Shown here: piece by piece, positions 1 to 64,000 of the stretch
Layout of the letters: every line of letters begins with the position of its first letter
Position numbering within the stretch: position 1 is the stretch's first letter
Made by a program: the position numbers and the translations under genes
NCBI GenBank assembly: GCA_029891345.1
Contig: CM057003.1
Span: 10,482,209 to 10,546,208, forward strand
DNA: 64,000 nt
Direction: 5' to 3'
Source of the DNA: Dryococelus australis
Lineage: Eukaryota > Arthropoda > Insecta > Phasmatodea > Phasmatidae
Notes under the pieces: generated by a model
Database searches by the model: none
Told to the model about the DNA's origin: nothing
The model's input: the letters and a program-made list of their open reading frames with translations, nothing else

Positions 1-1729
1 CAACAAAACGCGGGGCAATTTAAATACAGCGTCCGAGTTAAAAGTAATCATGCGAGCCGGATTCATCTGAACTACGGGAGATAACACTATGAGTTCGTTA
101 GGTAAAATGAGTTACAAAATATTAATACAGTTTATAATCTAAGTCGACTATTAAAGGAGGACTGTGTTTCTGGTAGTCGATTTTCAAAGTCATTTTATTT
201 CATTATTCTAAAAGTAATTTGAAATAAAAAATATCCTTGGGATGGTTTAGTAAAAATGTATCTGTAATATCTGAAATGTGAAGGGTAATATCGCGCTTTA
301 ATAAAGAAAATGAGGGATGTCGAATTTTTTTCGTACAAATTTCGAAACTATCTATGAGAAAAAAAATTGTCATAAAGAATAATATTTATCTATTATTACT
401 ATCAAAAAATTTTCTTTAGTGCAACACTCCTAGATAAACGTTTTTATATAAAATATCTGCGAATTTTAAAACAGCACTGTTGATTTTGAGCCAGCTCCGG
501 TAGACAGCACTTGTAATTTCGTTATAAAGAAGCTAAGTAAAATTACCCACAAGTTTAAAAAAAAATTAATTTCGATTCACGATAAGTTATTATACTCAGG
601 AACTTTTTTATTTTGTTAACAAATTCTATACAATCGCAATGAAAATGATATCCCAGAGATACTACGTTAATATTGGTATATTTGGGAAAGGATAACATAC
701 CCTGTACGAAGATGAATAAAAATCACGGAGAATTTAAATCATGTTTGGCTGCTCTTGTTACTACAGCCGTAATAGTTCCCCACAATTTGTTTCTCTTTCC
801 TCTGTAGGGTTCAAAAGTTTTAAGTGTTAGTACATGTAAATAGTGATTATTATTAAACTGTCTAAGACTGACAACATTAAACACTCACTAGTAACGTCAT
901 ACGCCCCCTAAAATCCTAAAATTACTTCAGAAAACAATAATTAGTTTGTAAACATAACTTGAGAAAAATAAAAGCTACTGTCAAGTCAAAACTGCTTCAG
1001 TAAAATTACTTCTTAAACCTGCTTAAAAATTTTCAAACGTATGTTTTCTAAACTTATTCTTTTTAATTTAAAGGAACTTTTCGTGTACAAAGTTTTGTTG
1101 TGTAATCTTTACTCTATAAACTTTAAGCATACGAATGACACAAAATACACGTGAGATAAGTGAATTGTGCACTGTAAAGTTTGATGATTTTTTTAAACAT
1201 GTGATTGAGGACGTATCATGAATTACATAAATATGCTTAATTTATAGAAATTAAATCCTTATTCCGGCGTTCCTCTTGTATGGTGTGTACTGCAAATTTA
1301 CTTGTCCAATATTTCTATATATTAATATATTTTAAAATTATAACTGAATGCAATAAACTAAATTAAGCCCAAATCCTTACATCCCAGTAGTGAATTGTCT
1401 GCTTATTTCCCACTAAGAAGTTTCGAAAATATATTCATTGGCAGTAAGTACCTCGTGCATGTTTGATTAAACTCAGTGGTGAATTCATGAATGTTACACT
1501 TTTAACGGCATATTTACCTTATATAATAGTAGTCTATGGTACCGATCTTCTAAAGATATCTTCGACGTTTTCTAAAGGAAGCAATTTTCACAGCATATGC
1601 AGTTTCAAACAAATTCCGCTATATTCGGTAATTAGTAATTTCCAATTTGCTTATCTAGTGCCATGACTTTATTTATAGTATAAACCATGATTTTAGAAGA
1701 ACATATCTAACACTTGCCTGTTCTACTGG
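1..1729. other. A+T-rich intergenic DNA, no gene seen
   Basis: I see no gene or recognisable repeat here. The sequence is A+T-rich with many stops in all frames. The only ATG-started frame of note (67 codons near 1463) has no recognisable domain and is probably chance. Confidence 0.6.
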
Positions 1730-1813
1730 CAGAGTGTAGAACAATCTCGCTCGCTGCGCAAAACCTAACTCCGCTGCACAACTTTGACCTGCTTATCTGT
1801 CAACACAACTATA

Positions 1814-2045
1814 GGCTATTCACGATAAAGTGAGCATTTTTTAAGGCCCTTCCCAATTTTTCTTTTAAGCTAGTTTTGTCTTTCCGCCACTTTTTAATAT
1901 CAGTATTGCTATGTGATTAATAAATACGGTGTATACTTTCACCGCTATCAAAAGTTAATGCCTGAGGCTGCAAGAAAAAATATTTATTAGTGGTTAATAC
2001 CTCTTGTGAGAGCCTTTAAAAATGGTCACTTTATCGTGAACAGCC
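1814..2045 (+). mobile_element. Short-form MITE-1 (232 bp)
   Basis: The element starts GGCTATTCACGATAAAGTGA and ends with the near-exact inverse, TCACTTTATCGTGAACAGCC. TATA lies directly outside both ends (1810-1813 and 2046-2049), as target duplication or as the outermost repeat bases. The interior matches 21433-21665 in the opposite direction. It has no coding capacity, so it would depend on a transposase from elsewhere. Confidence 0.8.
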
Positions 2046-2165
2046 TATATCATAAACAGCCTGGACATATTTTGATGTAAGAACACCCTTCAGTAAAATG
2101 GTGCCTTAATGTCTCTGTATACTTCCTAAAGCCAATGTTTATTGCAGTTGTATTAAATTCAAAGC

Positions 2166-2327
2166 CGATCTCCCATGATGCAGTCGGTTGGTGCGCCGCT
2201 GGTCTGGGAGGTTCTGGTTGGTGAATCCCAGGCGAGCTATGCGTAATAGTTTAAGTTATGTTATAAGTTAGTATATAAGCCGTCCCCTGATAAGCCTTCA
2301 GGCATAACACCAAGGGAAGTTAATAAG
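2166..2327 (+). mobile_element. tRNA-derived SINE, family A, diverged copy
   Basis: The copy shares CAGTCGTTTGG-like and GAATCCCAG pol III box regions, the tract GTAAGTTAGT and the block CTTCAGGCATAACAC with the better preserved SINE at 8039-8223. It lies inside the MITE-2 copy and interrupts that match. Its B-box is damaged by a few bases, so it is probably silent. Confidence 0.65.
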
Positions 2328-2432
2328 CCATTTAGGAAACGTTGACCATGTTACTTTGATAGTTCTATTGGTGCGGATTAGGTCGACGTTAAGTGCATGT
2401 GCAGAGGACGAAAAATCGGCGTGCTCGCCTTT

Positions 2433-4246
2433 ACTGTAGTGTATATACTTAATACATTGTATCGCCACACTGCATTTCTTGGTTCACCTCTTTAGCTTGT
2501 CTCGCACATTTAGATGTTATTGGCATAGGGGTATACTATATTATCTAATACAATACTTTCTCTACAAAGCGGACCCTTCATTACAATATCGGGGAATAAA
2601 CGAAAATATAATGTAATAAATACTGCGTGGGGGAAAACTTGGAGAGATATATAGTATACGTGTGCATCACATAAGACTATTAACCCCTGAAAGAAAACGG
2701 GTGAACCCTGCTATGGTTTTCTAGTCAAATGTAACGTATACAGGCAGAACTACATAACTAAAGTGCAACGACCTGGGAGAAGTACATAGCGATAACATTA
2801 ACATCAAACATTAGCCAACTGGCAGTTAATTTGCATGAGGCAAACCACATCGTCGAAGTTGCTGGTATTCCACACCAACAGAATTTCAATTACCTGGATA
2901 TCCCTGCTCTCAATCAGGTTCTGCGCAGCCGCCTTTCATTCCTTGGTAGTGTTATTAATGCAAGGGATATGCACGCATCAGCTGGACTAGGGTTTATAAA
3001 GATATATCTCATTATGCCTGCTACAAATGCCAATTAAGTGAATAGAGTATTTGAAAGTAAAAAAAAAAATATATTATCTAGACATCTTGAATGTTGCACA
3101 CACTTAAAGTTTTGCAGAGTAGATTTAATTCAGTTCAAAATAAAAGTCGCTAATGTTCTCACACTTGGCCGTTACAATAAATCACGTGCCTGTATAATTA
3201 CATATTTAAAATGCCCCTGCCTAGCAGAGTTTGCGTTGGTAGAGCAATCAGATATTTATTTAAATCTCAGACACTTTGTGACAACTGAAAAGTGTCGGGG
3301 AATGATGCTGCTTACTTTTATTAAACACTCTCAAGTACGTGTAACGGTCACTGTACATTAAGGTGGGATCATACCTTATATAAATGTAGAGTTTCTCACA
3401 CTTTATTTTATATGTAGACCTGTTCTGACGGCAGTAGCGTGTACCGTTGACTTATCATTCAAATTGTAATATACTTTGTTGAGTCTAATTAACCTTAAAA
3501 CATTTGATTTATACTTTTAACGTAAAACAAAGGCCTCACTGGCCTGCTGCCGTTGTGGCCCACTTAATTCAAGATGGAGTATGGAACATTCCGTCACCAT
3601 CCATTATCGGCAGCGGTTAAATATTCAAATTAATACAGAGTACATAGGGCATAACCCAGGGTGCTTTCCAATACCGTGACTATTCAAAAAGGGGTGCCTA
3701 AATGTTGCCAACTTGCACACTATTTACAAGTTACTTGAAACCTGATAAAACAAAATAAAATTATAACAATTCACGTATGGAAAATTAACATTTCAGCTGC
3801 TGCGTGTACATTAATACTACGTAGAATTCAGAAAACAAAATTATGATATAACAATATTACATGTGAAACATATGACATTCATAATATTTGTTTACAAAAT
3901 AAACGTGCGTGTACTAGTATTGTAAATTTGCATGCCAACTTAAAATGCGTTGAAATGCAAATAGCACGTCTTAGATAGTCAGATGTTACAATACCGTATA
4001 TTTCATACACACAGTGTTTTTTAAACACGGAGACAAACTTCGGCAGTGTATTCCTGACGAAAATGGAAGACTAAAGTATAAATACCACTTTTCGCGTTAA
4101 TATTAAGGTAGCTGTGTGCCTTGAAAATCCTCATTAGAATTACCTTAGCCTGTATGTGGCATGCAAAACACAAGGTGTTTTTCTTTGAATGTTGAACATG
4201 AATTATCTCACAAACGGTTCACCGGGGAGTGTTTCGACAAGGCCAC
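2433..4246. other. A+T-rich intergenic DNA, no gene seen
   Basis: I see no gene here. Two adjacent chance frames (68 codons from 2831, 107 codons from 3038) have no domain I recognise, no flanking splice logic and no usable codon bias. A weak 107-codon frame alone does not support a gene call. Confidence 0.5.

Positions 4247-4274
<28 letters not shown>
4247..4274 (+). repeat. Poly-T tract (28 T)
   Basis: An uninterrupted run of 28 T. It could be the tail of a minus-strand retrocopy, but no retrotransposed body is recognisable upstream or downstream. Confidence 0.9.
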
Positions 4275-4277
<3 letters not shown>

Positions 4278-4519
4278 GATGGTCTTTGAAGATTGCTTGT
4301 AGCGTAGTGTTACCAAGTTTTAAGCCAACACAGGATGCCGCAGGCATTTACAAAAAGAAGGTGGGCTGCTATTGCCAATCGCGTTTTTATAGTTGTAAAA
4401 TCTCCTTTATGCAAAACACCATTCACTGATTCCCCCCCCCCCCCTAAAACAAGTGGCTTCTGATATCTTCAACTAAACGTATTTTAGAACTCAAATTTAG
4501 GGGATTAGTTAGGATAAGG

Positions 4520-5230
4520 AATTTCCGGCAGAAGTTTGTCCCCGCGTTTTAGAAACACGGGGTATAGTTCGTGATCGCTTCCCACCATGACCTCAGGCGT
4601 GGCGGGTGTGAATCGTCGAGTGTATAGTCTTTCTTTGGATGTTGTTTGGCGCGGCGACGGCGCCTTCCTCTGCTTGCACGGTAGCGTTCTCTCTGCCCGG
4701 CGCGGCATCGGATCACGCTGTTCTTGTCACAAGGACGAAAGTTATTTCACCCACGCATCTCCCACCTACGCCCTTTCTGCTGCAAGATTAGAAAAAAAAT
4801 AATAACCGCAATGTATTACGACGGTTAAACTAAAAACACGCTCATGTACGCGTGTTCTCTTGTGGAGGAACCGGCCACTGTTCGAAAATGCCGCGCCCAA
4901 CATTTTGGCAAGTGGATCCACACATAACCTAAACACTCAACGGGAAATTAGCCGCGCGGGACGGAGTGGAGAGATTTCGGTGGCTCTCAACTTCGATGTC
5001 TTGAGATCAGATGAGGGTGAAGCGAGTACGAAGCAGTTTCGGTATGCAAGGGCCGGGAAACTGGAGATCCCCGAGAAAACCCGCCAACCAGCAGCGTTGT
5101 CCGGCACGATTCCCACATGTAAAAGTCCCGGGAGCGACCCCGCTGGGCGAATACGTTTCGCCTAGGTGTGTCCAGTGTTCTTTGACATTTGTTTCACTTA
5201 GCTGGCGCTGGAAGTTCTGGATCGAATGAA
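4520..5230. other. G+C- and CpG-rich block
   Basis: Base composition switches sharply from A+T-rich to G+C-rich with many CpG (for example GCGCGGCGACGGCGCC near 4650). Short frames occur on both strands, the longest 101 codons at 4860-5165, with no recognised domain. The stretch near 5050-5150 (GAGATCCCCGAGAAAACC) resembles the reverse complement of the family-B SINE body at 12490-12669, so part of it may be an old antisense SINE. It could also be a promoter-type CpG island. Neither is proven. Confidence 0.5.
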
Positions 5231-5236
5231 TCTGGA

Positions 5237-5699
5237 CTCACAATATATCCGTCGCATCCGTCTATCATTTTCGTCCGTATGTTGAAAGCGATTCACAACA
5301 ATCCGTCGTCCAGTGTGACAACTTAATATCGCGATCTTTCTTTAGTTGGAGGTATATTCTGGTTGAAAATACATTTTCAAGAAAGGCACATTTTGGGAGA
5401 ACAATTTATTTACCTGATAAGTTTATATACTGGATAATTAATTCTTTTCATTTTAAATTTTATAATTTACGACCGAAAATAAATAAACACAGATCCACAA
5501 GCCTTGCAATTTTATTTCAAGGAGAGTATTCACATCTAAGGAATGCAGTCAGAAAACGGTGGATCATCCGTCCGTCGAAAGTTAAAGTTTAGTAAATATT
5601 TGACAGATTGACGGATAGAAAAAGAAGTTGGTCCGCGATTGGTCGAAGATCACGTGACCACCGGACGGACGACTGACGGATGTGACTGTCTATTGTGAG
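5237..5699 (+). mobile_element. MITE-5, single copy with TCCGTC-rich ends
   Basis: The two ends are inverted: CTCACAATA then ATCCGTC on the left, and GACGGAT then TATTGTGAG on the right. Extra TCCGTC or GACGGA motifs are spread through both halves. There is no coding frame. Length (463 bp) and structure fit a non-autonomous DNA transposon. It lies only 11 bp from MITE-2. I saw no second copy in the window, so the family is inferred from structure alone. Confidence 0.55.
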
Positions 5700-5710
5700 A
5701 GTATTCTAAA

Positions 5711-6071
5711 GATGAGGTAGACCGATCTCGCTGGCTGCGCATACCCAATCTCCGTGTCCCAATATTGAACTGCTTTTCTGTCAACGCGTCTAGCGAAAAC
5801 TGCGTGGATCGGATTTGAGGTTAGGACACTGTTTAGTAAACAAGTGCTTTGAGATATGTGTATACTTCCTCTTGGCAATTCGTAATGTAGTTTTATTAAT
5901 TTAAAATTGGTAAAAGTATTTTATTAATATAATAGTTTTTGCCATTTAAAAATTCAGATTTGAACAGACACGTTCATCACCGTTGACCATGTGACTTCGA
6001 CAGTTGTGTTCCTTTGAGATAGGTAAATGTCGGGTACAAGCGCAGAAGACGAATAAGCGGTCTACCTCATC
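5711..6071 (+). mobile_element. MITE-2 copy, left arm of an inverted pair
   Basis: The copy begins GATGAGGTAGACCG and ends CGGTCTACCTCATC, an exact 14-bp inverted repeat. The similarity continues inward more loosely (CTGCGC then ACCC). The sequence matches 6140-6490 in inverse orientation and 1730-2432 in direct orientation. A 62-codon minus-strand frame inside it is a by-product of the repeat and not a gene. Confidence 0.8.
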
Positions 6072-6139
6072 TTATGATCGTGAGTCACACTTTGCAGTAG
6101 CGCTGCCAAACTCGGCAGTTGTGTAGACCGTAGACTAAA

Positions 6140-6490
6140 GATGATGTATACCGCTTATTCGTCTCCTCCGCATGTACCCAACATTGATCTACCCCAAAGG
6201 AATACAACTGTCAAAGTCACGTGGGCAACAGTGATGTAGGTGTTAATTTTTTAAAGGAAAAACACTATTATATTAATGAAATGCTTTCACCAATTTGAAT
6301 TTAATCAAATTGCATTACAAATGGGCTAGAGGAAGTTTACACACATCTCGAAGCATTTGTTTACAAATCGGTTTTCAAACCTAAAAGTCAAACCCACGCC
6401 GTTTTCGCTAGACGTGTTGGCAGAAAAGCAGTTAAATGTTGGGACACGGAGATTGGTTGTGCGCAGCCAGCAAGAGTGGTCTACCTCATC
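6140..6490 (-). mobile_element. MITE-2 copy, right arm of an inverted pair
   Basis: Read on the minus strand, this starts GATGAGGTAGACCA and runs collinear with 5711-6071 through CTGGCTGCGCA, CAATCTCCGTGTCCCAA and TCTAGCGAAAACGGCGTGG. The two copies face each other across a 68-bp spacer (6072-6139). The overlapping plus-strand 99-codon frame at 6357-6656 crosses the element edge and is not a gene. Confidence 0.8.
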
Positions 6491-6944
6491 CTTAGTCACC
6501 GGGCGCCGTCATCTGTTCATTGGCTGGTGCCTATACGATGGCCACCTGGCTGTGCACGATTCGCTCGGCCTCTTGCTACGTGTGTGTTATTGGCAGAGAT
6601 CTGAAGAATTCGCGGATTCATTGCAATTGGTCCACGCGTTTTCGATCATCTTCTGAAGAACCCTGACTCGACTAGGAACACGCAATAAATCGCAGGCCCA
6701 ACCGTAGCCTCCCGCTGTGACAGCAAGCAACCGGTGATTAATTTTATCTGCGATATTGTACACAAGACTGTGCAGTCTAGCCTACAGGTCATTGAACTCG
6801 CGAATTTTTCCGGTCTATAGTTATTCGTTCACAGTCCTGCAAGGAGTGTAAGAAACGAGTAACTAATTCACGAAAGTAACAAGAAAATGAATGTTTTTAT
6901 TAACTCATTCAACACGGTGCCCGTGTACCATAGACTGTGTATAG
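6491..6944. other. Unassigned DNA with a MITE-4-like end
   Basis: The end of this stretch, near 6765-6830 (GTCTAGCCTACAGGTCATTG then AACTCGCGAATTTTTCC), closely matches the right end of MITE-4 at 16640-16695. The remainder is moderately G+C-rich. No gene is recognised. Confidence 0.45.
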
Positions 6945-7170
6945 TCTAGTCATAGTTTCTTCACACTCTTTGAATCAAATTAAAAAAAAAATACCCCCGT
7001 GTATGATATATTTGGTTGTTTCCTAAACATTTCATATATCACAAGCTTTTTAAACTGCTTTTGATAAAATTGTATCTTTAATTTTTTTCTAAAATTAAAC
7101 TTTTATATATTTAATGTAACAGTTAGAATGTTTATATATTGCGATAAATTTATGTGCGGCAACAAATCAT
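6945..7170 (+). mobile_element. MITE-3 fragment, left part
   Basis: TATAGTCTAGTCATAGTTTC, then GGTTGTTTCCTAA and a TATCACAA tract, match the left half of the MITE-3 copy at 56299-56700. The right end is not recognisable, so this is a truncated or decayed copy. Confidence 0.55.
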
Positions 7171-8038
7171 ATGTCGCAACAAAGAAAGTGTTTTTAGACT
7201 GGTGTGCCTAAATATGTACTCAAGATAAAATCAATACTTAAACATCTCACAAGACGTTAGAAATAAATACTTTAAAGTTATTTGTCATATACTGTTTAGT
7301 ATTCAGTGAAAAATATAATTATTGTATATATTATATATATTAGGTGTATAAGCATGTAGAGGAGGGCAGGATTTAGTGGCCACTCTAAGGTGAAGTGATA
7401 TTTAAATCGTTAACTGTAGGTAGAACAAAAATAGAAAATATCTCTCCATAAAATACCTACAGTTATTGTACTAACAACTAAACATGCCATTTTTAAAAGG
7501 ATTGCTAGTTATTATTTTTTATTGAATTTAAAAATCGGTTTATTAAATCCTTTAGTTCGCCCTGCTATGTCGGGTAAAGTCGCCGCTAACTGGCCAATCA
7601 CATTCCACGCATTTTAACACTTTCTAACCTTTGATATACAATCTGCACCCTTTCAGCTGGGGAGCGAATTAAATAAAAGCAAGTGACAAACACAAATGCA
7701 AACACGCTGCGGCCATTGTCGAGCGTTTGGAAAATACATTTAGTTTATTTTACGGCTGTCTGCTAGAAGTGACGATGCTGTTCCTAGCGTTATTTTTCAT
7801 ATAGAAAAAAAATATTACTTCTCCTTTTGCTAACACAAACATCGCACTCTCAAATGGGGAACGTTTCAATCCTTTATTTCAAACTTGCCCTCTCGGACGC
7901 CACTACATAAAAATCTCGTCTAGAGTAAAAACTAAGAAATATACTACATTTATTGGAATCATAGTAAATAATTGTAAACTTTCTACGTACTGAGATAAAA
8001 GTAACAGTATTTATCACATACCGTACATCAGGCATGAA
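7171..8038. other. A+T-rich intergenic DNA, no gene seen
   Basis: I see no gene or repeat in this stretch apart from the SINE target site at its right edge (8027-8038). Confidence 0.55.
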
Positions 8039-8223
8039 CATGGCCTCCCATGGCTCAGTCGTTTGGTGCGCCGCCGGTCTGGAGTGCGGGAAGCTCTGGG
8101 TTCGAATCCCAGGTAAGGCATGGGTGTTAGTTTAAGTTCGGTCGTAAGTTAGTTTGTAAGCCATCCCTGGATAAGTCTTCAGGCATAACACAGTGGGGAC
8201 GTTAATAAGTCTTATACAATACA
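8039..8223 (+). mobile_element. tRNA-derived SINE, family A, with perfect target duplications
   Basis: The head has an A-box-like TGGCTCAGTCGTTTGG and a consensus B-box GGGTTCGAATCCC, the internal promoter of tRNA genes. A non-tRNA body follows (GTAAGTTAGT, CTTCAGGCATAACAC), then a short ACAAT-repeat tail. The 12-bp sequence ATCAGGCATGAA flanks both sides (8027-8038 and 8224-8235), the mark of LINE-driven retrotransposition. The intact boxes and perfect duplication suggest a fairly young insertion, younger than the copy at 2166. Confidence 0.88.
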
Positions 8224-8235
8224 ATCAGGCATGAA

Positions 8236-9755
8236 GCAACTCGCAAAAATTTAAATAAAAATTGTAACTTATACAACAGCAAGCTCAGATGCTCGCAGAA
8301 CACAAATGTCTTTCCTCTGAACTGCTTCAACGCCTCACCACCAGACTGCAGCACACTCCAGTGGAGTAACACCTGGTGGCCACTTTACCCACCTGAACCT
8401 GATCTCCCCTACGTTAAAAGTAACAGAAAACTAGAACATTTTAAAGCTTACAATTTTCTTTTTCCTTTTTCTTCTGGCTCTGAAACACTAGTGCCTAGTG
8501 AGATTATGTCTGTATTTAGGTTTCAGAACAGGTCTACATTGTTTTGCTGCCTCGTGGTCAACCCTTCAATATCTGTACACATGTATATTTATTCCGGAAT
8601 AGCTAGAGCTAAGTAGTTTATATGAACTATTATGAACACCGCACTATGGGCACTGCATTTCCTTGGCTCTTTATTTCCTCTTACGCCATTGCAGTAACCA
8701 ACTATACACCGGATACTCTAACTTTACACTACAGAATTCACTGATGTTGATGTGTCAGCCGATGTAGTGCCGATTCGACTGTCCCATTCCAAGGACAACA
8801 GGGTAAAATCTGCACTGTGATTGATACAGAAATAGCATAAAAGTGCTTCTTATCCTCGAAATTTACTGTTGATGTGATTCAGCGTAGTAAGATCGTGATA
8901 AATAACTAGTAAAACAATTCATAATATGTGCAAGTTGTATTTTCAGAAGTAAAGAAATATTTATACAACCCTTATTCGAGATGGCACAGAAATCTAATCT
9001 CCATTTTCCGTCAACTACTAACGATAACATCTTGTTTCATAAAAAACACAGACATAAAAGCAGGCAAAAAAAAACGGAGACGACTCAAAGATGTTCATGA
9101 CTCTCAGGTCACGGGAACACATTATTCATTATCGCTCAAGACTTGGGTTTTAAAAGTGTAACAATTTCCTACTTTCCTTCAATTTGCAGTAAAAGCGATC
9201 TGCGATAACAAGTTTCCGTACACTACTCTGTCCCATACTAAATGTTATTCTCTCCCAAATAGTTTTGGCACTGCACAACATTCTACATTTATGCTGTCAC
9301 TCCAAATCCATACTTCAAAAATTTGTTATATTTTTGAACTTCCGCGTGGAACTTCATAGGAAAACAAAGTTTCTAAAAATTTTTATTGCTTTAATGACAA
9401 CAGAAAGTTAGCAACATTGCTTATGCGACATCACAAAACCATTTTATGTGTCATATCAGGTGGTGTCCAATAATTTAATGATTTGTTTTTAATACGCTTG
9501 AAAAATGTTCTTATTTGAAATCAAATTTAAGTCTTCAGCAACATTCGTGATATTATTATTATACAGATTCGCCATTGTCACAAAAGTGTAATTTCGCCTG
9601 AGATTATCACTCTTGGCATTTAAACAACATATTTATTTAGTATAGTATCATATCAAAAATTTTTAATATAAAATTTCTTTAATTTTTAATATACAGAATG
9701 AGTGTAAAAATCACCTAAAATTCCGACTGCATATATCTTATAAAAATAATTAGTC

Positions 9756-9757
<2 letters not shown>
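8236..9757. other. A+T-rich intergenic DNA, no gene seen
   Basis: No gene or dispersed repeat was recognised. One 77-codon frame at 8928-9161 has no known domain. Confidence 0.5.

Positions 9758-9836
<79 letters not shown>
9758..9836. repeat. (TA)n microsatellite, about 39 units
   Basis: An uninterrupted TA dinucleotide run. On the minus strand it reads as an Ile-Tyr repeat and creates spurious frames that cross it. Confidence 0.97.
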
Positions 9837-9837
<1 letters not shown>

Positions 9838-11058
9838 CATGCGACGTGTGGTCAACGGGGCTTTGTAAGAGTTGTACGGACTCCTCGAGGTGCAGCTGGA
9901 ACACAAGTTAATTTCAAGTACTACAGAAATTATTTGAAATGGAATGACATCGAGGATAATGACCTGTACAATGAGGTTGATGCTGGGCACTATGAACAAC
10001 TCTAAGAATATTACGTTATGTGCATATGCGTGTTGTTTGCCTGCTAAGCGCAGTAACACAATGGTTTCGAAATGTATTGCTTGAGTTCCTCGCATACGGT
10101 GAGGTTAGGACTGAACATGCAAGACGACTCTTTTCCGTTATAACGTGCTCATACGTAATCCGTCATTGGGAAGCCAATGTAGCTTCGGAATGACAGACGT
10201 TCATGCAACAACACTGTTGTAGCACTAATTTTGTCTATGACGTAATTTTATGGCATTGACTGGTTTTGCTGTGGTTGCAGATATTAATTCAACTACACAC
10301 TTTCCTGCATGAAACTGTGCTATTTGAAATTATTTCTGTAATATTTACTATAAACCTGTGTTTCAGTTCCGCCTTTAAGGGTGCGTACCAACCTTAGGAA
10401 ACATTGTCGCCCATATGTTGCGTATATATTTTCGACTTTTTTTTTTTGATAAGGCATATGCAGACGGGTTGAGCTGTAAGTGGCATGGATGTGTTTTTAG
10501 GTGTAGGTATAGATTACGTTTAGATAATACATTATTCCTTCATTATCGGAGGTGCAAATAAAGTAAATTAAAAAGAATGGTTTTTCTGTGTTTAAATAAA
10601 CATTTTACCTGTCTTCCACTGCTGCTTGCTCAACAATGCGTAAAACCAAGTATAGTGAATCGCAGATATTTAAAACAGTTAGTATAATAAAGCACTGTAA
10701 AACGTTTGAGTTGTCAGAATAAGAAAACAGATTAGCCTTGTAGCATTGCACTGCTCCTTATTTATTTTTAAAGCATCTTCTGCAAGTCCATTCCATTGTA
10801 CAGGAATTTTCTCGCTTGAATTTTAAGATAATATACAAAATTTCTGTCTTTAAAAAGAGACTTTTTTTTTTAAATATCGAATGAGCTGAAAATGTGTCCA
10901 ATACTTGCTGATATATTTGCCGGAACAGATATATCCAGGTGATGATAAAAATATGTGCTCCAATTATAGCAGCAACAGGAACAATTCAATGACATTTAGT
11001 CTGTCAGAAAAGAAATTCACAATGTATTTCCAGGATCTGTCAATAAACGTCGCTTGGA
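9837..11058. other. Unassigned DNA, no gene supported
   Basis: The DNA next to the TA run is less A+T-rich than its surroundings and holds frames of moderate length on both strands, but none has a recognisable domain. A plus-strand stretch near 10030-10190 lacks stops for roughly 50 codons. I could not place it in a family. Confidence 0.4.
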
Positions 11059-11326
11059 AATTACAAACTGATGGAAGGAAGGTAATGTCCTAATGAAAGT
11101 AATGAAGCTATTGACGATCCGGCGGTCATACATCCATTTCGCACGCAATTACAAACTGATGGAAGGAAGGTAATGTCCTAATGAAAGTAATGAAGCTATT
11201 GACGATCCAGTGGTCAGACATCCATTTCGCACGCAATTACAAACTGATGGAAGGAAGGTAATGTCCTAATGAAAGTAATGAAGCTATTGACGATCCAGCG
11301 GTCAGACATCCATTTCGCACGCAATT
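11059..11326 (+). repeat. 88-bp tandem triplication
   Basis: Three head-to-tail copies of an 88-bp unit begin AATTACAAACTGATGG and end CCATTTCGCACGC. They differ at only a few sites (for example GGCGGTCATA, AGTGGTCAGA and AGCGGTCAGA). The near-identity suggests recent local duplication. Confidence 0.93.
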
Positions 11327-11460
11327 CTCGTCGACAGCAGGTTATCAGCGTTTTGCTATCTGACGACGCATCTGCTGAACAAAAGCGAGGAAATTCCGAG
11401 CGATCACGAAAAGTACCTTGCAACAATTTGTCACTACTTCTATAGCTACCGTGACCTAAA

Positions 11461-11520
11461 GGCTGTTCGTAGTAAAGTAAATAATTTTGATATCAACTTT
11501 TGAAAAAAAAATTATAGTTA
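11461..11520 (+). mobile_element. MITE-1 end fragment
   Basis: GGCTGTTCGTAGTAAAGTAA followed by TTTTGATATCAAC and an A-tract matches the first 60 bp of MITE-1 in the orientation of 57357-57779. The rest of the element is missing. Confidence 0.55.
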
Positions 11521-12105
11521 AGTAAATGCTACAATACACACTGGTGTACATGCTCCCACTTAGTAATCACAATATGAATCAAATTGCTTTCACAGTGATT
11601 AATTATGGACGTCTTTCCTAACAATAACTAACTCATCTTTTGTCATCCAGCCTGCAGTTAACGCCTTATTAACCCGTCATTTTTCGGGTGATTCAAACGG
11701 TCTCTGTGAATACAGCAAAAAATATATTCTGTGATCCATGACACAAGAATCTTACATGTTTTCTTCGCTGGAAAATTGAATAACTTTTTATTACTGGTGT
11801 GCGAGATCTCGTCATGTTTAATAAAATATTATGTAAAATATTTCTGAGACTGGTAACTTTTCGTTGAAGAAGTAAAACTTATTTGCGTGTTAACTTGTCA
11901 GATATCATAAAACAAAACTTGTATAGCCTTTGCTTTACTTCGTTCTACTAAACAGAAGGTTGATAGCGTTAAGCGATATTGTTTAGAAAGATGTGTGGAT
12001 GTTTCACCGATATTCAATAAAACCTATTCCAGGGTTTCATTTTTAAAATTTAACTTCCTTACGATGAAAAATTTGAAATATACAACCCCACCCCCCTCCA
12101 TCAAT
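11521..12105. other. A+T-rich intergenic DNA, no gene seen
   Basis: I see nothing recognisable in this stretch. Confidence 0.55.
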
Positions 12106-12114
12106 ACACACACA

Positions 12115-12155
<41 letters not shown>
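12106..12155. repeat. (CA)n microsatellite
   Basis: A CA run of about 50 bp broken once by an extra C. Confidence 0.97.
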
Positions 12156-12157
<2 letters not shown>

Positions 12158-12489
12158 TTCTCTTGCATAGGTTTCAAATAGTATCTGGAAGAAAAACATT
12201 CACTCAAGTAGATTATGCAAAATCGTAATAAATATCTTATTAATTAAAAGCATATGGATGTATGTGTGCATACACAAACATATGAGTGCGTGTATACAAA
12301 AAGTGTAATTCAAATAATTTTATTGTAAAAATGAGATATTCTTTGTAATGTTCCTACATCCAAAGACTTAAGAGCAAAATTTGCCTTTGGTCACGTTCAA
12401 GTAAGGAATATAATAAGAAAAAATTGTGTTTGCTAGATTGTATGATAAATTATATAACTTTAAAAATAAATGCGTAATTCTAACTCAGT

Positions 12490-12669
12490 GGACCGCGGTG
12501 GCTGAGCTGTTTGCCTGCTCGCCTTCCACCAAGGCGAACCGGTTTCAATACCCGGCCGGGTCACTCCCGGATTTTCTCAGGGATCTCTCGTTTCCGCTGA
12601 CCTCGATCACCCTCATCGGCTCTGAAGACCTCGCCGTTAAGATCCGCCCAAATAGCTTCACTCACTCAC
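12490..12669 (+). mobile_element. tRNA-derived SINE, family B, with target duplications
   Basis: The head has TGGCTGAGCTGTTTGCC (A-box region), an anticodon-arm-like GCCTTCCACCAAGGC and GGTTTCAATACCC (B-box, two bases off consensus). A G+C-rich body with CGGATTTTCTCAGGGATC follows, then a CACT-repeat tail. Flanks TCTAACTCAGT (12479-12489) and TCTAAGTCAGT (12670-12680) are an 11-bp target duplication with one mismatch. The 82-codon frame that reads through it is not a gene. Confidence 0.85.
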
Positions 12670-12680
12670 TCTAAGTCAGT

Positions 12681-15123
12681 TTATCGTCTACTTCATCTTT
12701 ACGTGTTTACTGATGTAGATTGACTTCACTGCAATTGATGCTTCCCTTATATGTAGCTGCCTATGTGTGCGCATATAAAAATATTCATGTGTACATATTA
12801 TTATTTGTGTGTTGTTTAGTGATTTTTCTATTTAAATAAGACTGGTATGGTAAGACTCGTACGAAAGCACGATTTTTATCGCTACTCCAAAATAAACGTC
12901 GGAGTGTAATAAATTATGTTCGCATGTTTGTTTTTAGCGTCAGTTCCACTACGGTGATCTCGAGAAGTACGGCAATAAAAATTCTTCCTTACCGTATTTT
13001 CGTAAAGCTGACATAAACTTTATGGTGTCGTCACGGCGGCTATTAAATTTACCGTGGCCCCAATCTCATTTATACGGAATCCATACAAACTTCATATCGA
13101 GGGTTCCGACTGTCTCGTTGATTTACACTCTGAAATTTATACCATCGAGCAGGGTTCCAGGGAAATATGTTTTATAATTTATTACGTCATCTGGGTGTTT
13201 CATTATATGTTACCTAAGTTTAAATCATCTGCGTTCTCATGAGACGTTTAGTCTTGCAATAAATATTACATTAATGAAGACAAATGACTCAAACTGGCGT
13301 TTGAACGGGCGTTTCAGAATGTTTTAAATACACGTTTTAACACGAAACTATTACACGCGAGTCCTCTCTTCTCATCCACGAAAATAAAACTCACTTTGAA
13401 AACGTCTGTTAAGTCCTTTCAAGACCCCACGAACATTAAAAACACCATTTAAAGTACTCCAAGATGTTTTAAAAACACAGCTTTTCCGAAGCACTGGACC
13501 TCAAACTATACGCGTGAAGTACATACAAAACTACTCACTGGTCCTGCATTGACATTGCGTACAGGATTTCCACCAATGAAACAATAGGTTCGCCGTTGAA
13601 AGTTCCTTAGGTGAAAGCGACACTACGAGAACAGTTATGGAGCTAATGAACACAGCATCATCAATGTTCATCGCCAAAAAAAGAGGAATACTTTCAGGAA
13701 CTGATGAACCTGAGCCTGCGTACACCCAGTCTACGGGAATCAGTGCTGTGAAGAAAAGAGACCTTCTCCTCCTGTGTGAAGCAAAGCATATAAAGCCACA
13801 TTAACACTTCGTGTTTGTGCCGACCTATAGGAAGGAAGTGCAAATTAAGTGGGAAACAACATTGCTTCAAAAAATTATATGTTTTCAATATTCTTGCATG
13901 TATTAAAAATAATTTTTCGTATATGACATGCAATTTGACTAAAATGTGATACGTAATATTTATTCTATTAATGTTAGTTATATTAATTAATAATATTCCA
14001 ATTGTTCGACTTAAGTATTGACTTCTTCATTTTGTCAAAATATACGAATTTCTTGTGAAACATATTTTTCCATAATTAAGCGATTTGAGATTAAGTTATA
14101 TTCTGAAATAGCCACAAGTGTAAGAAACTGTGTTTATAAGTAAATATATCACATGTTATCTAAATATATAATACTGTATATAAGAAGCTCTAATATTTAG
14201 TGCCCATTCTAAAGAAATTGAATTAGTATATTATAAATCAAAATTTCCAGAAACGATTTAATATTAAACTTAAATATCTCAGAAATACCAGTTTTGCAGC
14301 TGCTGCCGTCCTCTTCCCAAGGTGCGAAAAAAGAATTAAGTTAGGCGTCACACTTAATTGAAATTATACACAACCACTTTAAAGAAAAGTGTGCCCTTAC
14401 AGTGTACTCGTTGCAAACTCGCTGAAAATTTAAGTAAATACACTTCAAATAAAAACATGAAAAATTTCCAAATTTTTGGGGACAGTTCGTTTTAATCTGA
14501 GTAGTTAAGTTGGCAAAATTTTCCAGAATAATTTTTTTTTAGCACTTACTTGCACATGTTTACGAAAATATCGCCTAATAAAGATAAGGAAATTCAGACA
14601 TTTTCATATCGTTAAATCAAAAACTCGGAAACAGCACAGAAAAGAAGTGTAGTTTCATCTGAATTAGAACAGAAATTTGGTATCATGAAGTAGGGTAAAA
14701 GGGATGAACCTCCACAAAAACATTCATAACGGCACACCGAAATTAGTTATTCCACTATGATTATGTAAAATAACGAAACATGGCTCTGCTAATAAGATAT
14801 GTACTCACCACCGAGGGTTGAAAACGAAATATAATAAATGAAGAATAAAAGTTTAAAAATTGAAGTCGTAAAGATTGAATCAAGCAAAAATACCTGTGCC
14901 GCAAAAACAAATTTTTGGACATAAAATTTTAAAAAATTAATAATTCTATCGCTACGCTCCTTATAGATCTACTAAACAGGGAGCGCACATCGCGTTGTAG
15001 AGAAGAGATTACCTTAATAGATAAAACAGAAATTATATCAGTGAGATTTCCAACATACAGTTTTGCAAATAGCATTTCGTTAGCCAATCAGCAACAGCTA
15101 TAACTCGCTCCTCTATAGGTATA
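12681..15123. other. A+T-rich intergenic DNA, no gene seen
   Basis: I see no supported gene. Frames of 62-79 codons near 13054, 13531 and 13694 carry no recognised domain. Most of the stretch is strongly A+T-rich. Confidence 0.5.
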
Positions 15124-15544
15124 TAATGTTCACGGTAAAATGAGCACTTTCGAAAGCCTTGCTTAAGAGCTGCTTGTATGCACATTGTATATTCTTCAGT
15201 CTTATGTAAAATTAACATTGCCATGGACCTCATCACTTTATTCGTGCGGCGTTCAAGTAAAACTAGTGAAATTATTAGAAAAGTAGATATCTTACGAATC
15301 TGTTAATTTTTACACTTCGGTGCGTTGAAAAAAATGAGAAAGCGAAAAGACAATTTAAATTATCACAAATAGTTACCTAACACTTTTTGTTCGACATCAA
15401 ATTGTGGAACTACTTTCCATCCATTGTTACCAAATACACTGGGCGCATGTCCCTCAATGCGCCTGTTAAAATATATGTCGGCATGGGCAATGACATTCTT
15501 CTAAGGCATATTTCAAAAGTGCTCAAGTAATTTTCTGTACTCGG
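15124..15544 (+). mobile_element. MITE-1 copy, near full length
   Basis: The left end AATGTTCACGGTAAAATGAG is followed by the family blocks GCTTAAGAGCTGCTTGTATG, ATTCTTCAGTCTTATGTAAA, CATGGACCTCATCACTTTAT, GTTACCTAACACTTTTTG, GGGCGCATGTC and AAAATATATG. The right end is decayed. Its internal order matches 42928-43370 and 51133-51555. A 67-codon minus-strand frame inside recurs in other copies only because they are homologous. Confidence 0.8.
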
Positions 15545-15762
15545 AATGCCATTGAACTGAAGCACGGGAAGTCATCAGTTTAGTTTGTAAAATGGCCGAA
15601 AGAAATTTTCCTCTGCATTTAATAGAAGTAGTCTTAGCAGGCGTAATAAAAATCCTGAACACCCAAAAAAAAATCAGCACTCAATGTCCGAGACTAAGTT
15701 TAAGTCTTCAAGTTCTTACACGCGAATAAAAAAGAAAGGATAACATTTTTTTCGCCGTCAGA

Positions 15763-16089
15763 GGTCTGTTCGTGGTTAGGTTGTTACTTAAATATGAAAT
15801 TTAACACACGCGTTTTTCAACATGAAAGTATCATATTTTTTATTTACATTTATTTATATTATAATAATTCATTTCTAATTAATGTGAATAAAAAGGAGAA
15901 AATAGGTGTGTTATTAATGTCTCGTAAGAAATAAGAAATGTTATTGAAAGTGAGTTCGCAAGAATGCGGTGCGTTGACTCTTGGTGTACTATTCTACACT
16001 TAGTTTATATAAAGCGGATGAACAGTCTGAAAGTGGAACTTCAGCAGTGCTTCAGAAAAGTTATAAGTAACGGTGAATGAACTATAAGC
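15763..16089 (+). mobile_element. MITE-3 copy, partly deleted
   Basis: The family blocks GGAGAAAATAGGTGTG, GTAAGAAATAAGAAATG, CGCAAGAATGCGGTGCG and CAGTGCTTCAGAAAAGTT lead into the right end AACGGTGAATGAACTATAAG. That end is inverse to the left end of the copy at 45207. The left end here is diverged. It lies about 220 bp from the MITE-1 copy at 15124. Confidence 0.65.
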
Positions 16090-16416
16090 AATGACGTGTC
16101 TTTTAAACAACTCTGTTAATAAAAGAAAACAAATCTAATGAAGGCACGGAATCAGTATTAATACCCACGTAGTGCAGTAAGTTATAGTAGTTTTAATCAA
16201 GCAAATAATATATATTTATCAAATACATAGTCTCGAAGTCAAGTCGTGCAGGCTGAGACACAAACCATAGATGCCACATAGGCTTAATGAGTCTGGTGCG
16301 GAAATTCTCTCAAACGACCTCGAGAATGAATGACTGCATGGCGTATTGAAGGTGGCAGTTGAAGGCTGCTTAAGGAAGCATATATCAGCAGACTAAAATA
16401 AATCGAGTTATATAAG

Positions 16417-16700
16417 TAGGGATAGGAAAATTTCGCGAATTAATTTCTGTACAAGAGAAACGTTAAACACGTATACAGTAAAGTCACCTCTGCAATTGAA
16501 ACACAGTTCATTAGACCACGCCCCAGACGCCTCTGAGCAAATAGCAAACCTGCAAGGAAACAATTAGCGAATCTCATACTGCCAAGTGTGAGGTAACAAT
16601 GGGGCAGCAGCCAATGAACAAACAGCTGAGGCTCTAGTGTACACAGGACTGTGGAGTCTAGCCTACAAGTCATTGAACTCGCGACATTTTCCTATCCCTA
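16417..16700 (+). mobile_element. MITE-4 with TAGGGATAGGAAAAT ends
   Basis: The left end TAGGGATAGGAAAATTTCGC and right end, the inverse of TAGGGATAGGAAAATGTCGC, make a 20-bp inverted repeat with one mismatch. The outermost TA is also consistent with a TA target duplication. The 284-bp body codes for nothing recognisable. A related right end lies near 6765-6830. Confidence 0.8.
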
Positions 16701-17459
16701 TACACGAGAGAGCGTCACTGCAGTGCGGACCCGGTTCCAAAATGGCCAATATCGCTTTACCAAGTTTGGCAGAGGAATTAATAAAGTGTACTTGAAAAAG
16801 CTACCGAGGCTCGCACACAAGCTTCGGACATAATACATCGTATTACTGAAAGAATGCTAGTCTCACGCTGCACATCTGATGGAACAGGCAACAAACTGCT
16901 GGAAACTAAGCTAGGCAAGGTAACAAACCTAATCTCTCAACTGGCTTCCAAAGCGTATGTTTTCAAATTAAACTGTTAATAAACAGCAATTACATTAACA
17001 TAGTATTACACAATCAGGAAAAAAAATCAAAATAGCACAATTAAAAATAATTCGAAATTAATGTGACAGAAAATTTTACAATGGGACTGACTTTTACCCT
17101 CGGCTGATCTATAATATATGCTACGGAAATGATGGAAACGTACACAAAATATTGCGTAACTTATGTTACGTACAATTTTACCCATTTAACCATTCCATTT
17201 CTATGTGGAATGTTTTAAAAGGTGTGGTAATCAATGTATCTTTCTGTATGTGTACAGACTTGTGTTCCTTTTCCATTACTACTACTACTACTAATTTAGC
17301 ATTTTCCTCTTAAAGTTTTTTTTTTGTTTCCTATACGGTGTGGAAATATCGTTCTATGATTATAAAATAAGTGTTAACTATTTGCGCAAAGTAATGTACC
17401 GTAAGGGCAAAACCTAATCCTATTCTGCAAGCGTGTTTTAAATTTCTGAGTGCACCGTG
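16701..17459. other. A+T-rich intergenic DNA, no gene seen
   Basis: I see no gene. A short TAC-repeat (near 17279-17293) is the only simple repeat noted. Confidence 0.5.
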
Positions 17460-18400
17460 AGCTGTTGCCTTGCTTACGAGAATAACAAGAGAATATTCCC
17501 CCCCCCCCTCCCACCCGCGTGTAAGTCTACGTAAAAGGTCACGAACATATTTTTTGAGCAGCGAAAGATTAAATGCGAGCTGTCACAACGGCTTCTACCG
17601 GTGCGTGCTTGTTCCCTCCAACTTCACACCTTTCAGGAACAAATTTTTTTTTGTCTGTCGTTCACGATAAACAAGCCATGCCCAAACCGTCCTTTTTTTT
17701 TTTTTTTTTTTTTTTTTCCCCCGCCATCGACGCTAACACCCCTCATCTCTTTCCCCCTCAGCTAGCCAACTCCACTACGGTCGTGGCCATCTGCCGCGGT
17801 CGAAGGGGGAGGATCGACGGCGTTCGAGATAAAGCGACCTGTATCGATAGTCGTGGGGCAGGGGAGTGCATCATTCATGAACGACCTCGCACCTGAATAT
17901 CGCGCCGTTGGAAACGACACCCGAAGCCGAAATTCTCTTTCCCTTCATTTTCCATCACACCCCCCCCCCCCCCCACTCCTCTTCTTCGCAAACCCCGCAG
18001 ACACTCATCTCTTTGTTTTCAGCCCCACGGCCCCCTGCGTTATAGACGCAATAATACGGCTCTGATGCTCTCAGAAACAGTGGGTGGAACAAAAAAAAAA
18101 AATAAGAGAGGGAAAGGGGGAAAATTCCATCCCTGATGGAATGCCGGACAACATATTCCACTCCGCAGCATGCGCTCGGTCGAGCTGCCCTAAATTAATT
18201 TTTCAACCTAAACGTCCGCTACTTTCAGAGCTTAAAATGTTTCGCGGGAGAAGGTAAACGTACACGCCGGCACGCGGTAACAACGGATAATCAAAAAGCA
18301 CGCAACAGGGTTTCAAAAAAGGAAAATTCGGTACATAGTCGCGTTATTGTGTGGCCTGTGTCTGCCGCGGAGTAACATCCCATGGCAGAAACGAAGCGTT
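17460..18400. other. G+C- and CpG-rich block with homopolymer runs
   Basis: The block is locally rich in CpG (for example near 17785-17850) and contains C-runs at 17498-17508 and 17960-17974 and 25 T at 17693-17717. Overlapping frames of 66-107 codons occur on both strands, typical of stop-poor G+C-rich DNA; none has a known domain. A promoter-type CpG island is possible. A MITE-1 copy starts about 80 bp to the right. Confidence 0.5.
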
Positions 18401-18480
18401 TCAGAGGAAATTAGCAGTTTCGCAAACGTCGTGCACAAACATGTTCACGTTTCTAACTTAAGTCAATAATTCGTGATAAA

Positions 18481-18890
18481 GGCTGTTCACGCTACGTCAG
18501 CATTTTGAAATCAACCTTAGAAAAAAGCAACTGCTGCTACCTGCATATATTTTAACGGGTAACATGCGCCCAGTAAATTTGGTAACGATGGATGGGAAGT
18601 AGTTCCGTGTCTTAACGTCGAATAAAAAGCGTTAGGCAACCATTCGTCATATCTTAAATGATTTATTTCGCTTTATGTTTTTTCTATGCATCGAAGTGTA
18701 AAAATGAGCAATTTTTTTTTTTTATATTTACTTGTCAGATAATTTTACTGTTTCACTTGACCGACGTATAAATAAAGTGATGAGGCCCATGACAATGTTA
18801 ATCTCACACAAGGCGGAAGAAAACACAAGGTGCATACAAGTAGATCTTAAGCACGGCTTTCAAAAGTGTTCATTTTCCGTTAATAATCTA
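18481..18890 (-). mobile_element. MITE-1 copy
   Basis: GGCTGTTCACG at the left, then TTTTGAAATCAACCTTAGAA, CTACCTGCATATATTTTAAC, ATGCGCCCAGTAAATTTGG, CATCGAAGTGTAAAAATGAG and GATGAGGCCCATGACAATG are the reverse complement of the order seen at 15124-15544. The right end is decayed. Confidence 0.82.
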
Positions 18891-20770
18891 TATAATTTTT
18901 TTACACAATAGTAAATCACTGTCATATACTGTACGATACTGTCTTACTACTAATATTAGATACCTGTACCTATGCCCAAGTTTTTTCACATGGTAACTAT
19001 TGCTATTTGCTAGTCTCACGTCCTTTAATCTATTTTGCGCGTGAAGAAAGGGATTTAAAAGTCCTGAATGCAACACATTATATCATTCTGCCACATTTCT
19101 AGGCCCATAACATTTGGCGTCGGGGGGAAATCTTAATGAATTCTCAATATTGACCACACAAGAAAATTCGAGTAATTATTCTGAAAACAATTTGTAATAA
19201 ATCAAATGACTTTTAAAATTCTCAGAGAATGATGGTTTATCCAAGCGTGGAAATGTAACTAATAGCGTGCTTTAATTACAAGTTTTAGCACTAAAATTAC
19301 GGAGAAATATTCCGTTTTTAGTTAGTTTTCCCTCATAAGCTCTACTTATCGGTGCATTAACAAAATACGCACTTTATTTTTAACACTACACAGTTGAAAC
19401 GAGAAAAAAAAAATACAAAGAAATAATTCTGTCAGCGTATATTTGGTCTTCAGAAATTTTCATGAAATGGAAATTTACTGTCCAAAACTTGAATAAATCA
19501 CTTAAACAACTAAATAAAATTTTCTTACCTTTGTTAAATATTGTAATTAGATTTTAGAATCATGCAAGGATGGAGATATTTTCCTTCATATTATTTTGAC
19601 TGAGGATAGATTCATTCTATGGTTCTTAATGAACTTCGTTCTCGTACCAAGGAGATTATTTGGTCAATTTGAAAAAAAGTGTAACATGAAAAGGTTACGT
19701 GCCATGCCAAATAATAATATTAAACTGTAGTTATTTTCACTTTATTGCTTCCATGTGCCAAACTTGAATAACAGGTACACTATGTTCTCTTTGGCAGCGT
19801 TTCATAGTTCAGGAGTGTGGTGGTAGAATGCGAAAGAGAAAGGAAAACAAGACGAAGGGAATTTCATTTAAATTTCTTCCACCCTTGTTGCTGTTGCAAA
19901 GTTCAAGATAAACTCCAGCGCATTATCACTAGGAGGAATATTCCTGTACATGTTAAGCTGTACTAATCCAAAACATGGAAGAGACTAAGCTTCCAGCACG
20001 TTCTTCATGTTTATGTGACAGTCTTAACGGGTAGCTGTTGGTAAGAGCATATTCTCCTACAGAGCCCACAGTTGTGTGATGTCGCCTACAGAGTATGCAA
20101 CATAGCTACTCAACTCCGTTTCGCGGGTTGCATACACAAAGAATTACTTCCACGTTAGCTTCTGCCGCATAGTAGATACAGGTTGGCCTACAATTGACAT
20201 ATACCTAACACATTCACAGTTACAGCGATAAGCACATACAAATCACAACACTTGCACAGTAGCTTAGCTACAATTGATATAATGATAATAATATTAGCTT
20301 GTTTATGTTGCTACATTTGTACCGAAGAAATGAATTTCTGTATAGTTGATAGTGGTTTTTTGTCAAAAATAAATCTTGTTAAGTGATCTGAGACGTTTTT
20401 AAAATTATAAATTATTTTCATTTCAATTCGAACTATTAACGTTACTTAAAAACATTAGAAAACTTTAGGGGTCGCGACTATCCATAAATAAACAAAAGAA
20501 AATATCTGCCCGAGGAATGAAGTCAAAATACACAGTATCTTGATTTGTAAAAAAAGTTTCTCATTTGATAACGTAGTATAAGTGTCGCGGCTTCTGATTG
20601 GCTGAATACTGACGCACAGCGATAGTAATAAGGAAAGTTAAACCAAGCTGAACTCGCCTTGTTACTATAACTGTGCTTAGGTAAGTGTTTATCGCTATGT
20701 GTGATTGTAGCCACTCGAACTGAAAACAAGCAGTTTAACTTTTATGTATATCACTGTGTTGTGTTAGTGA
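18891..20770. other. A+T-rich intergenic DNA, no gene seen
   Basis: No gene or dispersed repeat was recognised. Short frames at 18888 and 20523 on the minus strand have no known domain. Confidence 0.5.
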
Positions 20771-20952
20771 TGCGCTTATAGCAATTGTAGCCCGGCCTTT
20801 AGTAAACAGGATGTTTTTGAAACGAGTGCAGATATTTTGGAGAATGTAAAGGGACCTCAGCACGAGTGTCTTGATGTAATGAGCAAGGTGCTGGAAATGC
20901 ATCCTTATGCTACAAATAAAATGAAACGCAGCAGGACGCACTGTTGCTGTTG
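20771..20952 (+). CDS. Possible exon or coding fossil of unknown family
   Basis: A plus-strand frame stays open for about 60 codons without needing an ATG. It has a protein-like composition (acidic and basic residues, Met-Ser-Lys-Val-Leu-Glu-Met-His-Pro) and ends at TGA. No domain was recognised and no clear splice sites border it. It could be a decayed transposase or a host exon; it could also be chance. Confidence 0.2.
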
Positions 20953-21432
20953 AAGACGCCTCGTCTGTCCATAAGATAGTATCAGGGAAGTCTGGAATAG
21001 TAATGCGCTATTGCAAAGCCATCTGGCAAAGTCAATTCGACGACGACATCAGTACTCTGCTGCTTCGAGTACAGTGGCACTGGTTTGACGTATGCCGCCG
21101 TGCAATCAAGTCATTGGCCATCACTTTGAAGAATTGTTGTAATATTGTATTTGAAGTTTCAATGTCAACACGCTTCAAGGCCGCGAATTATCCCCGACGG
21201 CCTCAATCGCGGCATAGGTGGTAATTTACATGTAATATTTCGCTATCTCCGTATTTTTTTGTAATATCTGTTGCAAAGAAAACCATTTTGCATATTTTGA
21301 AAAGTACTTTTCATCAGCAACATCACCAAAATTATTTGTATAATGTTTCAAGGCTATGATACAAAGTATTGAAACATTCAAAACGTCATATATTTCATGC
21401 TATAGATTACATTTTATGAAAATCTATGTATA
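20953..21432. other. Unassigned DNA
   Basis: A 73-codon frame (21003-21224) with no recognised domain is all that stands out. Confidence 0.4.
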
Positions 21433-21665
21433 GGCTATTCATAGTAAAGTGAGCCCTTTTGAAAGCACTTTCATTAAAAATGATAGTCAAAAAGTATATT
21501 TTATTTTAGCCTTAGAAGTATACTTCCGAGTGTGGTTAAATATATAAACTGTGTTTATTACTTACATGGCAATATTTATTTAAAAAGGTGGTTAAAAGAT
21601 AAAAAATTGCTGAAAGGAAAAAAGTAACTAGGGCCTCAAAAGTGCTCACTTTACCGTGTACAGGC
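21433..21665 (-). mobile_element. Short-form MITE-1 (233 bp)
   Basis: The ends GGCTATTCATAGTAAAGTGA and TCACTTTACCGTGTACAGGC are inverted and flanked by TATA on both sides (21429-21432, 21666-21669). The body (TTATTACTTACATGGCAATA, AAAAAGGTGG) is the reverse complement of the copy at 1814-2045. Confidence 0.8.
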
Positions 21666-21669
21666 TATA

Positions 21670-24600
21670 TCAGTCTTGCCTAAGATGACCTGCTTAAAAA
21701 ATGTCTGAACCCTTGCAATGTAGCTATTTAAACAAAGGAGACTCGTAACATTTGGTGATCAAACACTTGTGTGGAAAACTCGTACTGCAGCGTGTAGCAT
21801 GGACGAGGGTGGCCATGGCGGAAGAATGGCTGTGGAGGATGGAGTGTTTAGCATCATGGAGGTTGAGAATGGGGAGCAGATAGTGGGCTTATCTGATCTC
21901 GCCTATTTACCCCAGCAATTCGGCTAACTGCGATCGTGTTCCGGGACTCTAAACGGTTTTGTTTCCAATATAGCCACAGATATAAGCATTATATAAAATA
22001 TTTAATTCACGACATTTATTTGTAATTATCCAGCAACTATATCAGGATTTAACATACATGATGAAATAAACTTCCAACTGAGAAATTAAAATGCAAATAG
22101 GTAAAACATCGTCAATATACCTATATGAGTCATTCCACCGTAATATCAGCATCAATTTTTAAAGTTATAAAGAAACGACAAAGGTACAAATTACATACTG
22201 CAAATGTCAAACTGACGCAGCCACGTAACAATGAAGATTCACATGCATACACTTATCTCGTGGGTAATTATCATACACATACTGAACAATGGCACTGAGT
22301 CACACTAATCTGCCGCTTAGTATGAACCAGCATCTAAGTCAAGCACTTCACTATATCATGTTTACGTTATAATCAAAAGTCATTTTTGTTTGTCTTCGAC
22401 AAAAATAATATGAGAAAACTAAAATTGTCGGCAATGAAAATCACAAGTAAACATTTTGATTGACAACTTCTTGCGCTATTCGAAAATTTAGTGCTTCAAG
22501 TTTATAAAAAGATTAGCTCTTTGTATCTTGTTTGTTCACAGTTCACTCTCCTTTACCTCCTGTGTGCAGTTTTCGGAAGTAAGCTCACATTTCGTCAGTA
22601 AGCTCACACATGAGAAATGTTGAATGATTCCTTACAAATCCGCATTTGTATAAATTGTGAGAGTTTTACATTGTTTAGTGGGTAAACAGAGACATCTGAT
22701 AATATAATCGTTAGCTGTAAAACTTCTCCGAAAAGCTGCTCGTCAGCTGATGGATATCTTGGTTTCGGTCTGATCAAATCAAGTGCATGACGTAAAAACG
22801 TCTAGGTACAAAAATGTGATTGTTTCAACATAACTGCGCCCAAGTGGGTTTCTCGTTTGTAATTTATGGCTAATGAAATTAATATAGAAAGTAAATTCAT
22901 TCATTTAGCTATGCCTGTTAATGGTCGCCAAGTAAGTTGACATCAGGCAAAACATATTCTTAGCTTCTAAAACTCGAGAAATTGGTAGATTCTAGGTAAT
23001 AATTGCAAATATTACGGCGCACTTGTCAGATGCTTCAGATTGTAATTATTTGTCTATATGTTTAGAATCATTTGGGTTGTATTTGTCATCATGTAATTCG
23101 GAAGTCATATACGAGTGTACGAAAAACACATATAATCGTTACAGTAATAGAAACAGAAATTCAATCTATTCCTCTGCGCCACTTTGACTGCATACTGAAG
23201 AACGAAAATTACTCAGGACTTCCTGTGAGTTTATTGTTTCCGAGTGTTAAAGATGAAGCATGGGAAAGAAAAATAGAAAATATTTGCCTGTAATTTTTCT
23301 TAAACGATGGAAAATTACGTAACAGAAGAATTATCGTACCAATACAACAGGTCTAAACACGAGTGGTGGTGTGAACTCAAAGCTCACTTTATTTGATCCT
23401 CTTTACAATTGTTAATTCATTAAATGTTAGTTAGAAAATTAGTTACGTTGCTGATATATTTAAAAGTTATTTGGCAATGCTTTATCATGCATGTACTTTT
23501 TAGAGTTATACGATCAGTAATTCATTTATATTTTACTACATATTTAGATGATTAGGAATATATAATGAGGACAAACGAACTAGCGAGGTGTCGTATTATA
23601 GTAACATTCCATAGTAATTAGCAATTTTTTTCTAAAATGCACTAAAATATTTATAGTGTTCTATGTAGGGTGATTTGCGACTTTTCACTAAGTCATGCAG
23701 TAAAACTTAAATTAATTGTATTTTTTAATCGCAAAATACTTGTTTCTACATATGCTGGACCATTTTATTTCGAATACTTATGCTAAAAGTATGAAATATT
23801 TATTTGTTTGTATATAATATTCCATTTTAATTAAAATATTTACTGCACGTCTGCTTACAACATAGATAATATACGCATACTTACAACAAAGCATTTTGCA
23901 ATGTGGTCAATTAAAATGTGCACTCAAATAACGCTGTAAACATGTTATATTTTACAGGTAACTGGAAAATAATCGCTCATTCCAGAGAATGAATACAAAG
24001 AAATATTATAATAACATTTTTATTAGCTGTGCATAAGGTATGTTTGAACTATAATATTGTACACTTTTTAATTGCTCAAATCATCGTTTGTGTGATTATA
24101 TAAAATGCTTATATTAGAATAATGCTATATAAGCTTTGATATACAGCATTATTTCATAACACTATGTACTCTGCATAATGTTAAGGCTGTCTAGAATTAT
24201 ACATTCTGTATTAGAACAATATAAACTAGCTACACCTGTATTAATTAAATGGATTGCTTGGGGCTTAACAAAATGGTAACATAGTAGTTATCGGCATGAT
24301 ATAAACATACGGTACATTGAAGTCGGTTATCGCGTTGCAGATTTTCGTAAAATAAACTATATTTTGGCTCCATGTATTTGATCAAAGTAGCTAGGCGCAC
24401 TGTTTTTCGCGAAAGGGTTCCACAACTAGTTGCATTCCAAAACACTTTGGCACAGATTCATTTTGGTGATTGGATAATTTTATCTGGCACGCATCTCAAC
24501 CATCCGCCCACCAAGCAAAACCCTTCTTTTTTAACGTTGCAACATTGGATGCAAAATAAGGCAGGAAGGGATTGACACACAGTCTTTGCTTCTCATGGCC

Positions 24601-25504
24601 GCGGCTCCTAAAAACCAAAGTTATTTTATAGAAATCAAGTCTGCGGTTTCAAGACCCTTACCTTCAGCATGCCTTTCTAATGGATTCTGCGCACTTATTT
24701 TAGCCAAACTTAAACCATTTTGTATCCTAGCAGCTATTGCTCTTATTGATATTTACGCACCTCGTGCGAAAGCTTTGAATGTTTTCATTCAACCAGGTGA
24801 GAACCAGAAAATTATGTTTTTAACATAAACAATACAATTATATTATTATCAAACCCCTAAATACCTCACATATTTGTATATTGCGGTGTAGAAAAATAAG
24901 CATAACTCTTGCACGGCTATCAATAAAACTATTTTTAAGAAGTCTGTACTGCTGAGTAGTTCTGAAACTTATTGAATGAAAATAAAAAATAAATTTAATA
25001 GTTGTGCAATCACACCTAGAGATTTTACGCGAAATGACCAAAAGGAAATGTCTTGTATTTGAAGTGGATAACATAAATGAATCTGACCTGACCCATATAT
25101 TAACATTACAGAATAAACTAACATAAAAATTATTAAATAAAATTCAATTAATTTTAAACAAACTAAAGCAGCTTAAAAATAATTATAAATGAAGTAATTT
25201 TAACATGATATTAAAGATATTGGTTAAACAAATATTAAATACGTAAAAATTTAAGATTGTTATTTTTTGTCTATTTTTTTTCTCTGCTGTGGATAACAGT
25301 AATTAGAGTCCAGACTTATCTAGTGAAATGCAAATCCGTGTGAGGTGCGCTAGGATCGGCCTGTTCTATACATTGGCTGGTAATTTTTTCAGGGTGCTTT
25401 TCCCAACAATTTATTTCGTCCTACTTTTCATCCTACTATTCACGTCCGTATTTTTATCTCGAGTGGGGTTGCTTGGATACAGCTTAGCGTCAACATATAA
25501 CAAT
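21670..25504. other. A+T-rich intergenic DNA, no gene seen
   Basis: Nearly 4 kb of A+T-rich DNA without a supportable gene. Frames of 66-80 codons at 23072, 24245, 24372, 24586 and 24838 show no domain. The stretch 24360-24830 is somewhat less A+T-rich. Confidence 0.5.
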
Positions 25505-25612
25505 AATGGACAACACAACGCCTACGCGCAAGGTGTGACTGGAACCCACGACCTGCCAGTTGGCAGACAGGCGCTTTGTACCCGCTCTACGGGGGCCTCT
25601 CCCGCATAGTTG
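25505..25612 (-). mobile_element. tRNA-like SINE head, minus strand
   Basis: Read on the minus strand, GTAGAGCGGGTACAAAGCGC (A-box region), an arm CTGTCTGCCAACTGGCAG and GTGGGTTCCAGTC (B-box) follow each other with tRNA spacing. The downstream DNA is not tRNA, so a SINE head or tRNA pseudogene fits better than a gene. The body length and target duplication are unclear. Confidence 0.5.
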
Positions 25613-27040
25613 CAATACACGCATCAATTGCACTCCGTACACGCACGGACATTTACGATTACTAATAAAACTTACATACCTATCTAAACAGATTTACTTT
25701 GATACGTATGTGAAGTTTTTACTGTGGTATTTTCCATCTCAGTCTGTATCATTTGTTTCATGATATGGAGATCTTCTAGGTGGTTTGCGAAAACAGACAT
25801 TTTGTATAATGGTGCAGGTTATCTTGTCTGTTATCACGTGGTTTAGAAATCCGCTAGTGTAATGATTAAATATTGACTGGTACCCCTTTTCAAGTATTAA
25901 AATATTTATATGTGCTGGAAATGATAAATATAGACTGTTGAAAAATAAAACAATATCATTTTGGAAATTATTAGGTAAAAATGGTAAACTCGCTCGAGAT
26001 TAAGGGTAACATTGCATTCTAGTTTAAGTGAACAATACATTATTATTTTTTATTAGCTCACCATTTCCCACAAGGCATTGTAAATATGATCACAACCACG
26101 CTTGGAACATGCATCATCCACAACAAAATCTAAATTGTGTGACGTCCCAGAACAAACTAATGCACTGGAAAACGCTACGTAAAATTGGCTTAGTAATTAT
26201 GTCCAGGATGTCGTGAACAAATAACTAAGATGATAGCTTTGATTGGAAAAAAATTACTATAAATAACATTTGCGTAAATGTCATTAGGCCTGAAGAACAA
26301 ATTCAAAGTCTTCAGTTTTCTCTCATTGTATGCCGCGATGAAAATTTATGTATAGCTTAGGTGCGCCGCATAATTTACAACTTGGAGTTTTGTGTGCCTC
26401 AAGTTAAAAAAAATAAAAAATAAAAAAATGTTCGGGGACCGATTGTCTAGGGGCAATATATTAACTTTAAAAAAAATTGAAAACCAGGCTTTTATTTATA
26501 AAATAATTAAAAAGAAAAAAATGATTATAGGGGTAGTTACAGAATTTGTAGAAACTTGTAAGGCATGGTCGAACAGCCGTAATAAACTTTACTGTGAATG
26601 AATATTTTTTTATCAATTTATAATTAATATGGAAAAGCTTGGCGTTATATATAACGTATACCTCATTTGCGTAAGCGTAGTAAGCACATATCTTGCGTAA
26701 GGCTCCTAACTATATAGGTTTAAGTGTTTTGGGAATCAATGATTGTTTTTAATGAACTCCACTTCTGTTGTGTAATTACAGTTTTGAGAACACTTTTATT
26801 AAATCCTTGTCAAGTTTCAATGATTTTGTGTGAATCTAGGAAAAAATAAATTATTGTGAATTATTATTTATTTACTGCCAAGTTTCATGTCAAAATTATC
26901 AAGCGTGCTGCATTAGTTTCTATGTATATTTATTTGGCAAAATATGTGAGCTGTTAACCAAACTTGTATGTATATTATTTGTGTTTCGGCACACAGTCGT
27001 TAATTTTGCAAGTCTTTGGGCGTTTCTCGTTGAAGTGTTT
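25613..27040. other. A+T-rich intergenic DNA, no gene seen
   Basis: No gene was recognised. A perfect 14-bp palindrome, CGTTATATATAACG, lies near 26643-26656. Confidence 0.5.
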
Positions 27041-27120
27041 GTTTTGCTATAACTGAGTGGTAAGTGCTCCAAAATTGTTTTGCTATAACTGATGGTCCGT
27101 CAGGTAAGTGCTCCAAAATT
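27041..27120 (+). repeat. Imperfect tandem duplication of about 40 bp
   Basis: GTTTTGCTATAACTGA then GGTAAGTGCTCCAAAATT occurs at 27041-27076 and again at 27077-27120. The second copy has 8 extra bases in the middle. Confidence 0.85.
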
Positions 27121-27689
27121 ATTTAGAGTAATTAATGTCACGCGTACCGTAATAATATCGAATAATTATTACACAGAAAAGAATTGGTTGTTTTACGAGA
27201 GTTCCGGTTACATTAGAGCAATGACCAAAAAAAAATACAATTTGTTTCGTTTCAATTGTTTGTAATGATTGTGTAATATTTATATACATTTCAAATGAGA
27301 CTACTTTCAAGGAGCGTAGAGGTGCAGAACAAATTATTTCTGTGCATGTTTCAGGACAGGAGTTAATCACGGATCAACACGCACGCTGTGGTTCGAGTTT
27401 CTTTCAAATAACAGACCTCTCTGAAGCTTGCGCCGTAAATGTAAGAAGGCGTATGGTTGTCTGTGTCATCTCTAGGACGCCATATATTCCAGAACATGTA
27501 ATTGCGAGCAACAATTTCGCTACTTTCGGATGATTTTTCCACCCAGTGGAAGGCAAGTGGGGTGGAAATGAGATGAGTTTTCTCTCACAAAATGGGAAAT
27601 GGGGTGGGAAATACGTATGTAGGTTTGCCGCATTCTAGTACGATGCTCAGTCGCAACATGCAACGACGACTCCTGTTCCACCTGCTCGT

Positions 27690-28160
27690 CGAGAATTTGG
27701 CACGCTGAGCACATCATCAAAGAAGAGACGCACAGTGAATTTGGTCATTGATGCTTGCCCGGAAGAATTAGCGTTTGCAGCCCAAACACGTTACATAAAA
27801 CAAGGTGAGAGGAACGTGCCGACCGTTATAAACCAAGCTGTGGTCTCTAGTCCTACTTCATTACGTGCAATCAAGACAATAAAGACGAAGTAAAATAGCG
27901 CAAGGCCATACACTCCAGAAGAAGCATTGGCGTTTATAGTGAACGCAAAATTGACTGGTGATCAATAAACAGATCATGAAAGAAGCGCAGGAGAGAAAAT
28001 GCGACGTATGTCCCTTGTACGACGGTGTAAAAAAAAAGTCAGACGTGTTGCTGACGTCAACTGAGCCACTGCGAATGATCGCCAAAAAAAGAAAACTACT
28101 TGTGGGCCTCCTACCCCTGATCACGTACCCAGTTCCTGTACAAAAGTGCCAATGTTGATG
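27690..28160 (+). pseudogene. Transib-type transposase remnant, N-terminal part
   Basis: Conceptual translation gives KKRRTVNLV, CPEELAFAAQ, YTPEEALAFIV and AKLT, then in another frame IMKEAQERKCDVCPLYDGVKK and LLTSTEP. From memory this order fits the N-terminal region of Transib DNA-transposon transposases, where a basic stretch precedes a TPEEAL...LT..QY...AK.......YP motif. Stops and at least one frame change show it is dead. Two further parts lie downstream in the same orientation (28610-28920 and 36790-37360). The family call rests on recall, without a search. Confidence 0.55.
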
Positions 28161-28609
28161 AAATAATTATAATATATTAGTTTCGTTTAGTTAACAGGAC
28201 TCATTTCTTTTATAAGGAGACATTATTATTTAACTGTTAGCAGGCTAATGGAATATCACTTTTTGTTTAGTTAACAGGAATCAGTTAATCATATGCAAAT
28301 ATTACTTTTCTCCTGTTAACAGCCAGACTGCTATTTCCAAAAAAAAAAAAAAATTTCTAACCGATCGAAATAATACAAATGAAACATCTTTACAATATTT
28401 TAATTTATAACATTTAACTATAGCTTAAAATGGGACTTTCATTAGTATTAATGATCAGGTATGTAAACAAATAGCTATTAATAGAAAATAGTTACCTTAT
28501 TTACAATAAGTGACTGGAATCTACTTTTTCCTTTTTCCAAATGCGAACATTGTAACATTACTATTAAGGCTTAATATTTCTATTTCAACTATATCATAAT
28601 ATGTTCTTT
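28161..28609. other. Gap inside the Transib remnant
   Basis: Noncoding A+T-rich DNA containing GTTTAGTTAACAGGA-like motifs (near 28187 and 28266) and 15 A at 28339-28353. It could be a former intron or a later insertion into the transposase; I cannot tell which. Confidence 0.4.
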
Positions 28610-28920
28610 TTTTGCAGAACTCTCGTTGCTCATCTGCACGATTTTGCATTCCAATTCGGTTTCGGCTCGTCACGGAGAAACCAAAATGTAATAAAACAAG
28701 AAATTGATTACATCGAAAATCAGATTTCGAGAAATTCGCACACACGCATCATGTTCTCATTAAAACGATGCTGGATTTGAAAGTGGCAGATGGTTTGGCA
28801 GATACCAGGTCAGCGCGGACCTGCTACAATCTCCAAGTGACACTGAACAAGGTGAACGACGTAAATGCTGTTACATTTGAGTGTGAGCTGATGTTTCGTA
28901 CATATTAGATACTAAAACGT
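28610..28920 (+). pseudogene. Transib-type transposase remnant, central part
   Basis: One frame reads SSARFCIPIRFRLVTEKP, like the (S)(S)xRFCxPIxFxxxKE motif I associate with Transib. After frame changes it continues as IKQEIDYIENQI, then VADGLADTRSARTCYN and LNKVNDVN. That last block corresponds to the zinc-binding DGK....TCxxCGATxxxMND region, with the second Cys lost. Several frame shifts show it cannot encode a working enzyme. The order matches the piece at 27690-28160. Confidence 0.6.
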
Positions 28921-29182
28921 GGCGAGTGCAAGCGAATGATAGAGCTAAAGTGGAGGAAAAAAAATGTGCCGTTACCAACCAGGGGGTGGCTATGTCCTAT
29001 ACCGCGCAGTGTTAACAAGTGAAGCCAGTTTATAGCGTGGAGTTAAACGGTTGTTTTCCGTTACAAAAGGTCACATGATCAACAGTAGCCAAAAAAACAT
29101 TGTATCGGCCTATCTTTCACGTGTATTTTGATGAGTATTAAAATCGACATAAATTAATATACAACCTTATTTGACCTAAACG

Positions 29183-29229
<47 letters not shown>

Positions 29230-30649
29230 TAAGCGTGTTTGTCTCAGATAACTAGATACAAATTTCGCCGTTAAATATGTAAATTTATAAATTATTTACA
29301 TATAAATGGAACTGTTATATACGGTGTTTTGGTTGATTTGCTTCCCATTCCCTATATATTTGCCTTGATAATATTCCAGGAAATAATTTTCTGTCGACTA
29401 AAGGAGCTTTTCAAAGTTGTGATAAAACTTCTAACTGTACTAAAATCGAATATAATACGCTATTTAAGTTGTCTGCGAGTGCGTTACAAGTGAAGCAGAC
29501 ATGCGGGAGAGAGACAACTTTTGTTTGCATTGGAATTGAACAGCCTTGCGAGTGCTATACGAACTCACTAGTTCAGAATTTTCTCTAAATTTGTATTAGT
29601 TTTGCGTTTGCAAAATGTAAATTTGGCATGCAAACACGCATTAAAACTATAATCTATGTTTCATTTATTCGGCGACCAACTAAAACTAATATCAATGCAT
29701 GGAAACGGGCACGAACCGGGCCATGCGAATCCAATGTTTAGTATATTCGTATACACCGTAGATACATTCGTGAAGGATATCGCACAATTATTGTGTGTAT
29801 AGGGATATGTTATCTGCGTAAGTTTGTAGATTAACAATTGCAGTGTGTTTAATTTTTGCAAGTTGCGGTTGCGATTACTGACGTGCCGTGAATTTATGGT
29901 ATAGTCTGCAAGTTGCCGACTCGTTAGAGTTACAGGCACTTTTATAAAACTGCAGATAAGTATTTTTCTAAATTCCGATTTGCTATTTCAGTGTAAGAGT
30001 TTATGGAATTAATTTGTTAGTAATGGCAAACCATCTCGAAAACCAATACACGGCTACACCTTATAAAAACTCCACTCTTACAATTTTTTTTTCTCCCAAG
30101 TCAGCAGAGTTGCAGTGACAAACAAAAAATCAGCTCTTTATCAATACAAGAATATAGGCCTACAACCATATCAGTTATCATATTTTTAATATCCACTGAA
30201 TGTAGCCTTCATGGTTTGCAATTTCCATGGTTTCTCAAACTCACTCCATGCAATTTCTGGGGTGACTCAATGAAGACAATTTGACCAATTCCTTCCTTGT
30301 ATTCCCTTCACTGTGGTCTTAGTTTACCATTATCTAATGAATCTGCTGACGACAAAATATTAAGTTAAATAACGTTTACTTGTGTATTTAGATGGTTATG
30401 TATTTAACGGTAGGCTGTAATCATTGCAGTAAATTACATGTTTATAATTTCATCGTTTTCCAAAGGTAGCCAAAATAAAGAAAACTTAGATAAAGCCAAT
30501 CTTTTCCTATAACTACACCATCTGCAAAATAGAAAAACATAGCGTGATTTTCTTTAAACCCCATTTCACCCTTCTTAATGATTTTTAAAATTCTAATTTT
30601 GATGGCAACTAATTGGACATAAACTTATTTTAATATTGATGATGAATCA
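28921..30649. other. A+T-rich intergenic DNA, no gene seen
   Basis: No gene was recognised. A (TA)n run occupies 29185-29227. A 92-codon minus-strand frame at 29661-29939 has no known domain. Confidence 0.5.
29185..29227. repeat. (TA)n microsatellite
   Basis: An uninterrupted TA run of about 43 bp. Confidence 0.95.
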
Positions 30650-32604
30650 TGGATATTTAGACGAAAATGTTAAATTTTTTAAAAGCCTACTTGTAAATGA
30701 AAAATGGGATGATGTTTACAAAACAACCACGAACAAAATTTTCTACAGCCACCACGAATAATATTTCCGAAACAACTACGAACAACCTCTCCAGAACAAA
30801 CATATTTTATACATTAACTGAACCAAGCATTGCCTGGAACAGTTTTATTAATACATTTCTTTGTCATTTTAATCATGCCTTTCCACTCAAATCTGAAAAA
30901 TGTAGCAGTAGCTCGAAAATAAAATGGATTAGTAAAGGTCTGGCAGTCTCAAGACAGAGGTTTAAAACAATGCGTAAAATACTAAGAACCCAGGGGAAAA
31001 ACAAAAAATTATACTGTAAGCAATACAAAAAATTATATAACATATTACTCGGAGTAGCAAAGCAGAAATACAATGGGGAAAAATAGCCTCCTCCTCAAAT
31101 AAAACAAAAAGCAATGTGGAACATTATTAAAAATGAATTGAAACCTAGGCAAGGACATGTTAACCTTTCCTTGAAAGTCGATGGTATTAAATCGAAAATA
31201 GTAAGGAAACATCTAATAGTTTTAATGACTATTTCACAAACATCCCACTAAAATTGTGAAATGAACACAGAGCTACAAATATTAGTCCTGCACACATACC
31301 CCAAAGACCTAACACTTCGAATGCTAACACACTGTTTTTCACACCTATCTATGAAGAAGTCATCATACATGTAATTAAAAATTTCGAAAGTAAAAGTTCC
31401 TGTGGACTAGATGGGTACCCATGACTCTGCTAAAAAGTGTTCTTATTTAATAAAACTGCCTTTGACTTACATTTTCAATGAATGTCTTGCCCAGAGAATT
31501 ATTCCTGATAGACTCAACTATGCAAAAGTAGTACCTATACATAAAAAGTGACAAGGCATTGATGGATAACTACAGGCCTATTGCTCTTCTACGTCCTTAA
31601 AATTTTTTTTTTAGAGAAATTGATAGCAAATAAACTGACTCAATTCTTAATAAAAACAACTAGGTTATTTCATTGCATTAGAACGGCTTTGTAGAGGGCA
31701 GATTCACAGAACAAGCTATTTACAGTTTTACTGAAAAAACATTAACTTCTTTTGATAAAAGACAATTCTCAACAAATATATTTGCACATATTTCAAAAGC
31801 TTTTGATTGTGTTGACCACAATATTTTATTGCAAAACTTGAACAGTGTGGAGTAAGAGGTGTAACTAATAATATGTTTAAATCATTAATTGAAAACAGAA
31901 AACAAATCACCTCCATAAGATATTATGACAAAAATCACATTACATATATTATGTCTAATACCAGAACTACTCGAGTAGGAGTGCCACAGGGATCAATACT
32001 GGGACCAATTTTATTCTTAATATTTATTAACAATTTTACAGAACAAATAACCAACGGCTCAGCTATAATGTTTGCGGATGATACAAACATTTTGGTAACT
32101 AGTTCAAATATCGCTGTTCTTGAAGAAAATATAAAACAAACAGTGACTGAGGTGTCCAGTTGATTATAGTTTGATAAATTAATAACTATTAAATGGTTCC
32201 AGTATAATAAATTAATTCCTATTAAATGTAAACAAATATGTGCTCATTAATTTCATGCAAAGAAATAAACATATAATGCAGGATGAAAGATGCAAAACAA
32301 TAGAAGAGGACGGGTTACAGACAGTAAATAGTAGGCTACTTAATTTCTAGGGCTCATTGTAGACAGTGATTTAACATAGAATGAGACTGTTAATAGTGTC
32401 TGTAAAAATTGAGTTCAATGTGTTTTGCGGTACATACCTTAAAAAAGATTTGGAATAATAATACAATACTTGCATACTATTTCTCAAATATTCAGTCCAC
32501 AATAAATTATGGAATCATATTTAGGGGTAAATCGACAAAATGGAAAAAGGCTTTCAGATTACAGAAGAAAATAGTGAGAATAGTAAGTAATAAGGAAAAA
32601 GAAG
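30650..32604 (+). mobile_element. Decayed non-LTR retrotransposon (LINE) with reverse transcriptase
   Basis: Fragments in changing frames follow the order of a LINE ORF2. They are FKSLLVNEKWDDVY, IAWNSFINTF and KWISKGLAVSRQRFK before the RT; NYRPIALL (RT motif 1); GFVEGRFTEQAI; SKAFDCVDHNILL (motif A, with its Asp); GVPQGSILGPILF (motif B); and MFADDTNIL (motif C). LQKKIVRIVSNK follows, the usual start of the C-terminal region. The style is that of the CR1/Jockey group; the clade is unresolved. Multiple stops and frame changes show it is inactive. No 5' endonuclease domain was recognised. The 3' end is replaced by the 107-bp satellite, which starts inside the coding sequence. Confidence 0.88.
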
Positions 32605-35260
32605 CCATTGTAGGCCGCTATTGACTGACTAAAACCTAGGCTACGATCACCGTAGCATTCCCGTGATGAAATAACAGTGACGTTACCATGGAAGTAATAA
32701 GGAAAAAGAAGCCATTGTAGGCCGCTATTGACTGACTAAAGCCTAGGCTACGATCACCGTAGCATTCCCGTGATGAAATAACAGTGACGTTACCATGGAA
32801 GTAATAAGGAAAAAGAAGCCATTGTAGGCCGCTATTGACTGACTAAAGCCTAGGCTACGATCACCGTAGCATTCCCGTGATGAAATAACAGTGACGTTAC
32901 CATGGAAGTAATAAGGAAAAAGAAGCCATTGTAGGCCGCTATTGACTGACTAAAGCCTTGGCTACGATCACCGTAGCATTCCCGTAACGAAATAACAGTG
33001 ACGTTAACATGGAAGTAATAAGAAAAAGGAAGCAATCGTAGGCCGCTATTGACTGACTAAAGCCTAGGCTACGATCACCGTAGCATTCCCGTAACGAAAT
33101 AACAGTGACGTTACCATGGAAGTAATAAGGAAAAAGAAGCCATTGTAGGCCGCTATTGACTGACTAAAGCCTAGGCTACGATCACCGTAGCATTCCCGTA
33201 ACGAAATAACAGTGACGTTACCATGGAAGTAATAAGGAAAAAGAAGCCATTGTAGGCCGCTATTGACTGACTAAAGCCTAGGCTACGATCACCGTAGCAT
33301 TCCCGTAACGAAATAACAGTGACGTTACCATGGAAGTAATAAGGAAAAAGAAGCCATTGTAGGCCGCTATTGACTGACTAAAGCCTAGGCTGCGATCACC
33401 GCAGCATTCCCGTAACGAAATAACAGTGACGTTACCATGGAAGTAATAAGGAAAAAGAAGCCATTGTAGGCCGCTATTGACTGACTAAAGCCTAGGCTAC
33501 GATCACCGTAGCATTCCCGTGATGAAATAACAGTGACGTTACCATGGAAGTAATAAGGAAAAAGAAGCCATTGTAGGCCGCTATTGACTGACTAAAGCCT
33601 AGGCTACGATCACCGTAGCATTCCCGTGATGAAATAACAGTGACGTTACCATGGAAGTAATAAGGAAAAAGAAGCCATTGTAGGCCGCTATTGACTGACT
33701 AAAGCCTAGGCTACGATCACCGTAGCATTCCCGTTATGAAATAACAGTGACGTTACCATGGAAGTAATAAGAAAAAGGAAGCCATTGTAGGCCGCTATTG
33801 CTGACTAAAGCCTAGGCTACGATCACCGTAGCATTCCCGTGATGAAATAACAGTGACGTTACCATGGAAGTAATAAGGAAAAAGAAGCCATTGTAGGCCG
33901 CTATTGACTGACTAAAGCCTAGGCTACGATCACCGTAGCATTCCCGTGATGAAATAACAGTGACGTTACCATGGAAGTAATAAGGAAAAAGAAGCCATTG
34001 TAGGCCGCTATTGACTGACTAAAGCCTAGGCTACGATCACCGTAGCATTCCCGTGATGAAATAACAGTGACGTTACCATGGAAGTAATAAGGAAAAAGAA
34101 GCCATTGTAGGCCGCTATTGACTGACTAAAGCCTAGGCTACGATCACCGTAGCATTCCCGTGATGAAATAACAGTGACGTTACCATGGAAGTAATAAGGA
34201 AAAAGAAGCCATTGTAGACCGCTATTGACTGACTAAAGCCTAGGCTACGATCACCGTAGCATTCCCGTAACGAATAACAGTGACGTTACCATGGAAGTAA
34301 TAAGGAAAAAGAAGCCATTGTAGGCCGCTATTGACTGACTAAAGCCTAGGCTACGATCACCGTAGCATTCCCGTAACGAAATAACAGTGACGTTACCATG
34401 GAAGTAATAAGGAAAAAGAAGCCATTGTAGGCCGCTATTGACTGACTAAAGCCTAGGCTGCGATCACCGCAGCATTCCCGTAACGAAATAACAGTGACGT
34501 TACCATGGAAGTAATAAGGAAAAAGAAGCCATTGTAGGCCGCTATTGACTGACTAAAGCCTAGGCTACGATCACCGTAGCATTCCCGTAACGAAATAACA
34601 GTGACGTTACCATGGAAGTAATAAGGAAAAAGAAGCCATTGTAGGCCGCTATTGACTGACTAAAGCCTAGGCTACGATCACCGTAGCATTCCCGTTATGA
34701 AATAACAGTGACGTTACCATGGAAGTAATAAGAAAAAGGAAGCCATTGTAGGCCGCTATTGCTGACTAAAGCCTAGGCTACGATCACCGTAGCATTCCCG
34801 TGATGAAATAACAGTGACGTTACCATGGAAGTAATAAGGAAAAAGAAGCCATTGTAGGCCGCTATTGACTGACTAAAGCCTAGGCTACGATCACCGTAGC
34901 ATTCCCGTAACGAAATAACAGTGACGTTACCATGGAAGTAATAAGGAAAAAGAAGCCATTGTAGGCCGCTATTGACTGACTAAAGCCTAGGCTACGATCA
35001 CCGTAGCATTCCCGTGATGAAATAACAGTGACGTTACCATGGAAGTAATAAGGAAAAAGAAGCCATCGTAGGTTGCTATTGCTGACTAAAGCCTAGGCTA
35101 CGATCACCGTAGCATTCCCGTAACGAAATAACAGTGACGTTACCATGGAATTAATAAGGAAAAAGAAGCCATTGTAGACCGCTATTGACTGACTAAAGCC
35201 TAGGCTACGATCACCGTAGCATTCCCGTAACGAAATAACAGTGACGTTACCATGGAAGTA
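32585..35260 (+). repeat. 107-bp satellite array, 25 units
   Basis: The spacing of GAAGTAATAAGG is 107 bp between units, and the array spans 25 units. Units differ at few sites; three types are set by the bases after GCATTCCC (GTGATG, GTAACG or GTTATG). Each unit carries a small hairpin, GCTACG-ATCAC-CGTAGC. The first unit begins within LINE coding DNA. A diverged partial unit may continue just past the end (GGCTACAATCACAGTA near 35273-35288). The minus-strand 61- and 63-codon frames are repeat by-products, because 107 is not a multiple of 3. Confidence 0.97.
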
Positions 35261-35288
35261 TGAAAATAAACTGGCTACAATCACAGTA

Positions 35289-36785
35289 AGAAAACTGTTA
35301 CGCGACCAATGAGAAACGAGTACAAAAAAAAAAAGACAGACTGTACATGTATCGCGATATTTTCAAACAGTGTGTTGGCTAACCTGATATATATTTCTGT
35401 TTCGCGGAAATCGTGTTTCGGGATATTTAAAGTGTGTTGTACATGTTAATAATTGCATTGACTATTTAAATAAATGGAAGTCTTTACTGTACCGCAAAAT
35501 TCATTTAATAACTATGTTCTTGTTATAAGATTGCACTGCAGTGACTCTCGTGGTTGGAAATGTTGTCTCGTCATTGGCCGGCGTAGAACTTGGTGTAAAA
35601 GAATTGAAAATATTCAATCCTTTTAACACCGCTACCACGAGCAGGCCACCATCATACGCCGTTATGTTGTGTTGTAGATGGTGCCATATACAAGTGTGGA
35701 TTAAATTTTTTATTGTTAATTCTTACGGTGATTGTGGCCGGAGCTTAAGTACTTGGTACTAAATTGCACTTTTGGAGAAAGATGTAACACAATTTTTGTA
35801 AATGTATGGAATAAAATTATCCATAAATGTTTCCTGTCCCTTTCCCCTTTTTTTCTTCTGGAAAATTTCTAAAATTCTTGATAGCCCAGTGCAGACAATT
35901 CAGTAAAAAGTTTAATTTCTGTGTTTTAGCTATGTACCACGGGCAACTTAATCCTGTCCAACATTGTAGATCCAAGAAACAAAATTGTATCCTACAATAA
36001 GGGAAAAAATAAGTATATAACTGTACCATAACAAAGAACTAATGTAATGTAAAGAGAGTGAATAACTAAAACGGGTTTTGAATTTATTTACCAGAAACCA
36101 TTTCCTATATTGACATTAAATATGTATAAAGGAGATGAAGTCATATTGGAAACAAACCTCTCGAGTCATTGTCAGTGTTAGGAATTTAAATATAAATGCC
36201 AGCAAATAATTATTTATTCGTGGCTCAGGAACATGTGAACTTTGCCTTCCAGAAATTCAGTTAGGCTGCTGGTCGCCGTTTTGTTGCACTCATTACTGAT
36301 ACGCAACCTGCAATACATTACACGACAACGGTAGCACGCTTGTTACACTTTATTTAATAATTTTTTCAAGAAAAATAGTTTACCACAAATCCTGATATAT
36401 GAGCACTATATCTAAAACACATGCTTATTGTCGCACATGATCAAATACTGGTCCGCAGTGCACACACACACACGCTCGGTAGTTTTATGAGGAAATTATT
36501 TTATTGCACAGCTAACACAAGCCAATAATAAACTAGTGAAACTTACCACGTGAATTGTAGCATATATTTATTTATTCATCAGCTTCTTTGTTCAACACGA
36601 ACTGCTTCGTATGTAACCTTTCTCTCAACGTCATTCAAAAGAAAACACAATGTTTTGGGATACTGTCAAGGTGGCAGCTGGAGTCCATAGTAAAACCTCT
36701 TATCTCCAGCGGCTTCATCTACGTCATAACATGCCATCTTCTGTATACTCCTAACTCCAGGTTACCAACAAACTGGTTTCCTCAT
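35289..36785. other. Unassigned DNA, no gene supported
   Basis: No gene was recognised. Frames of 66-73 codons at 35541, 35817 and 36588 have no known domain. If the two transposase pieces belong to one Transib copy, this DNA lies inside it. Confidence 0.45.
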
Positions 36786-36789
36786 TGAT

Positions 36790-37360
36790 GTCGTCAAGCA
36801 AAGCTCTGGAAACACTAACGACGGCAAATTGGCCAGAAGATTTTTCGAGAACCCAAAAGTTGTAGTGGAAACCACGAGTGTTAACGAAGAGCTAATCACC
36901 AAATTATCAGTAATCTTAGAAGTTGTGTCTTGTGGCTATAAGCTTCGCACAGAGTAATCCATGCAATGCGCTCAAGAATATTCATTGACTAATATTCATG
37001 TTACAAGTTGCCGGAAAGTGTCCATACGATATTAATTCACGGAGCTGACGTAACGGGCTCTTCGTTGATTCCTATTGGGCATTTTAGAGACGAGGCTTTG
37101 GAAGCAAGACACGAAGCACGCAAGTGCTATCGTGAGCACGACACGAGGGAAGTAGGAAGGAAACGAAATAGCGAAGACTTACGCATGCACTCCAAATATC
37201 TTCGGAACTCCTCGTATCTCCCATCAGGCCGCCACTGAAGAAAAAAAACGAAGGCCCCCAACTGGTGAGGTTTTGAATCTCTTAGATGATCCTGAAACAT
37301 TTGCAGGGACGCTCCGGTTAAGCACATAACATTAGCGGCTCTCCGAAGAATCGTCATGAT
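36790..37360 (+). pseudogene. Transib-type transposase remnant, C-terminal part
   Basis: One frame reads SGNTNDGKLARRFFENP for the first part. A later one reads LPESVHTILIHGADV, then IPIGHFRDEALEARHEARKCY. From memory this order is that of the Transib and RAG1 catalytic core: a GN.N...AR.. block, a zinc-binding H-x4-H (VHTILIH, compare FHKTLAH in RAG1), and the block with the catalytic Glu (EARH, compare ESGNK in RAG1). A stop separates the two parts and the rest has decayed, so the copy is dead. It has the same orientation as the N-terminal pieces 8-9 kb upstream. Confidence 0.7.
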
Positions 37361-38580
37361 TAGTGATTAGGCGTGATATTTGTGAGATAATGTATATGGT
37401 TTATTTCAGTTTGGTTTTATGCTTATGATTATTATGGTTTATAAAACGATGCATTTTCTAATCACCTGCGATAAAGAATATAATTATGTTAAATTACGAA
37501 ATGTACAGTTTTAATTGTAAACTAATTAATTCACAGCGTATTTCCACAAAAATTTTAGTTTGAGATGTAATAGCCTAAGATAATACTATCCAGAATTTAC
37601 TACATAAATTTGTTTCATTTGAGAATTAAAATGAGCTTGTAAATTAAGATATTCGGACACTGTACGACGATCGCTATTTTTGCTTCAAGGCAAACACCAT
37701 GCGTCAACACATACTTGTGTGTGCTAAGAAGAAAATAAGTATAAAGATAAACACATTACAAACATCAAGCAAAATTTCCAAACATGCTTATCTACCATGA
37801 AGTTGTTAACTTTGATATTTCATATTTTGCCCTACTCTTACGTGCATTATTCTTGTGTACTGATAATCATAGCTTTATAAACTCTAACATTCCTAGTCTA
37901 TTCATAAATATGGAGGTAAAATTCAGAAGTTTATAAAACAGATGAGGTGTTTGCTGCAGATAAGTCTTTCCGAAACATGAAATTTACTCAAACAATTCAG
38001 CCTAAATTATATAATATTCCCTTTTGGTGTTATTTTATAAGAAATACTTCACATCATGAACAGCATTTAATTTCGTTCATTTAAATATTTAACTCGTAAT
38101 AAATAAGAAATAAGGTGTAAGTTTATGTGGATATAAATTTGATGTAATTCATTATCTATGCGCTCCGTAAAAAAGTAAAAATACTAGATAAAACACTATT
38201 AAAAAACTTGCCATAAAAATTATTTAGACTTGGACGGACTTGAGCTCATAAGCATGCTGCCTCTAGTGCGAATACAGCGAGGCTAACAACTATGTTACAG
38301 CGTACATGAAAGTTAAACAACTCACAACAATTCAACAATGCGTGAGGAATGAGTCACCTACGTATGGACGACGCAGCTGCTTGAAAACGTATGTAAGTAC
38401 TCATTATGAAAACAAATAAAATAAAAAAACTTTTCTAGTGATCTTAAACAAATTTGGAAAGCGGGAACTCTTTTCAGTGTACATAGAAGACTGTCTAAGC
38501 TACATTATTTAATTAAAACAGTTTTAAGCCACGGGGTTACCGCAACTCATGAAAAACGTCCGCCTTTTTTCTCTTTCTGC
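37361..38580. other. A+T-rich intergenic DNA, no gene seen
   Basis: I see nothing recognisable in this stretch. Confidence 0.55.
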
Positions 38581-38860
38581 GCGAGACGCAAAGTAGTTTG
38601 CGCGGCATGTCTCCGCCGTGTTGATTTTGTGACCGTTGTACTGTTGACGCAAATTTTGCGTTCGCGAACTGAGCGAACTTAAACAGAGCACAGCAAAATA
38701 TGGTTTTGCGTCGTGGTAGGACGCAAAGCTGCTTTGCGTCACGGTCATAATACGTATGCAAGGGTCCATTCGTTGATATAAACGATACAAATATCCACTC
38801 CATTCCCCGCTGCCCATATAAAACCTTAAGCAGAAGATAAGATAATTGTTCATATAAACC
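38581..38860. repeat. Cluster of GACGCAAA motifs and palindromes
   Basis: GACGCAAA or its inverse recurs near 38585, 38645, 38706 and 38720. At 38720-38740 two copies form a palindrome with 10-bp arms and a 1-bp centre. At 38645 GACGCAAATTTTGCGTT is also near-palindromic. Overlapping 109- and 123-codon minus-strand frames have no known domain and probably ride on this sequence. A miniature transposon is possible but I could not find matching ends. Confidence 0.4.
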
Positions 38861-39981
38861 AGTTATACCATGATTATAGCAGCTTGGGGTCATTTCCCCC
38901 AATTTCACACCTCATGTTAAATAAAATAAAACAAAGAACTAATTTTTTTATGGTATAAACTTGTCAGTGATAAAAAAACTGACATTTGTATTAGAAATCT
39001 TCTGGCACAATTTGTTTCGTTTTTTTAGTGTATGTAAACGTTTGATTGATTTATTCGTCCCTTCTTATAGTCGTTTCGTTATGTATTGGCGACTCGCATA
39101 TAGAAATAAAACACGGGAAGATATGGTCTACCCGGAGTTTGAACGTAGACCCAAGTTATCATAAACCTATGCGATCTTGACACGGAAGACAATTGATTTA
39201 ATTTTTTTTATGATGTAGAAATTTAACAGTTCCCTAGACGAATTACTTGAGAGACGTTTGTTCGAATTTATTTATTAAGGTTAGGTTATTCTCAGCTTCC
39301 AAGCTATTAACAACAAAATCTACTTTTCTTTAACTACATAAATCTGTTTTGAAGATTTGCGCCAGTTCTGCTTATTTGTTGTGTTACAGAAATTCTCCCA
39401 GTTTTGAGAGTGTTAGATACGAAAAATTAAATTATTTTATAATTGTATCAGACACTGTTAAACATGTACTCATTGTATTTGATGACATTTTTCTTGAATA
39501 AAAAATTTACACTTCATTTTTTTATAATAAGTTTATGTGAAATCCAAATTGTTTCCGTTTTACTGTAGCAATAATAATAACTAAGATGTAGTAATGATAA
39601 AATTTTCAACGTAAACGAATGCAGTGGGCTATTGCTTGACGTGTATGTAATCACCAAATAACAGATCATGCATTAAAAAAACTTTAAAATATGCAAAAAA
39701 TTTGTTTTATTTGACTTTTTTTTTCATAATTATGGCGTGATATTTAGTGATGTCACGCATAAACCCATGGCATTAATTTAGATTGTAATTTTTCCTCAAT
39801 TGTACAACTTAGTATTTGTTATTATAATTGCAGCAAAACAGGAAAAGGAAGTGTACATTTTTTATATTCGAGCGAAATGCAAATTCTTACAATATATACA
39901 AGTTGAACGATGTAGGGTACGAATACAAACAAATCAATTTTCAGGTATCCAACATCCGATAAACCTGCCAGGTGCTTTGAC
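38861..39981. other. A+T-rich intergenic DNA, no gene seen
   Basis: No gene or repeat was recognised in this stretch. Confidence 0.55.
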
Positions 39982-40021
39982 ATGCAAGCCCGCAGTACAG
40001 TTGTGTAATGCGGGCTTGCAT
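39982..40021. repeat. Perfect 13-bp hairpin
   Basis: ATGCAAGCCCGCA (39982-39994) and its exact inverse TGCGGGCTTGCAT (40009-40021) are separated by a 14-base loop. There is no T-run after it and the role is unknown. Confidence 0.85.
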
Positions 40022-40029
40022 TCGAGCGC

Positions 40030-40805
40030 CGGTCAGGCGTTCGCTCATACGCCTGCCCTTGTAAAGATGATAAGGGGGGGGGGGGGGGGACACAGTACAC
40101 GTCAGGATGCGAGGACAAGCCAATAAGCCACGGTGTGCTGTAGGGGTCGGGGGGAGGGTTATTATCCTGCGGGGTGAAGGGAAGAGCCGGAGGGCCGGTT
40201 TGATGCGGTCCAAGATTCTGTTTATCATGACGCGTCACTGTCACGTGCCCCCTCCTGCCTCCTCTGAAATAAATTACCGAGCCTCGCCACACCCTTCGTC
40301 CCCCTCCTCGCTGCCACAGGGTCCTGCCGGATCGATGGAAAACCACTGCCGAATAGCGGCGCGCCGCAAGAAGACAAAGGGTCCTGTCACGTCCGCGGAG
40401 CTAGGGGGCTTTAACGTCACACTTCCCTCCCTGACCATCCCCTCGACCACTCTTTAATCCAGGCGGTATCCTCCCCAGCCTCCCGTTTCGAAACCAATCT
40501 CTTGCACCGTCGAAGCAGGAAGGGGCAGCCCCAGGTTCATCAAACAACCTGTCAGCTCGGGGTGGGGGTTGCGGCGTCTAGGGTTGGTTCGGAGGGAGGG
40601 GGAGGAGATTCGGAGTGTTTCCAAAACCTGTCGGCCATTGGATAGGGGGGGGGGGGGATGGAAGAGAAATTTCGGCGTGGGGAGTCACGGTATTGTCAGG
40701 CGAAACATCTGGCAGCGGTCAATTACCTCCCATTTCAGTTTACCGCCTCGGAACTCTTGCCACCTCAGCCCATTTATACTGAAACAGCCACAATCCAGCG
40801 TTAAA
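40030..40805. other. G+C- and CpG-rich block with G-runs
   Basis: The composition changes sharply, with G-runs at 40074-40089 and 40645-40657 and many CpG. Several overlapping frames, up to 174 codons on the minus strand (39822-40346), are low-complexity and Pro-rich, and none has a domain. It could be a CpG-island promoter. A MITE-1 copy begins at the right edge. Confidence 0.5.
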
Positions 40806-41603
40806 GTCTGTTCACGATAAAGTGAGCGGTTTTGAAATTAAGGACGCTGCGTACCAGCTAGCAACTGCAAAATTTAAATAGGAACTCCCATGTTAACGGA
40901 TATTCTCCTCACTGCGTTAATTTTAAAAATAGGTACGTCAAACAAAATGTATTTTTCGCGAATGCTTTAGGAGAGGGCCCCCACGAGCAGTGCGTACATT
41001 TTTTTTTTTTTTGTAAAAGATAAATTTTAAAAATCTCTTGCAGGCACGTTATATATTTCATGGAAACATCTCAACTGTATGTAACTCCTCCTAAATAATT
41101 CGTCATGAAAGCATTTTGTTTTAAAGTCCTGTCATTAAAATTTAACGCAATGAAGCGAAATACTCCTAACATGGGATTTCTTATTTAAATTTTGCTGCTG
41201 TCAGCCGGTAGGCAGTGCCCTCAATCTTAGAGAAATATAACTGCTACTACCTGCATATATTTTAACTGGCACACTGATTGACATAAGCCGAGTAAAGTTG
41301 GTAACGATGTAAGGAAAGTAGTTCGAACGTCTTGACGTCGAATTAAAAGTGTTAGTTAACTATTTGTCAAAACTTAAATTATTTATTTACCTTTGTTTTT
41401 TTAATGAATCTAAATGAAAAAATAGCAGTTATCTAAAAAATTTACTTTTATAATAATTTCACTGTTTCACTTGGCCGACGCATGAATAGAGTGATATGGC
41501 CCATGTCAAAGTTAGTTTTACATATCTCGGACGAATACACAAAGTGCATAAAAGAAGATACCAAGCAGGGCTTTTAAAAGTGCTCAGTTAATCGTGGATA
41601 ACC
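40806..41603 (-). mobile_element. MITE-1 copy split by another MITE
   Basis: The left end GTCTGTTCACGATAAAGTGA runs to TTTTGAAAT. The match resumes at 41222 with AATCTTAGAGAAA, CTACCTGCATATATTTTAAC, GAGTAAAGTTGGTAACGATG and GATATGGCCCATGTCAAAG, and ends at ATAACC before TATA. Without the 381-bp insertion the copy is about 417 bp, close to the 423 bp of the copies at 51133 and 57357. Confidence 0.82.
40841..41221 (+). mobile_element. MITE-6 with long inverted arms, nested in MITE-1
   Basis: The left arm AGGACGCTGCGTACC then GCAAAATTTAAATAGGAACT and CCCATGTTA is mirrored by the right arm, whose inverse reads AGGGCACTGCCTACC, GCAAAATTTAAATAAGAAAT and CCCATGTTA. Similarity extends about 90 bp inward (CTGCGTTAA versus TTGCGTTAA). 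It breaks the surrounding MITE-1 match exactly and so is younger. No target duplication is clear. Confidence 0.75.
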
Positions 41604-41609
41604 TATAAA

Positions 41610-41745
41610 AGCTGTTCTCGGTAAAGTGAGCACTTTTGAGGCCCTAGTTATTTTTTTCCTATCAACCAAGTTGTATCCTTCCGCCACCTTTTTTTTTATA
41701 ATCATTGCCAAGTGAGTAATAAACACAGTGTATATATTTCACATG
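41610..41745 (+). mobile_element. Truncated short-form MITE-1
   Basis: GCTGTTCTCGGTAAAGTGAG, CTTCCGCCACC and TGAGTAATAAACACAGTGTA match the left part of the copy at 1814-2045. It starts a few bases after the end of the previous MITE-1, and its right half is missing. Confidence 0.65.
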
Positions 41746-42927
41746 ACTCGGAAGTAAATGTGGGAAATGCTGGCTATATAACTGACACGCGTGTGCACGC
41801 AGCGGTTTAAAGACTCATCTAGCGGCAAATGTGCAAAAATGTTTAATTCCCGGCGGAATCGTCTGTCGACAACAGCAGTTATGACGAGGTATCGTAAACA
41901 TCCCCATCGCGTATCTGTTTGACGTAAATGTTTTCACATCGCTTCCAGGAAACACGTTAAATATTCTGTGTATTCTGTGTAATTGTCTTTTCAAAAATGT
42001 GAACCTAAGGCCATTATTCTTTAAATCTGTTCTTTCACTCTTCCTAGAATATAAATATTTTCGAAATAAAAAACTACGTGGTTTTATAACTCAATATGTT
42101 TTATAAAAATCGGTTTTTTATCAGCTTTAAATTGACTTTACGTAAAATTTAAATTAAACAAACTATTCTTCTTATTATATCTTGCAAATTTTACGTGCTC
42201 TCTTTCTGTACATAAATTAGTATTTACGTAGAGATTTAATGAAATGTTATAGTAAGGAAGCATTTCGGGTTACTATCAGGAATGTAAGATAGAACTATAT
42301 TAAGGTGAAAAGTTAAAAATATATCTAAATATAGTGGCATGTATAGGCACTGACAAAGTAGTATAGATTTGTAAAAATTGTTCAAATTATAGGCACGAAA
42401 TATTTTGGTTTCAAATTGTTCTATTTCTGGGAAAAATTAGTTGTTCCCACATATTTTACATAGTTGTTAAAATAAAATTTTAGATATATACCTATTTAAA
42501 TTCTCATGACAAATCATCCATGGTATGGACGAATAAGATTTTAATTAATTAAACCATTGTCTAGATTTAAAATAAATGTTATAACCCTATAAAATAATGT
42601 TCTAGTAGTATATTCATTTTAAATTCTTTCTTAAATATTGATGAAATAAAAATACTCATCGGTATTTTAAATGGCAAAGACGGATATATACGCAATGAAG
42701 ACAGGCAATGTAATATGTGTCATTTATGCCATCACAGTTAAAGTGACTGTTTTATAACCACACTCGTAGTGGATCACCTGAGCATGACGATATATTGTTG
42801 ATGGTGGAAGTATTATTCTACATTACGGCAAAACAGATCAAATGTAAGGTGGTAAACTGCCTTATAATGATAATAATACATTTCCTAAACACAAAAAGGA
42901 CCGCCGGTTAGCAAGACGATAGTGGAA
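41746..42927. other. A+T-rich intergenic DNA, no gene seen
   Basis: I see nothing recognisable in this stretch. Confidence 0.55.
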
Positions 42928-43370
42928 GGCTTGTTCACACGTATTCGTACGCTTAGTAACGTTAAATGTGTACTTTTGAAATCCGTACTTAAAGTATACT
43001 TGTATACACGTTGTGTATTCTTCCGCCTTATGTAAAATTGGCATTGCTGCTGCCCTCAGCGCTTTATTCATGCGTCGGTAAAATGAAACTGAGAAATTAT
43101 GAAGAAATTTAATACTTTATAAATCTGCTCATTTTTTTTACACTTCGATACATTAGAAAAACAGAAAGCGAAACAATTAATTTTAAGTTATCACAAATGG
43201 TTACCTAACACTTTTTATTCGACGTTAAGATGTGGATCTACTTTCCATTCACCGTTACCAACTTTAACGGGCGAATGTCACTCAGTTCGCCCATTAAAAT
43301 ATATGCATGCAGGGGCAGTGCCTTTTTTCTAAGGTTCGTTTCTTAAGTGCTCAATTTATTGTGAACAGCA
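42928..43370 (+). mobile_element. MITE-1 copy with a short insertion in its left end
   Basis: GGCTTGTTCACA is followed by about 26 foreign bases, and the family sequence then resumes at ATGTGTACTTTTGAAAT. Family blocks ATTCTTCCGCCTTATGTAAA, CACTTCGATACATTAGAAAA, GTTACCTAACACTTTTTATT and GTTACCAACTTTA follow. The right end TTTATTGTGAACAGC is well kept. Confidence 0.82.
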
Positions 43371-44099
43371 TTTATATGTGTTACAAGACACAAAGCAAAA
43401 ATTTAAGTAAACAAAAATGCTAACAGTTTGGCTCACATTTGCGAATATGAACTACGAAAATATGAGTAACTACACAACGACTCTAGTACCTGCATTACGA
43501 GGGCTATATCCGTGCCATCTTGGATTTAAGTATTTTCCTCCGTAACTTAATTTTCGGAGTCAAAATTTAAAAACCAAGCAAGTCAAGGCATAGGGGAGAT
43601 CTTAACAGTTATTTATAAATCCAACTTATTTTATTTAGACGATTGGTTTCACGTCTGCAACCGTATTTAAAACTTATCTAATTACTTAATAATTTCAAAC
43701 CTACATGGGAGAATACAGGTAAAATATATACCGTATGAACTTAAAAAAAAGTAGTCCTATATTCATGTCCACCTTTTATTTTTGATTTTTTAATGCCTGG
43801 TCATAAATTTGTAGTACGAAGATTTGTAATAAAAATTTAAGATAGAATGGATACTACCCCCTTAAATGGCTATCCGCCTTACGTGTCAGTTAATTCTGCG
43901 CGACTTCATCATATTCCGTTATTTAATATTATAATTTTCTTATGATGAAATGTACATAAAATGGGTTCATCTAAATAACTGACGGTTAAAAGCAGACAGG
44001 TCATGCAGTGTTCAATGATTCCGTAATCATTTACACTGGGAGTAGCTTGTTGGGTAAGATTTGGAGAGTAGATTGGCACAGAAGAATTTATTATTTTCC
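43371..44099. other. A+T-rich intergenic DNA, no gene seen
   Basis: I see nothing recognisable in this stretch. Confidence 0.5.
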
Positions 44100-44805
44100 C
44101 TCCCCTTCACGACTCCGTAAGATCGTTATTGGTTCGTCGCCGAGAGTAATACTAGCAAATGTCCTGCCGGTACTCCAGCCACAGCAATTTCCCTATAGCC
44201 TCGCGGACGCCCCCTATCTCAATTTCGTCGCCCCCTACACCCCTCGGGGCCTCCTCGAGTCTGGGTGTCAAACCACCCCCTCACAACCTCCCCTCCCCCC
44301 TTCGCCATTACCGCAAGAACGGCCTCGTTTGCACAGTTGGCCCCCGGGGGTGTTGTGGCCAGCGTGGACGCATGCCCGGGCAGATGGGGGAGTGGTTGTC
44401 GGCCACCCTCCCCCCAAACCCACCACTTTGTCGCCCCCCCCCTACCTTGCCGGCGCCCACGTGCATCGCGTCGCTAACTGCTGCGACAAACAGCGGCTAA
44501 TCCTACCCCCTCCCGCCTCGCGGTCCAACGCTTCCTAGGCGTACGAATTCCGTGCGAGTGCTAAGCCACGAGCCGAAATGGAATCTGCGCGCGCGACCAC
44601 AGCAGCCGGGAGGGGAGCCGGGTACGAATGCTTATGCTTGTCGCCAGCACGGTTCGTGGGCGGGAGAGGAAATCATTATGCTGCTGCATGAATGGACTTG
44701 GCGCGGTGAGGGCCGTATTGTGTGCGGATGTTCTGTCTCTACAGAGACTTCTAGAAATTACATTTCCGACAGTAATTACGACTACCAACAAAAGGAGACA
44801 CTCGA
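44100..44805. other. G+C- and CpG-rich block
   Basis: The block is strongly C-rich on the plus strand and CpG-rich (GCGCGCGCG near 44587). Frames of 176, 113, 105 and 85 codons overlap on both strands, which G+C-rich DNA produces by chance; the predicted peptides are Pro-rich and have no domain. A MITE-1 copy starts at 44811. A promoter-type island is possible. Confidence 0.5.
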
Positions 44806-44810
44806 ATAAA

Positions 44811-45194
44811 GGCTGTTGAGCATTTTTTTTTTTAAACAACCTCAGTAAAAATATTTTAACGGGCGCACTGAGTGACATGCGCCCAGTAAAGTTGGTAACG
44901 ATGGAGGGAAAGCAGTTCCATATCTTAATGGCGAATAAAAAGTTTAACGTAACTAATTATCATCATTTAAATGACTTCCTTCACCTTCTATTTAATTCAT
45001 CGAAGTGTAAAAATGAGCAGATTTGTGAAATTTTCGTTTTCTAACAATTTTACAGTTTCACTTGACTGACACTTGAATAAAGTGGTGAGGCCCAAGGCAA
45101 CGTTAATTTTATATAAGGCGGAATGATACACAAAGTGTGTACAAGTATATCTCAAGACGGACTTTCAAAAGTATTCATTTTACCGTGAACAGCC
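44811..45194 (-). mobile_element. MITE-1 copy
   Basis: GGCTGTTGAGCA (left end with an internal deletion), AACGGGCGCACTGAGTGACA, TGCGCCCAGTAAAGTTGG, CATCGAAGTGTAAAAATGAG and TTTTACCGTGAACAGCC follow the family order in the direction of 57357-57779. The right end is intact and is followed by TATA. Confidence 0.85.
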
Positions 45195-45206
45195 TATAAA
45201 AATTTT

Positions 45207-45650
45207 TGCTATGGTCAATTCGCGGTTACTTCTCACTTTTTTTGAAATCAAACCTTAGAAAAATCACACTGTCTATGACACGATTGGTTGTTTCCTATTT
45301 AGGTTATACTATATCACGACCGTTTTATACTTGTGTTAACATTAAAGTGCCTTATTTTCGGTTAACTTGAATTATTTTATTACTATATTGTGTATCAATT
45401 ACTATGTTTCGTTTACAATTAATTCGAATTAAAACATTTAGAATATTTGTGTGTTGGTAATGCCTAGTAAGAAATAGTTCTTATGGAAAATATTATGACA
45501 CTGAGTGCACACGAATGGGGTTAAGTAGTCCCTTCGGTGTAGTATTTTATACTAGGGCGAGCTTTGTTAGCATAAGGCGGATGGATATCCTGGAAGAATA
45601 AATTTAGCAGGGCTTCAGAAAAATTGGATGTAAGCCTGAATTAACTACAA
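45207..45650 (+). mobile_element. MITE-3 copy, full length
   Basis: The left end GCTATGGTCAATTCGCGGTT is imperfectly inverse to the right end (AAGCCTGAATTAACTACA). In between lie GGTTGTTTCCTA, TATACTTGTGTTAACATTAA, TGTGTTGGTAATGCC, AGTAAGAAATAG and AGCAGGGCTTCAGAAAAATT, shared with 15763, 56299 and 59734. It starts 12 bp after the neighbouring MITE-1. Confidence 0.75.
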
Positions 45651-47150
45651 AGAGCTTAACTGAAATACTGTATTTAATAAACATGACAACATATGGGGCA
45701 AAATACAAATTTCACACGAGGAAAGATTTTTTTTTTTTTAAATTGGACTATTCGACCCTAAAGTACGAAATAATTATTTACGTAAAGAAGTCTTGAAAAT
45801 TCAAAATCATAATCATATGTAAAACACAATTTTTAGTTTAACCTTTTAGAAACACTGCCTCCATCTTTATTATGGCTTGCACTCATTAAAATAGTCAATG
45901 TTCCCTTTATTTTAGAAAAAAAGAAGTTTGCTCTGTTATGCGTCAATTTAAGGAAGTGTGTTATTGGATATATAGGCTGTAAAGTTTCACGTGAAATATG
46001 TCAGTCAAGAACGTATTAATTTCTCGATTTGTTTCGCACATCGCCTTTCTAAAAAAACAATTACACCTATTTCGTCTAAACTAATACTATTCGTTGAATA
46101 AGGTGTTTGTGAGTATTAGTTTAGATATAAGTTCTTTTCACTTGATAGAGTATGAACACGGTTTATTTAGTAATAAAAGGAAAAATGTGAACAGAATTGT
46201 AATTGCGACAGCGAATATGAAGTGGAAGGACGCGAGAGTACGTTATTTGCAACCTGGTTTGAAAATGCATCCGAAAATGCCCTGGAAATAAATTGCTCGA
46301 TCTCCGTCCAAGTTTACTGGTGAATCTGAAAATAGTACAGTCAGAGCAGGGAAATAAAGCAACAGATAGGAATTCACGTGACGCCAAGAAATAAGAGCGA
46401 AGGAAAAAATTCTGTTCTCAATTTTGTGCGTTGACAAAGTAAAAATTGCTGAATTATTACTTTTACTATTTTTTTTTTTATAACTTTCGGCATATCACGC
46501 AGCAGAAACGAAAATAAAATTTCGCCTTGTGTACGTATTATTTAAACGATTCTGGAATTTAGTTTTGGAAAACAGATAATGAAAATGATGCCCTGAAATT
46601 AATGCCTGTGTAATGGTTACGTAAATATGCTTAAGGAAAATACGACCGTGCACGCATAAGGTATAACACGTTGGAAGTTCGGTTTTATTCTAGATGTAGA
46701 TAAATAAAAAAATTTCCCACTGATCTGAGTACTGACATAAAAAACTTTATAATTATGGCCGATAGAGTTACTTCAAATTATTATGAGCAGTGAACATTGA
46801 ACGCGCTTGATAAAATCTTTATTTTTAAAAAGTTCACGAGGCTTTAAAAAAATTAACGAACGGCAAAATTTTCCTTTCATAGTCTGTAAAAAGCATTTAT
46901 GAGCTTTAGTTTTCTTTGAACGTACGAGGACAAATTCTGTAGCAACGCAGTCATTACTGAATTCTTGAAATCAAAGATCAACGGGATAGACACGGGAGGT
47001 GGTCGAAACCCGAAGTCTTTTAGCGCCAACGACAGTAAAGTGACTGGTAGATGGAGCAGCGAAGGAACGTAATGGCGGGGTGAGCGAGCGTGCCTTGAAA
47101 ATACCCACCAGCCGACGGAAATGTCCGACACGCTTCGCACATGCAAACAT
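45651..47150. other. Unassigned DNA, no gene supported
   Basis: No gene was recognised. Frames of 64-89 codons at 46094, 46163, 46243 and 46877 have no known domain. Confidence 0.5.
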
Positions 47151-47230
47151 CTTTTTTTCTAACCCTGCCGGGATTCAAACCCGCAAGAAGGTGAACTGAC
47201 AACTTGCGAGACAGCGGTGCAAACAAATAA
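47151..47230 (-). pseudogene. tRNA-like relic, minus strand
   Basis: The minus strand reads CACCGCTGTCTCGCAAGTTG, then CTTGCGGGTTTGAATCCCGG, a good B-box in a closable T-arm. The A-box region is degenerate and no full cloverleaf can be drawn. This is probably a SINE head or tRNA pseudogene. Confidence 0.4.
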
Positions 47231-48244
47231 GCGTACTGGCAGAAGAGCAGCAGATAGCGAATTTTTCTGGAAGTCGCGGAAGTAATGAGAACACAGAACC
47301 AATGTGAAAGCTGCGGTCTTTGAACACTGGATGAGAGTCTCTCTGCTTTAGTATCCATGTACCTAGCGTAATTGTCTGTGAACTAAATTACTTGCCTCGT
47401 ATTCGGGGTGTTTAGAGATAATGGAAAATTGCGAAAAAAATTTTGATTCAACATATAGGGGCCTATTCGATAACACTATAGCTAGTTTATTATTTTATGA
47501 TCGGATGAACAAAGTTTCGACTGGGTTAAATTGTTTGCATACCAACCACAAACGTTCTGCCTTATAGTATCAGAATCCTCATTGGCCCAGTAAAATGGGG
47601 TAGTAGCTTCATACATGCATGACAGCCAATAAGAAATTAAAACTGTCGGACTTTTGTGCAGTGCATTGAGTCCTAGTAAACAGCCAACTTTTCCCGCGAT
47701 AAACCATCGTTTCTAAAGATGTTGTGCGTTCTGTCCTAATCGCAGTCTTCTCTGAGCGTTTCTTTTGATTTATCATTAATTTGAAACTTTCGAGTTCTTC
47801 TCCGTAACATTAAAATATTTTATTAGCATGCTGCCACAAAATATTAATGAAATCCTGACCCACTTGGAAAATATACGTCCAAAAATCTGAGCATTTCTAC
47901 GAACGAGCGCGAATTGAAGAAATTGCGTCGGGCGCGTGATGTATAAAAAAACCAAATAAAAATTTCTCGGAGCGATTGCATCTACCAAAGGCAGTATTGG
48001 AAACAAGTACACAAGTTAACACAACACAAAGAACTCTGTTGTGAACTGGGTGACCAGCGTCCAACCAACAGCAGCACGGGGTGTTATTTAAATGTTTCAT
48101 TTCACATCAATTTACAGTCACAGGTGTTGCAGATAGCAAATATTTTGATCAATGGTGTACTTAAGCAGACCAGGAACCTGGTTCGTTATCGCAACTGTAG
48201 GCTCTGTGTTTGGTGGTCAGTGATATGAACCGTCGTATAGTGTA
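47231..48244. other. Unassigned DNA, no gene supported
   Basis: No gene was recognised. Overlapping minus-strand frames of 67-112 codons have no known domain. Confidence 0.45.
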
Positions 48245-48692
48245 CACTGTAAAAAATAACTGTAAATTAGACATACAAATTCTCAATAATTTTACATTTT
48301 GTATATGTAATTTGTAAAAACAACAGTAGGTGTAATTTAACACAAATGTTCTTAATAATTCAGAGAGTATTACATGTCTTTAGTGAAAATACATTAATGC
48401 ATGACGTAATTAACACAATGTTGGTGTTAATTTACACATTTTGAAATATGTGTGAAAATACACGAATTTTGCAGTTTATTTTCTGCTACGTGGTAATAAT
48501 AATGTTACACCGTTCTATGTAAAGTTAGTTGTACAATGTATATGTTATTTGACTAATTTTTAGGGTAAATTTACATGGACTTGGAGTAAAAAAAAACATT
48601 GGCATATATAGGTGTAAAATTACACGGTTGTCAGAGGATACACTGCTGCCACATACATTTAGTGTAAAATTACACGATTTTTTTTTGCAGTG
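48245..48692 (+). mobile_element. CACTG-ended MITE with repeated GTGTAAATTTACAC palindromes
   Basis: The ends are CACTGTAAAAAA and its inverse TTTTTTTGCAGTG. Inside, short palindromic or half-palindromic motifs recur: GGTGTAATTTAACAC, GTGTTAATTTACAC, GTGTGAAAATACAC and GTGTAAAATTACAC (twice). There is no coding capacity. Ends of this kind with repeated subterminal motifs recall the CACTA/Chapaev (CMC) type of DNA transposon, but this is inference. The target duplication is unclear. Confidence 0.75.
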
Positions 48693-48890
48693 CAGAACAG
48701 TAGCACTATTTACAAATCGGTTACACGCAGGGAAGATCATTGGCCACTGAGTGTCGCGATGTACAGTACAAGTCAATTATAATCGTCCTATGCAACATGC
48801 AGACAATTGTCTACAATAGTCATGAAAGGTTTAATAGTAAAGAGTTATTATGTTAGTCACGGCATGGTTCGGTATGGTCTGTCTCTTGCT

Positions 48891-48935
48891 GCAAGTATCG
48901 ATAAATAGAACATTGATCGTATCGATACGATAAGC
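48891..48935. promoter_or_regulatory. TATCGATA (DRE-like) cluster and 16-bp palindrome
   Basis: TATCGATA occurs at 48896-48903 and again at 48920-48927. The second copy is the core of a perfect palindrome, ATCGTATCGATACGAT (48916-48931). In Drosophila TATCGATA is the DREF binding site and CGATA the BEAF-32 insulator site, both typical of housekeeping promoters. No adjacent gene was found, so the role here is only a possibility. Confidence 0.35.
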
Positions 48936-49137
48936 GCTAATACTTCGTTTCGCACAATTTCGTTAAGGGAAATTTTTTTTTTAAAACAGCCGTTACACGC
49001 AAAATTGATGTCCACATAAGAGCATGGGAAACGGGACACTGAAGTAAACATTCAAAATTAAGGACTTAAAAAAAAGCGCAGACGAAAAAGCTATGAAAAC
49101 ACAACGATGCCGATAAACCAGGGTAAGTTTAAATATA

Positions 49138-49235
49138 GGCTGTTCACGGTAAACTAAACACTTTATAAACTCCTGCTTAAGATGCACTTGTATATACGTT
49201 TTGTATTCTCCCGTAATATGATTAGAGACCCTGAC
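49138..49235 (+). mobile_element. MITE-1 fragment, left end
   Basis: TATA then GGCTGTTCACGGTAAACTAA, CTGCTTAAGATGCACTTGTA and TTGTATTCTCCCG match the first 90 bp of MITE-1; the rest is absent. Confidence 0.75.
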
Positions 49236-49499
49236 ATCTGGCAAACACGCTAAAACTCCACAATCCTTTGTGTTCAATGGCTGATGCTTCAGTTTTGCCC
49301 CAGACCAGGTAGCACGACACTCGGCGGTTCTTCTTCTTGCAGGATAGTTACTGACTTAAATTCGTCCAGAGGGTGGTTTACAACCTTCGAACCGATTGAA
49401 ACATAAAACTCAAATGTTCATCTTTTTGAAGTCCAGCTGGACCTGAAATGAATTTGCGATATTTCCGAGTCTCTGCTTGTGATGTATTTCAAAACTGAA

Positions 49500-50108
49500 G
49501 GTTGTTCACGACAAAGTGAGCACTTTCGAAATCAATCTTGAAAAAAAGTCGCTTTCTCAATAGGCTGTTCGCCGTAAAATGAGCACTTTTGAAAGCCCTC
49601 CTTAAGGTCTAATTGTGTGCACATTGTGTATTCTTCCGCCTTATCTAACATTAGGATTGCCATGGGCCTCATCGCTTTATTGATGCGTAGGTCGAGTGAA
49701 ACTGTGAAATTATTAGAAATGTTAATGTTCTACATGTCTGCTCTAATGTTGATTTAAAATGTGCTCATTTTATCGTGAACAGCCTATACCTGCGCCCAGT
49801 AAAGTTGGTGACGATGGAGGGAAAGTAGTTCCATGTCTTACCGTTGAATTAAAAATGTTAGGTAGCCCTAAACATTATTGAATAGTGAATATATTTATTC
49901 TATTTTCTAAGTATTATAATTTGTATAGTTGCAATAATAAGTAAATTTAATTTTCAAATAATTTTACAATTTTACAGGGACCGATGCACGAATAAAGTGA
50001 TCAGGCTCATATCAATGTTAATTTCACATATGGTGTAAGAATACACAACATACATACAAGTAGTGCTTAGCAGAGTTTCCGAAAGAGCTCCGTTTACAGT
50101 GAGCAGCC
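49500..50108 (-). mobile_element. MITE-1 copy split by a deleted MITE-1
   Basis: The left end GGTTGTTCACGACAAAGTGA with CTTTCGAAATCAATCTTGAA is separated by an insertion (49563-49794) from the remainder: TGCGCCCAGTAAAGTTGGTG, CCGATGCACGAATAAAGTGA and CAGTGAGCAGCC. The outer copy has also lost its CTACCTGCATATATTT segment at the insertion point. Confidence 0.82.
49563..49794 (+). mobile_element. Deleted MITE-1 (232 bp) nested in another MITE-1
   Basis: Both ends are intact (GGCTGTTCGCCGTAAAATGA and TCATTTTATCGTGAACAGCC), flanked by AATA on the left and TATA on the right. The interior is the left half of the long MITE-1, up to GTGAAACTGTGAAATTATTA, then jumps to the right end. It is thus an internal-deletion derivative, distinct in sequence from the 232-bp short form at 1814 although equal in length. 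Confidence 0.85.
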
Positions 50109-50289
50109 TTTGCCACGGTATAAGTAATCATAGAAAAGTTAAAAGGCGTGGCGGTTACTTTGAAGTGGGCTTAACCGTTCCCTGATAGGCTGCGCGTGGC
50201 TCTGGGAACGGGACTCAAGACTGACTGGCTCCCGCATGCTGCAAAATCTCCCCTATTCGTTGGTCCGCCGGCTGGCGAGTAGGCTGCCA

Positions 50290-51007
50290 CACTGTTAAAA
50301 ACTTCCGTATATTTACGGAATGTTTTACGGAAATGTACAGTGTATATGCGGAAAGGCTATCCGTAATGACGAAAAACGGAGTTAAGTCCGCAAATACAAG
50401 ATACGGAAATTCGCTGTATTCCCTTTGGCTTCGAGTTGCGGGGACGAGCAATGCCGATTCTACACGAATCTTTCTTCGCCACTGTAACAAGAAAATTATC
50501 GTTTCTACGGCAGTTAAGGTATCCACGTGGCTATGACCTATTCTTTCAAACATTAAAAAATAGCATCAGGCGTCTGTAACATTTGGCAACACTAAAAATA
50601 CACAAAATTTAATAGAAATTGAATTTTTGCTTTTGTCTTTAGAATACAAATATAAAAGTTTTACCATAAGTTTCAAGTGAGAGTTTTAGATGAATGGTTA
50701 GAGTTGCGGACTGGTAATTTTTGACTCGGGTTGAAACCTCGCTTTAGTACAAAATATTTCAACTTTTCTATTATCATTTTTTTATACACGGTAGAACACC
50801 CACATAACGGAAATTAAAAACATTTTCATCATATTTTTTTTTTTAAACGAAAAGTACAGAAAACTAACGGAGAGGTTCCGTGAAATTTACGGAAAGTCCG
50901 TTTCTGAAAATCAATGTGCCCGTAACTGTACGGATAGTTTACGGACACTTCTGGATACATTTTTACCAGCACTTTTCCGTAAAATGAAGAATTTTTTTTT
51001 TACAGTG
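50290..51007 (+). mobile_element. CACTG-ended element with TTACGGAA palindromes
   Basis: The ends are CACTGTTAAAAACTTCCGTA and, inverted, CACTGTAAAAAAAAAATTC. Subterminal palindromes such as TTCCGTATATTTACGGAA and TTCCGTGAAATTTACGGAA occur near both ends, with further CCGTAA or TTACGG half-sites. A tRNA-like segment sits in the middle. No transposase frame is present. It has the same architecture as 48245-48692 with a different motif. Confidence 0.75.
50681..50750 (+). pseudogene. tRNA-like segment inside the CACTG element
   Basis: ATGGTTAGAGTTGCGGACTG (A-box region and anticodon arm) and CGGGTTGAAACCTC (B-box and T-arm) have tRNA spacing. The loop CTGGTAA would place GGT (Thr) as the anticodon. 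The anticodon stem does not pair, so this is a tRNA pseudogene or SINE head captured by the element. Confidence 0.5.
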
Positions 51008-51132
51008 CAGTCGCTAATTGGCAATCGGCGTTCCGAGATGTTGCCGACCAGCGACGCCATTTTTTTCTGTCGTGTGCCGCTGGAGCTCACGGCATATGTG
51101 GCAGTTTTGCCTTTGCAAACCTACTCGGTATC

Positions 51133-51555
51133 GGCTGTTCACGGTCAAATGAGAGCATTTGTGAGGGCCCTGCTTAACATCTTACTTACAGGCACGTTGT
51201 GCATTCTTCCGCCTTATGTAAAATTCACATTTCCATTAGCCCCGTCGCTTCATTCATACGTCGATCAAGTTAAACTATGAAATGATTATAAAAGTAAATA
51301 CTTTACAAATCTGCTCATTTCTACACTCCGATGCATAAAAAAAATAACAGAAAGCAAAAAAATTAGTTTAAGTCGTCACAAATTGTTACCTAACATTTTT
51401 TTTTTTCGACGTTAAGATATGGAATTACTTTCCCTCCATCGCTACCAACTTTACTGGCGCATGTGACTCAATTCGCCCCTTAAAATATATGCACGTAGGA
51501 GCAGTGACTTTTTTCTACGGTTGATTTTACAATGCTCATTTTATCGTGAACAGCC
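51133..51555 (+). mobile_element. MITE-1 copy, full length (423 bp)
   Basis: Both ends are present (GGCTGTTCACGGTCAAATGA, and TCATTTTATCGTGAACAGCC at the right). All family blocks lie in order: ATTCTTCCGCCTTATGTAAA, TCATTCATACGTCGATCAAG, ACAAATCTGCTCATTTCTAC, CATCGCTACCAACTTTACTG and TTAAAATATATGCACGTAGG. This is the best forward copy in the window. Confidence 0.9.
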
Positions 51556-51739
51556 TTTAATAGTTAAATTGCAATGTTCCTTAACATCTTTTTTGCAAGA
51601 CTAAGTTGCCAACTAATATTATCTAGTCTTGGGAGACGTGGCAGTGAGGGTGAGGGCGAACCAAGTCAACGATACTCGTATCCGCGATAGCTTCAGGGGA
51701 GATACAAGGTAGCTGGAAGTGCAGCGGCTTCTGTCTGCG

Positions 51740-51872
51740 TAAGATCTACTTATGCACGTCGCATATTCTTCCGCCTTATATAAAACCAACATTGTCATGG
51801 GCCTCGTCACATTATTCATGCGTCGGTCAAGTGAAACTGTAAAATTATTAGAAAAGTAAATATTTTCCCTCT
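51740..51872 (+). mobile_element. MITE-1 fragment, internal part
   Basis: AAGATCTACTTATGCACG, ATTCTTCCGCCTTATATAAA, CATGGGCCTCGTCACATTAT and CATGCGTCGGTCAAGTGAAA are internal MITE-1 blocks in the forward order; both ends are missing. Confidence 0.8.
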
Positions 51873-54611
51873 TAAGTATCATACTTAGGCCTTTGTTATA
51901 ACTCCATAACTGCGTTACAATATGCACGCTTTCGTTGAAATGTTTTAAAACTTATGATTATAGACTTTAATGTGCCCATAAAATCGTTTTCATTTCTGAC
52001 ATTAGTTTATAGAATGGTTACTTCACTGAAGCTTCACTCGTGTTAGCTAAATGCTAGTAAGCATATTCATGTTATGTCTTTCTCAGCGCTAGGAAGGTGA
52101 CGTCATTATTCAGTTGTTCTTAACCTTTCCTTTCCAAATACCTTTAAGTGTGTTTCTGGTGCATATACCATTCACGAAGGTGGCATATTCCCATATTTAA
52201 TTTTTTATAATGAAGTGTTCTCTATAATGGAACACGCAAAATTTTGCTCATTTTATTGTACGAAATATAAGAGAGTATCTCATTAAAGATAGCGCTTTTC
52301 ACTGGAAATGATATTTGATAACAACCCCAAAATTATATGCTTGTGTTCGGTATTCGGATAACTTATTTATGGCTTAATATGTGACACAATACGGAGCATA
52401 ATTTTTCGGGTGCATTTTATTGCAATCCTTAGAACTGTAACCTTGAAAACTTATATGTTCAGTCAGAGCGTAACTCATGGCTTTTCTTGTCGAACCTCCT
52501 GAGAAATCCAGTTAATATCAAAGATGATGAAATTTTGAAGGTACAAAAATGAATTAAAAACAAATTAGAGAAATTTAAATATTGATTTTGAAGTCACGTC
52601 TTTCTACATCTGTTTTCACTAATATCCCCATGAATAAAACGCAGAGAATTTTAGGTGCCTACGTAAGTCCATGGATGGTTTGTAAATAGAATTTCTGAAT
52701 ATGTGTTTCGTGACTAGGTTACTTAAAAATTATAAAATTCGCCCAGTTCATTATGTGCTTTCATTAAGAAACTTGCGAATAAATCTGATTGCAACCTCCC
52801 CAATACTCGTAATATTTTTTTCTGTCATTTGTTCAGCATCCCCTGCTCTCCAATTACACGCTGGTGGAATCTGGACGTGGATAATTCAAATCGTTCTACA
52901 AACATTCGAATACGAAAAAAAAAAAAAAAAAAAAAAAGAGAGAGAGAAAGCTTTTAACAGGTATCATTACCAGGGTATCATCTACTACATTTAAAATATT
53001 AGTAATTTAATTAATTCCTGTACAACGGAAAATATATTATAGCAATTTCAAGTCTGAATCGAACAGAATTATCGTAGAGTGATTAAATGAATCAACTCTA
53101 AAAGAATAAATACGTAATTTGGGTTTTAATATAATCCTCCACGTACTTATCTACTGTATTTTGGAGTGCCATTTGTAGTAAACGTAAAGGCACAAATAAT
53201 TTACGGCGAGTGTATTTTGTTTTACGTCGATCGAGGGCCAGGTTACCATGGTTAAATCGCTGTCGGTTCAGTCAAATTAGCCGGGACTAAATAATCTGTT
53301 TACCGAGCCTTCAAAAGAATATTCGGCTTATACACAAATCTCTTTTCTTCTTCAAAGCACACGATTTTATTGCTGCAGTATCAGGGTAGTTCCGATATCC
53401 TTTGATCCTGAAAACAAAATCTCTTTAAAAGCTTTCCATTTACTGCGACTTCGTGTACGGCCTATGCGACTACAACGAGTAGCGTACTACACGATACGAA
53501 CTGCACAGTTTTTTGTTTTTTTTATTAAGAAATGGCCTTTTTCACCGTAATTTCGTTTCGTCTAAGGAGAAAAATAGCTTTCGGTATTTTATAATTTTTC
53601 TTTCTTACTGTACGAAAGCAGAGCGATTAATTACTCTCATAGTCAGAATTACCATAACCTAAATGTTTTACATAGGTTTAACATTCAAGGCCAAAATTCA
53701 TTAATTAATAAACGGGGAATAGTACTCTTTTTGTTAAACGATGATGGCATTTTCCTTTATATAATAAATAATTCACACAAAAATGACTTAACACACAGAT
53801 TGCTCAGTCGTGGGATACTAACATCCTAATCCAGAAGAAAGGATTTTATTCAAGGCATAAGGTTAATTCTACTGAAGTTAGGAACAAAACGAGTTTTCTT
53901 ATGAGACAGTTTTCCATAGATAAAATTTCCAGGTGCCCAGGGTTCCAATGAGCTATCTAGTAATTAACATTTTAAGCTACGTGAATAATGAAAGGGAAAT
54001 ATTTTACTCAGTTACGAAATTATATTATATTTGATTTAAGATTATTGCAATCATTTTTATTTTTAACGTATAAAATAGAGAAAATCCGGTACACTTGCGA
54101 CACTAGCGCTTACATAGTGGCAACAAATATTTTAGTTGCTGAACTATAAGAATTGGGCTTCCCAACTTGGGTAGAATTAACCTTACCCAGGTCCAGATAC
54201 TTTTTTCGGGTGGTGTACCTCTTACGTGGATCTGATTTAGTCTATTTCTCGCGAGAACTTTCGTAACATCCGGCTTTACGCTGGGCGACGCATTTGTTTT
54301 CTTACGTACACGTACTGGTAATCATTTACACATTTTTTTCCCCACTAAAAAAAGTCTCATTAATACTTAAATTCTCATCGACACGTTGGGATGTGAATCG
54401 TAATTCTTAAGTACTCTGTAACGAAGTTTGTCAATGTGACGTTGCCTAGGATTCCAAACAACCTTCAACGTGTCAAGTACATCATCACTAGAAGGGGCAA
54501 ACAACGCTAATTATGTTAAATAATTTACCTTAAAATTAATTCAAAATAATTCAGTGCAACCTTAGAAAGCCGGGATCAACAAAATTTCCTGTAATTGCTA
54601 TCCTGTATAAA
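51873..54611. other. A+T-rich intergenic DNA, no gene seen
   Basis: No gene was recognised. A 23-A run lies at 52915-52937, followed by a short GA repeat. A 97-codon frame at 52701-52994 crosses it and has no known domain. Confidence 0.5.
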
Positions 54612-55472
54612 AAAAATGTGAGCAACAATCAGCCTAGTAAAAAGAAAAATATCTATAAAAATGAGAGCAACAATCAGCCTAGTCAAAAGAAAAATATCTA
54701 TAAAAATGTGAGCAACAACCAGCCTAGTCGAAAGAAAAATATCTATAAAAATGTGAGCAACAACCAGCCTAGTCGAAAGAAAAATATCTATAAAAATGTG
54801 AGCAACAACCAGCCTAGTCAAAAGAAAAATATCTATAAAAATGTGAGCAACAATCAGCCTAGTCAAAAGAAAAATATCTATAAAAATGTGAGCAACAACC
54901 AGCCTAGTCAAAAGAAAAATATCTATAAAAATGTGAGCAACAACCAGCCTAGTCAAAAGAAAAATATCTATAAAAATGTGAGTAACAACCAGCCTAGTCA
55001 AAAGAAAAATATCTATAAAAATGTGAGCAACAACCAGCCTAGTCAAAAGAAAAATATCTATAAAAATGTGAGCAACAACCAGCCTAGTTGAAAGAAAAAT
55101 ATCTATAAAAATGTGAGCAATAACCAGCCTAGTCGAAAGAAAAATATCTATAAAAATGTGAGCAATAACCAGCCTAGTCAAAAGAAAAATATCTATAAAA
55201 ATGTGAGCAACAACCAGCCTAGTCGAAAGAAAAATATCTATAAAAATGTGAGCAACAACCAGCCTAGCCGAAAGAAAAATATCTATAAAAATGTGAGCAA
55301 CAACCAGCCTAGTCAAAGGAAAAATATCTATAAAAATGTGAGCAACAACCAGCCTAGTCGAAAGAAAAATATCTATAAAAATGTGAGCAACAACCAGCCT
55401 AGCCGAAAGAAAAATATCTATAAAAATGTGAGCAACAACCAGCCTAGTCAAAAGAAAAATATCTATAAAAAT
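54612..55472. repeat. 45-bp minisatellite, about 19 units
   Basis: The unit contains GTGAGCAACAACCAGCCTAG and AAAGAAAAATATCTATAAAA at exact 45-bp spacing. As 45 is a multiple of 3 and the unit has stop-free frames, it is open for long distances on both strands: 157 and 128 codons on the plus strand, 299 on the minus. Variation is mostly at TCGA (also TCAA, TTGA and CCGA) and at CAAC/CAAT. There is no signal, no flanking exon and no recognised domain, so I treat it as noncoding. Confidence 0.97.
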
Positions 55473-56298
55473 CATGACTACTTAAAAATTATATGTTGAC
55501 ATAGCTGGCTGCTAAGATAGATTGTCCAATCAGAGACGCTCGCTGATTTTCTCAAATTGCACTTGTGATGAGGGCTTGTATCCGTTTTCAACTGCGGAAA
55601 GGAATTCTGCTGAACGCAATGACTGTTTGCGTTCGAACAATACGAGATATGTATGAACATTCTCCCCTAAAGGGCACGTAAATACGCTTTCAGTTATCGT
55701 AAAGGCGATTCTGTAACTAATGGTTCCCAAATTATATTTCCTGTACATGAAATAATTTGAAAGAAATTGGTGTTTTATTAAAAGGATTCAGATTTTTAAA
55801 AGCAATCGTGAAACGAAAATGTATGAAGATTAGTTGAACACATAAGTTGGTCTCGCAGAGAGAATCTGTTCATTAGTGTACAATTTGCATTTAGTATATC
55901 ACATGGTTGTTTCCAACAGGCTTTACCAACAAGTACTTTCAAATACTGAATTCCATTGCCACATTAAAGTCAATATCTTTCCATTCTGTTAGGTAAAACC
56001 TAACCAAGAAGTATTAAATGAAAGAACAAATAACCTTATAAGGCTCTGCGGGGGGGGGGGGGGCTACATAAAAGTTTTTTTTAAAGATTAACACGTCAGC
56101 AAGTATCTATCATCTCATGATTACTGATTAGATATCGCAGATCCCAACATATCTAACACAAACAAAGCACTAAGGTGCATCAGTCGCCACCAATTTGAAT
56201 TTGTATAATTTTTACAACTATCTGTGTTAAACATGTAATAGAAAAATTCACGGAACTAAAGGGCAGATAATAATTCTTTATACGTTTTCAGAAGTTGG
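55473..56298. other. Intergenic DNA with a G-run
   Basis: No gene was recognised. A 14-G run lies at 56050-56063. Confidence 0.5.
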
Positions 56299-56700
56299 TA
56301 TAGTCTATTAGTGGTTTCTTCGCACTTTTTAAATCAAATCTTTTAACAATCACGCCATGTGTGACATTTTTCGTTGTTTCCTAATCATGCTATGTATCAC
56401 AAACGTTTTATATTTAACGTTACAATTAAAGTACCTAAATTTTTAAATCTAAATCTTATTTTTAAATTTATTTATTAATTATGATATTTAATTTAAATTA
56501 ATATGATTTGAAACAGTGAGAAAATATGTGTGTTGGTAATGCCAAGTTAGAAAGAAACACTGAGTGCGTACGAATGCTGTGTGTTGGCCCGCTGGTGTGA
56601 TCTTCGAAGTTCCGTCTGAATGAGGCGGAGGGATATTCTGAAAGTAGAACTTTAGCAGGGCTTCAGAAAAGTTGGGAGTAGCCATGAATGGGTTCTATTG
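56299..56700 (+). mobile_element. MITE-3 copy, full length
   Basis: The left end TATAGTCTATTAGTGGTTTC and right end GCCATGAATGGGTTCTAT are imperfect inverses. Internal blocks CGTTGTTTCCTAATCATG, TGTGTTGGTAATGCC, TGAGTGCGTACGAATGCTG and TTTAGCAGGGCTTCAGAAAA are shared with the copies at 45207 and 59734. Confidence 0.75.
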
Positions 56701-57356
56701 CTTGATTATTGCGGTTTGTTTTGCTACTGAAACTACCCGAAAGGAAAAATCGTTTACTTCTTCCGAGCAGCTACCAGTTAAAAGTTAATAGAGGCAGTAA
56801 ATGTGTAAAAATTCGAGATAAACTTGAGAAGCTAGGCATTATTTATAGCGTGTGGTGAGAAAAATATCCTTAAATCGACTTAAATATAACTTTCGGCAAG
56901 AAATTGGATAAATGCAAGATTGTGGGAAATAATCATCCTTACGAAACCACATCAAATTATGTAAGATACGTAGCTGTTGCTTAAGGGTTAGTCCATTAAA
57001 TCTTGTAATAAAAATATTTCAACTAACCAAATAAAATAAAACAAAAAACTATTAAATTTCTAAAAGTTATGTAATTTTCATTTAGTTTAAAAATACTCTA
57101 TGAGGAACTGAACTTAAAGACTATTCAGACGCTGGGATATCTGGTATAGTTTACGGTATAGTATATTGAAAAATTGTGAAACTCACATAAGAAACAATTT
57201 CAAGTATAAAAATTAACTGATAAATTTAAGTTGCTTATTCCTCCAGTGAATTGAGGGTGAAATTTAGTAATTAGTAACATCGAGATACAGCGGGAAAATG
57301 AACTGCATTCCCTGTAGATGCCCCAGTAACTCGGGAGCGCCTGTCGGTTTACTAAA
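56701..57356. other. A+T-rich intergenic DNA, no gene seen
   Basis: I see nothing recognisable in this stretch. Confidence 0.55.
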
Positions 57357-57779
57357 GGCTGTTCGCGGTAAAGTGAGCACTTTTGAAATCAACCCTTGAA
57401 AAATGTAACTGCCACAGCCTGCTTTTATTATAACGGAAGCAATGACTGACATGCGCCCAGTAAAGTTGGTAACAACGGGTCGGAGGGAAAGTAGTTCCAT
57501 GTCTTAGCGTTGAATTAAAATTGTTTTATAAACGTTTGTGAACACTGAAGTTATTTCTATTGCTTTCTGTTTTCTTAGTGCATTTAAGTGTAAATATTAA
57601 CACATTTGGAAAACATTTACTTTTTTAATAATCTCGCCGTTTGACTCAGGCGACGAATGAAAAAAGCTATCAGGCCCGTGACAATGTTTATTTTACATAT
57701 GGTGTAAGGATAGTCAACGTGTGTACAAGTATATATGAAGCAGGGCTTTTGAAATGGTTCATATTACCGGGAACCACCT
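57357..57779 (-). mobile_element. MITE-1 copy, full length (423 bp)
   Basis: GGCTGTTCGCGGTAAAGTGA, TTTTGAAATCAACCCTTGAA, TGCGCCCAGTAAAGTTGG, TATCAGGCCCGTGACAATG and AAGCAGGGCTTTTGAAATGG follow in the reverse order of 51133-51555, with the same length. The right terminal bases have drifted (GGGAACCACC). Confidence 0.88.
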
Positions 57780-59159
57780 ATTACTTATTGAACGTCAGTG
57801 CCTTGCTGGGTTGTCAACACCCCAGGAGCCAATGCACGTGGCTTTGAGGGCTATAATTCAAGCGGGACTTGCTTAGTCGAAATATCGCACTCAAATCGAT
57901 TATCGGAGGAAGATTCATATGGACGACGATCTTACGAACTTCGAATGTTTTTGTACTTCAGATTAAATTTTAACGCTCAAAATCTGATGTCTCAGTATTA
58001 TCTGATCGTTAAGAGGATCGAAAGAAAATATGTCCGAGAACTGGTTTTGTATTCCTGCTTCCGTTTCTAACGAGTATTTTTCGAAACAGAGGATTAATGA
58101 AATGAAAGTTTCAACAAAAATTTCAAATCGCACAAATTTCAGCGTAAATGAAAGTATTTAAAGGAGACACCTTATCATTATTTCGACAGGAAGATTGCAC
58201 GACATTTTGAAGACTTGCGCGTAAAGGCTATAAGATGTGCAATGCATTTGCTTAAGCCAACCTTAGTGCTTCCACGTTTCTGTGCTGCGGTAGTCGGCAC
58301 CCTGGATTGTAGCATTATTACATACTAGCATTGTTTACTTAGCAGGGCTACCTAAGTTGCTTATACGTTACAGGTAGAGTCTCCGTTATTTCGGGAAATA
58401 GTGTGAATACAGGATGATTTCCAGTGTACTGTACCGGATACTCAAGAACGTTTTCCCTTCTAACTGGATCCTCTGACTATAATAGACGATTTACCTACAT
58501 AACATAGCTACTCTGTTATCCTTACTAACATACAATACTTGTAACGATTGCTGTGTTCACAACTGCTGCCTTCTAGGTGATAAATCACCAAACGGAATTA
58601 TCACACAGTGCGATGGGTTGGCGAAATACAGCTGGGGGTGAAATTTTTTTGCGAAAAAACAGCTGATACTAATTATGGATTATGTCGAGATGTGCGCTCC
58701 CATAAATCAGCTGAATAATAAAGGAGAAGATATTCTTCTTGGGAGGATGGGAGTGGGGAGAGAGTATTAGGCCAAAGCTTTCCAGCAGTCAAAGTATGCA
58801 ATTTCTCAACCACCTATTAGAATCTTACCAGATTTAAAAAAAAAATGTTTGTATTACAAGCCGATGCTTCTTCACTTGCAGTGTGTGCTATATTCTTACA
58901 AACCTCTGTTTTTTGCTAGCTAAACCCTTACTCTAGCGGAACAGAAGTAACAGCGTATACGAGATAAACTACCCCACTGTGCAGGTCTAGACTTTCGAGT
59001 CGTGGCATAGGACGAGGGCATGTTCTCAACAAAATTTTAAGGAACACTGTTAAATTAAATCAGTATTTTAAACATTTATAATATCGTTTAATTTGAGTTT
59101 TAAAACGTTCAGAGAATTAACTAAACTAATATATAAATGGCCTCGTAAGCTTCAATTCG
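57780..59159. other. Unassigned DNA, no gene supported
   Basis: No gene was recognised; a 90-codon frame at 57798-58070 has no known domain. Confidence 0.5.
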
Positions 59160-59598
59160 GATAATCGTACGACAAGGAGCGTATCACAAAACGACGTAAC
59201 TGCACTAAATCACCGCACGAAGACATCAGCGAGGCTCGTCGTTGCCAGATTCCCGCTCATGGCAGCGTACAGCCGAAGGGTGTGTTGGGATGGAATGCAA
59301 GGGGGCGGGGGTTGCATGTGTCCACCCATATACCCCCTACCCACCCCCAAGCCTATTTTCAACCCTCGACGACCCCTTTGAGGGCTGCCGCACGCGTTCT
59401 GGGGACACGGGGCAGCATCCCTCCCTCCCTCTCTCTCTCCGTCCCTCTCCCTCTCTCTCGGCCGGCGCCCGTCGAGTGCGGGTATCGACCGGGCCGCGCG
59501 CGCACGAGGTCACGTGACGTCATACCCGTGTCGGCAGGCAATCCGACAACACCGCCCCTTCTCATTCTCTCGCCAACCTCAACGTTACCGTCATCTAA
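59160..59598. other. G+C- and CpG-rich block with CT repeats
   Basis: A CT-rich tract (CTCCCTCTCTCTCTCC near 59421-59460) is followed by CpG-dense DNA (GGGCCGCGCGCGCACGAGGT). Overlapping frames up to 127 codons are Pro/Ser/Arg-rich and have no domain. A MITE-1 fragment starts at the right edge. A promoter-type island is possible. Confidence 0.5.
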
Positions 59599-59599
59599 A

Positions 59600-59733
59600 G
59601 GCTGTTCACGGCATTTACGTGCGATCTACTTTCCGTCTCGTTCCGAATCCTTGCGCCGTACTTAAATTGAACATTGCCATGGGTCTGATCCCTCAATTCA
59701 CGCGCCATACAAGCTGGAACCGTAGATCTGTTA
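59600..59733 (+). mobile_element. MITE-1 fragment, left part
   Basis: GGCTGTTCACGGCATTTACG is followed by diverged internal blocks, TTGAACATTGCCATGGGTCT and TTCACGCGCC. The match stops where the MITE-3 copy begins. A right-end-like GCTCGCTTTACCTGTG at 60380-60395 may be the displaced other end of this copy. Confidence 0.6.
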
Positions 59734-60168
59734 CTATATTATATTTGCGGTAGCAACGCACTTTATTAATCAAACATTTGACAAATCACACCACTTACGA
59801 CGTAGTTAGTTTTCCCCTAGATATCCCGTGTATCAAACGTGTTTTATACTTGTGTTTACATAAATAAAAGTATCTTATTTTTTACTAAATTAATTTCAAC
59901 TTTCACTTTACCAGTAAATTAAAGTGTTTCATTCATAATTTGTATTAATAAAAACAGGGAGAAAATAGGTGCGTTGGTAATACCGAGTAAGAAATAATTT
60001 TCATGTAAAATGTTATTTAACTTAGTACGCACGAATGCGGTGCGCTATCCCTTTGGTTTAATATTCTAGACTTGGTTAAGCTTTCTTTGCGCAGGACTGA
60101 GGAATAGCCCAAGAGTACAACTTCAAGAGAGCTTCCGAAAACATAGAATCAACCGCGAATAGACAGTA
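59734..60168 (+). mobile_element. MITE-3 copy
   Basis: CTATATTATATTTGCGGTAG at the left; TTTTATACTTGTGTTTACAT, GGAGAAAATAGGTGCGTTGG and GCACGAATGCGGTGCG inside; and AGAATCAACCGCGAATAGAC at the right, inverse to the left end. It appears inserted at or next to the MITE-1 fragment. Confidence 0.72.
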
Positions 60169-60299
60169 TCGCACGGATTCTTGCTCTAGCACGAACGAAA
60201 CAAGCAACACTACACTCAATGTTCATTAAAACACACTGTCGATACAGCGTGAAGTCTTAAATAAATATTAATGTTGATCCGCTGCCACGCTTACTGAGG

Positions 60300-60720
60300 G
60301 TATTCGTGCCAGTGTGTGCTGTGGATCACGCTCAGTTACTGCGCAGTCATCTCTTTGAAAAGGTTGACTTAAAAATTGCTCGCTTTACCTGTGGACGACC
60401 TATAACCTTTACAATGCTCGGTCCAGGATGCCGGACATCACACGCTGCTCCCACAGCACGGACAAATGCCTCGTCAGCTTTGCAGCCAGGGGGTTTGTGT
60501 TTGCATGGGGACGAAGTGACGCGCCTCAGAGGTTCAGCGATATGCTTGGAGACGCGAATGTCCCCGGAGATCTTCGCAGGAGAATAATTCCACACGGAAC
60601 AACGCCTCGTTGGTCGCTTTTCGCATGTGGTGTGCCAGTCGACCATCAGGCATGACCGTGCGCCTGTCAGTTTTTTTTTGACGTAAATACGTCTTTAAAT
60701 TTGCAACCGTAGTGAGAGGC
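60300..60720. other. Moderately G+C-rich unassigned DNA
   Basis: Overlapping frames of 75-99 codons lie on both strands (60306-60767). None has a domain I recognise, so no gene is called. Confidence 0.4.
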
Positions 60721-62685
60721 AATCCAGGAAATCCGATGATAACAAAATCGGGGATACAGTTTGGCATTACAGCTCCGAACCTATTGCCTACTTTCGAAAT
60801 TCAATTACATCACTCGATTGCCAAAGCGGCAAAGAATATGTTACGTTGAGTGAGAACTGCGAAGGAACCCTTCCACCATGGGGAGGGGCCGCAATTTTGA
60901 GTTCGTTTCGCCGCGTCTCATAACTTCCGTGTAGTGTAACTTTTGACTAGGAGAAGCTACGACGCTCGTTTGAGTTTCAATCGACAGCTCTCGTCAAGAT
61001 CAATCGATTGTGTGTATAAAAACCGTGTATAAAAACATCTGTGTGGCATGGTTATGGTGACATTGTATGCGTTTAATGTAAAAAATTAAGAAAACTTAAC
61101 AAAAATTTCGGCCTATTCTCAAAAGCAATTCAGTGATAGCCATAAAACCCCGTATGATCGAGTGAAGCGGTGCCGGGAACGTAAAATAAACATCAAGGCG
61201 TCCGAGCGCGCCAACGTAGACGTATTCACGCAAAACAAACGGCCGTGTCCCCAACACAGCCACAACCCATTTTTTTTTTATTTGTGGCCTTTAAGGTGAG
61301 GTGTCATACATCGGGAACCATTCAACCGATTTATACGATATTTTGTATGTTGACAGTGCATCGTGTAAGCATTATATTTAGAGTAGCGTATTTTTGTTAG
61401 TTAGCTATTCTGAAAGATATCAGTAAATGGAAATATTATACTTTTACGTCATATTTCGAAAACTTCTCAAACAATTCTCGAAAAATTCTACAAATAAGTA
61501 ATACTATGGTACGCCATGTAATCTATGTGGTTTAAATTGATTCACAAAAAATATTTTAGGTTTATTTGGTATATCAACCATACCTTTCGAACAATTCTGA
61601 CCAAATGTTGTATGCTGAATGTGTCTATTACAGGCATCATATATCATATATGCCAACAAAAAAAAAAAAACATTTTCCCGAAATTTTGTAAGAGACTGCC
61701 ACATGAAATGATGAAGTTTTTGTGTGATATTTCGATTCCTACCCAATTTGATATACAAGTAGTAATGCGGCAGTTAATGTAAACTGGTATGTTTTACCTA
61801 GACTAAACACTTATTTTCAAAATGACGGCAGTATAGTAATTTTAGTTTAGTATGCTATAACATCGAAACCAAGTAATCAATTTCAAATTATCTCGGTATG
61901 CTGGCAGTATGTATTACAAAATGAAATGTGCCGTTATATATCTTTTTCATCTGCCATTTTGTTAGATAGCACAACATGAACAAATAAAATTTATGTCATA
62001 TTTATTTCCATCCCTGTAGAGGGAATTAGGCTCTTTAGTTACACGAGTAACTTATTTTTATGCTAATATCGAGTCTATATCTCAGGAGGCGGACAGATAT
62101 ATTTTTCTAAGATGTGCTATAAATTCCAGTTTCCTCCTAGACGTACCACACTTGTGCGTGATGTGTACAATTTATGAAGCGCTATACTTCAATCTAGCAA
62201 GCATTTCTAAAGTGATACTCTCTCCACGCGTACGGCATTGAATTTGCGCGCACAGCTCATCGTGCAGCATGCATAAAGAGGTTTCAAGTAGTCACACTTC
62301 CATTTTATTAGTGGAATGTATAGCACAGTTGATATCAGTCCGGTATCCTAGTTTCGCTTGTACGAGTTTAGTATATACGGAGAAAAAGAAAATTCGATTG
62401 CTAGTGCCAAATATAATTACTTAGAGAGTACTTATTGGCATTGAACAACATTCTGTTCACAAAACCGAAATGCTCTTCCTCCAATAATCCGCATATATTA
62501 CATTGAACTAAATAATATATCTAGAAATAATGTGTTGGTCGAAATACCTGTTTTCTTATTCGGACATCATCAGCATGTATTTAGTACACGGAACCATAGT
62601 AATCATCGATAGGTGGTAGTGTTATAGGTCAGTGTCCCGTGTCGGGGTGTATGCCATGCGCTGCCCCACACGATAAATAATCTTG
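60721..62685. other. A+T-rich intergenic DNA, no gene seen
   Basis: No gene was recognised. Antiparallel 84- and 85-codon frames at 61504-61782 have no known domain. Confidence 0.5.
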
Positions 62686-62686
62686 T

Positions 62687-62713
62687 GCGTGTGTGTGTGT
62701 ATATATATATATA
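62687..62713. repeat. Compound (GT)n(AT)n microsatellite
   Basis: A short GT run passes directly into an AT run. Confidence 0.9.
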
Positions 62714-62742
62714 GCATACAATAGAGAAATTTAAGACAAAAA

Positions 62743-62800
62743 AGTGGCTAACACATGTGCCTCACGTGCAAGGTCCTCGGTAGTGCGATGCAGTGGATTG
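62743..62800 (+). pseudogene. tRNA-Val-like relic
   Basis: AGTGGCTAACACATGTGCCT, CACGTGCAAGGTCCTCGGT and GCGATGC follow the layout of insect tRNA-Val with a CAC anticodon (GTGGTTATCAC, GCCTCACACGC, GGTCCCCGGTTCGA). The B-box is broken by inserted bases, so it is a pseudogene or SINE head and not a working gene. Confidence 0.4.
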
Positions 62801-63389
62801 TGAGCTGCCTACAAAACTGGGGCAGTTTTCAACACCAGAGGATACCAAAACAATGACATTCCATTATTGTCAGAAAACATTGAAGTTTGGTTCTTCGACT
62901 TTGTCAGTAAAACCAGTTCACCAAATGTTCATAACTTTTTTTTGCCCCCATGTAAGAATTGCGCAGATATTTATTGAGTATTTTGTTATTGTTTCTATTA
63001 TGTGTTTGAATGTGTACTGAATAATAGGTTAAGGATAAATACCTCTGTATATTGTATGTGACGATAAATTTATCTAATATAAAAAGAAGTTCCACAGTTC
63101 AGAACTATCCAAAAGCAAAGTTTTTTTGTATGTACTAGGGTATTACATATATGATGGAGAAAATTGTCTTAAGCTTCCAGCCGATCTCAGCGTTCATAAT
63201 AACATTTAATAGCATTACCAAGATTGGCTCTTGGAGCACGAGCGACTCGCGCTTATGTGCTTACTATCGGACGATGACGGCATCAAGATACATCAGCGCT
63301 CTTGGTGGAAAACTCTACAACTAATGTGGCAGCCTATGGTTACGAAAGCAGTGCTGCCTATCTGCTAAGTTTGGAACTGAAGACATCCT
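62801..63389. other. A+T-rich intergenic DNA, no gene seen
   Basis: No gene was recognised. A 75-codon frame at 62793 runs out of the tRNA-like relic and is probably chance. Confidence 0.5.
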
Positions 63390-63725
63390 ACCTCGCTGGG
63401 AAGGAGTGTATGGTGGGGGGACGTGGGGAGGGTGTTAACTCTATCTGTGGAGAGGAGAGCGATTAGGGGAGGGGTGTTGGTGTAGGTGTGTGAAGGGGTG
63501 GAGAGGGATGATAGAGTATCAGACCTCAGGTGTAGATAACCCCAGTATAGCTTGCTGTGAAGAATGATGGGTGGGAGGTGGTGGGAGTGTATGTAGGTGA
63601 AGGGGTTGGAGCATGTGGAGCCGAGTGTTGAGCTGACTGCGGAGCTAGGTGTGGACCAATCACAGCACAGGATTAGCTCCACAATTGTGGAGCTAATTGC
63701 GGAGCAGATTGCGGAGCTAGGTTAA
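63390..63725 (+). repeat. G-rich tract with short GCGGAGCTA repeats
   Basis: The plus strand is strongly purine- and G-rich, for example GGTGGGGGGACGTGGGGAGG. It ends in several copies of TTGCGGAGC and GGAGCTA between about 63640 and 63720. The 105-codon minus-strand frame across it is low-complexity and is not called a gene. Confidence 0.6.
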
Positions 63726-64000
63726 TATTATGGGACTACGTTGTATATGAAACCCTCCCGCCCCTACTACTGCTGTTGTAATAGCAAAATCAAATGGTTA
63801 CATTGCCGGCTTTCATTCGGTTGGTTATGCTTCGATCGTGTTATATGAGAGTCTTTGTTCGAAAATACGATCGAGCATTCGTTTACAATTTACGTGACAA
63901 ATAGGATATGTATAGCGCACTCGGCACTGGTAAAACGTAATTTCTGTATAAATGTACTCGACGGTACAGTTCCAATTGAAAGCAAAAATAAGCTGTAAAT

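Follow-up and report, generated by a model that had tools for sequence, protein, structure and literature searches.

Tandem repeats derived from transposable elements (TEs) are well documented, and the accounts in PMC9659126 and PMC12628747 trace them to sources that include LINE ORF2 (chicken HinfI/CR1 and Phodopus PROsat) and the central parts of DNA transposons, with microhomology-mediated joining already proposed as a route to their formation. In Lathyrus sativus, short arrays carried by LTR retrotransposons are reported in PMC7004042 to be the source of 9 of 11 major satellites.

The array described here lies in the window, the whole 64,000-nucleotide stretch of Dryococelus australis DNA that was analyzed (C11:10482209-10546208). 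It resembles the TE-derived satellites in having head-to-tail units made from sub-segments of dispersed elements, but in comparison with those covered in PMC9659126 and PMC12628747, its unit spans a deletion scar between an apparent passenger LINE and its carrier, the parent, the scar, and the array can each still be read, and there is a single 2.7-kb array. Local expansion of short arrays within dispersed elements is also shared with Lathyrus sativus, as described in PMC7004042, although the arrays there lie in genome-wide LTR retrotransposons, whereas here tandem copies are found by exact-pattern search at two places only and with differing endpoints. The array is a new and unusually legible case of the known TE-derived tandem repeats and not a new kind, and we put the probability that it was born in place, within one copy of a dispersed transposon, at about 93%.

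RESULTS

Organization of the 107-bp array

The array is composed of 25 head-to-tail units of 106 to 107 bp each, with its start placed at the first copy of a shared motif, and totals 2.67 kb at a single locus. Each unit joins 38 bp of LINE (32585-32622 in the first unit) to 69 bp of transposon, as follows.

32585..35255, + strand: 107-bp tandem array of 25 units (repeat finding and unit alignment)
32623..32691, + strand: 69 bp of unit 1 that come from the transposon (a dispersed segment; 29 places in the genome, chosen for their match to it, were aligned)

The motif, AGTAATAAGGAAAAAGAAGC, lies at 32586-32605 and then recurs once per unit in a scan of the window; at no more than 3 mismatches this 20-mer gives 25 matches, against 0.02 expected in shuffles. 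Elsewhere in the window there is no exact 14-bp word of the unit and one exact 13-bp word.

The units differ from each other by 2.8% on average, spread over 17 variable columns, and the repeat finder reports an additional period of 427 bp. No single lag gives the array a periodicity (lags 9 to 12 are barely above the others), and the variants that mark units 8, 11, and 12 reappear in units 18, 20, and 21 in the same order and with the spacing one unit shorter, a pattern that fits growth through the copying of runs of units. Tandem repeats are generally hard to assemble, and the array might on that account be an assembly artefact, but the variation among units and the orderly continuation of the element on both flanks of the array make this extremely improbable.

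A palindrome, GCTACG..CGTAGC, is changed on both arms in units 8 (33334-33440) and 18 (34402-34508), A to G on one and T to C on the other, with pairing kept; the paired changes in the two units are probably one common event. A hairpin as the driver of repetition was rejected, with the unit fold giving a z of -0.22 and 87 of 200 shuffles folding equally well or better. No Rfam family reaches its gathering score anywhere in the window. The array has no sign of function and most likely has none.

Relatives of the unit and their shared layout

The genome searched comprises 3.415 Gb in 646 contigs. When 32570-32800 was taken as the query of a similarity search, 40 of the 1415 first-look candidates were scored and 52 matches were listed; among these listed matches, 11 span the whole unit and all are within the array, three on C10 come from a different array at 78% identity, and the remainder span about 74 to 85 bp. 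This part of the unit, about 80 bp long, belongs to a dispersed repeat, and where the array ends on the right the window runs on into that repeat. Altogether 29 copies were compared, made up of 19 places with 1-kb flanks, a 4.5-kb stretch of C10, and nine further places. Of these 29, 19 were taken with 10 kb of sequence: a first ten loci, comprising nine of the 1-kb places and the C10 place, and then the nine further ones. The relatives were picked as the best matches to the 80-bp segment, which makes them a selected set and not a random sample.

All of the first ten 10-kb loci carry the LINE side and the right side on the same strand and in the same order, with match limits on the LINE side from 28974 (earliest) to 32584 (latest), and the right side matching from 35181 to 36774 at the latest; L029 matches from 35542, beyond an array of its own. 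The same layout of LINE and 3′ part is present in seven of the second nine loci. Over the whole set, 16 of the 19 relatives have the LINE (to window position 32485 or beyond) and the 3′ part on the same strand and in the same order with extra sequence between them, the exceptions being L030, which conforms partly (its LINE side ends at 31019), L042, and L046, which has the right part and no LINE match. L042 is rearranged, with the element parts in opposite orientation and the LINE side on the other strand. The possibility that the LINE's neighbor is foreign DNA was discarded, as the relatives have both parts in one element.

Near 36007, about 0.7 to 0.9 kb of extra sequence is present in 6 of the 19 relatives (L036, L037, L038, L040, L043, and L045) and about 0.26 kb in L046; the window is without it.

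The carrier element

The ends that the relatives have in common delimit the element in the window.

28972..28979, + strand: left 8-bp target-site duplication (TSD), TTACCAAC (8/8 identical to 36762-36769)
28980..36761, + strand: dispersed element, probably of DNA-transposon type, with a LINE fragment as putative passenger and the array inside (ends common to relatives)
35261..36761, + strand: element sequence to the right of the array, as far as the 3′ end of the element (comparison with relatives)
36762..36769, + strand: right 8-bp TSD, TTACCAAC (match to the left duplication)

The relatives' 5′ end is CAGGGGGTGGCTATG and their 3′ end ...CTAACTCCATG, and a scan of the window and the 19 loci, 20 sequences in all, places both ends inside 9 of them. 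Eight of these nine two-ended copies, the window included, have an 8-bp TSD at 7/8 or better at the better of two offsets, with the exact end points fixed only after candidate ends had been viewed; the exception is L031, with only 5/8. As a control, flanks were paired across different loci, and 6 of the 72 pairs agree at 6/8 or better. Because the two-ended copies have common ends, and all except L031 have the duplication, the LINE looks like a passenger, and on the alignments 28980-36761 and loci L029-L047 seem to represent a transposon in which a LINE fragment travels.

The element is probably a DNA transposon with an 8-bp TSD, which may be of hAT or P type. Many hAT ends begin CAGGG, as the 5′ end of this element does, and the TSD length is likewise shared with the hAT and P transposons. 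It differs from these in that its 3′ end, ...CTAACTCCATG, mirrors the 5′ end weakly and in that no transposase domain was found by Pfam among seven stop-free pieces of two copies, which may be non-autonomous; read by eye, the candidate terminal inverted repeats are CAGGGGG and, as reverse complement, CATGGAG, with five of seven positions agreeing.

An alternative reading makes the LINE itself the mobile element and the 3′ part its long untranslated region, with the array lying in the LINE tail. The joint presence of LINE and 3′ part in most relatives would be accounted for in this way, a reverse-transcriptase domain is present, and three relatives (L038, L040, and L042) have matches that begin within the fetched DNA past the common 5′ end, at window positions 29256, 29006, and 29006, respectively. 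But the nine two-ended copies have their 5′ end in common and all but one have the 8-bp TSD, the 3′ part of L046 is accompanied by no LINE match, and no A-rich tail is present at the 3′ ends shown; the hallmarks of a LINE-type unit (ragged 5′ ends, an A-rich 3′ end, and variable TSDs) are not displayed by the element as a whole. We regard this arrangement as quite improbable and treat the LINE as the probable passenger of a DNA transposon.

In its 3′ part the window's element differs from the majority of 19 copies at 5.8% of sites (86/1495), the copies' own range being 4.3% to 9.5%. With the units of the array differing by only 2.8%, the array seems to postdate the element's insertion, although homogenization could give an equal picture.

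The LINE side of the unit

The LINE is recognizable by a reverse-transcriptase domain, found by Pfam in the window and in L034, and its sequence runs up to the break as listed here.

31960..32163, + strand: RVT_1 reverse-transcriptase stretch of the putative passenger LINE (Pfam RVT_1, E 1.2e-09)
32559..32622, + strand: final LINE stretch ahead of the deletion scar, LQKKIVRIVSNKEKEA... (alignment with relatives)

Translation of the window from 32559 gives LQKKIVRIVSNKEKEAIVGRY followed by a stop. The array starts at 32585, and its first unit keeps the register of the LINE frame, in agreement with the preliminary description. The LINE share of the unit had been put there at about 20 bp; the shared bases are real and occur in 25 copies, but they extend over about 38 bp (32585-32622). 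That the 20 bp are normal in this LINE family is borne out by the relatives, 11 of 19 having the 20-mer at 18/20 or better and three (L038, L040, and L043) having it exactly. Nine of the 19 10-kb loci match the full 38-bp part at no fewer than 34 positions, among them L040 and L043 (38/38), L034 (37/38), and L031, L033, and L038 (36/38), and in the alignment over the break the relatives continue past the 38 bp into more LINE sequence without interruption. Both L034 and the window have the reading SNKEKEAIVGRY, which is therefore older than the array. L029, the carrier of the C10 array, lacks some of the 38 LINE bases and at the same place is in another frame, RSHCRPLFINNK.

Deletion scar and duplication junction

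Two short microhomologies mark the joints of the unit.

32617..32622, + strand: GCTATT, 6-bp microhomology of the internal deletion scar (in 25/25 units)
32585..32589, + strand: left-hand AAGTA of the 5-bp microhomology at the tandem duplication (sequence and alignment)
35256..35260, + strand: right-hand AAGTA of the same microhomology, where the element resumes (alignment)

At the deletion, both parents can be read unbroken in the relatives: 14 of the 19 match the LINE across the deletion point at 20/23 or better, and 17 of the 19 match the transposon 3′ part across its own side at 19/22 or better. The two break sites are separated in most relatives by about 1.3 to 1.5 kb that is missing from the window copy; by probe positions the spacing is about 1464 bp in L034, 1437 bp in L044, 1490 bp in L040, 1393 bp in L043, 1324 bp in L031, 1353 bp in L047, and 1151 bp in L035, and by match edges about 4.0 kb in L039 and 1.7 kb in L045. 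On the 3′ side, GCTATT is present in L036, L037, and L038, GCCATT in L033, and GCTACT in most others, such that the 6-bp match holds only if the window copy carried the T variant. The duplication junction joins ...CCATGG to ...ATAAGG via AAGTA, which is found in both parents. Among about 200,000 random breakpoint pairs in L034, chance microhomology reaches at least 5 bp in 0.82% and at least 6 bp in 0.28%. The best scores of the joined sequences among the 19 relatives are no more than 14/17 for the deletion and 15/17 for the duplication.

Both junctions appear to be private to the array. The deletion junction, GGCCGCTATTGACTGAC, has 20 exact matches in 3.4 Gb, all inside the array, with none for the reversed control, and the duplication junction, CCATGGAAGTAATAAGGAA, likewise has 20, all inside the array. 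At up to 2 mismatches the duplication junction has 132 matches against 63 for its reversed control; of 100 such matches listed, 23 are in the array and 77 elsewhere, the latter comprising two at one mismatch (C6 and C17) and 75 at two, scattered and not in tandem; the 32 matches beyond this list all have two mismatches. Short similar words in dispersed repeats would suffice for this excess over the control outside the array. The proposed check for the full unit in other arrays found none among the exact junction matches in 3.4 Gb, an exact-pattern search being one that would overlook diverged arrays. All 25 units carry G at unit positions 61 and 84, where each of 28 family copies has another base (29 were fetched and L029 was omitted owing to its own array), and from these private bases it follows that all of the units descend from this one copy.

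These data bear on whether the 107-bp satellite pre-existed elsewhere and then inserted or recombined into the element. Satellite repeats can disperse with mobile elements, as described in PMC12628747, but exact matches of both junctions occur only in the array, none of the 52 listed similarity matches outside the array spans the whole unit, and both edges of the array run in register into the two parent sequences, LINE at the left and the continuation of the transposon at the right. An imported satellite is very improbable and already largely refuted.

Origin in place most likely proceeded in three steps. In the first, which comparison with the relatives shows, the window copy lost about 1.3 to 1.5 kb between the putative passenger LINE and its own 3′ part and was rejoined at GCTATT. 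In the second, a 107-bp stretch spanning the scar would have been duplicated head to tail between the AAGTA sites in the LINE and the 3′ part; the junctions themselves are there to be read, and we infer that microhomology-mediated repair or template switching made them. In the third, as the unit variants suggest, unequal exchange or slippage may have enlarged the dimer to 25 units, a growth in which some runs of units were copied jointly. Since no copy with the deletion and without the array was found among the relatives, the order of the first two steps rests on logic, namely that the duplicated stretch contains the scar, which must be earlier than the duplication or have formed in one event with it. 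The preliminary description had derived the array from the junction between a broken LINE and its neighbor; amplification in place and across the LINE break stands, but the neighbor is another part of the same transposon, brought up by an internal deletion.

A second array on C10

L029, on C10, has 4.1 copies of a 93-bp repeat made from the same transposon segment with different endpoints (L009 1847-2227, equivalent to L029 7347-7727), its repeats joining at TGGCTAC. This array is independent of the 107-bp array in the window. An exact-pattern search for the segment followed by its own start after 10 to 40 bp gave 22 matches, 3 at the C10 locus and 19 in the window array, and tandem growth of the segment is thus seen at two places only, in a search that would miss diverged cases.

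At the right edge of the C10 array, 263 bp of family sequence (window 35279-35541) that is kept in L044 is absent. Adjacency of a second array to a deletion is what might be seen if deletion and amplification were one event, in which a small circle or a template-switching fork copied the scar and was rejoined by homology. The coincidence is weak, as the same part of the element has lost sequence in array-free copies too (L035 is without 35330-35576 and L022 without 35401-35508), and we consider a single event unlikely, with deletion followed by duplication as the preferred course. The starts of both arrays also fall within one 70-bp stretch, their microhomologies differ, and each array lies beside a deletion, which raises the idea that this short segment of the 3′ part is a breakage hot spot where deletion and tandem amplification are mechanically linked; with nearby deletions also in array-free copies, such a hot spot is doubtful.

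Other tandem repeats in the window

A 45-bp repeat in 19 copies occupies 54612-55472, and its unit length leaves a minus-strand frame of 301 residues open; the frame has no Pfam match at E 0.01 and is probably not a gene. An 88-bp repeat in three copies, with 97% matches, is located at 11059-11326.

DISCUSSION

The suggestion that the window holds the birthplace of a satellite family is not sustained: there is one array, with no sign of spread and no exact junction outside it. A satellite in the strict sense would have long arrays or several loci, and at 2.67 kb in one place the array is by size a minisatellite-like locus.

Many satellites are too homogenized to reveal their beginnings. At this locus a base-by-base comparison is possible among the unbroken parent (in the relatives), the deletion scar, the two microhomologies, and the finished array, which provides a worked example of the passage from a broken transposon to a tandem array.
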